Assembly: GCA_002067315.1 (NCBI GenBank)
Contig: MVRA01000002.1
Location: forward strand, 1-42,641
Direction of reading: 5' to 3'
From: Methanocella sp. PtaU1.Bin125
GTDB lineage: Archaea; Halobacteriota; Methanocellia; Methanocellales; Methanocellaceae
Length of the DNA stretch: 42,641 nt
Both the position numbers and the translations under genes were made by a program. Numbering within the stretch: position 1 is the stretch's first letter; every line of letters begins with the position of its first letter. The notes below the pieces were generated by a model, which searched no databases, was not told the DNA's origin, and was given only the letters and a program-made list of their open reading frames with translations. This document shows positions 1-42,641 of this stretch, piece by piece.

Positions 1-83
1 CTGTACGGATTGACGATACGATGGGAGGTGGAGTCATCCTTTTTTCATCATCTCTACCTGACCATGGCCCCGGTCATCGACCG

Positions 84-121
84 ACTCTCTGCGCCCCTCT
101 GCGGTCTCTGCGGTCTTTAAC
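84..121. repeat. Low-complexity CTCTGCGGT repeat
   Basis: The words CTCTGCG and CTCTGCGG recur at about 10-nt spacing, ending in GGTCTTTAACCGCG. The same vocabulary (CTCTGCGGCCTTTAA) recurs at 14850-14951 as a proper inverted repeat, so this looks like one arm or a decayed copy of that family. I see no gene in positions 1-166. Confidence 0.55.
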
Positions 122-166
122 CGCGTCCTCTGTCCAGCGCAGGCCACCACACGCCATCGCTTTCGG

Positions 167-868
167 TCAGTCACCATAGAACGGTTTGATGTTAGTGATC
201 AGAATGCCCTGTTCCCCGATCTCCATCGCGCGCTTGTTCAGGTCGTGGGCGGTGCCCCGCATCTTCCGGACCTGCGCGTACCGGACCACGTCCTGATGCG
301 TCTCGATGCGACCGAGCTCGATCACGCCGTCAACCAGGAACTCCACGGACGGGTCGGAGGTCGCGCTGTCGCCCTCGAAAACGAGCAGCGTGGTGCAGCC
401 GTAGCTTTCCAGCATTGCGACCAGGTTATTCAGCTCCCGGCGGAGCGGCCGGCGGTCGTCGTACTGCTGGACGAACGCGTTGACCGAGTCGAAGACGACG
501 CGCTTGATGTCGTTGTTACGGACGTAGTGCTTGACCATGTAGGTCAGGCCCGCGAGGTCGAACTTTTCCGTGTTCGTCGTCACCTCGCCGGGCAGCGGCC
601 GGGTGCTGAAGACGATCAGGTCGCCGTTGTCGATGTGCCCCTGAAGGCTGCCGAACGGTATCTGCCGGGCCAGCTTGTCCGCGGGCACCTCGCTGGTCAC
701 GTAGAGGCCACGCTCGCCTCTTTCGGCGCCGCGGACCAGGAACTCCATGGATAAGATGCTCTTGCCGGCGCCAGGCCCGCCCGTGATGCCATAGGTCTGG
801 CCCCTGAACAGCCCGCCGCCCAGGATGTCATCCAGTCCCGGCACGCCCGATTTAACCCTTTCCTCCAT
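167..868 (-). CDS. KaiC/RadA-like RecA-superfamily ATPase
   Basis: A single-domain P-loop ATPase of the KaiC-like archaeal group, 233 residues from the chosen start. Numbered from that start, the N-terminal VKSGVPGLDDILGGG motif is typical of KaiC domains. The Walker A motif GGPGAGKS is at about residues 30-37 and the Walker B strand VVFDS at about 124-128. Many archaea carry such proteins as regulators or signalling ATPases of unknown target; KaiC itself has two such domains, this one only one. The open frame extends to a TTG at 901, but the ATG at 868 begins exactly at the conserved domain edge (MEERVKSG). The gene stands alone and diverges in content from the downstream chelatase gene. Family membership is secure; the biological role cannot be read from the sequence. 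Confidence 0.85.
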   Translation of the reverse strand: MEERVKSGVPGLDDILGGGLFRGQTYGITGGPGAGKSILSMEFLVRGAERGERGLYVTSEVPADKLARQIPFGSLQGHIDNGDLIVFSTRPLPGEVTTNTEKFDLAGLTYMVKHYVRNNDIKRVVFDSVNAFVQQYDDRRPLRRELNNLVAMLESYGCTTLLVFEGDSATSDPSVEFLVDGVIELGRIETHQDVVRYAQVRKMRGTAHDLNKRAMEIGEQGILITNIKPFYGD

Positions 869-975
869 CCAAACAACCCCTGTCGTACTGAGCCTGACCA
901 AAATTCCAGCCAGAACATTACTCGCTATAGGTATGATGATTAATTAATGTTACTATGAAGCCGCAACGCATCCCT

Positions 976-1989
976 CTACAGCGGCAGTACGTCGCCGTCC
1001 AGCGCGCGCTCCACCTTGAAGGCGACCGCCCGCGCCAGGTCGTCTTTTACGAGGCCGATGTCAGGGTACGCGTAGGTGATCTCCACGTCCGGTCTGCGCT
1101 TTTTCAGCCGCTCGATCGCCTCCGGGATATCGATCAGCGTATGGGAGCTGCGGTCGAAGAAGCCCGTGCCGCCCAGGACGACGATCTTTTTATTGCCGGC
1201 CGCCGTCAGCTTATCGAACGACTCGCCGATCGAGGGCCGGGCGAACTCCAGGTACCCGATCTCCACCGGCACCGGCCAGAACATCTCGCGGAGTTTGGTC
1301 ACCAGCACCAGCGTGTCGTAATAGTTGGGATCGTTGTCCTCGGTCCTCGGCCAGTCCCGCACTGTCTCCGACCAGCGGGCCGCGTGCTCCTCCGCCTCCT
1401 TCATCACGCCCATGTTCTGCATGATAAAGTCCCGGGGAACGTCGCCATGGCCGACCAGGACGACCGCCGTGCCGGGGCGGGACGCCTTCGCCATGGCCAT
1501 CGCGCCGGGGGATTCCCGGCCCAGCACCGTATTGATCTTCTTGCCCATCGCGCGAGCGTACAGGTCGTAGGGGATGCCGGGCTTTGCGTAGGCCAGCTCG
1601 AGCTCCGGGCGGGCGGACATGATCTCTCTCAGGACACGAGGCAGGTCGATCAGGCTGTGGGAGCTGCGCATCATCAGCCCCGGCGAGCAGGCGATGACGA
1701 TGTTCCGGTGCCCCCGTGCAGCGAGCGTATTCACGGCATCCCCGATCGCGGGCAGCGCGAAGTCCAGGTAGCCGATCTCCACGTCGTAGCCTGCGTTACG
1801 GACCGCGTCCGCAAGGGTGCGCATGTCTGCCGCATGGGGATCGTTCTCAGGAGAATGGTCGAGCGTTTTTGCCTTCTCGCTCAGCCGCTGCATGACGCCT
1901 TCGACGCGCTCATACATCGCCCGCTCCTTCTCGATGAAGTCGAAGGGGAAGTCGCCGTGCTGGATAACCAGTATGCCTGTGTCGCTCAT
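976..1989 (-). CDS. Double-domain CbiX/SirB-like chelatase family protein
   Basis: A 337-residue protein made of two class II chelatase (CbiX/SirB-like) half-domains. Each half starts with a strand ending in a His-Gly pair (IQHGDFPFD near residue 9-17; VGHGDVPRD near residue 180). Each also has an [IV]EIGYL[DE]FA.P[SA]I segment and an RSSH[ST]LID[LI]P motif. The family inserts Co, Ni or Fe into sirohydrochlorin-type tetrapyrroles. Short archaeal CbiX (CfbA) acts as a homodimer, so this fused form probably mimics that dimer in one chain. The usual HGS is HGD here and insertions follow the first motif, so substrate and metal are open. A TATA-like GCTTTATACG at 2014-2023 lies 25-34 nt before the ATG, which suggests a leaderless transcript. 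Confidence 0.75.
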   Translation of the reverse strand: MSDTGILVIQHGDFPFDFIEKERAMYERVEGVMQRLSEKAKTLDHSPENDPHAADMRTLADAVRNAGYDVEIGYLDFALPAIGDAVNTLAARGHRNIVIACSPGLMMRSSHSLIDLPRVLREIMSARPELELAYAKPGIPYDLYARAMGKKINTVLGRESPGAMAMAKASRPGTAVVLVGHGDVPRDFIMQNMGVMKEAEEHAARWSETVRDWPRTEDNDPNYYDTLVLVTKLREMFWPVPVEIGYLEFARPSIGESFDKLTAAGNKKIVVLGGTGFFDRSSHTLIDIPEAIERLKKRRPDVEITYAYPDIGLVKDDLARAVAFKVERALDGDVLPL

Positions 1990-2013
1990 CTATAGAAAAG
2001 GCGGCTCCCCGGC

Positions 2014-2023
2014 GTATAAAGCT
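2014..2023 (-). promoter_or_regulatory. TATA-like box for the CbiX-like gene
   Basis: GCTTTATACG on the minus strand, 25-34 nt before the ATG at 1989, the spacing expected for an archaeal leaderless gene. Confidence 0.5.
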
Positions 2024-2083
2024 TGTGACAACGGGGGGTCATCACGGCCCGTGCTACCATCCGGGCTCCGGGTTTCCGAAAAC

Positions 2084-2091
2084 AATATATG
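2084..2091 (+). promoter_or_regulatory. TATA-like box for the aminotransferase gene
   Basis: AATATATG lies about 40 nt before the ATG at 2130. With a start site near 2112 it would leave a short leader containing the AGGAG ribosome binding site at 2118-2122. Confidence 0.45.
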
Positions 2092-2129
2092 ATCGGAGAT
2101 TGTTACGTGGACACATCAGGAGCTTTACA

Positions 2130-3272
2130 ATGGCCAACGAACCGTTACTCATGATTCCGGGACCCGTCATGCTGCACCCGCGGGTGCTGCAGGCGATGTC
2201 GAGGCAGATGATCAGCCACAGGGACAAGGCGTTCTCCGTCATATACGACGAGTGCAGGAACTCGATCAAGGAAGTCCTGAACACGAAGAACGACACCTTC
2301 ATCCTCACCGGGTCCGGTTCGTCCGCGATGGAGGCGGCCGTCTCGAACCTCGTCAAAGGCGACCGCATGGTGGCCATCGTGAACGGCAAGTTCGGCGAGC
2401 GGTTCCGGGACATCGGCCAGCGGTACGGCCAGGTGGAGAGCCTCGAGTTCGAGTGGGGCACGCCCGTCGACCTCGCGAAGGTCGAGGCGGCGCTGGCAAA
2501 GGCGCCGACGAAGGTCATCGCCATGGTGCACAACGAGACCTCGGCCGGCGTGAAGAACCCGGTGGAAGAGGTGGGCAAGCTCGCGAAGAAGTACAACGCG
2601 CTCTTCGTGGTCGACACGATCACATCAGCCGGTGGCGACCTCGTCGAAGCCGATAAGTGGGGCATCGACATCACTGTCACGGGCAGCCAGAAGAGCCTGG
2701 GCGCCCCGTCGGGCCTGGCCAGCGTATCGGTCAGCCAGAAGGCCTTCGACAGCATGGTGAAGAACCCGCCCTACTATCTCGACCTCAAGAAGTACAAGAA
2801 GTCGGCGGACAAGGAAGGCCGAGCAGAGACGCCGTACACGCCGGCGATCACGCTCTTCTTCGGCATGCAGGAGGCCCTGAAGATGATCCGGGAAGAAGGC
2901 ATGGCCAACCGCATCGCCCGCCACCGGAAGGGCGCGGAAGCGATCCGGGCGGCGGCGAAGGCGCTGGGCCTGGAGCTATACCCGGTCACGGACGGGCACA
3001 CGGTTCTCTCGAATACGGTCACGGCGATCAAGACCCCGGCGACCATCACGGACAAGGACCTCCGCGGCACCATGAAAGCGAAGGGCATCACCATTTCCGG
3101 CGGCCAGGACCGGCTGGACGGTAAGATCTTCCGCATCCCCTCGATGAACGCGTTCACCGGGGACGACCTGATCAGGACGTTCGCCACGCTGGAAGAGACG
3201 CTGGTCCAGTTCAAGGTCATCCCGGAGGCGGGCGCCGGGGTAGAGGCATTAAGAAAGGTATATAAAAATTGA
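2130..3272 (+). CDS. Class V aminotransferase, alanine/serine-glyoxylate type
   Basis: A 380-residue PLP-dependent class V (fold type I) aminotransferase. Visible landmarks are the N-terminal MIPGPVMLHPRVLQAM (residues 8-23), the glycine loop ILTGSGSSAMEAA (58-70), Asp162 in VVDTITS, which binds the pyridine nitrogen, and Lys188 in TGSQKSLGAP, the Schiff-base lysine. Relatives interconvert amino donors such as alanine, serine or aspartate with glyoxylate or pyruvate. In methanogens the true substrate is often untested. The frame is open from 2025, but the ATG at 2130 has AGGAG seven nt upstream and starts at the conserved N-terminus. It precedes ribC with 26 nt between them, although ribC has its own TATA box inside the 3' end of this gene. 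Confidence 0.88.
   Translation: MANEPLLMIPGPVMLHPRVLQAMSRQMISHRDKAFSVIYDECRNSIKEVLNTKNDTFILTGSGSSAMEAAVSNLVKGDRMVAIVNGKFGERFRDIGQRYGQVESLEFEWGTPVDLAKVEAALAKAPTKVIAMVHNETSAGVKNPVEEVGKLAKKYNALFVVDTITSAGGDLVEADKWGIDITVTGSQKSLGAPSGLASVSVSQKAFDSMVKNPPYYLDLKKYKKSADKEGRAETPYTPAITLFFGMQEALKMIREEGMANRIARHRKGAEAIRAAAKALGLELYPVTDGHTVLSNTVTAIKTPATITDKDLRGTMKAKGITISGGQDRLDGKIFRIPSMNAFTGDDLIRTFATLEETLVQFKVIPEAGAGVEALRKVYKN
3259..3270 (+). promoter_or_regulatory. TATA-like box for ribC
   Basis: TATATAAAAATT overlaps the last codons of the aminotransferase gene and ends 28 nt before the ribC ATG at 3299. The ribC-ribH run can therefore be transcribed independently. Confidence 0.5.
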
Positions 3273-3283
3273 AGGCACAGTGA

Positions 3284-3763
<480 letters not shown>

Positions 3764-3795
3764 CTCATTTGTAACTCACACAGGTTTGATTCATA

Positions 3796-4224
3796 ATGGC
3801 AGAAAAGGAGATCAGGATAGGGTTTGTGGTCGCCGAGTTCAACCGCGACCTGACGTGGCAGATGGAGCTGCTGGGCAAGGAGCACGCGAACTTTTTAGGC
3901 GCGAAGGTCACCAAGGTCTTCTACGTGCCGGGCGTGTACGACATGCCGCTGGCCGTGAAGAAGATGGCTTCGGATAAGGCGATCGACGCGATCGTCACCA
4001 TCGGCAGCGTCATCGAGGGCGCCACCGACCACGACCAGGTCGTCGTGAGCCAGGCGACGAGGAAGATCACCGACCTCGCGCTGGAGTACGACAAGCCAAT
4101 CACCCTCGGCATCGCCGGACCGGGCATGACCCGGCTGGAAGCCCACGAGCGCATCGACTACGCCAAGCGCGCCGTCGAGGCCGCCGTAAAGATGGTGCGC
4201 CGCATCAAGGACTACCCGCAGTAG
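3796..4224 (+). CDS. ribH: 6,7-dimethyl-8-ribityllumazine synthase
   Basis: A 142-residue lumazine synthase, which condenses 5-amino-6-ribitylaminouracil with 3,4-dihydroxy-2-butanone 4-phosphate. Visible motifs are VVAEFNRDLT (residues 12-20), VPGVYDMPLAVKKM (44-57), TIGSVIEGATDHDQVV (68-83) with the catalytic His79, and GIAGPGMTRLEAHER near the C-terminus. These proteins assemble as pentamers or 60-mers. It sits 32 nt after ribC and 22 nt before the class I aminotransferase gene on the same strand, so the three are probably one transcript. Confidence 0.95.
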   Translation: MAEKEIRIGFVVAEFNRDLTWQMELLGKEHANFLGAKVTKVFYVPGVYDMPLAVKKMASDKAIDAIVTIGSVIEGATDHDQVVVSQATRKITDLALEYDKPITLGIAGPGMTRLEAHERIDYAKRAVEAAVKMVRRIKDYPQ

Positions 4225-4246
4225 GTGCCCGGAGGCTATAACCCGC

Positions 4247-5368
4247 ATGTCCAGGCTGGACCAGGTCGAGGAGTCGGCGACGTTAAGGCTTGCCGACCTG
4301 ACCAACGAGCTGAAGAGGCAGGGGAAGGACATCCTCGGCTTCAACCTCGGCGAGCCCGACTTTAACACGCCATCGCACATTATCGAGGCTGCCGAGAAGG
4401 CGCTGGACACGGGCAAAACGCACTATGCCCCATCCCCCGGCATCCCCGAGCTGCGCGAGGCCATCGCGGAAAAGCTCCGGAAGGACAACGGCCTGGACGT
4501 GAAGGGCAAAGAAGTGATCGTCACCCCGGGAGCAAAGCAGGCCATCTTTGCGGCGTGCTTCAGCCTGATCAACAAGGGCGACGAGGCCATCCTGTTCGCG
4601 CCTTCGTGGGTCTCTTACGACGCCTGCATCAAGATGAGCGAAGGGAAAACGGTCTGGGTCAAGTCGAACGAGGACGGCTCGGTACCGGCCGGCTTCGTCG
4701 ATCATGTCACAAAGAAAACAAAGCTCATTATCATCAACAGCCCCAACAACCCCTCGGGCGCAGTGCTCAGCAAGAAAGACCTGCAGGCGATCGCCGACGT
4801 CGCGAAGGACCGGGGCATATACGTCTTATCGGACGAAATTTACGAGAAGATCATCTATAGCACGAAACACTACAGCATCGGCACTATGATTCCCGAGCGG
4901 ACGATCACGGTCAACGGGTTCTCGAAAGCCTATGCGATGGCCGGCTGGCGCATCGGCTACGTGACCGGGCCGAAAGCGGTCTACGACAACATGCTCAAGG
5001 TGCAGCAGCATACCATCTCCAGCCCCACCACGTTCGTCCAGTACGGCGCCGCCGCGGCGCTCACCGGCTCGCAGGTGCCGGTGGCCGAAATGGTAAAACA
5101 GTTCCACGCCCGCAGGGACGTGGTCGTGAAAGGCCTGCGCGATATGGGCCTGCACTGCGAGATGCCGGAAGGCGCCTTCTACGCCTGGCCGAAGGTCGAG
5201 GGCGACTCCGAGAAGATATGCGAGGAGTTACTCGGCTATGGCGTCAGCCTGACGCCCGGCTCTGCGTTCGGGCCGGGCTGCAACGATCACATCCGGATGT
5301 CCTACGCTTCGTCCATGGACCAGATCAAGGAAGGCCTGGCGCGGATGAAGAACTATTTTTCCCGATAG
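4247..5368 (+). CDS. Class I aminotransferase (aspartate aminotransferase family)
   Basis: A 373-residue fold type I aminotransferase. Motifs: NLGEPDFNTP (residues 33-42), YAPSPGIPELREAIA (60-74), NSPNNPSG (164-171), SDEIYE with Asp196 and Tyr199, and FSKAYAMAGWRIGY with the PLP lysine Lys228 and a substrate/phosphate arginine at 235. GGAGG lies 11 nt before the ATG. The family includes AspB-type aspartate aminotransferases and the methanogen enzyme MfnC (methanofuran synthesis), which is of similar size. Sequence alone does not separate these. The location after ribC-ribH hints at a coenzyme role but does not prove it. Confidence 0.9.
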   Translation: MSRLDQVEESATLRLADLTNELKRQGKDILGFNLGEPDFNTPSHIIEAAEKALDTGKTHYAPSPGIPELREAIAEKLRKDNGLDVKGKEVIVTPGAKQAIFAACFSLINKGDEAILFAPSWVSYDACIKMSEGKTVWVKSNEDGSVPAGFVDHVTKKTKLIIINSPNNPSGAVLSKKDLQAIADVAKDRGIYVLSDEIYEKIIYSTKHYSIGTMIPERTITVNGFSKAYAMAGWRIGYVTGPKAVYDNMLKVQQHTISSPTTFVQYGAAAALTGSQVPVAEMVKQFHARRDVVVKGLRDMGLHCEMPEGAFYAWPKVEGDSEKICEELLGYGVSLTPGSAFGPGCNDHIRMSYASSMDQIKEGLARMKNYFSR

Positions 5369-5393
5369 CGCCTGCTTTTCTACAACATCAACA

Positions 5394-5403
5394 TTTTTAT
5401 AAG
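5394..5403 (+). promoter_or_regulatory. TATA box for the endonuclease III gene
   Basis: TTTTTATAAG is centred about 32 nt before the ATG at 5431, and no clear ribosome binding site lies between. A leaderless or near-leaderless transcript is likely. Confidence 0.55.
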
Positions 5404-5430
5404 CCGGCAAATTAAACAACGTGTTGCTAT

Positions 5431-6114
5431 ATGGTAAAAAAGACCGATATCAGAGAAAAGGCCTCAGAGATTTCCCGCCGCCTGATCGCGCATTACGGGC
5501 GCTACGAGGAGCGTGACGGCAGTCCTTTCGATGTGTTGATCGCTACCATCCTCTCGCAGAACACCACCGATAAGAACTCACACCGGGCCTTTGCCAGCCT
5601 TTACGCCCGGTTTGACACGCCTGAGAAGCTTGCCGCAGCCCCGGAGGAAGAGATCGCAGAGCTAATTAAAATCGGCGGCCTGTATGAGCAGAAGGCGAAA
5701 CTCATCAAGCAAGTCGCAAAGCTCGTCCTCGACGAGTACGGCGGCACTCTCGACTTCGTCTGCGACGCTGATCCCGGAGCCGCCCGGAAGGAGCTGCTGA
5801 CCATTAAGGGCGTCGGCCCCAAGACAGCCGACTGTGTGCTTCTTTTCTCCTGCGGCCGGGATGTGATACCGGTCGACACCCATGTATACCGGATCTCGCA
5901 GCGGCTGGGCCTCGTGCCGGAGGGCGCGAACCACGAGGTGACCCATCGCGTCCTGATGGACGTCGTGCCGGCAGGAGACCGTGGCTCGGTCCACGTGGCC
6001 CTGGTCCGGTTCGGCCGGGATACCTGCAAGGCGCAGAACCCGCAGCACGATAAGTGCTTTTTGATCGACCAGTGCGATTACGCCTGCGCCATCGGCGCGT
6101 ATCCGAAAAAGTAG
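5431..6114 (+). CDS. nth: Endonuclease III (DNA glycosylase/AP lyase)
   Basis: A 227-residue HhH-GPD base-excision glycosylase that removes oxidised pyrimidines and cuts AP sites. Landmarks: ATILSQNTTDKNS (residues 38-50), the helix-hairpin-helix LLTIKGVGPKTADC with catalytic Lys131, and VDTHV with catalytic Asp149; the 18-residue spacing matches Escherichia coli Nth K120/D138. The C-terminal iron-sulfur loop is unusual. The canonical C-X6-C-X2-C-X5-C would place ligands at 199, 206, 209 and 215, but residue 206 is His, and an extra Cys lies at 219. The cluster may therefore have one His ligand or use Cys219. It stands alone between convergent neighbours. Confidence 0.93.
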   Translation: MVKKTDIREKASEISRRLIAHYGRYEERDGSPFDVLIATILSQNTTDKNSHRAFASLYARFDTPEKLAAAPEEEIAELIKIGGLYEQKAKLIKQVAKLVLDEYGGTLDFVCDADPGAARKELLTIKGVGPKTADCVLLFSCGRDVIPVDTHVYRISQRLGLVPEGANHEVTHRVLMDVVPAGDRGSVHVALVRFGRDTCKAQNPQHDKCFLIDQCDYACAIGAYPKK

Positions 6115-6175
6115 ACGGTCGATCGCGCGCCCGCGCTGGCGCTCATCCTGCGAATACAAATTAAGAACGATACAG

Positions 6176-6670
6176 TTAAACGATTGCCATCCGCTGAAGC
6201 TCTACGGCCTTATCGTGGTACTGGTTCGCCTGCGTCACGTAACCGGCGGCGTTGCCCATGAGCGTGTCTCCCCTGAAGCGGTCGCCGCTCTGGTAGGCCC
6301 TGTAAGCGTCAGCGTAAGCCGTAGCCGCGTACATGCAACTTTGCGCGTAGGACTTGAGCGCGTCGGCGTACTCTTCCTGGTCCGGGCCTGACGCGTAGAC
6401 GGCCATCTGATCGTAACGGATCATGGCGTTGTAATAATAATCGTGCGATGCGCTCATTGCGCTGATCGCGTCGAAGTACATCCCGCCTTTGAACGCGTTC
6501 ATGGCAGTCTCGTACATTCCCCTCGCGCTGTTAAATTCAGCGTTGCCATTGTTCAGCTCGCTCAGGTAGCTGCCGTACTGGTCCTTATCGGACGCTTGCG
6601 AGACCGTGCATCCGGCGACGCTGACCGAAATGGCGAACGCCAGGAACAGGAGCGCATATTTTTTCATCAT
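6176..6670 (-). CDS. Secreted lipoprotein, Ala/Tyr-rich helical
   Basis: A short lipoprotein of about 164 residues with an n-region MMKK, a hydrophobic stretch LLFLAFAISVSV and a lipobox-like VAGC. It should therefore be anchored outside the cytoplasmic membrane through that Cys. The mature part is helical and rich in Ala, Tyr, Asp and Ser, with regularly spaced Y/A patches (SASHDYYYNAM, TAYADAYRAYQSGDRFRG), suggesting two or three long helices. I do not recognise a named family. The upstream in-frame ATG at 6688 would place MPAGYC before the signal, so the MM pair at 6667-6670 is preferred. No partner gene is adjacent. Confidence 0.7.
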   Translation of the reverse strand: MMKKYALLFLAFAISVSVAGCTVSQASDKDQYGSYLSELNNGNAEFNSARGMYETAMNAFKGGMYFDAISAMSASHDYYYNAMIRYDQMAVYASGPDQEEYADALKSYAQSCMYAATAYADAYRAYQSGDRFRGDTLMGNAAGYVTQANQYHDKAVELQRMAIV

Positions 6671-6744
6671 ACAGTAACCTGCAGGCACTTACCATAATAT
6701 CGTTCTAGGATTTAAACCTTCTACCCTGAAGACACGGGCATTGA

Positions 6745-6833
6745 ACACTAAGGGCACGGGGGGCTCGACGGCTGAAAAAGAACGACTCCAGACTGTTCCT
6801 TAGTGCACTTCGTGCCCCCCGTGCCCTTAGTGT
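6745..6833. repeat. Perfect 20-bp inverted repeat (CTAAGGGCACGGGG family)
   Basis: ACACTAAGGGCACGGGGGGC at 6745-6764 is repeated perfectly inverted at 6814-6833 with a 49-nt spacer. The copy lies between a lipoprotein gene and an MFS gene and would form a very stable stem in RNA or DNA. Confidence 0.85.
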
Positions 6834-6878
6834 CTAAAGCTGGAAAGTATTTCTGTGGCCGGCCCGAACGGACATGCC

Positions 6879-8261
6879 ATGTTAAAAAGACTGAGCCCGC
6901 TGGACCTGTTTCTTGCCGTCTTCGTCCTGATGTATTACGGCCGGCTCAGTGTGGTCCTGTTCATACCCCAGTACGCTATCGACTATCACATACCCGCACC
7001 CTATTACAGCCTGCATTTCGCCATGGTCAGCGTGGGATGCGCGGTCTCCAACATTATCGCCATCGTCCTGCTCCGGCACGTCAGCCCGAAGAAGCTGTTC
7101 ATCGGCATCGGCGCCCTTTCGGCGGCCTACGAGGTCCTGCTGTACCTCTACCCGACGCCGTGGTCGTTGCTTGTCTCGGGCCTGCTGATCGGCCTGGCGG
7201 CCGGCACGTTCTGGAGCCTCGCGTTCCTCATGATCTGCGAGCTCATCGACGCGCACCGCCTGTCGACCACGGACGCGTTCTCCCGGTACAACGTGATCTC
7301 GACGATTATGGCGGCGATCACGCCCCTGATCGCCGGCATCATCGTCCAGCAGACGGGCTACGGGTTCTGGCTGCTCTCGGGGCTGGCGTTCCTGATCGCT
7401 TCGACGGCGATCATCTTCTTCCTGAAAGACCCGATATACGAGAAGACTTACGGGCAATACCCGATACGCGAGGACCTGGGCAGCATTTTACATAACAAGC
7501 GTTCCCTCGTCACGTTCCTGCTGACCATGCTGTTCATGACCCTGACCGTCAGCACGTGGTCGTCCATCTCCCGGGTCTTCTTCGCCAACGTCGGGATCCG
7601 CAACGTATGGCTCGGCCTGTTGAGCCTTGTGGTCAGCCTCGTTACTATCGCCGTGTTCTGGGCGCTCGCCCGGTACCGGCCGGGCTCCCGGCGGGTCATC
7701 GCGACGCTGGGTATCGTCATCTTCGGTATCGAGATGCTGTTGCTGGTATTCGTCTCCAGCCCGCTGCTCGTGTTCCTGCTCGAAGGCGTCGTCGGCTGCG
7801 CCGGCATCGCCGCGGTGAGCTTCGCCACCCAGAACATCATCAAGGACACCTTCCGGGAGCGGACGTACATCGGCCGCCCTATCTTCGCGTTCGGCATGTA
7901 CGTCGGCAACGCCGCCTGGTTCGCGGTCAGCGGATACGTCATTTCCAGCTTCGGCGGGTACGGCGCGATCGGCAGCATTCTCGGCGTCTCTGTCGACCAG
8001 TTCGGCCTGCGGGTCTTCCTGCTGATCACGGCTGCTCTAACGGCCGCATGGGCCCTTTCCATGTGGAAATACGACGGACAGATGGTACGGGACCGCGCCG
8101 TTTCTAAAAAGGCCGTCTCCGACGGTGTCGTCTCTGCCGGCGCCGCCAGTGACGCGGCCGTTTCTGCCGGCGCCACAGAAGCTTTAAATAGGGAGACAGT
8201 CAACCGATCAGGCATATCGGAGAATCATCGTGATACCGAAACTCAGGTTAGAGCTTCTTAA
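6879..8261 (+). CDS. Major facilitator superfamily transporter
   Basis: A polytopic membrane protein of 460 residues with roughly 11-12 hydrophobic segments, an MFS permease. The central cytoplasmic loop KDPIYEKTYGQYPIREDLGSI divides two six-helix halves, as expected. The substrate is not evident. The ATG at 6879 (MLKRLSPLDL) is preferred over the in-frame GTG at 6855 because it starts just before the first helix. The last 60 residues are a hydrophilic tail of near-repeated AVSxxAVS/SAGA units, unusual for the family. The tail coding region also holds the promoter and start of the next gene, which overlaps by 32 nt. Confidence 0.85.
   Translation: MLKRLSPLDLFLAVFVLMYYGRLSVVLFIPQYAIDYHIPAPYYSLHFAMVSVGCAVSNIIAIVLLRHVSPKKLFIGIGALSAAYEVLLYLYPTPWSLLVSGLLIGLAAGTFWSLAFLMICELIDAHRLSTTDAFSRYNVISTIMAAITPLIAGIIVQQTGYGFWLLSGLAFLIASTAIIFFLKDPIYEKTYGQYPIREDLGSILHNKRSLVTFLLTMLFMTLTVSTWSSISRVFFANVGIRNVWLGLLSLVVSLVTIAVFWALARYRPGSRRVIATLGIVIFGIEMLLLVFVSSPLLVFLLEGVVGCAGIAAVSFATQNIIKDTFRERTYIGRPIFAFGMYVGNAAWFAVSGYVISSFGGYGAIGSILGVSVDQFGLRVFLLITAALTAAWALSMWKYDGQMVRDRAVSKKAVSDGVVSAGAASDAAVSAGATEALNRETVNRSGISENHRDTETQVRAS
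8182..8191 (+). promoter_or_regulatory. TATA-like box inside the MFS coding tail
   Basis: CTTTAAATAG lies about 40 nt before the GTG start at 8230. It is followed by a GGAG at 8219-8222, which supports an independent promoter for the small membrane gene. Confidence 0.45.
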
Positions 8262-8445
8262 CAACTATGTGATGCTGGGATGGATACTGGTGCTGGCGGG
8301 CCTGATGGGCGCCCTTTACTACTTCCTCACCCCGAACGGCGGCCTGGAGACCGTGCTAGGCTTCGCGATCGCGTCTATACCGTGCGGGCTGTTCCTGATC
8401 TATCTCGGGTACACGAAGAAGACGATCTTTAAAAAGAAGAAATAA
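8230..8445 (+). CDS. Small two-helix membrane protein
   Basis: A 71-residue protein with two predicted transmembrane helices (around residues 14-33 and 42-60) joined by a TPNGG turn, and a Lys-rich C-terminal tail (KKTIFKKKK) that should face the cytoplasm. The GTG start is chosen because GGAG lies seven nt upstream and the internal ATG would cut into the first helix. It overlaps the end of the MFS gene by 32 nt in another frame. No family recognised. A T-rich stretch follows at about 8466-8478 and could end transcription. Confidence 0.65.
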   Translation: MIPKLRLELLNNYVMLGWILVLAGLMGALYYFLTPNGGLETVLGFAIASIPCGLFLIYLGYTKKTIFKKKK

Positions 8446-8494
8446 CACTCCCCGCAGCCGGGCATCTTTTTCTATTTCCCGGGCATATAGTACC

Positions 8495-8998
8495 ATGATG
8501 GACCGCCCGAAGTTCCTCGTAGACCGCATGCTGGGCCGGCTGGTCGCCTGGCTGCGCATCTTCGACTACGATACGAAAAGTGCCCTCGAGCTGGGCCTCG
8601 ACGGTGACGAGGACGCCGGGCTCGTCGATCTGGCCCGCAGGGAAGGGCGGGTGCTGCTCACCCGGGACCGGGCGCTCGTCGACCGGGCTGTCAGGGCGTG
8701 TGCGGCTGCGGTGCTGATCCAGCCGGACGACGTCAGGGAACAGCTCTGCGAGCTGGTGCGCCACTACCCGCTGGAAACCGTGCCGGTCATGGAACGCTGC
8801 ACCGCCTGCAACGCGCTCCTGCGCAAAGCGGCCGCGGCAGACTCGGAACGCATCCGGCTCGAGGCCCCGTCACACATTGTCAAGGAGGATAAGGAGTTCT
8901 GGGTCTGCGACCGCTGTGGAAAGGTCTACTGGCAGGGCAGCCACTGGCGGAACATTAAAATGATGTCCGACGAGCTGAATCGCTGCCGTCCGAAGTAA
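8495..8998 (+). CDS. Mut7-C RNase-like protein with zinc ribbon
   Basis: A 167-residue protein of the Mut7-C (DUF82) group, a PIN-like RNase domain followed by a zinc ribbon. The N-terminal FLVDRMLGRLVAWLRIFDYDT is diagnostic, with the acidic Asp10. Further acidic positions are in the D36-D41 region and in LTRDRALVDRA (Asp58). The ribbon has Cys pairs ERCTAC (102, 105) and VCDRCG (138, 141). PIN-like folds coordinate metal through these acids and cleave RNA. The physiological RNA target is unknown for archaeal members. Confidence 0.85.
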   Translation: MMDRPKFLVDRMLGRLVAWLRIFDYDTKSALELGLDGDEDAGLVDLARREGRVLLTRDRALVDRAVRACAAAVLIQPDDVREQLCELVRHYPLETVPVMERCTACNALLRKAAAADSERIRLEAPSHIVKEDKEFWVCDRCGKVYWQGSHWRNIKMMSDELNRCRPK

Positions 8999-9162
8999 CT
9001 ATGATAGAAAATTTGTAATCGTTCAGGTGTCTCTTCAACAAATGGCCATGGCCAGCACATGCGCGCGCGAGTGGACGGCCGCTATTCCGCTTGATGAGGA
9101 ACATTTCTTCACGTGCAGGCAATGAAGTGGGCCTTGTTACGGGGGCCTGTCATACTGATCCT

Positions 9163-9275
9163 CGCGACGAGCGCGACGAAACGCAACGGGCGCGACGTTT
9201 CTCGAAGAATGATATCACAACCCGTTATCGTTTAACAGTCGTTGCGCCCGTCGCTTTCGTTGCGGTCGTCGCGGG
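9163..9275. repeat. Imperfect inverted repeat (CGACGAAACGCAACGGGCGCGACG family)
   Basis: CGCGACGA.GCGCGACGAAACGCAACGGGCGCGACG-type words at 9163-9198 are mirrored at 9238-9275 (CGTTGCGCCCGTCGCTTTCGTTGCGG.CGTCGCG). The whole gap 8999-9518 contains no convincing gene; the 99-codon frame across it is explained by this repeat. The remainder holds a CG-dinucleotide run near 9435-9446. Confidence 0.65.
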
Positions 9276-9518
9276 AATCAGTACTGTGCTAAGCCTCCGC
9301 AAAGGCTATTCCGGAAGCCTGAACAGGACTTACACAGAACACCTGAACAGTTACGAAAATTTTTCTGTGTCGGATACAAGATGCGGTTAATCCGCAGAGG
9401 CGGGTGGCGGCAGGCTATGGCGTGCGACATCGCGCGCGCGTGCGCATGCTCCGGCCGGACAAGCGGCGGCGGTGATGCCCGTTTTTCATCGTTGATACCT
9501 GACCAAAACACCTGTCAT

Positions 9519-10028
9519 CTATCGTCTCGTGAGCGACTCCAGCTCCTGGTCGACCCAGGCGCTATTCATATCCAGAAAAGCCTTCAGCTTTTGAAACGCT
9601 TTCAGCCGCTGGCCGGGGTCGAGCCCGTTCAGCATCGCCTTGCCTTTTTTGGTCAGCAGAACGGTCAGGTGGTCGGGATTTACCCGTTCTGCCTCGAGCA
9701 GGGAGGAAATAAAGGCGTTGATGAACGACTCGAAGTCCCGTTCGCTCTCTTCGAGCAGTTTTATGCCAGTTTCGGAGATTCGATATACCCTTCGTGCTCT
9801 CTCTCCGTCTTTTTCTTCCCACGACGAAATGTGACCGTCGGCCTCCAGGCCGTTGAGCAGTTTGTATATGGCCGAGTGGGACGGCTTCCAGTGGCCGCCG
9901 GTGTGCCTTTCGATGTCCTGCATGAGCATATACCCGTGCTTCGGATTGTTCCGCAGCAGCATGAGCACGAAGTAGTTCAAACTTGCTTTCGTGGGATTCT
10001 GAAAGAAGTTGGGTATCGCCACGGACAT
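9519..10028 (-). CDS. PadR-like winged-helix transcription regulator
   Basis: A 169-residue PadR-family regulator. The N-terminal winged helix includes ASLNYFVLMLLRNNPKHGYMLM and GGHWKPSHSAIYKLLNGLEADGHIS, with the wing ARRVYRISETGIKLLEE. A helical C-terminal dimerisation part follows. PadR proteins repress efflux or stress genes and usually autoregulate. The open frame extends upstream to 10346, but the ATG at 10028 starts the conserved domain and lies about 27 nt from a TATA box. A perfect 10+1+10 palindrome lies just upstream. The gene is divergent from the aromatic-pathway operon. Confidence 0.88.
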   Translation of the reverse strand: MSVAIPNFFQNPTKASLNYFVLMLLRNNPKHGYMLMQDIERHTGGHWKPSHSAIYKLLNGLEADGHISSWEEKDGERARRVYRISETGIKLLEESERDFESFINAFISSLLEAERVNPDHLTVLLTKKGKAMLNGLDPGQRLKAFQKLKAFLDMNSAWVDQELESLTRR

Positions 10029-10048
10029 AATACGACATATATATTCCA

Positions 10049-10061
10049 CTATTTTATATTT
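10049..10061 (-). promoter_or_regulatory. TATA box of the padR-like gene
   Basis: AAATATAAAATAG on the minus strand, 21-33 nt before the ATG at 10028; the transcript is probably leaderless. Confidence 0.55.
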
Positions 10062-10068
10062 TGTCAGC

Positions 10069-10089
10069 ACATGTTTTGCCAAAACATGT
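10069..10089. promoter_or_regulatory. Perfect palindrome, candidate PadR operator
   Basis: ACATGTTTTG-C-CAAAACATGT, a 10-bp arm on each side of a single base, lies about 8 nt upstream of the TATA box of the PadR gene. PadR dimers bind this class of dyad (ATGT-N-ACAT), so autoregulation is the simplest reading. Confidence 0.6.
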
Positions 10090-10313
10090 TTATGTAAACT
10101 ACATATGCCCCGATTCCCGGTTATTACCGCATAATCAACGGGGCCGGAGATCGACGGCCACATGGCACGCGTATTTAATTTAACGGCCTTTGCTAACGCC
10201 GATTTGTTTAGTCGCGGTTCGAAACACTGGCGATTGTAAATTACATCAGTCTTCACGCGACCAGCCACGACATGGTTCTCAATTATAACCGATAGATTTA
10301 TTATGTTTAGCGT

Positions 10314-10344
10314 GCTACTGTGTGCCATAGTAGCACACTGTAGC
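10314..10344. promoter_or_regulatory. 31-bp dyad before the ADTH synthase start
   Basis: GCTAC-T-GTGTGC-CATAGTA-GCACAC-T-GTAGC: eleven paired bases on each side with a single T/T mismatch. It falls 19-49 nt before the ATG at 10363, downstream of a TATA-like TTTATTATG at 10298-10306. It therefore covers the expected transcription start and leader and could act as operator or RNA hairpin. The rest of 10090-10313 shows no gene. Confidence 0.6.
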
Positions 10345-10362
10345 AATCAGGTGATATCTGTG

Positions 10363-11157
10363 ATGACAATTGGCAAGCGCATCCGGATGGAGCGCATCAA
10401 GGACCGGAAAAGCGGCAACAGCGTGATCATCCCTCTGGATCACGGGATCTCGGAGGGCCCGATCAACGGTATCGTCGGGCTGGCCGACACGATCGAGAAA
10501 GTCTCGGAAGGCGGAGCGAACGCGGTGCTCCAGCAGAAGGGCATGGTGCCTCACGGGCACCGGGGCTACGGCCGGGACATCGGCCTCATCGTGCACATGA
10601 GCGCCTCCACGAAGCTGGGCCCGGACCCGAACAACAAGGTCATGGTCTGCAGCGTGGAAGAAGCCCTGAAGATGGGCGCGGACGCGGTGAGCGTGCACAT
10701 CAACATCGGCAGCGAGACCGAGAGCCTGCAGCTGCAGGCCCTCAGCCAGACGGCCCGGAGCTGCACCGAGTGGGGGATGCCGCTGCTTGCCATGATGTAC
10801 CCCCGCGGCAAGTCGATCAAGAACCCGCACGACCCCGAAGTGGTGGCGCTCGCCGCCCGGGCCGGGGCCGAGCTTGGGGCGGATATCATCAAGACCAACT
10901 ACACGGGGGACCCCGACTCCTTCAAGACCGTGGTGCACGGCTGCCCGGTGCCGGTCATCATCGCCGGCGGCCCGAAGATGAAGTCCGACCGGGACGTCCT
11001 GGAGACCGTCGAGGGCGCGATGGGTGCCGGGGCAAAAGGGGTCGCTATTGGCAGAAACGTTTTTCAGCACGAATCCCCAACAAAGATCACGAGAGCCATC
11101 GCGAGGATCGTCCACGAGGGATGGACTTCGGCCGACGCTCTTGGTGAGCTAAAATGA
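10363..11157 (+). CDS. 2-amino-3,7-dideoxy-D-threo-hept-6-ulosonate (ADTH) synthase
   Basis: A 264-residue class I aldolase-fold enzyme making ADTH, the first committed compound of the archaeal aromatic route. Catalytic residues are visible at Asp26 (PLDHG), Tyr146 (MMYPRG) and Lys177 (IIKTNYTGD). All three are offset by seven from the Asp33/Tyr153/Lys184 of the Methanocaldococcus enzyme as I recall them. The frame is open from 10303, but the ATG at 10363 has AGGTGAT eight nt before it, matching the 16S tail, and starts at [12 protein letters not shown]. It overlaps the next gene by ATGA, so the two are translationally coupled. Confidence 0.92.
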
Positions 11158-12281
11158 GCGATAAAGTGGTCTGGGTCGACGCCGGCGGGCGTACGTGGGG
11201 CGAGGCGAAGGAGAAGGTCACCGCCGCCCTGGAGTCCTGCGCCAACGCCATACTCGTGGCGCCGGAGAACGTAGAGAAAGCCCGCGAGCTGGGCCGGATA
11301 GCCGTGGCATCGACCGGCGGGCAGCCAGACATCGTCTTCGTCGGCATCGGTTCCGAAGGCGACGGCACGGCCGCGCTGCCGAAAAAGCCCGAAGACTCTG
11401 CCGATGTCGCCCGGGCGAAGAAGATGAAAGCGGATGGCGCAACCGTGGCCGGCTATGTCCGGCTCGCGGGGAAGGAGTACGAGCGACTGGCGGCCCGGCT
11501 GGGCGCCGTCTGCGACTACCTGATCATCGAAGGCAAGGACTGGAAAGTGATCCCGCTGGAGAACCTCATCGCGGAGCTCGGCGGCAAAGGGGCGAAGATC
11601 ATCGCGAAGGCGCGCGACATCGACGAGGCGTCCGTCGCCCTCCAGACGCTGGAGAAAGGCGCCGACGGCGTGCTGATCGACGTGGATGACCCTGTCAAGA
11701 TCCGCGAGATCACTCGCGCCATAGCGGCCACGCAGGCGGCGGTCCCGCTGGCCCCCGTGACCGTCACCGCCGTCAAAGACGCCGGCACGGGCGATCGCGT
11801 CTGTATCGACACGTGCTCGCTCATGACGCCGGGCGAGGGGATGCTGATCGGCAACCAGTCCGGCGGGCTGTTCCTGATCCAGTCCGAGGCGGAGGAAAGC
11901 CCGTATGTGGCCAGCCGGCCGTTCCGGGTGAACGCCGGGGCAGTGCACGAGTACGTCCTGGTCGGGGAGAAGACGCGCTACCTGTCCGAATTGGCCAGCG
12001 GCGATCCCGCGCTGGTCGTCGGCAAGTCCGGCGACGCCCGGAAGGCGACCATCGGCCGGGTGAAGATCGAGCGCCGGCCGCTGTTGTACGTCGAGGCGGA
12101 GGCCGGCGGCCGGAAGATATCGGCCATCCTGCAGAACGCCGAGACGATCAAGCTCGTCACCGCCGACGGCGGGTCCATCGCAGTGACGAAGCTCAAGCCC
12201 GGCGACAAGGTACTCGCCCGGCTGGAGGACACCGGCCGGCATTTCGGGATGAAGATCGAGGAGACGATCATCGAAAAATAA
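11154..12281 (+). CDS. 3-dehydroquinate synthase II
   Basis: A 375-residue archaeal type II dehydroquinate synthase that oxidatively deaminates and cyclises ADTH to 3-dehydroquinate, feeding the shikimate pathway. Hallmarks: [12 protein letters not shown] at the N-terminus, [52 protein letters not shown], and [14 protein letters not shown], followed by a C-terminal beta-rich part. Length is in the usual range. It follows ADTH synthase with a 4-nt ATGA overlap, and GGTGAGC precedes the start. The pair makes up the archaeal replacement for DAHP synthase and AroB. Confidence 0.94.
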
Positions 12282-12393
12282 CGGGTCGTACCGCCCGGCC
12301 GCCCCGAGCGCGAGCGCTTTCCCGTCCGCGGACCGGGTGATCTATCCGTATCCTGCCATAAGCCTTATTTTTCTTAGTGCCAATCTATAGGGC

Positions 12394-13353
12394 GTGTCGA
12401 AAAAGAAGGCCCGGGAAATCGAAGAGCGAAAGCGCAAGGATCGCAATAAGGTCCTGACGGTCGTCATCGCGCTGATATCGCTGGTCGTCGCTCTCTTTAT
12501 CGCATATCTCGCCTTTAATGGCGGCCCGGGCAGCGACAGCCGGGTCTGGCACCTGGACAGCGCGGGCCTGTTATCGTTTGACGCCCGGCCGGCCGTGGCT
12601 GTATCCTCTGCCCCGGTAGAATCGACGCAGGACTGGACGCTGGAAGAGGTATCCTATAAGAGCTTCGGGGACGACGTGTACGCGCTCCTGCGGATACCGG
12701 CCAATGTCTCGAAGCCGCCGGTAGTGATCGTCCTCCCGGCTGCCAGCATCAACAAGGAAGCGGACGAGGCCATGGCGAAGGCGCTCTGCTCGTGGGGCTA
12801 CGCGACCCTGACGCTGGACGAGCGGGGCAACAACGGAAAGACGACCGGCCCGGCGGCGATGGACCTCCAGGGCGGATACGACGCGTTCGCCGGCAACGGC
12901 GACCCGGTGCAGTACCGGCAGGTCTACGATGTGCTCCTCGGATACGACTATCTCCGGTCGCGGGCCGGCGTCGACGGCGAGAACGTCGCGGTGCTCGGCG
13001 AGAGCATGGGCGGACGGTTCGCCATTATCGCCACGGCGCTGGAGCCCGGCCTCAAGGCTGCCATCGGGATCAGCACCGGGCCCTACGGCCTGCAGGGGAA
13101 TGACGACGCGTCCGCACGGTTCATCCGGTCGATCGAGCCGGCGAGCTATCTGTCGTCGCTGCCTCCGCGCAAGCTGATCCTGTTCCATTTCACCGAAGAC
13201 TCCGTCATACCCCTGGCCAGCGGCCGGCAGCTCTATGACGCCGCCTTGCAGCCGAAGGCCTGGCACGAGCATAACGGCACGGTACACGGGCTGTACAGCG
13301 ATCTCTATGCGCCTGACCTGCACGAAGAATTGAGGAGCGTGTTCGGCCGATGA
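12394..13353 (+). CDS. Membrane-anchored alpha/beta hydrolase
   Basis: A 319-residue protein with a Lys/Arg-rich N-terminus (residues 1-19), one transmembrane anchor (20-41) and an extracytoplasmic alpha/beta-hydrolase domain. The triad is visible: Ser204 in LGESMGG, Asp269 in FTEDSVIP and His298 in TVHGLYSD. VVIVLPAAS before it resembles the oxyanion strand of dienelactone-hydrolase-like esterases. The substrate is unknown. The GTG start at 12394 gives the basic n-region. The stop overlaps the next gene by 4 nt, so the two are probably made together. Confidence 0.82.
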   Translation: MSKKKAREIEERKRKDRNKVLTVVIALISLVVALFIAYLAFNGGPGSDSRVWHLDSAGLLSFDARPAVAVSSAPVESTQDWTLEEVSYKSFGDDVYALLRIPANVSKPPVVIVLPAASINKEADEAMAKALCSWGYATLTLDERGNNGKTTGPAAMDLQGGYDAFAGNGDPVQYRQVYDVLLGYDYLRSRAGVDGENVAVLGESMGGRFAIIATALEPGLKAAIGISTGPYGLQGNDDASARFIRSIEPASYLSSLPPRKLILFHFTEDSVIPLASGRQLYDAALQPKAWHEHNGTVHGLYSDLYAPDLHEELRSVFGR

Positions 13354-14159
13354 CGTTTGCGACGCCGGATACTTTACGCAGCGCCACGCGCTACCTCGAA
13401 AAGACCCAGCATGCGGACGGCTCCTGGGCCGACGGCGACCCGTTCGTCTGCGCGCGGGGCTGCGCGGCCCTTGCGGCTTACGACGGCGACGAGATGGCTA
13501 AAGTCGCCGGCCGTGACTATCTCGAAAGGCTTCAGGCAGAGGACGGGCATTTCCCCGGCAAATCGGGCATGTACACGGACGCCGCCTGTACGGCGTACGC
13601 ACTGATCGTCCTCAACCGCTTCCACTACTCCAAGGCCAGCCTGCCGGTCAGCCGCGGGCTGCTATGGCTGCTGGAGGCCCAGAACCCGGACGGCTCCTGG
13701 CGCGGCCGCAACGCGAACAAGAACGCGTACACCACGTCGCTCTGCCTGCGGGCGCTGCATACTTTTTACCTGTATGGCCTCGCGAAGTACCGCAAGGGCG
13801 TCGCGCACGTGCTCGAAAAGGTCGGGGCTCCCGGTTTCTTCGACGAGCCGGTCTCTCACGTGTACGCGCCAGTGCTCAATCTCCGCCGCATCGATCAGCT
13901 GCCTGCTGACATCGAAACCAGTTTCCTGGCGTACGCGGAAACGCGTGCCGGCAAGGCTATCGAGGCCGGACAGATCGCCGACGTCGCATACCTCGCCGGG
14001 ACGCTGGGCGCCCCCGGCGAAAGCCGCCTGCGGTCGCGATGTACCGGGTGGCTGCAGGAGGTGCAGAACCCGGACGGCGGCTTCGGCAAAGAAAAAGGGG
14101 CAGTGAGCGATCCTAACTGGACCGCGCTGGTCGTCCTGGCCATGGGCGACCTGCTTTGA
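13350..14159 (+). CDS. Prenyltransferase/squalene-cyclase-like alpha-toroid protein
   Basis: A 269-residue protein built of the alpha/alpha-toroid repeats shared by terpene cyclases and protein prenyltransferases. Q[NH]x[DE]G[SGH][WF] units recur at TQHADGSW, QAEDGHF, QNPDGSW and QNPDGGF, each followed by a helix pair. It is less than half the length of squalene-hopene cyclases and has no DXDD acid motif that I can see, so it is unlikely to be a full cyclase. Such short archaeal members have no proven role. Its ATG overlaps the stop of the membrane hydrolase gene (ATGA), suggesting a functional link at the membrane. Confidence 0.75.
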   Translation: MTFATPDTLRSATRYLEKTQHADGSWADGDPFVCARGCAALAAYDGDEMAKVAGRDYLERLQAEDGHFPGKSGMYTDAACTAYALIVLNRFHYSKASLPVSRGLLWLLEAQNPDGSWRGRNANKNAYTTSLCLRALHTFYLYGLAKYRKGVAHVLEKVGAPGFFDEPVSHVYAPVLNLRRIDQLPADIETSFLAYAETRAGKAIEAGQIADVAYLAGTLGAPGESRLRSRCTGWLQEVQNPDGGFGKEKGAVSDPNWTALVVLAMGDLL

Positions 14160-14321
14160 AGGAAATGGCGTGCTTCGCTGCCTGCACCTACAGTATACCA
14201 ACAGCATACCAGCGCTTGCACCGGCACCTGTGCCAACACCAGATGATATAGTACAGGATATCAGAAGCCTTAATTATCGATCGGCGGTAATGATCACGCG
14301 ATTAAACGACAAGGTGTCCCT

Positions 14322-14819
14322 ATGAAACCCGCCCTGCTGGTCATCGATGTACAGAAAGAATTTTTCAAGATGGGCCCCGAGACTGCCCGATCGCTCGACT
14401 CTGCCATCGAATACATTAACGCGGCCATAGATCTGTTCCGGGCGCGAGGCCTTCCGGTCATCAGCGTCCAGGACAAGGACGTGGAAGCCGGCTGCGTCCC
14501 CGGCGCCGGGGGCTTCGACCTGCCCGACAGCCTGAAGGTTCTCCCGTCCGACCTGCACATCGTCAAGACCTACGGCAACGCGTTCAACAAGACCCCGCTG
14601 GCCGACGCTTTGAGGACGGCGGGCGTGGACACGGTCATCGTCACCGGGTTCTGTGCCGAGTACTGCGTGCTTTCCACTTATGTCGGGGCCCGGGACCACG
14701 ACCTGACGCCTATCCTGCTCCGCAACGCGATCGCCAGCGGCAGGCCGGAAAGCGTCCGGTTCGTCGAGAACGCCTACGACGTCATATCGTACGGGGCATT
14801 GAAAAAGATGCTGCAGTAG
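14322..14819 (+). CDS. Isochorismatase-like cysteine hydrolase
   Basis: A 165-residue member of the isochorismatase/nicotinamidase fold. The Asp-Lys-Cys triad is present: Asp9 (VIDVQKEF), Lys82 (IVKTYGNAF) and Cys115 (GFCAEYCVLST). The cis-peptide region VTGF precedes the Cys. The family hydrolyses C-N or ether bonds in small molecules; the close nicotinamidase metal motif DxHxxxH is not evident, so nicotinamidase is disfavoured. AAGGTG lies seven nt before the ATG. The gene stands alone. Confidence 0.85.
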   Translation: MKPALLVIDVQKEFFKMGPETARSLDSAIEYINAAIDLFRARGLPVISVQDKDVEAGCVPGAGGFDLPDSLKVLPSDLHIVKTYGNAFNKTPLADALRTAGVDTVIVTGFCAEYCVLSTYVGARDHDLTPILLRNAIASGRPESVRFVENAYDVISYGALKKMLQ

Positions 14820-14849
14820 CCTGCTTGCGCAGCGGTCCGCAGGGCGAAG

Positions 14850-14951
14850 TTAAAGGCCGCAGAGACCGCAGAAGGCCGCAGAGTACGCGGTTTCTTTTAG
14901 TAGGGGACACAGGGTGTCTACAAAGGAAACTGCGCTCTCTGCGGCCTTTAA
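14850..14951. repeat. 16-bp perfect inverted repeat (CTCTGCGGCCTTTAA family)
   Basis: TTAAAGGCCGCAGAGA at 14850-14865 pairs with TCTCTGCGGCCTTTAA at 14936-14951; GCAGA(A/G) words are reiterated in the left arm. It lies between convergent genes. The same word set appears at 84-121. Confidence 0.8.
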
Positions 14952-14995
14952 CCATTTCTTGCTTTTTTCTTGTGCATGGCCGGGCAGTGGCCAGG

Positions 14996-15286
14996 TTAGT
15001 CCCAGCTGATGATGTGGTCGCCTCTTTTCATGGGCTGGCCGCATTTGGGGCAGGGGCCGGGGTAAGTCCATACCCGGATCCGGTGAGCGAAGTGCTGGGG
15101 GCAGCGGAGCATGCGGTGCGAGCTTTTCTTGATTGTAAAAGCGCTCTCCGGCTCGATCTCGTACAGCTGCTTGCAGTCCTCGCAAAGGATGGTCTTTCCC
15201 TCGTCGAAGTCGCCCCGGCCGCTCTTGCCGGAGACCATGGCCGTGTAGCCGCAAGTATCGCAATAGTAATTATAAAAATCGACCAT
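14996..15286 (-). CDS. Small multi-Cys zinc-ribbon protein
   Basis: A 96-residue protein with four Cys-pair-like knuckles: YCDTCG, LCEDC, RCPQH and PCPKC, enough for two zinc ribbons. No DNA-binding or catalytic domain is obvious, and no family name is assigned. The ATG at 15286 (MVDFYNYYCDTCGY) is preferred over an in-frame ATG at 15316, because the first Cys pair then follows directly and GGCGGGTAAG lies upstream. The gene is convergent with the isochorismatase-like gene across a repeat. Confidence 0.65.
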   Translation of the reverse strand: MVDFYNYYCDTCGYTAMVSGKSGRGDFDEGKTILCEDCKQLYEIEPESAFTIKKSSHRMLRCPQHFAHRIRVWTYPGPCPKCGQPMKRGDHIISWD

Positions 15287-15488
15287 TTTTCTTACCCGCC
15301 AGAAACGATCAGTCATGTACGGATATAGGCTTTGTGCTACTCCAGGAATACATTATCTCCTTAAACGCCGACTGATTGATCCCGGCGTTTCCCATATAAT
15401 TTTTAAAGCTAATATCGCCAAATGTATTTATTATTTGGTAACATATTCTTTATTAACAGAAAGAATCTAATATCTACTGTAAAGTTTT

Positions 15489-15532
15489 ATGTTTCCATCA
15501 GCTGGTAAATATCTTACCAATGATGGAAACAT
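15489..15532. promoter_or_regulatory. Nested 44-nt dyad upstream of the HEAT-like gene
   Basis: ATGTTTCCATCA (15489-15500) pairs perfectly with TGATGGAAACAT (15521-15532). Inside, TGGTAA (15503-15508) pairs with TTACCA (15514-15519). The structure ends 54 nt before the ATG at 15587. The rest of the AT-rich gap 15287-15586 shows no gene. Confidence 0.7.
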
Positions 15533-15586
15533 GACTGGATAGTATTGAAATCGATGACGACTATCGTTTTCGGGGAAACGAAATAA

Positions 15587-17263
15587 ATGACGGCTCGCAC
15601 GCTTACAGATACGGCTGTAATCGATATGTCGGATAACCCGGTCACTGATGATCAGGCCGCCGATATTGTCGATAATGCAAGCCGTGAAGATCTACAGCCA
15701 CTCATAGAGAATTTTTTCGATATCGCCCTGAAATCTGAGGACCCGGGTGCAGTCGCCAGCGCACTGCGCGTCCTGGGCCCGTACCTTTCGCGCGACCCTG
15801 GCCTGGGGGCTGCCGTGGACACAAGAATGCTGGCACTGATCGATCAGGGACTGGCCGCCGGAACTCCCGCACTGGCGGAAGCGATCGCGAAGTCCGTTTA
15901 CGATCGATCGCGCGAACGCGTTAACGTGGCAATACCGTTCATCCCGGCGCTGTTGTCATTCCTGGATATGGACATGGCGACGATCGGGGCTCCATCCTAT
16001 TATACCTTGATGATTGTGGCCGCCGGGGCGCCAGATGATCTTGGCCCGTTTGTCGGCACGCTGATCGGAAAGCTCGCCGGCCCGGGTATCGCTGCCAGTA
16101 CCTTTGCGGCCCGAATCATTACGGTCCTCGCCCGCAATCGGCCCGAGTACGTGACCGATGCCCGGGACGCCCTGCGACATCTTTGCGAGACTTGTACGGA
16201 GGGGATCTTGAAGACCGAAGCCGCCAAAGCGTATCAGGCGATCGGTGGCAGCCTCCTGCCGGACGGGGATAGCGAAGGTTGCGAACGGGATGAAACGGCA
16301 ATTGTCCGCCCGCATGAAGCAACAGCCAATCCGGCCCCGATAACCCTCTCCGATGTACAGTCTGCAGGTGCCCCCTCCGGCCCGTCGGTCGATAACACGC
16401 GGCTCCTCTCTATCATAGCCCGGCTCTTCCGCATCCGGGGTGAAGCGAGGGCGGCGGAAGCCGGAGACGAGGCGCTCGACGAGATAGCCGGCGATATGTC
16501 AGCGTTCGTACAGTGGGTCGAATCAAAGTTCACGTTAACCGAAGGGTCCTTGAACCTTAAACGGGCCGCGATATCCCCGGAAGAGATCGATGCTATAGCC
16601 AGGCGTAATGCGCCAGCGGACGCTTCAAAGCTGGCCGCAGCACCGGGGCGAGTAACGACACAGGTCCTGCCGGTCGTCGAAACCCCGCTACCGCAACCGG
16701 AAGTGCCGGGCTTGCCAGCCGCTGCCGAAACGCAGCCCCTGGAAACGGAAGCGACGACTAAGGTTAGCGATAATCTATCTGACAGCTCTTTTAACGCGGC
16801 TGAAATCGCCGCTATGCGGGACCTGATGGCGGAGTTCGAGGACAATTTCTCCGTCGTCGCAGGCAGCCTGCTGGAGGACATGGGCATGGGGCATCTCAGA
16901 TCCGGCCGGGTGGGTGAAGACCACAAGATCAGCGCCAAGGAGTTCGTCTCCGCCTTTGATAAGCTCATCAATGAGAACAGGATCGAGACGAAAGCCCATC
17001 TGTCAGACGCGCCTGCATCCGGGTTTGACGCCAAGTCTCTGGTGAGCGAGTTAAAACGCTGTATATCCCTCTCCCAGTCAACGTCTGTCCTGGTACCCGC
17101 CCCGGATGTGCCCGCGAACCCGGTCCCGCCCGTCGAGAAAAAAGCTGTGCCGGAAACAGTATCTCTGTCCGCTCTGGAACAGTCTCCGAAACCCCGGAAA
17201 TATTATACGCGTTCCGGGACAAAAATGTGCGTAAAAATCGAGCCCGGAAACGACAAAAAATAA
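15587..17263 (+). CDS. HEAT-like helical repeat protein
   Basis: A 558-residue acidic protein without signal peptide or membrane segment. Residues 20-225 are helical repeats of HEAT/ARM type (for example VASALRVLGPYLSRDP and ALAEAIAKSVYDRSRERVNVAIPFIPALLSFL). A second helical block lies at about 275-350 and a Pro-rich linker at 360-390. A third helical block at about 405-500 ends in a Pro-rich tail with RKYYTRSGTKMCVKIEPG at the C-terminus. I do not recognise a specific family; a scaffold role is an inference from the fold. It converges with another HEAT-containing gene (17372-18838), which suggests that the two belong together. Confidence 0.6.
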   Translation: MTARTLTDTAVIDMSDNPVTDDQAADIVDNASREDLQPLIENFFDIALKSEDPGAVASALRVLGPYLSRDPGLGAAVDTRMLALIDQGLAAGTPALAEAIAKSVYDRSRERVNVAIPFIPALLSFLDMDMATIGAPSYYTLMIVAAGAPDDLGPFVGTLIGKLAGPGIAASTFAARIITVLARNRPEYVTDARDALRHLCETCTEGILKTEAAKAYQAIGGSLLPDGDSEGCERDETAIVRPHEATANPAPITLSDVQSAGAPSGPSVDNTRLLSIIARLFRIRGEARAAEAGDEALDEIAGDMSAFVQWVESKFTLTEGSLNLKRAAISPEEIDAIARRNAPADASKLAAAPGRVTTQVLPVVETPLPQPEVPGLPAAAETQPLETEATTKVSDNLSDSSFNAAEIAAMRDLMAEFEDNFSVVAGSLLEDMGMGHLRSGRVGEDHKISAKEFVSAFDKLINENRIETKAHLSDAPASGFDAKSLVSELKRCISLSQSTSVLVPAPDVPANPVPPVEKKAVPETVSLSALEQSPKPRKYYTRSGTKMCVKIEPGNDKK

Positions 17264-17371
17264 CTCCGATATCGCCCGTTCGCGCTGGTGACATACAAGC
17301 TTTCTTAGAACGGGCACGGAGGCTTCAGCACCTTGTGTTCAACTCGTGATCTCCGATTTATCACATATCGG

Positions 17372-18838
17372 CTATGACTTAACAATGTCGATAAGCACAA
17401 CACTGCTATCGATTGTAACCGATTTATTGTAGAGCATCGATGCCAGAGACGAGTCATACACAGTAAAATCATACTGTCCGTAGGCAATCCCCGTAATATC
17501 ATAGTGTCCACTCGCATCGGCCACAACATAAGGTACCGGCGGCGGAGTATGATATTGCCCGAAGCCATTGATCGCAATGACTGCACCCGCGATACCATTA
17601 CCGTCAGATGTTTGCACTCTTCCGGTAACATCGCCGTACAGTACCCGCGGCGGTACCACGGCGACCTGTGTGGGCGTGGGTGCTGTTGACGGGGTCGGCG
17701 TGATCGTGGCATTGATGGTCGTCGCCCCTTGGTGCAACTGCATCGAAATGGCAATGATCGCAATAACGGCAACGGCTAAAATGGTAAAAATAAAAAGGTT
17801 CCGAATCGGGGCATAGTTCCGGGCCTGCATACCCCCGTTTGGACCGCCGGGCGGCAGAAAAATCACAGGCGCCGGATGGGATTCTACAACAATATCCGGC
17901 GGAACCGGGATTCCCTGGTATTCCCTGGCATCCCGGGGACTGTCTTGCACGATTTGTCCGACCGGTATGTCCGGGGTTTCCTCGGGCTCTCCGGGACGTT
18001 CCGGTGCTTTTTGCTCTTCCGGGATTTGTGGCTTCTCGTCATTAGCGTGAACAACGGGCGGTTTTAACGGGGAAATCTCCTCGGGCTTTTCCGGTCTTTC
18101 GTTAAGATCGACCGTATCGATAACATCCCTTTTGTCCCTCTCATCAATTATTTGTATCTTTTCTCTTCGTAACTCTTCTACTGGTATTTCTGTTGGTGTC
18201 TCTTCTACTGGTATTTCTGTTGGTGTCTCTTCTACTGGTATTTCTGTTGGTGTCTCTTTTATTGGTGTCTTTTCTTCTTGTAGCTCTTCCCTTCGTCTTT
18301 CTTCAATTCTTTGTTTTTCCATTGTCAGACAGATTAAATTTTCCGGATAATTGGCTGCAGAATCGTCCTTGCCTTTACTTTGCTCTGTCTCTACTGACAT
18401 GCCAACTAATAGCCGTATTTCTTCAATAATCGATTTATCAACGCTGCTATACATTTGTTTATCAGTGTATTCTGTCAGTGACACCAGTTCTTGTGGAGTA
18501 GCCCCGCACTGATGAATTGCGTGTAAACACTCCCTCAACAATGCCTCATCCAGAGCAGGCGCAAATTCAAAGCATTGATCGTCATACGGAAAAAGCCTCT
18601 TGTTCCTGAATTCAGCCTGCACCATCGATACCAGGCGCGGCACGGCTCTTTTATCCGACAGCATCCCGAGAACAATCGCCGCGTTTCGCCGGATCATCGA
18701 GTTTTCGTGCCCGGTATATTCCAGTGCAACGTTTAAAGCAAGGTCTCTATTAGAAATGAGCCATATACTGTAAAGCGACTGTCGGAGAGATTCTAAATCT
18801 TTTTGCGATTTGATCTCGGTAATAATATCTTCATCCAT
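17372..18838 (-). CDS. Membrane protein with HEAT domain, ETPTEIPVE repeats and exterior carboxypeptidase-regulatory-like domain
   Basis: A 488-residue protein with several parts in order. Residues 15-115 are HEAT-like helices (NSMIRRNAAIVLGMLSDKRAVPRLVSMV). Residues 172-190 form a charged coiled-coil-like stretch. Three copies of a nine-residue ETPTEIPVE-type unit occupy 195-221, followed by a long Pro/Glu-rich linker (to about 340). One transmembrane helix spans 348-366. Then come a Thr/Pro stalk (376-390) and a beta domain (400-486) resembling carboxypeptidase-regulatory/CNA-B-like folds (GDVTGRVQTSDGNGIAGAVIAI). Topology should be HEAT inside and beta domain outside. It looks like a sensor or scaffold that links the cytoplasm to the surface. 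No named family. Confidence 0.65.
   Translation of the reverse strand: MDEDIITEIKSQKDLESLRQSLYSIWLISNRDLALNVALEYTGHENSMIRRNAAIVLGMLSDKRAVPRLVSMVQAEFRNKRLFPYDDQCFEFAPALDEALLRECLHAIHQCGATPQELVSLTEYTDKQMYSSVDKSIIEEIRLLVGMSVETEQSKGKDDSAANYPENLICLTMEKQRIEERRREELQEEKTPIKETPTEIPVEETPTEIPVEETPTEIPVEELRREKIQIIDERDKRDVIDTVDLNERPEKPEEISPLKPPVVHANDEKPQIPEEQKAPERPGEPEETPDIPVGQIVQDSPRDAREYQGIPVPPDIVVESHPAPVIFLPPGGPNGGMQARNYAPIRNLFIFTILAVAVIAIIAISMQLHQGATTINATITPTPSTAPTPTQVAVVPPRVLYGDVTGRVQTSDGNGIAGAVIAINGFGQYHTPPPVPYVVADASGHYDITGIAYGQYDFTVYDSSLASMLYNKSVTIDSSVVLIDIVKS
18174..18254. repeat. Three exact 27-bp tandem repeats
   Basis: The unit TCTTCTACTGGTATTTCTGT + TGGTGTC is repeated head to tail at 18174-18200, 18201-18227 and 18228-18254, with a decayed fourth copy after it. 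In frame it encodes nine residues (minus strand, ETPTEIPVE). Exact DNA identity indicates recent expansion or contraction. Confidence 0.9.
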
Positions 18839-18940
18839 AACTCAACATCTATATTAAACGCGTGAAAAAATACATGTCATTTGTGGTGCCTTCCGGCCCG
18901 GCGTACCCTTTTATTTCTTAGGGGCAGCGGGCCAGTCTTC

Positions 18941-19045
18941 CACTGCCCCGGGAAGACGAAAATCTTCAACGGCAGCCGGCCGAACCAGAACGACCTGGAG
19001 GACGCAAAAAAGTTCGCTAAAGAGATGGTGAAGCTCGCGCAATAA
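18941..19045 (+). pseudogene. C-terminal relic of a flavodoxin/WrbA-like gene
   Basis: An open stretch of 34 codons ends in TAA at 19043-19045 and reads GKTKIFNGSRPNQNDLEDAK followed by KFAKEMVKLAQ. It resembles the C-terminal helix of flavodoxin or WrbA-type NAD(P)H-flavin proteins (NGSRxPxxxDLxxAKxxGKxxAE). Nothing upstream in the same frame looks like the rest of such a protein, so this appears to be a truncated remnant. The assignment rests on a short match and is tentative. Confidence 0.4.
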
Positions 19046-19130
19046 TTAAAATCGACACGCTATTAGAACGCCGTCGGGGCAGACCCTCAGGTAAAGTATG
19101 CGGCCTTGAATCATTCTCTTATGGATGCGT

Positions 19131-20138
19131 TCATGCGTAGAAAGTGCGGGGTTTCAGGTTCTTATCCAGGAACGCGTATAGCCTCGCCAGGTTATCCGCG
19201 CTGACCGCCTCTCGCATGAACGCCGCGTCGCCATGCCCGGCCCCGTCAAAGATCAACAGTTCTACGTTATGCGGCCCGATGACTTTCCTTAACTTTTTAT
19301 AGAACTCGACGCTCTGCCCGGCCGGGACCACGCTATCGTTCGTGCCGTGGGCGATGAAGAATGGCGGATCGTCGGGGCTGATGTACGTCACAGGGTCCAG
19401 CGCCTTAACGGTGTCCAGTCCTTCCTTGAGATTATCGGTGCCAATGAGCGCCCGCAATAACGGCAGGGCATCCGGAGATAATCCTGCGTCGCTTTCTATG
19501 GCATGCTCCACTCTTTCCCCCAGGCCCGCTGGCCCGTAGTAATCGACAACAGCCTGCACCCGACTCGATTCTTTCGGGTTCCCGAGGCTCAGGTTTTCCA
19601 GCTCGTCAACATCGCCTGAAGTGCCTGCGAGGGCCGCCAGGTGTCCGCCGGCCGAGGAGCCCCAGACGCCAATGCGGTCCGCGTCGAAGCCATACCGGCC
19701 CGCGTTAGCCCGCACCCACCGGATGGCGGCTTTGACGTCGTGTATCTGGGCAGGGAATTTTGCCTCGCCTGTCAGGCGATAGTTGATGCTTACGACTGCG
19801 TATCCTCTCTCAATGAGGGAAAGCACGTGCTTTTTCATGCTGAGGTTCGAGTCTGAATCTGTGGCCAGGGATTTGTCGCCGCCGGCCCAACATCCGCCGT
19901 GTATCCAGATGACGACCGGCCACGGGCCCTTGCCGATCGCGGGCATGTAGATATCGAGCTTCTGGGCTGGCGATAGCGAGGCATACGGGACGTCTCTGTA
20001 TTGTAATGAGGCGGATAGTGAAGAGGATGTTTCTGCGGATACGCCGGGTTGATAAAAAAGTAACAGGCTTGAGAAGATGGCCACCAGTAACACGCAAAGC
20101 AATATACAGGCGTATATGGCCGCGATGGCCGCTTTCAT
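19131..20138 (-). CDS. Signal-anchored alpha/beta hydrolase (esterase/lipase, BD-FAE-like)
   Basis: A 335-residue hydrolase with an N-terminal hydrophobic anchor or signal (residues 7-28) and a secreted catalytic domain. The oxyanion motif IWIHGGCWAGGDKS (His-Gly-Gly at 80-82) and GSSAGGHLAAL with nucleophile Ser162 are visible. AHGTNDSVVP with Asp268 and GAGHGDAAF with His302 complete the hormone-sensitive-lipase/BD-FAE type triad. It probably cleaves esters outside the membrane; the substrate is unknown. The first ATG is at 20138 (MKAAIAA); the TTG two codons earlier is less likely. Confidence 0.85.
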   Translation of the reverse strand: MKAAIAAIYACILLCVLLVAIFSSLLLFYQPGVSAETSSSLSASLQYRDVPYASLSPAQKLDIYMPAIGKGPWPVVIWIHGGCWAGGDKSLATDSDSNLSMKKHVLSLIERGYAVVSINYRLTGEAKFPAQIHDVKAAIRWVRANAGRYGFDADRIGVWGSSAGGHLAALAGTSGDVDELENLSLGNPKESSRVQAVVDYYGPAGLGERVEHAIESDAGLSPDALPLLRALIGTDNLKEGLDTVKALDPVTYISPDDPPFFIAHGTNDSVVPAGQSVEFYKKLRKVIGPHNVELLIFDGAGHGDAAFMREAVSADNLARLYAFLDKNLKPRTFYA

Positions 20139-20299
20139 AGACAACCCTTTACAATGTCGGTATAATCATATATTATTTATGTTATTATATATAATCAGTT
20201 CATATGGCTTTGAAAAGCTATGTGTAAAGAGGCGCCTGTATTAAGGCCATCAGAACATTATTAATGAGCTATTTCTATACTTAACATGGGTAGCCGCTA

Positions 20300-20545
20300 A
20301 TGCTTAGAAAACTTAGCGTGATATTGATAATCGTGATCCTGCCGGTTTTTATCGCCGGCTGCGCGTCGACGGATTCGCCCGATCATGACGGCGATAACAG
20401 TGCACAGGGCGACGGCCAGAACGGCGGAGAGAACGGCGGTGACAGCGGCGGGCAGTCCGGCGGCGGTGGCGGCGGTGACGGCGGTGGCAGCGGTGGCGGC
20501 AAGGGTGCTGTGCCGGTTAATGGCACTTTACATGCGAGACTATAA
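20300..20545 (+). CDS. Short Gly-rich lipoprotein
   Basis: An 81-residue lipoprotein: basic start MLRK, hydrophobic core VILIIVILPVFI, lipobox IAGC at residues 18-21. A low-complexity mature part of Asp/Asn then Gly/Ser (GENGGDSGG, SGGGGGGDGGGSGGG) follows, and a short end VPVNGTLHARL. A flexible surface peptide is likely; no homologue recognised. A four-codon open frame (ATG at 20286) ends in TAA overlapping this ATG as TAATG. Confidence 0.6.
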   Translation: MLRKLSVILIIVILPVFIAGCASTDSPDHDGDNSAQGDGQNGGENGGDSGGQSGGGGGGDGGGSGGGKGAVPVNGTLHARL

Positions 20546-20577
20546 GCGTAAAAAAGCTACAGCCATCATCTGATGGC

Positions 20578-21339
20578 GTGCAGTCGTTATTTTTATCATG
20601 CATTATCAGACAATACATAGCCGTTTATTTGAATCGATATTACGGGCTGACATTAACCGGCCGATCATATGATCGTCCAAAAAGGCTTGAGGGAGGCGTC
20701 GCTATCAAGGTCATCGCGGGGACATTAAGGCCAGATCCGGAGACAACTGCAGGATTAGTCGCCGAAGGCTGGAATAAGCTGAAAGCGCCGGGCAGTACTG
20801 TCATCATGATCCTGCTTTCCGTCCCGCTGATGGTGCTTAATCTAATCATCGTTGCCGGCGTTGCCATGGTGGTATCGCCCGGGCCGGTGAGCCAGCTGGT
20901 CAATAATTTCTCGTCGCTTATAACCGGCTCGTTTTCCGTCGAGATAAGGCTGCTCGACCTTTTGCCCGGCATCTTTGGCCTGGCCATGTTAATGATCGTG
21001 CATGAGCTCCTGCACCTGGCCTTTATCCCGGGGTTCCTGCGGTCTGATAAAACATACCTGGGGATTATGTATGCCGGTGTCTACGTAGTTACCGGAGAAG
21101 TCATGACGCTAAGGCGTTATATCGTCATCAGCATAGCGCCGTTTATCGTCCTGTCCGTTGTGCTGCCGGTCGTCCTGGGGGTCGCAGGTATGCTCAGCGC
21201 CGGCCTGATCATTCTGGCCATGCTCAACGCTCTCGGCTCTTCTGTCGACCTTATGGGGCTGATCCTGGCCATAGTACAGGTACCCCGGGGATCAAAGATC
21301 GTTTGTCACGGAATGGATACCTGCTGGAAGGCCCGATGA
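20578..21339 (+). CDS. DUF3267-like membrane zinc metalloprotease
   Basis: A membrane protein of up to 253 residues with an HExxH motif (HELLH, residues 142-146) at the edge of a hydrophobic helix, as in the DUF3267 putative zincins. A later LNALGSSVDLMG (Asp224) is a plausible third metal ligand in the manner of site-2-type proteases. Four to five transmembrane segments are visible (about 74-100, 128-150, 163-175, 181-203, 206-232). The annotated start is a GTG at 20578. The true start may be later, because GGAGG at 20693-20697 precedes the conserved part but has no standard start codon at good distance. Substrate unknown. Confidence 0.7.
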   Translation: MQSLFLSCIIRQYIAVYLNRYYGLTLTGRSYDRPKRLEGGVAIKVIAGTLRPDPETTAGLVAEGWNKLKAPGSTVIMILLSVPLMVLNLIIVAGVAMVVSPGPVSQLVNNFSSLITGSFSVEIRLLDLLPGIFGLAMLMIVHELLHLAFIPGFLRSDKTYLGIMYAGVYVVTGEVMTLRRYIVISIAPFIVLSVVLPVVLGVAGMLSAGLIILAMLNALGSSVDLMGLILAIVQVPRGSKIVCHGMDTCWKAR

Positions 21340-21414
21340 TCGTCATAAACGTGATAGCGGGCTTATTACCCGCGACGGGGTCCTTGATTGCTCTAATATC
21401 GTTGATAGCTTGAA

Positions 21415-21777
21415 TTAATTACCTGCTCGCTCGGTCGAAGCATGCTTGTTTTTCCGCTCCGCCCACTCCCGGCGCTTCGCTTTGGCCCTGTTCAGCTGCT
21501 CGTTCCGCTTTAATTGTTTGACCTGTGCCTTTCTGGCCTTCTGGAATAAGTTGATCTCGATATACAGCTCGCCGACGCTCCTGAACTCTTCTTTGACCAG
21601 CCGCAGGTCGAACTGGTCGTCTTTATTCTCCCGGTGGTTATATAAGGCGATTATCTCCTGGACATTTCCACACCGGTCTCCCATCAGGTTGACGCGACGG
21701 GCGATTTCTCCGTCGATGTACTGCAGGGGGTCCTTTTCAGCTTCCAGCCTTTCTCTGATGTGTTCTGCGGTGATCAT
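21415..21777 (-). CDS. Hypothetical charged helical protein
   Basis: A 120-residue soluble protein rich in Lys, Arg and Glu. The second half is strongly basic and probably one long helix or coiled coil (FQKARKAQVKQLKRNEQLNR then AKAKRREWAERKNK). No motif or family recognised. GGGGATG precedes the ATG by seven nt. The neighbour upstream on the same strand is unrelated in composition. Confidence 0.5.
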   Translation of the reverse strand: MITAEHIRERLEAEKDPLQYIDGEIARRVNLMGDRCGNVQEIIALYNHRENKDDQFDLRLVKEEFRSVGELYIEINLFQKARKAQVKQLKRNEQLNRAKAKRREWAERKNKHASTERAGN

Positions 21778-21863
21778 TTCAACATCCCCAGTTCCGGAAG
21801 TTCATACCATGTAGGTTCATAGATAGTAAGGCGATTGGGGGTATGGCAGTCGTATTTCCCCGG

Positions 21864-22097
21864 TCATTTCTGGATCAATAACAGGTCTTCAATCTTGTCT
21901 TCCATATACTTATAGGAATCATAGATGCCCTGGTTGTAAAACTCCGGGGCCAGTCTTTCAATGATAAAGTCTAACATGAGGCCAGCAGCCAGATCGCCGA
22001 TCTCTTCTTCTCTTTCCGTGGTATGATAGCTCTTGATTGCCTCTATCATATCCGCTCTCTTCTCTTTTGTTAATATTATATTGCTATTATTCCTCAT
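21864..22097 (-). CDS. DUF2164 family protein
   Basis: A 77-residue protein that matches the DUF2164 pattern: ILTKEKRADMIEAIKSYHTTE, then EEIGDLAAGLMLDFIIERLAP, then FYNQGIYDSYKYMEDKIEDL. Members are small helical proteins of unknown function, common in bacteria and scattered in archaea. The ATG at 22097 is chosen because GAGGTG sits five nt before it; upstream in-frame ATGs at 22109 and 22151 lack this. Regulation not evident. Confidence 0.75.
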   Translation of the reverse strand: MRNNSNIILTKEKRADMIEAIKSYHTTEREEEIGDLAAGLMLDFIIERLAPEFYNQGIYDSYKYMEDKIEDLLLIQK

Positions 22098-22254
22098 CTG
22101 ACACCTCATTATCGTACTTTTCTTAATTACTATTCTATTCACGGATATCATGTAACCTGTGGCCCACGTGGCCTTTGTGTTAGATGGCGGCTTAGTCTGT
22201 ACAAAAGATACCGGGATGGCAAATCCCCCGGAAATTTACTGTAAAAAAGATCAG

Positions 22255-22288
22255 AGCACGAGGGCGGTTCGAAATAGCCCTTCGTGCT
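22255..22288. repeat. Hairpin AGCACGA-GGGC / GCCC-TTCGTGCT
   Basis: An 11-bp stem with one bulged base (22255-22265 with 22277-22288) and a GGTTCGAAATA loop lies in an otherwise empty gap between a DUF2164 gene and a degraded gene. The loop looks superficially like a tRNA T-loop, but no tRNA surrounds it. Terminator-like or relic; function unknown. Confidence 0.5.
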
Positions 22289-22379
22289 TTCGGATCCAGT
22301 ATGTTTTAAGCTATCCCGTAGACAGTTATCGCGGTGAGATTTCTATATCTCCGGGGTTCGCCGCGCCGCCTGTCCCGGA

Positions 22380-22899
22380 TTAATTCGAGATTGTATTGCT
22401 GTCGATGAGCACGAGATACCGGGCGCCCGTATCCTTAATGGATTGTAGATAAGCCCATCCTGTTGTCCCGTTGCAATAGGTAAAGCTCAAATAGCTTACA
22501 CTATCGCTGTAAATCGGGTCCGCATCGTACATGATATCGATGCTGTCGGGCCCGGTGCCGGAGGTCGTGGTCCCCTTAATTACTCCCATACTGCCCGAAT
22601 ATTGGGTGTACGCTATCAGGCCGGCCAGCGTCAGGTTCATCGGGTTATTGAGGTCACCAGAGATTCTCGACAGGACGACGGTATCGTCGAATTCCGGCGG
22701 GGTGTCAGGGTTATGGGCCAGTGGTATCGTAGTACGGCCAGAGCGTGCAGGGCGTCGCGAGCCGCGTGGACGTCGGCGCAGGGGACGGTGTCACTATCTG
22801 TGTCGGCACAGGTGACATTGTCGACGTTGCTGTCGGGGTCGTCGCGATCTGTCCTTCATCGTAGTATAAAATATCCGTTCCAATGACAAACTTAACCGC
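22380..22899 (-). pseudogene. Frameshifted secreted-protein relic
   Basis: Two overlapping minus-strand frames together give one plausible protein. The upstream frame (22899 to TAA at 22711-22713) reads KFVIGTDILYYDEGQIATT, then a Thr/Pro/Ser linker (SPVPTQIVTPSPAPTST), then LWPYYDTTGP. The downstream frame continues PLAHNPDTPPEFDDTVVLSR, then NNPMNLTLAGLIAYTQYSGS, and ends at 22380 in VLIDSNTISN. The shift lies within the shared stretch 22711-22780. No start or signal sequence is found upstream, so the N-terminus is also lost. The linker composition matches archaeal surface proteins and the C-terminal part resembles a beta domain of pilin-like proteins; the family is unassigned. Confidence 0.55.
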
Positions 22900-22987
22900 A
22901 TGTAGACGTCACTGTTCAGCGTATATTATTAATTTTAAACAAAACATTTATTATTAACAGTATCATAAAAGATATTCCGATGGTATT

Positions 22988-23275
22988 GTGGAATATTTGA
23001 TCTATTATTGCGGAAAATGGGGTAGCTATTGTATAAGAAGTCGGGCTACATTAGATGAAGCGATCAAATATGCCAATACAATCAACGACCAGCCCGATGA
23101 AAAAGCCTGTATCATCTGTAATCCCGACACAAAAGAATACTGGCTAATATCTGACCGGTTTGATGGAATGCCTCAATGGTTAAACGCGGGCATCGATCAA
23201 GTAAAAACTTTTTATCAGGCCGAATTCCGGGGTAATGACCCCTTCGGATTAAAGTTATTAAACTATCACCAGTAA
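22988..23275 (+). CDS. Hypothetical small protein
   Basis: A 95-residue soluble protein starting with GTG. It contains aromatic-rich motifs (YLIYYCGKWGSYCIRSRATL, KEYWLISDRFDGMPQWLNAG) and four Cys that are not arranged as a zinc ribbon. Composition is less GC-biased than the neighbours. No family recognised. It is convergent with the beta-glucosidase gene. Confidence 0.5.
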   Translation: MEYLIYYCGKWGSYCIRSRATLDEAIKYANTINDQPDEKACIICNPDTKEYWLISDRFDGMPQWLNAGIDQVKTFYQAEFRGNDPFGLKLLNYHQ

Positions 23276-23300
23276 CCAGCACGTCGTCGAATACATTGTT

Positions 23301-25589
23301 TTACTCATTGATTTTAGATATCAGATAATGGATCATCTGTTCGGGCACCGCCGGGATATACCCTTCGAAATAGTTAAACACCATGAAGATCGGCATGTCC
23401 AGCACGTTGTTCATCATGCTTTTGACGATCGCCTCGTCCTTGTGCTCGCCGGTAATCATGGCGGCGCACCGCTGCTCGATGATCTTCTTCAGGATCGGCT
23501 CAAGGATAGCGCGGCCTTTGGAATCTTCCAGCCATTCCCGGACCGTGGAATAGGGGTCCAGGATATGGCATAGCTTCAGGCTGGACTGCAAGGTGACCCG
23601 GATCCGGTGCCGGATGTCGGCCGAGGACGCCCCGATCAGGATGTCGAAGTCGCCGTCCTCCGTGATCCAGCGTTGATACGAGGGATGGTAATAGGCGAAG
23701 CTGCGGTACTCCAGCGGGATGGTGACCGTCTTCGTTTCGCCCGGCCGGAGCTCCACTTTGGCGAACCCTTTCAGCTCTTTGTACGGGCGGATCAGGCCGG
23801 ATTTTCTGTCGTGAACGTATACCTGCACGATTTCCTTTCCCGCAACGCTGCCCGTGTTCGTCACGTCGACCGATATCTCGGTCCCTTCGGTATCCTTGAA
23901 CCGGGTGGCCGAAGCGCGCGGGTTGCTGTAAGCGAACGTCGTATAGCTCAACCCGTGCCCGAACGGGAACAGCACGGGTACCTCTCTTGCGTCGTAATAG
24001 CGATAGCCGATAAATATCCCCTCGCCGTAAGTCGCGACGTCGGTCTCCATGTTGTTGACGCCCGGCCAGTTGAGATACGCGGGCGTGTCGGCGAGCCTGA
24101 TCGGGAACGTCTCCGCCAGCTTTCCGGAGGGATTGACGCGTCCGTAGAGTATATCCGCGATCGCTTTGCCGCCGGCCTGCCCCATCATCCAGCCCTCCAG
24201 AACGGCCGCCACGTCACCGATCCATTCGTTCATCGCGATCGGCGACCCGTTGTTCAGTACCACGACGGTCTCCGGCCGGGCGGCTGCCACCGATCGGATC
24301 AGATCGACCTGATGGCGGGACAGGTCGATGCTCGTGCGGTCGTAGCCTTCGGCTTCGGTCAGCGGAGGCGGAGCGACAAAGACGATGGCCAGTTCGGCCG
24401 ATTTTGCATTTGCGACCGCCTCTTCGGCAAAAATATTGCAGCATTTTCTGTCCAGAGAATATCCTTCGGCATATGTCAATTCTGTGCCCGCCGGGGCCTG
24501 TTGCCGGAGCTCTTCCCAGGGGGTCGATACTTTGGTCGGGTTGACATACGAAGCCCCTCCGCCCTGGAAATATGGCTCTTTAGCGGACCGGCCGATGACG
24601 GCGATCCGTTCATATTTCTTTAACGGCAATATACCGTCGTTCTTGAGCAGGACCATGCCTTCGCTCGCGATCCTGCCCGCGAGCTCGTGATGGCGTGTAA
24701 CGTTTATCACGCCGCCTTTAGGCGTTTCCAGAGACCTGTTGATCGCGGTGAGGATGCGGGAGACCGCCTGGTCGAGGACCGTTTCGTCCAGGCGCCCGGC
24801 CCGGACGGCTTCCACCAGGCCGTACACGTCGACCGGCTGGGGGCCCTGCATCTCCAGGTCCAGGCCTGCGCCGATCGCCCTGACCAGGTCCGGGACCGCG
24901 CCCCAGTCCGACACGACCAGCCCGTCGAACTTCCACTCGTACCGCAGGATGCGGGTCAGCAGCTCGGGATGCTGGGAGCACGGCACCCCGTTGAGCTTGT
25001 TATACGCGCTCATCACGGCCCACGGCTTCGCCTTCCTGATCGCCGTCTCGAACGCGGGCAGGTAGATCTCCCGCAGCGTCCGCTCGTCGATCTCGGCGCT
25101 CAGGATGTACCGCTTGAACTCCTGGCTGTTGGCCGCAAAATGCTTGATCGTCGCGCCCACGCCTTTCGACTGGATGCCGTTGATGATGCCCGTCGCCAGC
25201 TCCCCGGCCAGGAACGGGTCCTCGGAAAAATACTCGAAGTTCCGGCCGCCCAGCGGGGACCGCTTCATGTTCACCCCCGGCCCGAGCAGCAGGTCGACCC
25301 GCTGCGCGATGGCCTCCTCCGCCATGGCCTGGCCCATCGTGTAAAGGAGCTCCGGGTCCCAGGTCGCGGCCAGGCACGAGGCCGTCGGGAAGCAGGTCGC
25401 GGGCAGGCTTTGCGAGGTGTTCGCCTTGATGTCCAGGCACTTCCGGACCCCGTGCGGGCCGTCGGCGAGGATCATCGAGGGGACGTCGAGCCGGTCGATC
25501 TTGAAGGTCGCCCACGGGCAGCTACCCGTGCAGAGGGCGGCTTTTTCCTCTAAGGCGAGGTTCCTGATGGTGGCCGGGATGTCGATCAT
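23301..25589 (-). CDS. Glycoside hydrolase family 3 beta-glucosidase
   Basis: A 762-residue GH3 enzyme. Residues 35-300 form the TIM-barrel domain with LADGPHGVR, RSPLGGRNFEYFSEDP, VGATIKHFAANSQE and the nucleophile Asp228 in LVVSDWGAV. Residues 310-570 form the second alpha/beta domain with the likely acid/base Glu414 in TEAEGYDRTSIDLSRHQ. The C-terminal part has a fibronectin-III-like domain (about 600-690; KELKGFAKVELRPGETKTV) and an extra helical tail. No signal peptide is seen, so it should act in the cytoplasm on beta-linked oligosaccharides. The ATG at 25589 has AGGTG about 8 nt upstream; the longer frame to 25739 is noncoding in character. Such an enzyme is out of place in a typical methanogen and suggests transfer. 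Confidence 0.9.
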   Translation of the reverse strand: MIDIPATIRNLALEEKAALCTGSCPWATFKIDRLDVPSMILADGPHGVRKCLDIKANTSQSLPATCFPTASCLAATWDPELLYTMGQAMAEEAIAQRVDLLLGPGVNMKRSPLGGRNFEYFSEDPFLAGELATGIINGIQSKGVGATIKHFAANSQEFKRYILSAEIDERTLREIYLPAFETAIRKAKPWAVMSAYNKLNGVPCSQHPELLTRILRYEWKFDGLVVSDWGAVPDLVRAIGAGLDLEMQGPQPVDVYGLVEAVRAGRLDETVLDQAVSRILTAINRSLETPKGGVINVTRHHELAGRIASEGMVLLKNDGILPLKKYERIAVIGRSAKEPYFQGGGASYVNPTKVSTPWEELRQQAPAGTELTYAEGYSLDRKCCNIFAEEAVANAKSAELAIVFVAPPPLTEAEGYDRTSIDLSRHQVDLIRSVAAARPETVVVLNNGSPIAMNEWIGDVAAVLEGWMMGQAGGKAIADILYGRVNPSGKLAETFPIRLADTPAYLNWPGVNNMETDVATYGEGIFIGYRYYDAREVPVLFPFGHGLSYTTFAYSNPRASATRFKDTEGTEISVDVTNTGSVAGKEIVQVYVHDRKSGLIRPYKELKGFAKVELRPGETKTVTIPLEYRSFAYYHPSYQRWITEDGDFDILIGASSADIRHRIRVTLQSSLKLCHILDPYSTVREWLEDSKGRAILEPILKKIIEQRCAAMITGEHKDEAIVKSMMNNVLDMPIFMVFNYFEGYIPAVPEQMIHYLISKINE

Positions 25590-25791
25590 TATCGCACCTG
25601 TTCTATCGTTATCCTGCCCGAAACGAATTTTCCGATACGCTTCTCTCATGAGCGGCCGGGGACACTCATCGATCCCCTTTACCGCCTTCTTGTGCGGCCT
25701 CCCGGGACAAGTTCGATAACCTTTGTATAACGGCTCCAAAAGTTAAATCCTTTCATCATGCCCTTTTACCCGGCTATCGCAGACAGGCAGA

Positions 25792-25810
25792 TTATATATA
25801 ATAATTTATT
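25792..25810 (+). promoter_or_regulatory. AT-rich TATA region before the acyl-CoA ligase gene
   Basis: TTATATATAATAATTTATT lies 41-59 nt before the ATG at 25851, in the divergent space between GH3 and ligase genes; a transcription start near 25828 is expected. Confidence 0.45.
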
Positions 25811-25850
25811 AAACAAGACAAATTGATAACAGCATGGACTATAATTAGAA

Positions 25851-27884
25851 ATGATTAAAAACCTCTCCTTCCATAATATATGCATTGATGAGTTGGGATG
25901 TATGCGTGGAGGTTACGATAGGGCCTATCGTGAAGCGATAGAAGACCCGGAAAGATTCTGGGGCCGGGCCGCCGAAGATGTCCCCTGGTACCGCAAGTAT
26001 AAGCGGGTACTGAACCGGGACCGTCCGCCGTTTTACCGCTGGTTCGAGGGCGGCTCGGTCAACTCGTGCTATGCGGCCCTCGATATCCATTGCGATAATG
26101 GAAAAGGGGACAACTTCGCCCTGATCTATGACAGCCCGGTCACCGGTATCCGGATTAAATATACCTATCTGGCACTGCGTGACCTCGTGGCACGATGCGC
26201 CGGTGGCCTCCGCGCGCTGGGCGTGGAAAAGGGCGACCGCGTGGTCATCTACATGCCCATGATCCCGGAAGCCGTGATCGCCATGCTCGCCTGTGCCCGC
26301 ATCGGCGCCATCCATTCCGTGGTCTTCGGCGGGTTTGCCGCGCGGGAGCTCGCCGCCCGCATCGAGGACGCCCGGCCTCGCGTCGTCGTCTCGGCCTCGT
26401 GCGGGATCGAAGTCGCCCGCATCATCCCCTACGTCCCCCTCCTCGACGGGGCACTGGACTTATGCAGCCACAAGCCGGCCGCGTGCGTGATCGTCCAGCG
26501 CCCGCAGCACCCCGTCGGGCTCCGTCCCGGGCGGGACGTAGCGTGGGACGCGCTCATGGACGCGGCGCCTGCCGCGTGTGTGCCGGTAGAATCCGCCGAC
26601 CCCCTTTACCTGCTCTATACTTCCGGCACGACGGGAACGCCCAAGGGCGTGCTGCGGGACAACGGCGGCCACCTCGTCGCCCTGCGCTGGAGCATGGAGA
26701 ACATCTACGGCATGCGGCCCGGCGAAGTCTTCTGGGCGGCCTCGGACATCGGGTGGGTCGTCGGGCATTCCTACATCGTCTACGGCCCGCTCTTCTACGG
26801 CTGCACGAGCATCCTGTACGAGGGGAAGTCCGTGGGCACCCCAGACCCCGGTGCGTTCTGGCGGGTGATCGCCGAGCATAACGTTTCCGTCCTCTTCTGC
26901 GCGCCGACCGCGTTCCGGGCCATCCGGAAGGAAGACCCGGCCGGCGAACACATCAAAAAGTACGACCTCTCCGGGTTCCGGATGCTCTTCCTGGCTGGCG
27001 AGCGCTGCGACCCGGATACCCTGCGCTGGGCTCAGGAACAACTCAAAGTGCCGGTAATCGACCACTGGTGGCAGACCGAGACCGGCTGGTCCATCGGCGC
27101 GAACTGTGCCGGGCTGGAGCTGCTCCCGGTCCGACCCGGCTCCTGCACGAAGCCGGTGCCGGGCTACGATATCCGGGTCCTGGATGCCTCGGGCCGGCCG
27201 GTCCCTTCGGGAGAGACCGGCAACATCGTGGTAAAGCTGCCCCTGCCCCCCGGGTGCTTCGTCACGCTCTACAACCACGACGACGACTACGTGAAGACCT
27301 ACTTCTCCCGGTACCCGGGCTTTTATCTCACGTCGGACGCGGGCTTCATCGACGAGGACGGGTACCTCTGGATCATGGGCAGGACCGACGACATCATCAA
27401 CGTCGCCGGCCACCGCCTGTCCACCGGCGCCATGGAAGAGGTGCTGGCCTCCCATCCCGCCGTGGCCGAATGCGCCGTGGCCGGCGTCTACGACCCGGTC
27501 AAAGGCGAGGTGCCGATGGGCTTCGTGGTGCTGAAGGCGGGGGTCAGCAAAGCGCCGGACGCCGTCGTATCGGAGCTCATCGGCCTGGTCCGGCAAAAGA
27601 TCGGCCCCATCGCGTCGTTCAAGGCCGCGGCCGTGGTCAAGCGCCTCCCCAAGACCCGGTCCGGCAAGATCCTGCGGGGCACCATCAAGAAGATCGCCGA
27701 CGGGACTCCATACAACGTACCGGCCACCATCGATGACCCGGCCATTCTCGACGAGATCGCCACGACGCTGCACAGCATAGGTTACCCGCGGCGCGAAAAA
27801 GGGTCAGCGCCAGAACCGGTAATAAAAAGAGGGGAGCTCCGGGCTGAGCCTGTACCTGTCAGGCCCTCACCGACAGATAAATAA
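25851..27884 (+). CDS. Propionyl-CoA synthetase-like AMP-forming acyl-CoA ligase
   Basis: A 677-residue ANL-superfamily ligase activating a short carboxylic acid with ATP and CoA. Motifs: the phosphate loop YTSGTTGTPKGV followed by LRDNGGH, which is typical of propionate ligases (PrpE); VIDHWWQTETGW, where acetyl-CoA synthetases normally have DTWWQTETGG; LTSDAGFIDEDGY; GRTDDIINVAGHRLS; and TRSGKILRG with catalytic Lys606 followed by IADGTPYNVPATIDDP. All favour propionate or a similar acid over acetate. A 30-residue Pro-rich extension follows. An isoprenoid-synthase-like gene begins 32 nt downstream, so the two may be cotranscribed. The ATG at 25851 is used; an ATG at 25902 is possible. Confidence 0.88.
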   Translation: MIKNLSFHNICIDELGCMRGGYDRAYREAIEDPERFWGRAAEDVPWYRKYKRVLNRDRPPFYRWFEGGSVNSCYAALDIHCDNGKGDNFALIYDSPVTGIRIKYTYLALRDLVARCAGGLRALGVEKGDRVVIYMPMIPEAVIAMLACARIGAIHSVVFGGFAARELAARIEDARPRVVVSASCGIEVARIIPYVPLLDGALDLCSHKPAACVIVQRPQHPVGLRPGRDVAWDALMDAAPAACVPVESADPLYLLYTSGTTGTPKGVLRDNGGHLVALRWSMENIYGMRPGEVFWAASDIGWVVGHSYIVYGPLFYGCTSILYEGKSVGTPDPGAFWRVIAEHNVSVLFCAPTAFRAIRKEDPAGEHIKKYDLSGFRMLFLAGERCDPDTLRWAQEQLKVPVIDHWWQTETGWSIGANCAGLELLPVRPGSCTKPVPGYDIRVLDASGRPVPSGETGNIVVKLPLPPGCFVTLYNHDDDYVKTYFSRYPGFYLTSDAGFIDEDGYLWIMGRTDDIINVAGHRLSTGAMEEVLASHPAVAECAVAGVYDPVKGEVPMGFVVLKAGVSKAPDAVVSELIGLVRQKIGPIASFKAAAVVKRLPKTRSGKILRGTIKKIADGTPYNVPATIDDPAILDEIATTLHSIGYPRREKGSAPEPVIKRGELRAEPVPVRPSPTDK

Positions 27885-27916
27885 CCTGGAAAGCAATATT
27901 CCCGCCATGAACGCTG

Positions 27917-28957
27917 ATGCAGGACACTACGGCCAAACCAGTCTCCAGGTCAGGCGGGGCCGCTATTGACGCCGGGCGAGTGGCCTCCCCGATAGCCTTG
28001 CCGCCGGGCAGTGACTCAATGTCAAAAAAGCCCATCGGTATTACGCCCTATCTAATGACCGCATCGGACATGGTCGGTTTTGTGGCCGAACTCCCCTTCC
28101 GGTGGAAACGCATGGGCCTGAAAAAAGAGCTGCCCCTGCCCACTCAGCTCGGCTACGGGCTCATGCTGAACGCCGTCACCGACATGTGGCTGGTGACGTC
28201 CGGCGTAAGCCGGAAACGGATGGACTTTGACGCGCTGATCGTGGTGAAGCATTACATCGGGTACATGAACACGATGGACGATTACCTCGACGAGACCGAA
28301 AACAAACCCTCTGTCATGCGTTTTCGCAAAGGCGACGAGCTCTGGGAGCGGCGAAAGGCGCTGTTCGGGTCGATCGGGCATTACGATGTGCCCCTGCAGA
28401 AGAACCTCAAGCGCGTGATCACCGCGTCGGCCTTTTCGATGATGCAGGCCATCGTCAGGTCCAGGGCCCGGGGCATTTCTAACCTCGACGATGCGCTGTA
28501 CCTGCGGGAGAAGACTGCCGGAGAAATCTGCCGGTCTACGGCCGAGATCTATAACCTGATAAACAGAGTGCCTCCTGGCAGGGCACGGTCCATCGAAGAC
28601 GCCTACTGGAACGTCGGCATGGTCCTCCAGGTACACGACGACGTCGGGGACGCGGTTAAAGACGATAAAGAAGGGCATCCTGAGAATTTAGTCTTGCAGA
28701 TACTGAACCAGCGGCCTGACGAGAAGGCCCGGCTGATGGCGGCCCTCGGCGGCGGGAAAAAGAAGTGTACGTTTAGCCGGATCGTGAAGCATGCCCCCGA
28801 GACCGCGAGAGAGGCCCTGGCCCTGCAGGACCATTATATGGCGGCCATTCCCGACGCCGGCGGGTTCGAGCGGATCAAATGTTTACTCGACCTTACGGTA
28901 TCCATGCGCGGGCGGTCTGCGGCATTCCGGTCGATAATCGATCAAATGGATTTATAG
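27917..28957 (+). CDS. Class I isoprenoid-synthase-fold protein
   Basis: An all-helical protein of 346 residues (312 if the ATG at 28019, MSKKPIGITP, is the start). It carries two aspartate-rich motifs of trans-isoprenyl synthases: DDYLDE at 121-126 and QVHDDVGDAVKD at 238-249. The spacing of about 120 residues is as expected for two metal-binding motifs facing a diphosphate pocket. The RRG arginines usually following the first motif are not present in standard form, so it may be a divergent prenyl or terpene synthase rather than the housekeeping GGPP synthase. It follows the acyl-CoA ligase gene by 32 nt. Product unknown. Confidence 0.7.
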   Translation: MQDTTAKPVSRSGGAAIDAGRVASPIALPPGSDSMSKKPIGITPYLMTASDMVGFVAELPFRWKRMGLKKELPLPTQLGYGLMLNAVTDMWLVTSGVSRKRMDFDALIVVKHYIGYMNTMDDYLDETENKPSVMRFRKGDELWERRKALFGSIGHYDVPLQKNLKRVITASAFSMMQAIVRSRARGISNLDDALYLREKTAGEICRSTAEIYNLINRVPPGRARSIEDAYWNVGMVLQVHDDVGDAVKDDKEGHPENLVLQILNQRPDEKARLMAALGGGKKKCTFSRIVKHAPETAREALALQDHYMAAIPDAGGFERIKCLLDLTVSMRGRSAAFRSIIDQMDL

Positions 28958-29009
28958 CTGCCAGTGAAACGACGAGCACCATCAAATTGTTCGTCGTGCT
29001 TACCGCTTT

Positions 29010-29519
29010 CTAGCCCATCCTGCCATACATATTGTTATTCATTTCCGTATAGTTCCAGGATTTATTGCCAACCTGTATATGGCCGTTCTCATTTTCCGAA
29101 ATGATCGTATATGAGCAATTCTTTGGTAGGTATATGTATTCGTTGGCATACGGTGTGCCCATGTCGTTATCTATTCCGCAATTGACGTTTATATCGAGGG
29201 TCAAATCTGTGCCGTTTTTATTAAACTCGACCGCAGGCATCATGAACTTGCCCCAGAGCTTGACTTCGATATCGTCTCCAACGGTTTCGATGAATCGCAC
29301 ATCGTTGTTATAAGTGAAAGTAAAAAACGATTTGATGGTCACGTGATCGATCGTACCGTTGTCGGTCAGGTTATAGCGATAATAATGGTCCGGCGGAGCG
29401 TTGAGATCATTGGGCGGACGATGAAAAGCACAGCAAGATATGAGTAAAACCCATAACACGAACAGGGCCAGTAATACCCCGGCTATACTGATTACTGCAT
29501 TGGTGAGAAATCGTTTCAT
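29010..29519 (-). CDS. Membrane-anchored extracytoplasmic beta protein
   Basis: About 169 residues from the ATG at 29519: basic MKR, one hydrophobic segment (NAVISIAGVLLALFVLWVLLI) with a following CC pair, then an exterior domain rich in Asn, Asp, Thr and Tyr with several N-glycosylation sequons (NLT, NGT, NYT). The Asn-rich beta-strand pattern resembles archaeal surface domains. Upstream ATGs at 29528 and 29558 are in frame, and the start is not settled. No family recognised. Confidence 0.55.
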   Translation of the reverse strand: MKRFLTNAVISIAGVLLALFVLWVLLISCCAFHRPPNDLNAPPDHYYRYNLTDNGTIDHVTIKSFFTFTYNNDVRFIETVGDDIEVKLWGKFMMPAVEFNKNGTDLTLDINVNCGIDNDMGTPYANEYIYLPKNCSYTIISENENGHIQVGNKSWNYTEMNNNMYGRMG

Positions 29520-29740
29520 ATAGGACATAAAAACTATTCTCCACTGGCTCGTTACCATAATGGACTATCTCAAGCTTATCACTTCTCTCACAATCCGTTA
29601 AGATTTGAAACCGAAGAAGCCCTGAGACATTCTTCAAAATTGATGTGCTTGCAAAGACTTTAAAGGCGCCGGATTTTCATCAAAACTGAGGTCATTTTGT
29701 CATGGCACATTAATAGTTCATGGCCCTGGCTCCTGCCGCG

Positions 29741-30076
29741 CTAGAATTTAAACAGTTTCTCATAGTCGGAATGGGACAGCCAGTCAACGATAATGATCAA
29801 TCGCCTGTCTTCTTCCCTGGCCAGGAAATAAATCAACCTCCAGGAAGCTGTCAAATTCCATATAAAAAATGTTTTATTGCCATATTTGTTTAGATATGTT
29901 GCAGGTATTAGTTCTCGTTTTATTACTCTGCCCCGGGCGGGATTAATAATCAATTTTTCTTTAATTGTACGCCGGATAATGTTGTAGAGCTCTCGGTCTT
30001 CCGATAAATGCGAGTCCGGCAAAGCATTATATCTGTCTCGTAAAACGACATCTCCGAATCTCACTTCGAAAGCCAT
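29741..30076 (-). CDS. RelE/ParE-like toxin
   Basis: A 111-residue protein of the RelE/ParE toxin fold type. It has an N-terminal helix pair, a central basic stretch ARGRVIKRELIPATYLNKYG, then the strand pattern FFIWNLTASWRLIYFLAREEDRRLIIIVDWLSHSDYEKLF, typical of archaeal RelE-like toxins (core beta strands ending in a short helix with a Tyr/His/Asp). Such toxins cut ribosome-bound mRNA. It follows a probable antitoxin gene by 74 nt on the same strand. The match is by pattern, and the active residues are not certain. Confidence 0.65.
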   Translation of the reverse strand: MAFEVRFGDVVLRDRYNALPDSHLSEDRELYNIIRRTIKEKLIINPARGRVIKRELIPATYLNKYGNKTFFIWNLTASWRLIYFLAREEDRRLIIIVDWLSHSDYEKLFKF

Positions 30077-30150
30077 ACGATTGCCTTACTTTCATTATTA
30101 TGTAAATAAGACATAAAATAGTTATGGTTCATCCACTGAATTATGATTCA

Positions 30151-30486
30151 CTAAATGGACAGGTCGTCCCGGTGGTAGTATTGGCGCATGATTTCCGGGT
30201 CCCATATCCAGACGACGATGCCATCCCTGTCGAGCACAATTTTACCGGACTCCAGTAAGTAGTCGATAATTTTCTTATAGTTCTTCCTTTTAGGCAATTG
30301 CTCCCACAGGGCTCGTCTCTTATATTCTCCGCTGTGACTTATAATAAATTCCTCTACCATTTTAATGGTATCAAGCCTGGGCTGATAGTTAGGCTTGTAT
30401 TTTTTCGATTCAGGTACCGGGTCTTCAACGAAATTATCTCTCATGGTTTTCATATGCTGACTTTTGCCATTAGAAATTTCTAGCAT
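30151..30486 (-). CDS. Winged-helix-like probable antitoxin
   Basis: A 111-residue protein whose C-terminal half reads as a small winged helix: KMVEEFIISHSGEYKRRALW then EQLPKRKNYKKIIDYLLESG, with the wing IVLDRDGIVVWIWDPE. Proteins of this shape occur beside RelE-like toxins in archaea. GGTAGT precedes the ATG by 9 nt, and AT-rich TATA candidates lie at 30508-30524. Being first in a two-gene set upstream of the RelE-like gene, it is the likely antitoxin and autorepressor; this is inference from context. Confidence 0.6.
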   Translation of the reverse strand: MLEISNGKSQHMKTMRDNFVEDPVPESKKYKPNYQPRLDTIKMVEEFIISHSGEYKRRALWEQLPKRKNYKKIIDYLLESGKIVLDRDGIVVWIWDPEIMRQYYHRDDLSI

Positions 30487-30660
30487 ACCCCACTACCTGC
30501 CATGTCATATTAGATAATATAACAAACTGATATTTAAGTGTATGGTGATGCAAATTGCCTCGAATTAACGCAATTGTCGATTCTGCCGGGCTTTTTAAGA
30601 GGCTTTTTAAGATAGGGTACGGCAACAAGCTTTTCAATAACGATAACAGAATGATCTGCC

Positions 30661-31044
30661 ATGAACGCGGGTAAAACCGTTAAGCCGCCTGAGACCGGGC
30701 CTCATAAGGAATATTTCACCGATGGCAGGCTGGCGATCGAAGGCGAATACCGCGACGGCAAAAAGACCGGGACATGGACTTATTACCTCCGCAATGGCAG
30801 GGTGAAGGCCACAGGTAAATATGAGGACGACGAGATGACCCGCCCGTGGACGTGGTACCGGGAAAGCGGCGCGCTGTGGCAGACCGGTCAGTTCGCGAGC
30901 AACAGGCAGGCCGGCGAGTGGCGATGGTACCACCTGAACGGCAAGCTCATGGACGCCGGAATGTTCGCGGACGGGAAGAAGACCGGGGAATGGAAGATCT
31001 ACGACGAGAACGGGAACCTGGCCCGGGCGAAAAAGTACAAGTGA
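30661..31044 (+). CDS. MORN-repeat protein (YwqK-like)
   Basis: A 127-residue protein made of about four repeats of the form Y-x2-G-x-L-x3-G-x-Y-x2-G-x-K-x-G-x-W, as in HKEYFTDGRLAIEGEYRDGKKTGTW cut at residues 15-39, GRVKATGKYEDDEM, GALWQTGQFASNRQAGEWRW and GKLMDAGMFADGKKTGEWKI. These match the MORN/YwqK group, beta-hairpin repeats seen in bacterial antitoxin-like immunity proteins and in membrane-associated scaffolds. No signal peptide. Its 3' end has been duplicated 570 nt downstream (see 31609-31642). A lipoprotein gene follows after 21 nt. Confidence 0.75.
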   Translation: MNAGKTVKPPETGPHKEYFTDGRLAIEGEYRDGKKTGTWTYYLRNGRVKATGKYEDDEMTRPWTWYRESGALWQTGQFASNRQAGEWRWYHLNGKLMDAGMFADGKKTGEWKIYDENGNLARAKKYK

Positions 31045-31065
31045 TTTAAGGGTATAGTGATCACC

Positions 31066-31527
31066 GTGAAAAATCTAAAATTATCCCTGGCAGCCCCTGC
31101 AATCCTTGTGCTGCTCGTCCTGGCCGTTAGCGGCTGCATTATTAACAACGGGAAAGTGACCACTCCGGCGCCGACACCGACGCCCACGCCGACTCCTGCG
31201 TCTATGCCTACGGTTCCGCCCGCACCGACCGTCACGCCATTACCCGTGACCACTCCGGCGCCCACGCCGACACCTTCGCCTGAATGGACGATAGTCGGCC
31301 TCTGGGAAGGGAATGATCAATACATGAGTTACTCCATGGAGTTCTTCGCGGACGGGAAACTGATTTACGAAGAAAATCGCATCATGGCAAGCGGCGGCTG
31401 GATAAAAATCAACGATACGCACTATCTGGTCGGGGTCTCGACCTATGACACCGTGGTTACGCTCAACGACAGGAAGAATCAGTTCGTCTGGGGAGAAAAA
31501 CAGATTACTTTTACCAAAAGGACTTAA
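31066..31527 (+). CDS. Lipoprotein with Thr/Pro stalk, copy 1
   Basis: A lipoprotein of 153 residues from the GTG at 31066: MKNLKLSLAAPAILVLLVLA-type signal, lipobox VSGC, a long TPTPTP stalk, then a compact domain (IVGLWEG...YSMEFFADGKLIY...GGWIKI...YLVGVST...VTLNDR...FVWGEKQITFTKR). The domain repeats the strand pattern of lipocalin-like or DUF-type beta proteins. The start aligns with the ATG of the paralogue at 31664. The chosen GTG follows GTGATC; the earlier in-frame GTG at 31057 lies within that site. It follows the MORN gene. Confidence 0.75.
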   Translation: MKNLKLSLAAPAILVLLVLAVSGCIINNGKVTTPAPTPTPTPTPASMPTVPPAPTVTPLPVTTPAPTPTPSPEWTIVGLWEGNDQYMSYSMEFFADGKLIYEENRIMASGGWIKINDTHYLVGVSTYDTVVTLNDRKNQFVWGEKQITFTKRT

Positions 31528-31608
31528 AATTTCATTTTTTACATATGCCGAAAATGTAATTGTATAATTGATGTTCGTCATGAGACTGATTAATGTTCGT
31601 CATGAGAC

Positions 31609-31642
31609 GGGGAGCCTGGCCCGGGCGAAAAAGTACATGTAA
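31609..31642 (+). pseudogene. Duplicated 3' end of the MORN gene
   Basis: The sequence GGGGAGCCTGGCCCGGGCGA plus AAAAGTACATGTAA repeats the last codons of the MORN gene (AACCTGGCCCGGGCGAAAAA plus GTACAAGTGA at 31016-31044). It reads GSLARAKKYM-stop against GNLARAKKYK-stop. It precedes the second lipoprotein copy at the same distance as the original precedes the first, so a segment containing both was tandemly duplicated. Confidence 0.85.
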
Positions 31643-31663
31643 TATCATGGGATGGTGATCATT

Positions 31664-32080
31664 ATGAAACGCGGACCCTGCAGGCAATTATCATTGGTGG
31701 TTTCAGTATTCCTGTTGATACTCATCCTGGCTGTGAGCGGTTGTATATGTATAAACAGGAATGTTTCCACGCCCACACCCAATCCCGCCGCTACCCTGAT
31801 AACGACCGCGACTCCATCACCTGCACCTTCGGCAGATGCAGCTATCGTGGGCCTCTGGGAAGGGCATTACAAGTCTGTTGATTACTCCATGGAGTTCTAT
31901 GAGGACGGGAAAGTGCTCTACAACGAAGGCGGCAATATGGCAATCGGCCTCTGGGAAAAGATAGATGAAAAACAATATTCGGTCGAGATTTTGATCTATA
32001 ACTCAGTGATTACGCTCGATGATCGCTTGACTCAGTTCCAGTGGGGCGATAAAGGAATCATCTTCACAAAAACGAGGTAA
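31664..32080 (+). CDS. Lipoprotein with Thr/Pro stalk, copy 2
   Basis: A 138-residue paralogue of the preceding lipoprotein: signal with lipobox VSGC, shorter stalk, and the same domain (AIVGLWEGHYKSVDYSMEFY, GLWEKIDEKQYSVEILIYNS, FQWGDKGIIFTKTR). GGTGATC, a full match to the 16S tail, lies three nt before the ATG at 31664; an upstream ATG at 31652 is in frame but overlaps this site. It arose by tandem duplication, and sequence has since diverged, mostly in the stalk. Confidence 0.78.
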   Translation: MKRGPCRQLSLVVSVFLLILILAVSGCICINRNVSTPTPNPAATLITTATPSPAPSADAAIVGLWEGHYKSVDYSMEFYEDGKVLYNEGGNMAIGLWEKIDEKQYSVEILIYNSVITLDDRLTQFQWGDKGIIFTKTR

Positions 32081-32276
32081 GATAGCCGGGCCATGCATAA
32101 TGTCTATTTTTATCAGGACATCGACGATAAGAGCCTTGATTTATCTGCCGGGCTATCCTGTAAGGGCCCAAAAATGGCGAATATCGCTTTATTTGTCGCA
32201 GGTCCGGATATCTTGATCCCCGCAGTCCCTGCCATTATCCCCGGCCGCCGTGCCTGCCCGGGCCGTGCAGGATGAA

Positions 32277-32402
32277 TCAGTCGTAGTCCAGGCCGTCATA
32301 GCGATACTCCTGTACGACTCCACACCGCTCGCAGTGACGACGCTTGCCATCATGGCTATAGTGCCACTTGTGCAGTTTGAGCAAGCATAAGGGATTCCGC
32401 AC
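32277..32402 (-). CDS. 41-residue zinc-finger protein
   Basis: A GTG-initiated mini-gene read as MRNPLCLLKLHKWHYSHDGK and then RRHCERCGVVQEYRYDGLDYD. The C-x5-HKW and CERCG pattern is the small zinc-binding form seen in DUF1660-like prophage proteins and in several archaeal mini-proteins. GGAAGATG precedes the start by about 4 nt. No neighbour suggests a function. Confidence 0.7.
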   Translation of the reverse strand: MRNPLCLLKLHKWHYSHDGKRRHCERCGVVQEYRYDGLDYD

Positions 32403-32465
32403 TTTTCATCTTCCGGTTTCCGATCGATTTAGCAAAAAAATTTTACGTCATGGCCTGTGTTTGTA

Positions 32466-32588
32466 TTACTTTCTTTTCGGTGGGTTATTAGTCCTTCCGC
32501 CGCTTGATTTATTGCCAGTCTTGCTCGGGTAACCGCCCGGGCCTTTGCTTCCGCTTTTACTTCCGCCTTTGCTTCCGCTTTTACTCAT
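32466..32588 (-). CDS. 40-residue basic Gly/Ser/Lys protein
   Basis: An ATG-initiated frame read as MSKSGSKGGSKSGSKGPGGY and then PSKTGNKSSGGRTNNPPKRK, with GAGGGCG six nt upstream and TATA-like TTTTTATAAAAAG just before (about 32599-32611). The repeated SGSK words come from a 15-16 nt DNA repeat (GGAAGCAAAGGCGGAAGTAA). Strong basic charge suggests a nucleic-acid-binding or disordered peptide. The gap 32589-32856 holds otherwise only AT-rich sequence. Confidence 0.65.
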   Translation of the reverse strand: MSKSGSKGGSKSGSKGPGGYPSKTGNKSSGGRTNNPPKRK

Positions 32589-32856
32589 TATTTCGCCCTC
32601 TTTTTATAAAAATAATATATCATATTAAATGTTAAAGTTTATCTCATAAAAGTATAATAAGGCAAGCGGCGCAGCTTAATACCTAAACGTTAATGGATCT
32701 TTATTCATTGAACCGGGCGCAAGGAAGTTTGCAAGAAAATGGTAAAGTTTGCTTAAAAGATATAACGTGATAATGGTAAGAATTGAATGTTTTTATGAAT
32801 GCCGGTCCCTCCGTGAGTGATCGACTGCCCGGGAAATAAACTAGTAAACTTTAATT

Positions 32857-33312
32857 TTAATAGTTTCTTACCCCTCTTATTTCGGTGACGCTCAGGGCCC
32901 GGCCGTCCCATTCCAGCCAGATCCCGAAACGGTCCTCCACGGGATGGAACTTCATCGCGTCCCAGGTATCGCCATATCCCACGATCACTTCGATGGCATC
33001 GCTTCCTTCAGCGGAATGGGCTAGTGGGTCGCCGAATTCTTCCGGCAGGAAGTCGGGGATGAAGACTCGGTAAGAAGTCGAGGCCGGCAACAAGGTCGAT
33101 GCCTTTGGCGGCAGCGGGCTGGCCCCTGACCCTGCGGGGTCCCCGGAATCAAAGGCCGGGTCTTCCGACGTACCTATCCTGTACCAGGCCTCGGTGCTCA
33201 TGTTATTATGGACGACGATGGTGCCCTCGTAGGTCTTGGTAAAGCAGCCGGACGAGGCGGTAAATAAGAGAATGCATAACAGTAGCCCCAAAATCCTGAG
33301 CGCTTTGTTCAT
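32857..33312 (-). CDS. Secreted lipoprotein, unknown family
   Basis: A 151-residue lipoprotein: MNKALRILGLLLCILLFTA signal, lipobox SSGC, then a beta-rich domain (GTIVVHNNMSTEAWYRIGTS, TLLPASTSYRVFIPDF, AIEVIVGYGDTWDAMKFH, RFGIWLEWDGRALSVTEIRG). No Thr/Pro stalk, so it is not a copy of the other two. AAATATATATACGG at about 33335-33348 is a good TATA box for the ATG at 33312. Function unknown. Confidence 0.7.
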   Translation of the reverse strand: MNKALRILGLLLCILLFTASSGCFTKTYEGTIVVHNNMSTEAWYRIGTSEDPAFDSGDPAGSGASPLPPKASTLLPASTSYRVFIPDFLPEEFGDPLAHSAEGSDAIEVIVGYGDTWDAMKFHPVEDRFGIWLEWDGRALSVTEIRGVRNY

Positions 33313-33510
33313 TATTAATCGGTAGAATCAAAACCGTATATATATTTATCTATACTCTATCATGTGACTGCTTGCCTCCCGGCAGTTTACAAACATATGG
33401 CTTTGTTTTGTTTTATTTCCGCCGGGCTACAGGCCTGGCCTGGACAGGGCAAGTCGCGTGCTTCCTATCCGGGGTCATTAGGGAAGGAAAATAAGGGGCA
33501 GTTTTTAAAG

Positions 33511-33630
33511 AGCGCCAAGCACGCCACGAACCGCCAAGACCGCCAAGAGTTTATTAAATGAATGGTGTGTCAGGGATTATTAAAAAAGTCCTTGGCGAGA
33601 CTGGCGGTTCGTGACGTACCTGGCGCGCTG
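33511..33630. repeat. Long imperfect inverted repeat (CGCCAAGACCGCCAAG family)
   Basis: AGCGCCAAGCACGCCACGAA followed by CCGCCAAGACCGCCAAGAG at 33511-33549 is mirrored at 33590-33630 (CCTTGGCGAGACTGGCGGTT then CGTGACGTACCTGGCGCGCT). Another run of the same words (TTGGCGCCCTTGGC) follows at about 33697-33731. The gap 33313-33823 contains this element and no gene that I can support; the frame 33364-33560 runs into the repeat. Confidence 0.8.
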
Positions 33631-33823
33631 TAAATCTGTGCATTGCCTGATCTGGAAAATACTACGAAAGTATAGAATTGCCACTAATCGCAAAGCGTTG
33701 GCGCCCTTGGCCCTTGGCGCCCTTGGCGAGCTTTAATGGTGCGCATTTCATTAACCGGCTAATGTCACGGGCATCATAGATAAGTCAATCCATCTATGGT
33801 GACTCTTGCTAAAAACTTCGAGT

Positions 33824-33937
33824 TTACTTATAGTGGTAGGCTTCCATGAACTGGCCTTTCTTGCCTTTCGATGTCGTGCGTTGCCTGATCCTCGTCGCTT
33901 TGTGCGTCTTCGGGTTGTTGACTTTCTCCTTCGCCAT
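33824..33937 (-). CDS. 37-residue basic protein
   Basis: A mini-gene read as MAKEKVNNPKTHKATRIRQR and then TTSKGKKGQFMEAYHYK, with a perfect AGGAGG seven nt before the ATG, so it is very likely translated. Strongly basic with net charge of about +10, it looks like a nucleic-acid-binding peptide. It follows the nuclease-like gene (34255-33977) by 39 nt on the same strand, forming a probable two-gene operon. Confidence 0.72.
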   Translation of the reverse strand: MAKEKVNNPKTHKATRIRQRTTSKGKKGQFMEAYHYK

Positions 33938-33976
33938 CAATATTCCCTCCTGATAATGACGATTAACTTAAAAGGA

Positions 33977-34255
33977 TCACCAGAACAGCGGATCGCGCCG
34001 CTCTACAGTGTAGTTTCCCTTTTTCTTTTTCTCCCGCTGCCGATCCGAAAGGTGTGCATTTCCCGATTTGACTTCCACGTTCCGGCGCTCGACTACCTTG
34101 CCGGTAAAAATATCGCGGCGCGTGGCTACGAAGTCCCGGCCCGTGTGGGTCTTGCGCATCTCGTAGTCCTGGGGCTCGTATTCGAAGCGCACCTGGTCTT
34201 CGGTTGCACGGCTGCAGGCCCGGTTGTTATCCGGAGTTATGGGGCAATGTGTCAT
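33977..34255 (-). CDS. Small PD-(D/E)XK nuclease-like protein
   Basis: A 92-residue protein with a pattern typical of PD-(D/E)XK nucleases: Asp41 in GRDFVATRR, followed after 19 residues by Glu61-Val-Lys63 in NVEVKSGN, and a conserved-type Gln73 in HLSDRQREKK. The surroundings are strongly basic. These would be the metal-binding and catalytic residues. At this size it lacks a DNA-recognition domain. It stands just outside the left boundary of the integrated element and is followed by a 37-residue basic protein. The start is the ATG at 34255; a TTG at 34285 is in frame. Family assignment is by motif only. Confidence 0.6.
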   Translation of the reverse strand: MTHCPITPDNNRACSRATEDQVRFEYEPQDYEMRKTHTGRDFVATRRDIFTGKVVERRNVEVKSGNAHLSDRQREKKKKGNYTVERRDPLFW

Positions 34256-34296
34256 ATAGCCCTGACTTGAAAAATTTACAGGCAAGCGTACAGGGA

Positions 34297-34317
34297 GAAC
34301 TTTTTAGGAAAAAGTTC
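34297..34317. repeat. Hairpin GAACTTTTT-AGG-AAAAAGTTC
   Basis: Perfect 9-bp inverted repeat. It shares its core with the hairpin at 34388-34409; the two sit in the chromosomal gap between the nuclease-like gene and the element boundary. The gap 34286-34428 contains no gene. Confidence 0.8.
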
Positions 34318-34387
34318 CCCCATGCACCCCTTTAAAAACGATCCTTAAAATGATGCCTTCGGCATATGTGTTTAGTGTCGAGACCCA

Positions 34388-34409
34388 GGGAACTTTTGTA
34401 AAAGTTCCC
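34388..34409. repeat. Hairpin GGGAACTTTT-GT-AAAAGTTCCC
   Basis: Perfect 10-bp inverted repeat, related to the one at 34297-34317, ending 19 nt before the displaced att site. May be a terminator or a small interspersed element. Confidence 0.8.
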
Positions 34410-34428
34410 GGGAGCCCTCAAAACTTTT

Positions 34429-34444
34429 ATAGCCCCGTCAGGAT
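34429..34444. repeat. Displaced att site (left boundary)
   Basis: ATAGCCCCGTCAGGAT, identical to 41587-41602 in the tRNA-Gln gene and in the same orientation; the flanking bases differ on both sides. Confidence 0.88.
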
Positions 34445-34522
34445 GTCAGCACTTGCAGGAGATGCCCCTCGCCTCAATTGTTTTCTTACTACATACATAT
34501 TAGGCGATTTAATATTTTAACC
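34438..34522. repeat. Direct repeat A, about 80 bp
   Basis: GGATGTCAGCACTTGCAGGA continuing to ATTAGGCGATTTAATATTTT. It matches 34880-34960 over its whole length at roughly 75-80% identity by eye. Both copies contain the same inverted pair TCGCCT/AGGCGA (34469-34474 with 34502-34507) around an AT-rich 27-nt loop. Copy A begins in the att core. Candidate integrase arm site or duplicated element end. Confidence 0.75.
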
Positions 34523-34562
34523 TTCGTGTCAATAAAAAATTAAAAGTAGAAAAAGTTTAATT

Positions 34563-34571
34563 GTTTATAAG
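34563..34571 (+). promoter_or_regulatory. TATA box of the 89-residue gene
   Basis: TTTATAAGT, 17-25 nt before the ATG at 34588; the transcript is probably leaderless. Confidence 0.5.
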
Positions 34572-34587
34572 TTAAAAAATTTGTTTC

Positions 34588-34857
34588 ATGGACTACGAGC
34601 AAGATGATACTAATTCATTGTTAAAGAATATTCTTTTTGAAATTAGGGAAGGTAATAGGCTTACAGAATTAACGCGACATGAATTAAATGCAATTAATCT
34701 ACGTGTAGACGTTTTAATACGAGTAACAACGCTTTCTAATAATTTTCCATCGGGAGATATTAATGAAATTAGTCAACTATTAAGAGATATCGACCGCCGA
34801 CAATTCCAGAATATGGATAAAACAAATGAAAAATATTATGAAGACAATATAGATTAA
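34588..34857 (+). CDS. 89-residue acidic helical protein
   Basis: A soluble, acidic protein, mostly one long helical stretch (NSLLKNILFEIREGNRLTEL, HELNAINLRVDVLIRVTTLS, NEISQLLRDIDRRQFQNMDK). Heptad-like leucine spacing suggests a coiled coil or dimer. No family recognised. It is AT-rich like the element and lies exactly between the two 80-bp direct repeats, transcribed toward the GHKL gene. It could be a cassette gene, a regulator or a partner of the ATPase/methyltransferase pair; nothing decides between these. Confidence 0.6.
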   Translation: MDYEQDDTNSLLKNILFEIREGNRLTELTRHELNAINLRVDVLIRVTTLSNNFPSGDINEISQLLRDIDRRQFQNMDKTNEKYYEDNID

Positions 34858-34879
34858 TTATCCTTTTACAAAATACGGT

Positions 34880-34960
34880 TAGGATGTCACACTTACAAGT
34901 GATTCCTATCGCCTCATTATTTTTTTACACCTTACCAATTAGGCGATTTAATATCTAATC
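34880..34960. repeat. Direct repeat B, about 80 bp
   Basis: Second copy of repeat A, with paired ATCGCCT (34908-34914) and AGGCGAT (34941-34947). Its left edge reads AATACGGTTAGGAT (34872-34885) in place of the att core; this 14-mer recurs inverted at 39761-39774. A run of seven T at 34920-34926 could also end transcription of the 89-residue gene. Confidence 0.72.
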
Positions 34961-35007
34961 TTTTATAGGTAATAATCATTTAATATACACTTTTGCTTTA
35001 TCACCAT

Positions 35008-37278
35008 CTACTCTGTAGCTATTACCCCATATTTCTCTTCATATTTCATTTCTCTTTGAGCCACCATAGCAGCTACAGATGCTAATCTACATCTTTCTTC
35101 TGGTTCAATTACTTCTAATCTTGATAGAGCATCTTCATCTGCTTCTTTTCTATTATATTCTATTAACAACGAATGTACTGAAAGCCACACACCATATTTC
35201 ATTTCATATGACCTAGCTAGTGCAGTACTTTTCTTTTCATATTCCTTTAATACTTTAGCAAAACTCGGATATACTCTCGAATAGTATACAATTAATTTAT
35301 CAGGTTCTAACACAGAAGATGAAGCAACCGCATTAATATCATTAGGCCAATCCCTATCTGACCATAATGGATCATCCGGATTATTTATTGGTACTAACTT
35401 AATAGTTGGGATTGAAATTTTCTTATCATCAGGAGATGCCAACGGTTTTTCTATTATTTGGTATGCTATTTTGTCACTAATACTTTCTTTTCCTAATATT
35501 GAAACTTCTACCTTAATTTCTCCAGTTGAACCGATAGATGCGTTAGCTAAAGCATCTACTATAATACGCATTCTTCCTTCTCTTAATGGAGTCGTTCCCG
35601 ATAATTTTAATTTTTCGCCAATTATTGGATTAATACGACTCTTTTTGGGGTCTTCAGCGTCATGGTAATTTGATGGTGCATCGGTAATTACACGTAAATA
35701 TCTCCGCTGACCAGGATAAAACTCAATTGGAGATTTTCCTAATATTTTTATAAACGTTGGTGGGTCTTGAATTTGTATACTAGTTGCGGTCCTTTTTACA
35801 TGGCGTCCAGATGTCGGCTGTGTAGTACCTTCAGCTTCTTTACCATCCGGTTTACCACCAACCGTTTCATAAGTTTCATATCCATAAAATTTAAGGATTT
35901 TTGCAACTTCATTCTTAATAAGTTTTTCAGACTCAACATCGCTCTGTTTTAAAGTTAAGTTTTGAGCCTCTTCGTTTAATATTTTTAATTTATCATCAGA
36001 TGTAAGTGCTTTTAATAATTCTTCTTCTATTATTTTATATATGTCACCTTGTCTTATATCTTCTCTACTAGATACAAACAATTTTCTTTTTGCTACTGGT
36101 GACAGATTATCGCAATCCAAATGTATTATTAATCTATTTATTAAATATGGATATCCAGCTTTATTTTTTATTATCGTAGAAGACAATTCTGCATGGCTCT
36201 GACCATTATTGGTAAGAATAATCGGTTTTTTATTATCGACATACGCACGCGATGGATTTTTTTCAGAATATTCCAATACCCAATATTCTATACCAATTCT
36301 ACCATAATCTCCTAAATTAACATAAAAAATTGGCACATTATGTGATAGTTTTGGACCTCTTTCCCCGCTATCGTCTACTGCACCATTTAACGCATTTCTA
36401 GAACCTTTTATTACTCTACGGTAATCGTGTGGAATATCAATTAACATTATAGGCAGAATCGTATCAAACATAGCATACTGCAGCAGTCCATAAACACTGT
36501 TTGGACCCAATGCACCGATATACGATGATAAATCAAAACCGTAATGTCTAACCAATGTACCAGAAGAAAATTCTGTTAAAGGTAAATTAGCTTCTAACAT
36601 TTTATTATTAACTTTAATATAAACATATCTCCCATGTTTATATTCTTCAGCCGGTAAATCTTGATAAAATACTACTGAATATCCTATCGCTTTTGGCTCT
36701 TCTCCGCTGATATAAGCTCTTGATGCGATTAACGTAAATTGACATGATGCATAAGTGCTCGAACCTCCTTGACCATAGGCTCCAGCTACATACATTTTTT
36801 GCAATTTATTAGATTCACCTAAACTTAATATTGTGTTTTCCATTTTTTCTGGTAAAATACCAATTCCAAAATCTCTAACCGCTACAACTTTATTATTCTT
36901 ATCATCTCCTTCATCGATTGTAACATTGACCATTTTGGATAATTCTCGTCTTTTCGCAGCATCAAGTAAATACAGACCATTAGATGGAATATTTAACCAT
37001 GCTTGTGCAGCTTGCCTTGGTGTTTTACATTCCGGTACACCGTTATGCTTTTCATATTCTAGTTCAAGTACCGCATCGATAGCATTCGTTATTCGTTCAA
37101 CAATGCCTCTACCAGGGTCTTTCGTACTTTCAATTACCCCTCTATTATTTTCTCTTTTACCAACCGGTACCAATTCAAATGAATCCCCATATTCAATTTC
37201 CATATCCTCTAATATTTTTTTAACCTCAGAAGATTTTTTAGCATTAATTAATCGTATGAGAAATTCATTTTCCTTCAA
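35008..37278 (-). CDS. GHKL-type ATPase (Hsp90/MutL/MORC-like), putative defence or modification partner
   Basis: A 756-residue protein with a Bergerat-fold ATPase: N-box GIVERITNAIDAVLE (Glu61, Asn65, Asp68), G1 loop VRDFGIGI (Asp136-x-Gly138-x-Gly140) and G2 loop GAYGQGGSSTY (166-176). A region of mixed strands to about residue 420 should be the S5-like transducer (LIIHLDCDNLSPVAKRKLFVSSREDIRQ). Then come a low-complexity linker (480-500), an Ig-like beta domain (about 505-615) and a helical C-terminal part (about 655-750). I find no nuclease, helicase or HNH motif. It starts at TTG, 29 nt from a TATA box and with no ribosome binding site. It directly follows the methyltransferase gene, the arrangement reported for prokaryotic MORC-like ATPases linked to restriction-modification. 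Confidence 0.82.
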   Translation of the reverse strand: MKENEFLIRLINAKKSSEVKKILEDMEIEYGDSFELVPVGKRENNRGVIESTKDPGRGIVERITNAIDAVLELEYEKHNGVPECKTPRQAAQAWLNIPSNGLYLLDAAKRRELSKMVNVTIDEGDDKNNKVVAVRDFGIGILPEKMENTILSLGESNKLQKMYVAGAYGQGGSSTYASCQFTLIASRAYISGEEPKAIGYSVVFYQDLPAEEYKHGRYVYIKVNNKMLEANLPLTEFSSGTLVRHYGFDLSSYIGALGPNSVYGLLQYAMFDTILPIMLIDIPHDYRRVIKGSRNALNGAVDDSGERGPKLSHNVPIFYVNLGDYGRIGIEYWVLEYSEKNPSRAYVDNKKPIILTNNGQSHAELSSTIIKNKAGYPYLINRLIIHLDCDNLSPVAKRKLFVSSREDIRQGDIYKIIEEELLKALTSDDKLKILNEEAQNLTLKQSDVESEKLIKNEVAKILKFYGYETYETVGGKPDGKEAEGTTQPTSGRHVKRTATSIQIQDPPTFIKILGKSPIEFYPGQRRYLRVITDAPSNYHDAEDPKKSRINPIIGEKLKLSGTTPLREGRMRIIVDALANASIGSTGEIKVEVSILGKESISDKIAYQIIEKPLASPDDKKISIPTIKLVPINNPDDPLWSDRDWPNDINAVASSSVLEPDKLIVYYSRVYPSFAKVLKEYEKKSTALARSYEMKYGVWLSVHSLLIEYNRKEADEDALSRLEVIEPEERCRLASVAAMVAQREMKYEEKYGVIATE

Positions 37279-37306
37279 AACAACAACCCCGAACTCAATT
37301 TAATTT

Positions 37307-37315
37307 CTTATATAA
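37307..37315 (-). promoter_or_regulatory. TATA box of the GHKL ATPase gene
   Basis: TTATATAAG on the minus strand, 29-37 nt before the TTG start at 37278. The box abuts the methyltransferase stop, so the ATPase can be expressed separately from the methyltransferase. Confidence 0.55.
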
Positions 37316-38257
37316 CTAACTTATATTAAATCTACCTAGCGATCCTTTAATATATTCTTCTTGCGCCTCTATTGCAATCCAACGCCTTTTTAATTCTTCA
37401 CTTTTCGCTCCTACAACGTTACTGCCAGCAAATGGGTCAAGCACTAAATCGCCTTCAGATGTTAAAAATTTGATAAAAAATTCAGCCAATTCTGTTGACA
37501 TTCTGCAAGGATGTAAATTAATATTGTTAGCTTTACAATATTTTAAATAAGGGTCACAAGAGCTAGTATTTGCAGAAATGATTACATTAGGCGCTATTGC
37601 CCCTCGATTATCTTTCAAAAACGATTTATCATTAATTACATGTTCCGATGGCCTTTTGCCGGCATTATACTTTTTATTATATAATAGCTTCTTCATATCT
37701 TTACTATATTCTACCAATACATTTCTATTATCTGCCTTCGGATAATCGGTTGAACTTAACCACCATAACCGCGTAAACGCATCTTTTACACGAACTCTTT
37801 CAATTGTTACCCATTGAGCCGGAGTCGGTAGTCTTGCTGGATTATAACATATAAATTCTTGACATAATCTATAATTTCCAACTTTACAAAAATTTAATAA
37901 TGATTCTATTGGCAATGTTGACATTGTTGGACTTCCTTCATTCCATGCATTGCCTAATTCTATAACGATTGAACCATCTGGAGTTAAAAATTCTTTAAAA
38001 ATATTTGCATAGTTAGCCAACCAATTAACATATTTTTCCCCATCCAAATTCCCATATTTCTTTTTTCTCTTTAATGGAAATGGCGGAGACGTCAATATTA
38101 ATTGAATTTTACCATTATATTCAGATAGACCTTTTAAAACATTTTCTGATAATCCTAAATAACTACGACCCATCTCTGTAGTAAAATAAGGTTTTATATC
38201 AAAACCCACATTCTCAATTATAGGCTCAATAGAATGACTGCTAATATTCATCAACAT
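37316..38257 (-). CDS. DNA (cytosine-N4) methyltransferase, PvuII-like
   Basis: A 313-residue SAM-dependent DNA methyltransferase. The catalytic motif IV TSPPF (residues 56-60) is followed by PLKRKKKYGN, a pattern I associate with N4-cytosine enzymes such as M.PvuII. The SAM-binding motif I DPFAGSNVVG (274-283) comes after it, and a motif X-like HPCRMSTELAEFFIKFL (249-265) precedes motif I. This circular order (IV before I) is the beta-type arrangement. It should protect a short DNA site, yet no cognate endonuclease is recognisable next to it. The partner is the GHKL ATPase 37 nt downstream. A second ATG at 38251 fits the TATA region at 38262-38278 better for a leaderless start. Confidence 0.9.
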   Translation of the reverse strand: MLMNISSHSIEPIIENVGFDIKPYFTTEMGRSYLGLSENVLKGLSEYNGKIQLILTSPPFPLKRKKKYGNLDGEKYVNWLANYANIFKEFLTPDGSIVIELGNAWNEGSPTMSTLPIESLLNFCKVGNYRLCQEFICYNPARLPTPAQWVTIERVRVKDAFTRLWWLSSTDYPKADNRNVLVEYSKDMKKLLYNKKYNAGKRPSEHVINDKSFLKDNRGAIAPNVIISANTSSCDPYLKYCKANNINLHPCRMSTELAEFFIKFLTSEGDLVLDPFAGSNVVGAKSEELKRRWIAIEAQEEYIKGSLGRFNIS

Positions 38258-38417
38258 ACCCTTTATTTTTGTATATTGATTTAATGTACCAATTTCTATT
38301 AATATTGTTTTGTCAAAAGTAAAAAAAGTTTAAATACAAATATTCATAACTAATAATAATCATCCCAAACTTTTGTTAAAAGTTACATATTTAATTTATA
38401 TATAATATAACTAATAT

Positions 38418-39278
38418 CTATGTAATCTTATAATATACTAAATTTGATTTATTTCGCTTTTTTCTATGACCTCTCTCCTTTCTTATAGTAAAAGAATCAG
38501 TAAGACCAGACCTGTTATGTTTCATACGCTTTTTTCGAATACGAGTATGTAAATTTTTCTTGTTATTTCCAATTAGCCCGGTATCCTCTTTCCAAGCCTT
38601 ACGCTTCTTAATAAGCTCCAGCAACTCGGTTTTTACTCTTCTTATCATCATGGAGCTGTCTGGTTTATAATTAAAGACATACTTGCCTTCATTTTCAACA
38701 TTGATAATATGCCATTTAGGCCAACTCTCCCTTAGGCCCTTTGACATACCATAACGTCTTTCACCCTTTCTGAATGGTGCTTCTGCGAGATTTTTTGCCA
38801 TGTATTTTGACATATATGCAGCTGAAAACCGAACTTGGGCCTGGGCGATCCATACGATAAACGAAGTTCCCTTAGTGGCCAAATTCCAATAATACCGAAT
38901 TACGTTCCATGGTACAAACGCCGTAATTAGGGCATGCAGATGCAGTTTTTCATTCTCTTGAAACTCTTTAACCCATAAATATTCAAAACGATAACCAGCC
39001 TTTTTAAGGGCCATTACAAATCGATGCCAATATACGCCTAAGTCACTATTCCTAGCATTCTGTCCCAGCGTCAACGTGAGGCCTCTAAACCTATAACCCT
39101 TAGACATCAACGCATTAGTGGCACATTTAATCGAAAACAGGAATTTCCGCTTCTTCTTAGGTCCACATACCGGACATGTCCAGCTCTTACATGGTGCTGG
39201 ATACTTGTTAATCTGCTCTCTATCACACCGCATGGTAAAATAGCCCACTGGGGTAGGGCACACGTTTTTCTCTGTCAT
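38418..39278 (-). CDS. HUH rolling-circle replication initiator (Rep)
   Basis: A 286-residue Rep protein. Cys residues CKSWTCPVCGPKK (30-42) form an N-terminal zinc knuckle. RFRGLTLTLG (64-72) is motif 1, EKLHLHALITA (110-120) is motif 2 with the metal-binding His113/His115, and AAYMSKYMAKN (153-163) is motif 3 with Tyr155 and Tyr159 around Lys158. This is the HUH endonuclease plan that nicks the double-strand origin and joins to its 5' end. The C-terminal 80 residues are highly basic. GGAG lies 12 nt before the ATG. It implies that the element replicates, or once did, as a circular plasmid or virus. Confidence 0.88.
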   Translation of the reverse strand: MTEKNVCPTPVGYFTMRCDREQINKYPAPCKSWTCPVCGPKKKRKFLFSIKCATNALMSKGYRFRGLTLTLGQNARNSDLGVYWHRFVMALKKAGYRFEYLWVKEFQENEKLHLHALITAFVPWNVIRYYWNLATKGTSFIVWIAQAQVRFSAAYMSKYMAKNLAEAPFRKGERRYGMSKGLRESWPKWHIINVENEGKYVFNYKPDSSMMIRRVKTELLELIKKRKAWKEDTGLIGNNKKNLHTRIRKKRMKHNRSGLTDSFTIRKERGHRKKRNKSNLVYYKIT

Positions 39279-39602
39279 TCGTTTTTAGCTCCGTTTTTAC
39301 ATCATTGTAGCACCCGTATGCCATGGTTTCAATTGTTCTATAGTAGAAACAAGTAAAGGGCACTACGCTCGCTTCGCTCGCTTCATTCTTGTCCTTGCGG
39401 TAGTATCATTAGGGGAACGGAAGGCTCCCTGCGACCAGTATCCGTTATCCCGCCTACTTCCCCTATGCCTAATGGCAACCCTTTCGACTGCCGCATTGAA
39501 TCACGATAGGTTGTTGTTGGTTGTTGTGTGGTTTTTATTTTATTATGTTTATTTATGTGGTTCATGTGTATCTGTTATGATGTCATTTTTGTATCATGTC
39601 GT
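39279..39602. other. Putative replication origin region upstream of rep
   Basis: A 324-nt gap without a convincing gene. It holds a 9-bp tandem repeat GCTCGCTTC x2 (39368-39385), an 8-bp inverted pair TAGGGGAA / TTCCCCTA (about 39410-39417 and 39459-39466), and a GTTGTTGTTGGTTGTTGTGTGG run (about 39511-39532) on the plus strand. Rolling-circle origins usually lie next to rep and contain such hairpins. No nick consensus is obvious, so the call rests on position and structure. Confidence 0.4.
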
Positions 39603-39746
39603 TTAATCGATTATTTCCCAGAAACCTTCCTCAACAGCTATGTCGATGATTTTTCGTTTAAAAGGTTCAAATCGCTCGTATATTGTCCGTTTAATCCTGT
39701 AGACCTCATTGGTTTTTGACTCGTTTTTATCAGAGATATCAATCAC
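39603..39746 (-). CDS. 47-residue protein of the integrated element
   Basis: A GTG-initiated mini-gene read as MIDISDKNESKTNEVYRIKR, then TIYERFEPFKRKIIDIAVEE, then GFWEIID. It is basic at the centre with one predicted amphipathic helix (KRKIIDIAVEEGFWEII). Its support is the promoter: the AT-box and TAATACGGTTAGGAT lie 15-35 nt upstream, exactly as before the AbrB-like gene. No family recognised; possibly a small regulator or copy-control protein. Confidence 0.55.
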   Translation of the reverse strand: MIDISDKNESKTNEVYRIKRTIYERFEPFKRKIIDIAVEEGFWEIID

Positions 39747-39760
39747 CAATAAACTGTTAT

Positions 39761-39781
39761 ATCCTAACCGTATTAATACTA
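39761..39781 (-). promoter_or_regulatory. Shared promoter/operator element, copy 1
   Basis: Minus strand AGTATTAATACGGTTAGGAT, ending 14 nt before the GTG at 39746. The TAATACGGTTAG core also occurs before the AbrB-like gene at the same distance. Confidence 0.6.
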
Positions 39782-39834
39782 ACCATTATTATAAAAAATA
39801 CTAATAAAAAATAGTATATTTACTATAAAAAAAA

Positions 39835-40149
39835 TTATATTTCTTGTGATGCTTGTTCTGGGATTTCCAAAACTGTTTCTTCTTTCGATTCCTGCACAAC
39901 GGTATCTAATGGTTCCTGCACAACGGTATCCTGTAATACTGTCTGACGGGATTCTGTTTTAATATATATGACGTTCTTTCCGTCTATGTTTTTAATATCA
40001 AACCATACCTTCTGTTTATTAACAAGTCCTAAACTACGGACTATATCAATTGGTATATTGACAGAAAGGCCTTTGCTGTTCGGGTTGGTGCTATACAGTC
40101 TTCGAGTAAATGCCGCTTGTACGGCTTCACCATGCGTTTTTAATTGCAT
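39835..40149 (-). CDS. AbrB/SpoVT-like transcription regulator
   Basis: A 104-residue protein with the swapped-hairpin AbrB-type pattern NSKGLSVNIPIDIVRSLGLV then NKQKVWFDI (residues 24-52). A polar tail follows, carrying two copies of an eight-residue unit (QEPLDTVV / QDTVVQEP-like); the DNA repeat TTCCTGCACAACGGTATC occurs at 39889-39906 and 39913-39930. AbrB-like proteins bind DNA as dimers or tetramers and often regulate plasmid functions or act as antitoxins. The TAATACGGTTAG element lies directly before its start, so it is the obvious candidate for binding that element and controlling itself. Confidence 0.8.
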   Translation of the reverse strand: MQLKTHGEAVQAAFTRRLYSTNPNSKGLSVNIPIDIVRSLGLVNKQKVWFDIKNIDGKNVIYIKTESRQTVLQDTVVQEPLDTVVQESKEETVLEIPEQASQEI

Positions 40150-40165
40150 AAATATCCCAATATAG

Positions 40166-40186
40166 TCTAACCGTATTATACTCTTT
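40166..40186 (-). promoter_or_regulatory. Shared promoter/operator element, copy 2
   Basis: Minus strand GAGTATAATACGGTTAGA, 17 nt before the ATG of the AbrB-like gene at 40149. The AT-box spacing fits a leaderless transcript. Confidence 0.6.
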
Positions 40187-40245
40187 GTTTATATTTTAAA
40201 TACATATAATAAAAGATAAAAATAATATAAAATATATCCTGTAAG

Positions 40246-41445
40246 TTAGGACATCATTTTCAACCGTTCTAAAATTTTTGGATTCTTGAACAGTTTTAAG
40301 AACTCGCTTTCTGCTTCACTAATCTCTTCACGTAGCGACTTAACGCCTTCTTTTATCGACCGCGCACACCTGGGGCAATACACGTTTGTAGGCTCATTCA
40401 TATGGCCACAGACACACTTTATCAGATTAATTGATGCTTCTGGCTTTACTGCCTGTTTATCGAGTCCTGCATGTTTTAAAATGGCCTTCTCAACGTCAGT
40501 ATCGGCAAGCTTCAGGTAGAAATCTAACATTTTTGTCGAAGGCTTCTGCCACATCATCTTTTTAATAACGCTCTCCTGGTAGCCCTCGCGTATCATGTTC
40601 GTTATACGAGAAGTCCTGAAAAGCTTAGGAGTCACGCGTTTTTCAATACCTGTTGCAGCAATCAAGTTATCCATTAAACGTGTTACTGCCCTGTAGGTTA
40701 TCGGCTCGTCACGCTCCAGCAGCTTAAAAACAAAGTCTTCACCATTGACATTGCCTGAATCGTTACGGTAATTAAGCAAGTACGGTATAGACGTTACAAC
40801 ATATACCACTCGCTCCCCACCTACCTTCTGGTCCTCTAATCGAACCCGGCAATCAACATCTAAAAAGGTCAGGTCGTTCCACGTAAGCCGAGCGACCTCG
40901 CCAACTCTCGCACCCGTCTCATACAACGTCATGATAAACGCTCTGTCACGTGAATTTCGGCATGCGCTTACCAATCGGTTAATATCGTCATGGGTTAAGA
41001 TGTCTTTTGGCTTTATGCTATCGTATTTTTCTTCTGGCGGCTCTATCTCTTTCAGCTCGTCAGCATCAATAGGCTCAATTATCTTTTTGCGGATTAAATA
41101 CCGAGTATACGTTTTAATAGTCTTAACCATTGACCGCTTGGTGCTCTGGCTATACTCTCCACCATACGAGTTTTTGCCGACCTGAAAAGCCCGTAGCCCT
41201 TCTAAAAGGTCACCTAACGTCATCTGCTCAAACGGTACTTTAATAAAACGCCGCCACTGTACAAGCATTGTAGCAATACGGGCCGCCCTTCTCTCGAAAA
41301 TCTTGCCTTTAGCCAGCTTCTCAACAACGTAATTTCTAATAAGCCGCCCATCGCTCTCCGTTATTTTACCACGTTCTAAGGCCCTTGCTATAATGACCTC
41401 GTACGTGTACCTATCGTTATAGGCTAAGAAATTTGCATTGTCCAT
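40246..41445 (-). CDS. Tyrosine recombinase (integrase) with C-terminal zinc ribbon
   Basis: A 399-residue integrase. An N-terminal SAM-like arm/core-binding domain (about 20-125) precedes the catalytic domain. Arg180 is in LYETGARVGEVARLTW, a lysine near 207 lies in the beta hairpin, and KLFR (274-277) stands where HxxR is usual. MMWQKPSTKMLDFYL follows, with Trp299 and the nucleophile Tyr310. A zinc ribbon CVCGH...YCPRC (344-360) follows, then a helical end, a layout common in integrases of archaeal plasmids and viruses. The gene starts 142 nt from the tRNA target and carries GGTGG before its ATG. It should integrate the element at the tRNA-Gln 3' end. Confidence 0.92.
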   Translation of the reverse strand: MDNANFLAYNDRYTYEVIIARALERGKITESDGRLIRNYVVEKLAKGKIFERRAARIATMLVQWRRFIKVPFEQMTLGDLLEGLRAFQVGKNSYGGEYSQSTKRSMVKTIKTYTRYLIRKKIIEPIDADELKEIEPPEEKYDSIKPKDILTHDDINRLVSACRNSRDRAFIMTLYETGARVGEVARLTWNDLTFLDVDCRVRLEDQKVGGERVVYVVTSIPYLLNYRNDSGNVNGEDFVFKLLERDEPITYRAVTRLMDNLIAATGIEKRVTPKLFRTSRITNMIREGYQESVIKKMMWQKPSTKMLDFYLKLADTDVEKAILKHAGLDKQAVKPEASINLIKCVCGHMNEPTNVYCPRCARSIKEGVKSLREEISEAESEFLKLFKNPKILERLKMMS

Positions 41446-41586
41446 GGAACCACCGTCTTGAGGCAGGTGGCCAGATACAAGCGATAACGCTCATACCGTT
41501 CCTAATGCCGTTTTCCATGAACAGGAACCCAATCTGTATTAAAGGTTGGTATTATAATATTCTAAGGGTTAATACCTAAAAATATC

Positions 41587-41602
41587 ATAGCCCCGTCAGG
41601 AT
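41587..41602. repeat. att site within tRNA-Gln (right boundary)
   Basis: ATAGCCCCGTCAGGAT covers the last T-stem base pairs, the 3' acceptor strand and the discriminator base of the tRNA. It is identical to 34429-34444. Confidence 0.88.
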
Positions 41603-41660
41603 TCGAACCTGAGTCAAAGGATCCAGAGTCCCCTATGATTGACCGCTACACCACGGGGCT
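41588..41660 (-). tRNA. tRNA-Gln(CTG)
   Basis: Folds by eye: acceptor AGCCCCG/CGGGGCT, T-arm TCAGG-TTCGAAT-CCTGA, anticodon stem GGGGA/TCCTT around loop CTCTGGA with anticodon CTG (Gln), discriminator A. CCA is not encoded. A TATA-like TGTTATATGG at 41688-41697 lies 28-37 nt upstream. The gene is intact despite hosting the integration because the element supplies the 3' end. Confidence 0.93.
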
Positions 41661-41822
41661 ATTCAGCCATCTTACTATATCATTCTGCCATATAACATTT
41701 TCGCTCACGCATTCCCACTAGCCGTACCGTCAGAAACGGTATAACCAGCTCCGGGCCCGAGCATATACTCTTCAATCCCCTTCATCTTAATAAATCCTGC
41801 TTACAGAAAATGCGGTAAAACT

Positions 41823-41836
41823 AATTATATATTTAA
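41823..41836 (+). promoter_or_regulatory. TATA region of the lipoyl synthase gene
   Basis: AATTATATATTTAA about 18-31 nt before the ATG at 41854, with no ribosome binding site between; leaderless. Confidence 0.5.
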
Positions 41837-41853
41837 AAATAAATAATACACAT

Positions 41854-42641
41854 ATGCAGGATTCATTGCCGAAGCCGGCCTGGCTGAAAACCCGTCTCCC
41901 CCGGACGGAAACCTACCAGCACGTACGGGACATCATCACGGGCCTGGGCCTTCACACTGTCTGCGCCAGCGCCCGCTGCCCGAACACCGCCGAATGCTGG
42001 GACTCGGGCTGTTGCACGTTCATGATCCTGGGCGACACCTGCACGCGGGCCTGTCGTTTTTGCGCGGTCAATCACGCGAAGACCGGCCCGGCGGTCGATA
42101 CCACCGAGCCATGGAAGCTGACTACTGCCGCGAAAATGCTGAACCTCGATTATATCGTGATTACCTCGGTGGACCGGGACGATCTCGAGGATGGCGGCGC
42201 AGGGCATTACGCTGAGTGCATCAGGACATTGCGTAGCGAGCTACCCGCGGCGAAGGTCGAGGCGATCATCCCGGACTTCTCGGCGCGGCTGGACCGGCTG
42301 GGGTCGGTGGTCATGGCGCGGCCGGACGTAATTGCGCATAATGTAGAGGTCGTGAAGCGGCTCACGCCGGCCATCCGGGACCGGCGGGCGAGCTATGAGC
42401 AGTCGCTGGGAGTGCTCAGTTACGTGAAGATGCTGTCGCCGCGGACGGTCACGAAGTCCTCGCTGATGCTGGGGCTGGGGGAGACGCGGGGGGAAGTGAT
42501 CGAGGCGATCGTCGATCTGCGGGAGGCGGGGGTGGACATCCTGACGCTCGGGCAGTACCTGCGGCCGGGGCCGGGGCAGGCGGCGGTGGAGCGGTACGTG
42601 TCGCCGCAGGAGTTCGACTGGCTGGGGGAGTACGCGCGGTC
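41854..42641 (+). CDS. lipA: Lipoyl synthase, truncated by the window end
   Basis: The first 262 codons of a radical-SAM lipoyl synthase, which inserts two sulfurs into an octanoyl group on a carrier protein. Both cluster motifs are present: the auxiliary C-x4-C-x5-C (Cys37, Cys42, Cys48, in CASARCPNTAEC) and the radical-SAM CxxxCxxC (Cys63, Cys67, Cys70, in CTRACRFC). Further landmarks are TSVDRDDLEDGGAGHYAECI, VEAIIPDFS, HNVEVVKRLTPAIRD, KSSLMLGLGE and LTLGQYLRP. Only the C-terminal end is missing. It implies lipoylated proteins in this archaeon, most likely a glycine-cleavage H protein; no ligase or carrier gene is in view. Confidence 0.95.
   Translation, partial: MQDSLPKPAWLKTRLPRTETYQHVRDIITGLGLHTVCASARCPNTAECWDSGCCTFMILGDTCTRACRFCAVNHAKTGPAVDTTEPWKLTTAAKMLNLDYIVITSVDRDDLEDGGAGHYAECIRTLRSELPAAKVEAIIPDFSARLDRLGSVVMARPDVIAHNVEVVKRLTPAIRDRRASYEQSLGVLSYVKMLSPRTVTKSSLMLGLGETRGEVIEAIVDLREAGVDILTLGQYLRPGPGQAAVERYVSPQEFDWLGEYAR

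Follow-up and report, generated by a model that had tools for sequence, protein, structure and literature searches.

A DNA methyltransferase paired with a GHKL ATPase of no recognised nuclease signature on an integrated Methanocella plasmid: a candidate modification-dependent DNA-exclusion module

What might a DNA methyltransferase do when its neighbour is an ATPase, in the place where a restriction endonuclease would be expected? The question is raised by two genes of Methanocella sp. PtaU1.Bin125 (GCA_002067315.1), found on contig MVRA01000002.1 within positions 1-42,641 of the forward strand, a 42,641-nucleotide stretch of DNA that was analysed as a whole and is here called the window. A role in restriction-modification has been predicted since 2008 for GHKL machines of the gyrase/MORC kind, mostly alongside helicases and nucleases (PMC2292703), and a first-pass annotation of the window had proposed that such an ATPase here senses or clamps DNA that its partner has left unmarked. 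Both open reading frames proved to be intact on the minus strand at the annotated positions (Table 1), with the ATPase gene lying 37 bp downstream of the methyltransferase stop codon in the same direction. A scan for promoters and terminators gave signal at chance level.

The methyltransferase is, by its full-length similarity and motif order, a member of the M.PvuII-type beta-class N4-cytosine enzymes, as had been annotated. Its closest solved structure is that of M.PvuII (1boo, residues 18-310 aligned), it shares 40% identity with this pPvu1 enzyme, and its SPP motif at residue 57 stands ahead of DPFAGS at 274, which is the beta order. The site CAGCTG occurs 9 times in the window versus 7.1 expected, and the idea that it is avoided there was dropped, this count being near expectation. 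No R.PvuII homologue was found among the window ORFs with phmmer, and compared with the PvuII type II restriction-modification system the ATPase occupies the missing partner's place. A PF09225 search of the organism's own genome was likewise empty, but the control queries were equally silent, so that this weak search does not prove R.PvuII to be absent from the genome; the annotated lack of an endonuclease thus stands for the element that carries the pair and less firmly for the genome. On the Methanothrix plasmid pH6Ac, a 203-aa protein with a PD-(D/E)xK-like motif (L039, 10161-10772) is encoded near an M.PvuII-type methyltransferase that matches the window enzyme at 49%.

The pair resides in a rolling-circle-type plasmid integrated at tRNA-Gln, in agreement with the first-pass annotation. 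The element measures 7,158 bp between its 16-nt repeats, has a GC content of 0.356 versus 0.566 outside, and encodes its own integrase and replication initiator; two small ORFs aside, the pair is its sole non-mobility cargo. A nuclease was recognised nowhere in the element, and no helicase-like ORF was present among the element ORFs scanned. Outside the element, the window contains at 31057-32080 a tandem pair of related short proteins, lipoprotein-like by eye, with repeat pairs at 31006/31604 and 31295/31944.

Table 1. Positions in the window of the gene pair, the predicted ATPase domains and the features of the integrated element.
Feature	Position	Strand	Attributes
N4-cytosine DNA methyltransferase, M.PvuII type	37316..38257	-	313 aa; TSPPF then DPFAGS; PF01555 E 1.8e-28; 1boo E 8.1e-73
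GHKL ATPase	35008..37278	-	756 aa; TTG start; single copy in genome
GHKL (Bergerat) domain, ~residues 1-205	36664..37278	-	E61/N65/D68, D136xGxG140, G166..GGSS; borders approximate
Transducer (S5-like) region, ~residues 206-460	35899..36663	-	NGQxH (358-362) and F401xxSR405 invariant or near-invariant
Predicted Ig-like beta-sandwich, ~residues 505-610	35449..35766	-	homology to strands 548-657 of L044 model
C-terminal domain, ~residues 615-756	35011..35436	-	P624, W639, hNxDxxxL (window divergent); long helices; low-confidence in models
89-aa ORF of element	34588..34857	+	ORF; family match not significant
Attachment repeat, displaced copy (ATAGCCCCGTCAGGAT)	34429..34444	.	16-nt exact repeat
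Attachment repeat, 3' end of tRNA-Gln	41587..41602	.	second copy of 16-nt exact repeat
tRNA-Gln (ctg), integration target	41587..41661	-	
Tyrosine integrase of element	40246..41445	-	PF00589 E 9.6e-21
Rolling-circle replication initiator of element	38418..39278	-	PF23343 REP_ORF2-G2P E 1.2e-13; phrog_3419
104-aa protein, AbrB-like by eye, probably element regulator	39835..40149	-	ORF; family match not significant

To place the second gene, homologues of the ATPase were drawn from plasmids, archaeal genomes and viral contigs; bacterial coverage amounts to the plasmids and viral contigs, as a scan of genome contigs yielded one locus. No relative turned up when the viral contigs were scanned with a single protein, nor when A5 and A3 served as queries, and two queries of a phage collection gave no match. 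The complete Bergerat motifs claimed for the window protein are present, namely the N-box E61xxxN65xxDA, D136FGIG140 and the glycine-rich lid G166AYGQGGSS, and they are invariant or almost so in 29 homologues; the invariant columns of the 29-sequence alignment include E61, N65, D68, D136, G138, G140, K158, G166, G171, Q360 and R405. No PADLOC model matches the window ATPase, and since Pfam HATPase_c_3 scores below threshold on it (22.6 versus 25 bits), it is identified by way of the family alignment and fold. The window protein's own model, built from a five-sequence alignment, was poor (mean pLDDT 38.7) and was not used. A model of the homologue L044 reached a mean pLDDT of 66: residues 1-490 mostly score >70 apart from less certain loops, the beta-sandwich ~80, and the C-terminus low. 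Its fold matches Topo VI-B, MutL and the ATPase-transducer fragment of GyrB, the last (43 kDa) over ~390 columns. Against solved structures the family profile found MORC4 best (E 0.014) and Topo VI-B, both weakly. By its motifs and a gyrase/MutL-like fold taken from L044, the window ATPase is a member of the GHKL superfamily.

The remainder of the protein had been annotated as Ig-like and helical, a description supported by the L044 model, in which a beta-sandwich (strands 548-657) resembles Ig-like viral proteins. Past residue 500 the family's conservation is structural (P507, G568, P624, W639, hNxD), with the NxD motif lost at residues 667-669 of the window sequence. No conserved D/E/K nuclease pattern was found in this part of the 29-sequence alignment, and no nuclease is among the listed profile or fold matches; the candidate reading of the ATPase as a fused restriction enzyme was therefore unsupported. 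The family looks coherent, with little or no library coverage, and would consist of a GHKL domain, a gyrase/MutL-like transducer, an Ig-like sandwich and a helical C-terminus, all lacking a nuclease signature.

Its closest described counterparts are the paraMORC/MORC GHKL ATPases of restriction-modification systems, whose operons mostly include a helicase and an endonuclease (Iyer et al. 2008, PMC2292703). Both groups have a GHKL plus S5-like domain, lateral mobility and adjoining DNA methylases. However, the MORC S5 motif GhXhhpXXRhl occurs in 0/29 family sequences, that of the window included, the RE-fold or PD-(D/E)xK nuclease domain of paraMORC3 was not found in the family, and the C-terminal HxH of paraMORC5 occurs past residue 480 in 1/29. 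An ExxxH of the paraMORC2 type appears anywhere in 180-480 in 14 of the 29, at no conserved column. paraMORC1 is marked by a distinct C-terminal extension beyond S5, and although the family looks undescribed in libraries and open-licence literature, it may be paraMORC1. VcSduA, a GHKL-Shedu protein with a role in phage defence (PMC12137116), is alike in its GHKL ATPase and clamp-like middle domain but has a C-terminal PD-(D/E)xK nuclease, of which none was found in the window ATPase family. HEF_HK proteins (PMC8011034) likewise include HATPase_c_3-type GHKL genes adjoining methylases (C5), but by their description carry a C-terminal HEF_HK domain of their own. A second GHKL-type gene, a sensor histidine kinase by annotation and with HATPase_c_3 in L017, lies near the family ATPase in L003 (10666-13032), L004 (3369-5729) and L017 (6967-9090), and these are possibly of the HEF_HK type.

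Which genes accompany this ATPase? A DNA-modification gene or a gene of a known modification system lies within the stretch read at 31 of 41 family loci. Pfam confirms an amino-methyltransferase (PF01555) in the window, L015, L044, L046, L078, L080, L082, L083, L084, L086 and L087; one is recognised by motif in L036, an Eco57I-type methyltransferase in L018, and C5 methyltransferases in L048 and L081, in L049 by annotation and in L095 by motif. Known systems are represented by DrmA and DrmB in L048 (PADLOC; the only locus where both were identified), PbeC/PbeD near the ATPase in L088 and similarly in L089, PbeA/PbeC in L019, DndB in L006 and a DpdB-like protein in L034. L002-L004 have PAPS reductase or DUF4007/aminotransferase genes by annotation, which we read as Ssp/Dnd, L098 has DGQHR and Dam-like genes by motif, and L049, L075, L076, L077, L079 and L085 were scored DISARM-like on annotation or shared layout only. 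A probable type IIG gene in L035 was not family-tested and was left out of the count. Of the other loci, L037 and L045 end at a contig edge, L016, L033 and L090 carry broken ATPases, and L005, L017, L047 and L094 have an intact ATPase with no modification gene in the stretch read. The expected pairing with a methyltransferase is thus upheld as a link to DNA modification at large; the partner is not specifically PvuII-like, and DISARM, Pbe, Ssp and Dnd genes also take its place. A search of the open-licence literature found no link of GHKL proteins with DISARM or Ssp.

Several of these loci merit description in their own right. Haloarchaeal L048 (7242-18480) encodes a C5 methyltransferase, the GHKL ATPase, DrmA and DrmB, a DISARM-like set with an extra component. 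In L094 (6771-9191) an intact family ATPase lies on a 597-kb viral contig, adjoined by structural-looking genes and no methyltransferase. A 340-400-aa protein adjoins the ATPase in L017, L035, L036, L045, L083 and L086, and is absent from the window; the three members scanned (L017, L083, L086) had no Pfam match, and it reads like a DNA-binding partner with ribbon-helix-helix and winged-helix parts.

An SPP[FY] motif is typical of N4-cytosine enzymes, and it is present in 10 of the 11 Pfam-confirmed PF01555 partners, the exception being L015 with DPPY. These partners fall into several kinds: PvuII-type (window, L080, L086), L078/L082/L087, L083/L084, and L044/L046. Two-gene methyltransferase-ATPase pairs recur in L078 (12 bp apart), L082 (42 bp), L044 (4 bp, convergent), L046 (54 bp) and L015 (20 bp, convergent), and a restriction nuclease was recognised beside none of the pairs in L078, L082, L044 and L046. 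Statistically, a PF01555 gene lies within 1.5 kb of the ATPase in 9 of 18 ATPase-bearing genomes versus about 0.7% expected per genome (p 7e-16, or 5e-7 and 1.5e-4 with the background raised ten- and twenty-fold for defence islands), the 18 genomes being not fully independent and the methyltransferase gene counts hand-merged; this bears out the predicted co-occurrence. The reverse link is weak. Among 394 haloarchaeal genomes the L086-type methyltransferase occurs in 19, of which only G553 and G613 also have the ATPase, so that this enzyme appears to be a promiscuous module and the notion that it always travels with the ATPase was rejected.

The origin of the two-gene form is illuminated by the nearest relatives of each gene. 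Of the methyltransferases found, those of G069 (69%) and G268 (68%) are closest to the window enzyme, and G036 supplies a third relative (55%); immediately after each come PbeA, PbeC and a gene at the place of PbeD (L108 for G069, L109 for G268 and L110 for G036). PADLOC confirms PbeA and PbeC in G069, but not the small gene; the PbeC of G268 is split, and the third gene there sits at the edge of the stretch read. These Pbe systems, each headed by an M.PvuII-type methyltransferase, appear to use N4-cytosine methylation in place of phosphorothioate. The ATPase was not found in the three neighbourhoods. In G244, whose contig begins inside a PbeA 92% identical to that of G069, a broken ATPase directly follows the small gene (PbeD); across residues 678-745 this remnant shares 41% identity with the window ATPase, more than any intact homologue over its (longer) aligned stretch. 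In the ATPase tree the window copy clusters with L086, L088, L089, L015, L033 and L006 (99/99 for the set), its exact place being unsure because its own branch is long (1.76 changes per column). From these pieces we infer an ancestral methyltransferase-PbeA-PbeC-PbeD-ATPase operon, assembled from several contigs and whole on none. As the closest relatives of both window genes bracket PbeA-PbeC-PbeD, the pair resembles the outermost genes of a larger system minus its core. PbeA, PbeC and PbeD are all absent from the window, and in the organism's own genome PbeC was not found and the PbeA search gave a generic helicase match only. The unusual two-gene form noted in the first-pass annotation is real, is probably derived and has counterparts elsewhere.

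The reading that we favour, at about an even chance of being right, is that the two genes form a mobile, pared-down module for modification-dependent DNA exclusion, with the GHKL clamp as its effector or sensor. The methyltransferase would place N4-methylcytosine at a PvuII-like site and so mark self DNA, a step well supported by homology. The ATPase, as supported by family and fold, would dimerise and work as a GHKL-transducer machine resembling the N-gate of gyrase, Topo VI and MutL, its Ig-like and helical C-terminal part replacing a nuclease. ATP-driven closure might then capture or scan DNA, and unmodified DNA might be held or blocked uncut, or a host factor recruited. In evolutionary terms, the data support, short of proof, an ATPase family that serves many modification-based systems as a portable part, the window copy probably having once ended the operon whose core is now absent.

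This exclusion reading draws support from the arrangement of the pair as the chief cargo of a self-contained integrated plasmid, from GHKL catalytic motifs that are invariant across a family showing no nuclease signature or fold, from the PF01555 adjacency and varied modification partners across the tree, and from the two-gene pairs elsewhere. It also has a precedent: PbeABCD, as described in PMC6459918, shuts out virus in a modification-dependent way and without DNA cleavage, and of the 320 solitary pbeAC loci counted there, 155 have methyltransferases nearby. The likeness extends to the PbeA-PbeC-PbeD operons that contain relatives of both window genes; the difference is that PbeA/C/D are missing from the window, and that the passages of PMC6459918 consulted mention no GHKL component. 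Counting against it are the long branch and altered NxD of the window ATPase, and the four intact family ATPases with no modification gene nearby. A stronger version, which we hold only tentatively, is that the pair is a complete two-gene restriction-modification analogue without a nuclease, in which a gyrase/MORC-like clamp topologically captures and silences DNA that the methyltransferase has not marked, the family then being a common, modification-agnostic component of type II-like, DISARM, Pbe, Ssp and Dnd systems.

The missing Pbe genes mean that the pair may instead be a remnant from which PbeA-PbeC-PbeD were lost internally, leaving a methyltransferase that alone is active, shielding the plasmid from host restriction, and an ATPase that is a passenger being lost, as in G244. 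The order, methyltransferase first and ATPase last, is that expected after loss of the core, and several family ATPases are broken, those in G439, G185 and G566 having no modification gene nearby; the flanking relatives, the Pbe core not found in the genome and the divergent NxD also fit. Against this, the 756-codon frame is free of stops and keeps every family-invariant GHKL residue, and two-gene pairs exist in separate lineages, for which reasons we favour function and consider a remnant rather unlikely. Less probable again is an ordinary restriction-modification system in which the ATPase recruits a nuclease encoded elsewhere in the genome by MutL-MutH/Vsr logic: such a model has been published for MORC/paraMORC (PMC2292703) and nucleases do lie near some family loci (Vsr-like in L095, Mrr_cat in L080), but no nuclease partner is conserved across the loci, the element would have to rely on an unlinked host gene, and the four pairs mentioned above have no recognised restriction nuclease adjoining. 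The least probable proposal, that the ATPase is a topology or chaperone factor that loads or regulates the methyltransferase in gene regulation or plasmid maintenance and not in defence, suits its association with many modification enzymes as well as exclusion does, but no regulatory context was seen, and the DISARM- and Pbe-type loci where family ATPases occur are defence systems.

If the exclusion reading holds, the pair may discriminate foreign from self DNA without a cutter, and so minimal a combination of methyltransferase and GHKL protein would allow the role of the ATPase to be examined in isolation. That the family is found next to methyltransferases of several kinds and next to DISARM, Pbe, Ssp and Dnd genes suggests a single effector or sensor shared by systems that have hitherto been treated separately. 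Eukaryotic MORC proteins act on chromatin with DNA methylation, and the wider ATPase family suggests a prokaryotic parallel to them.
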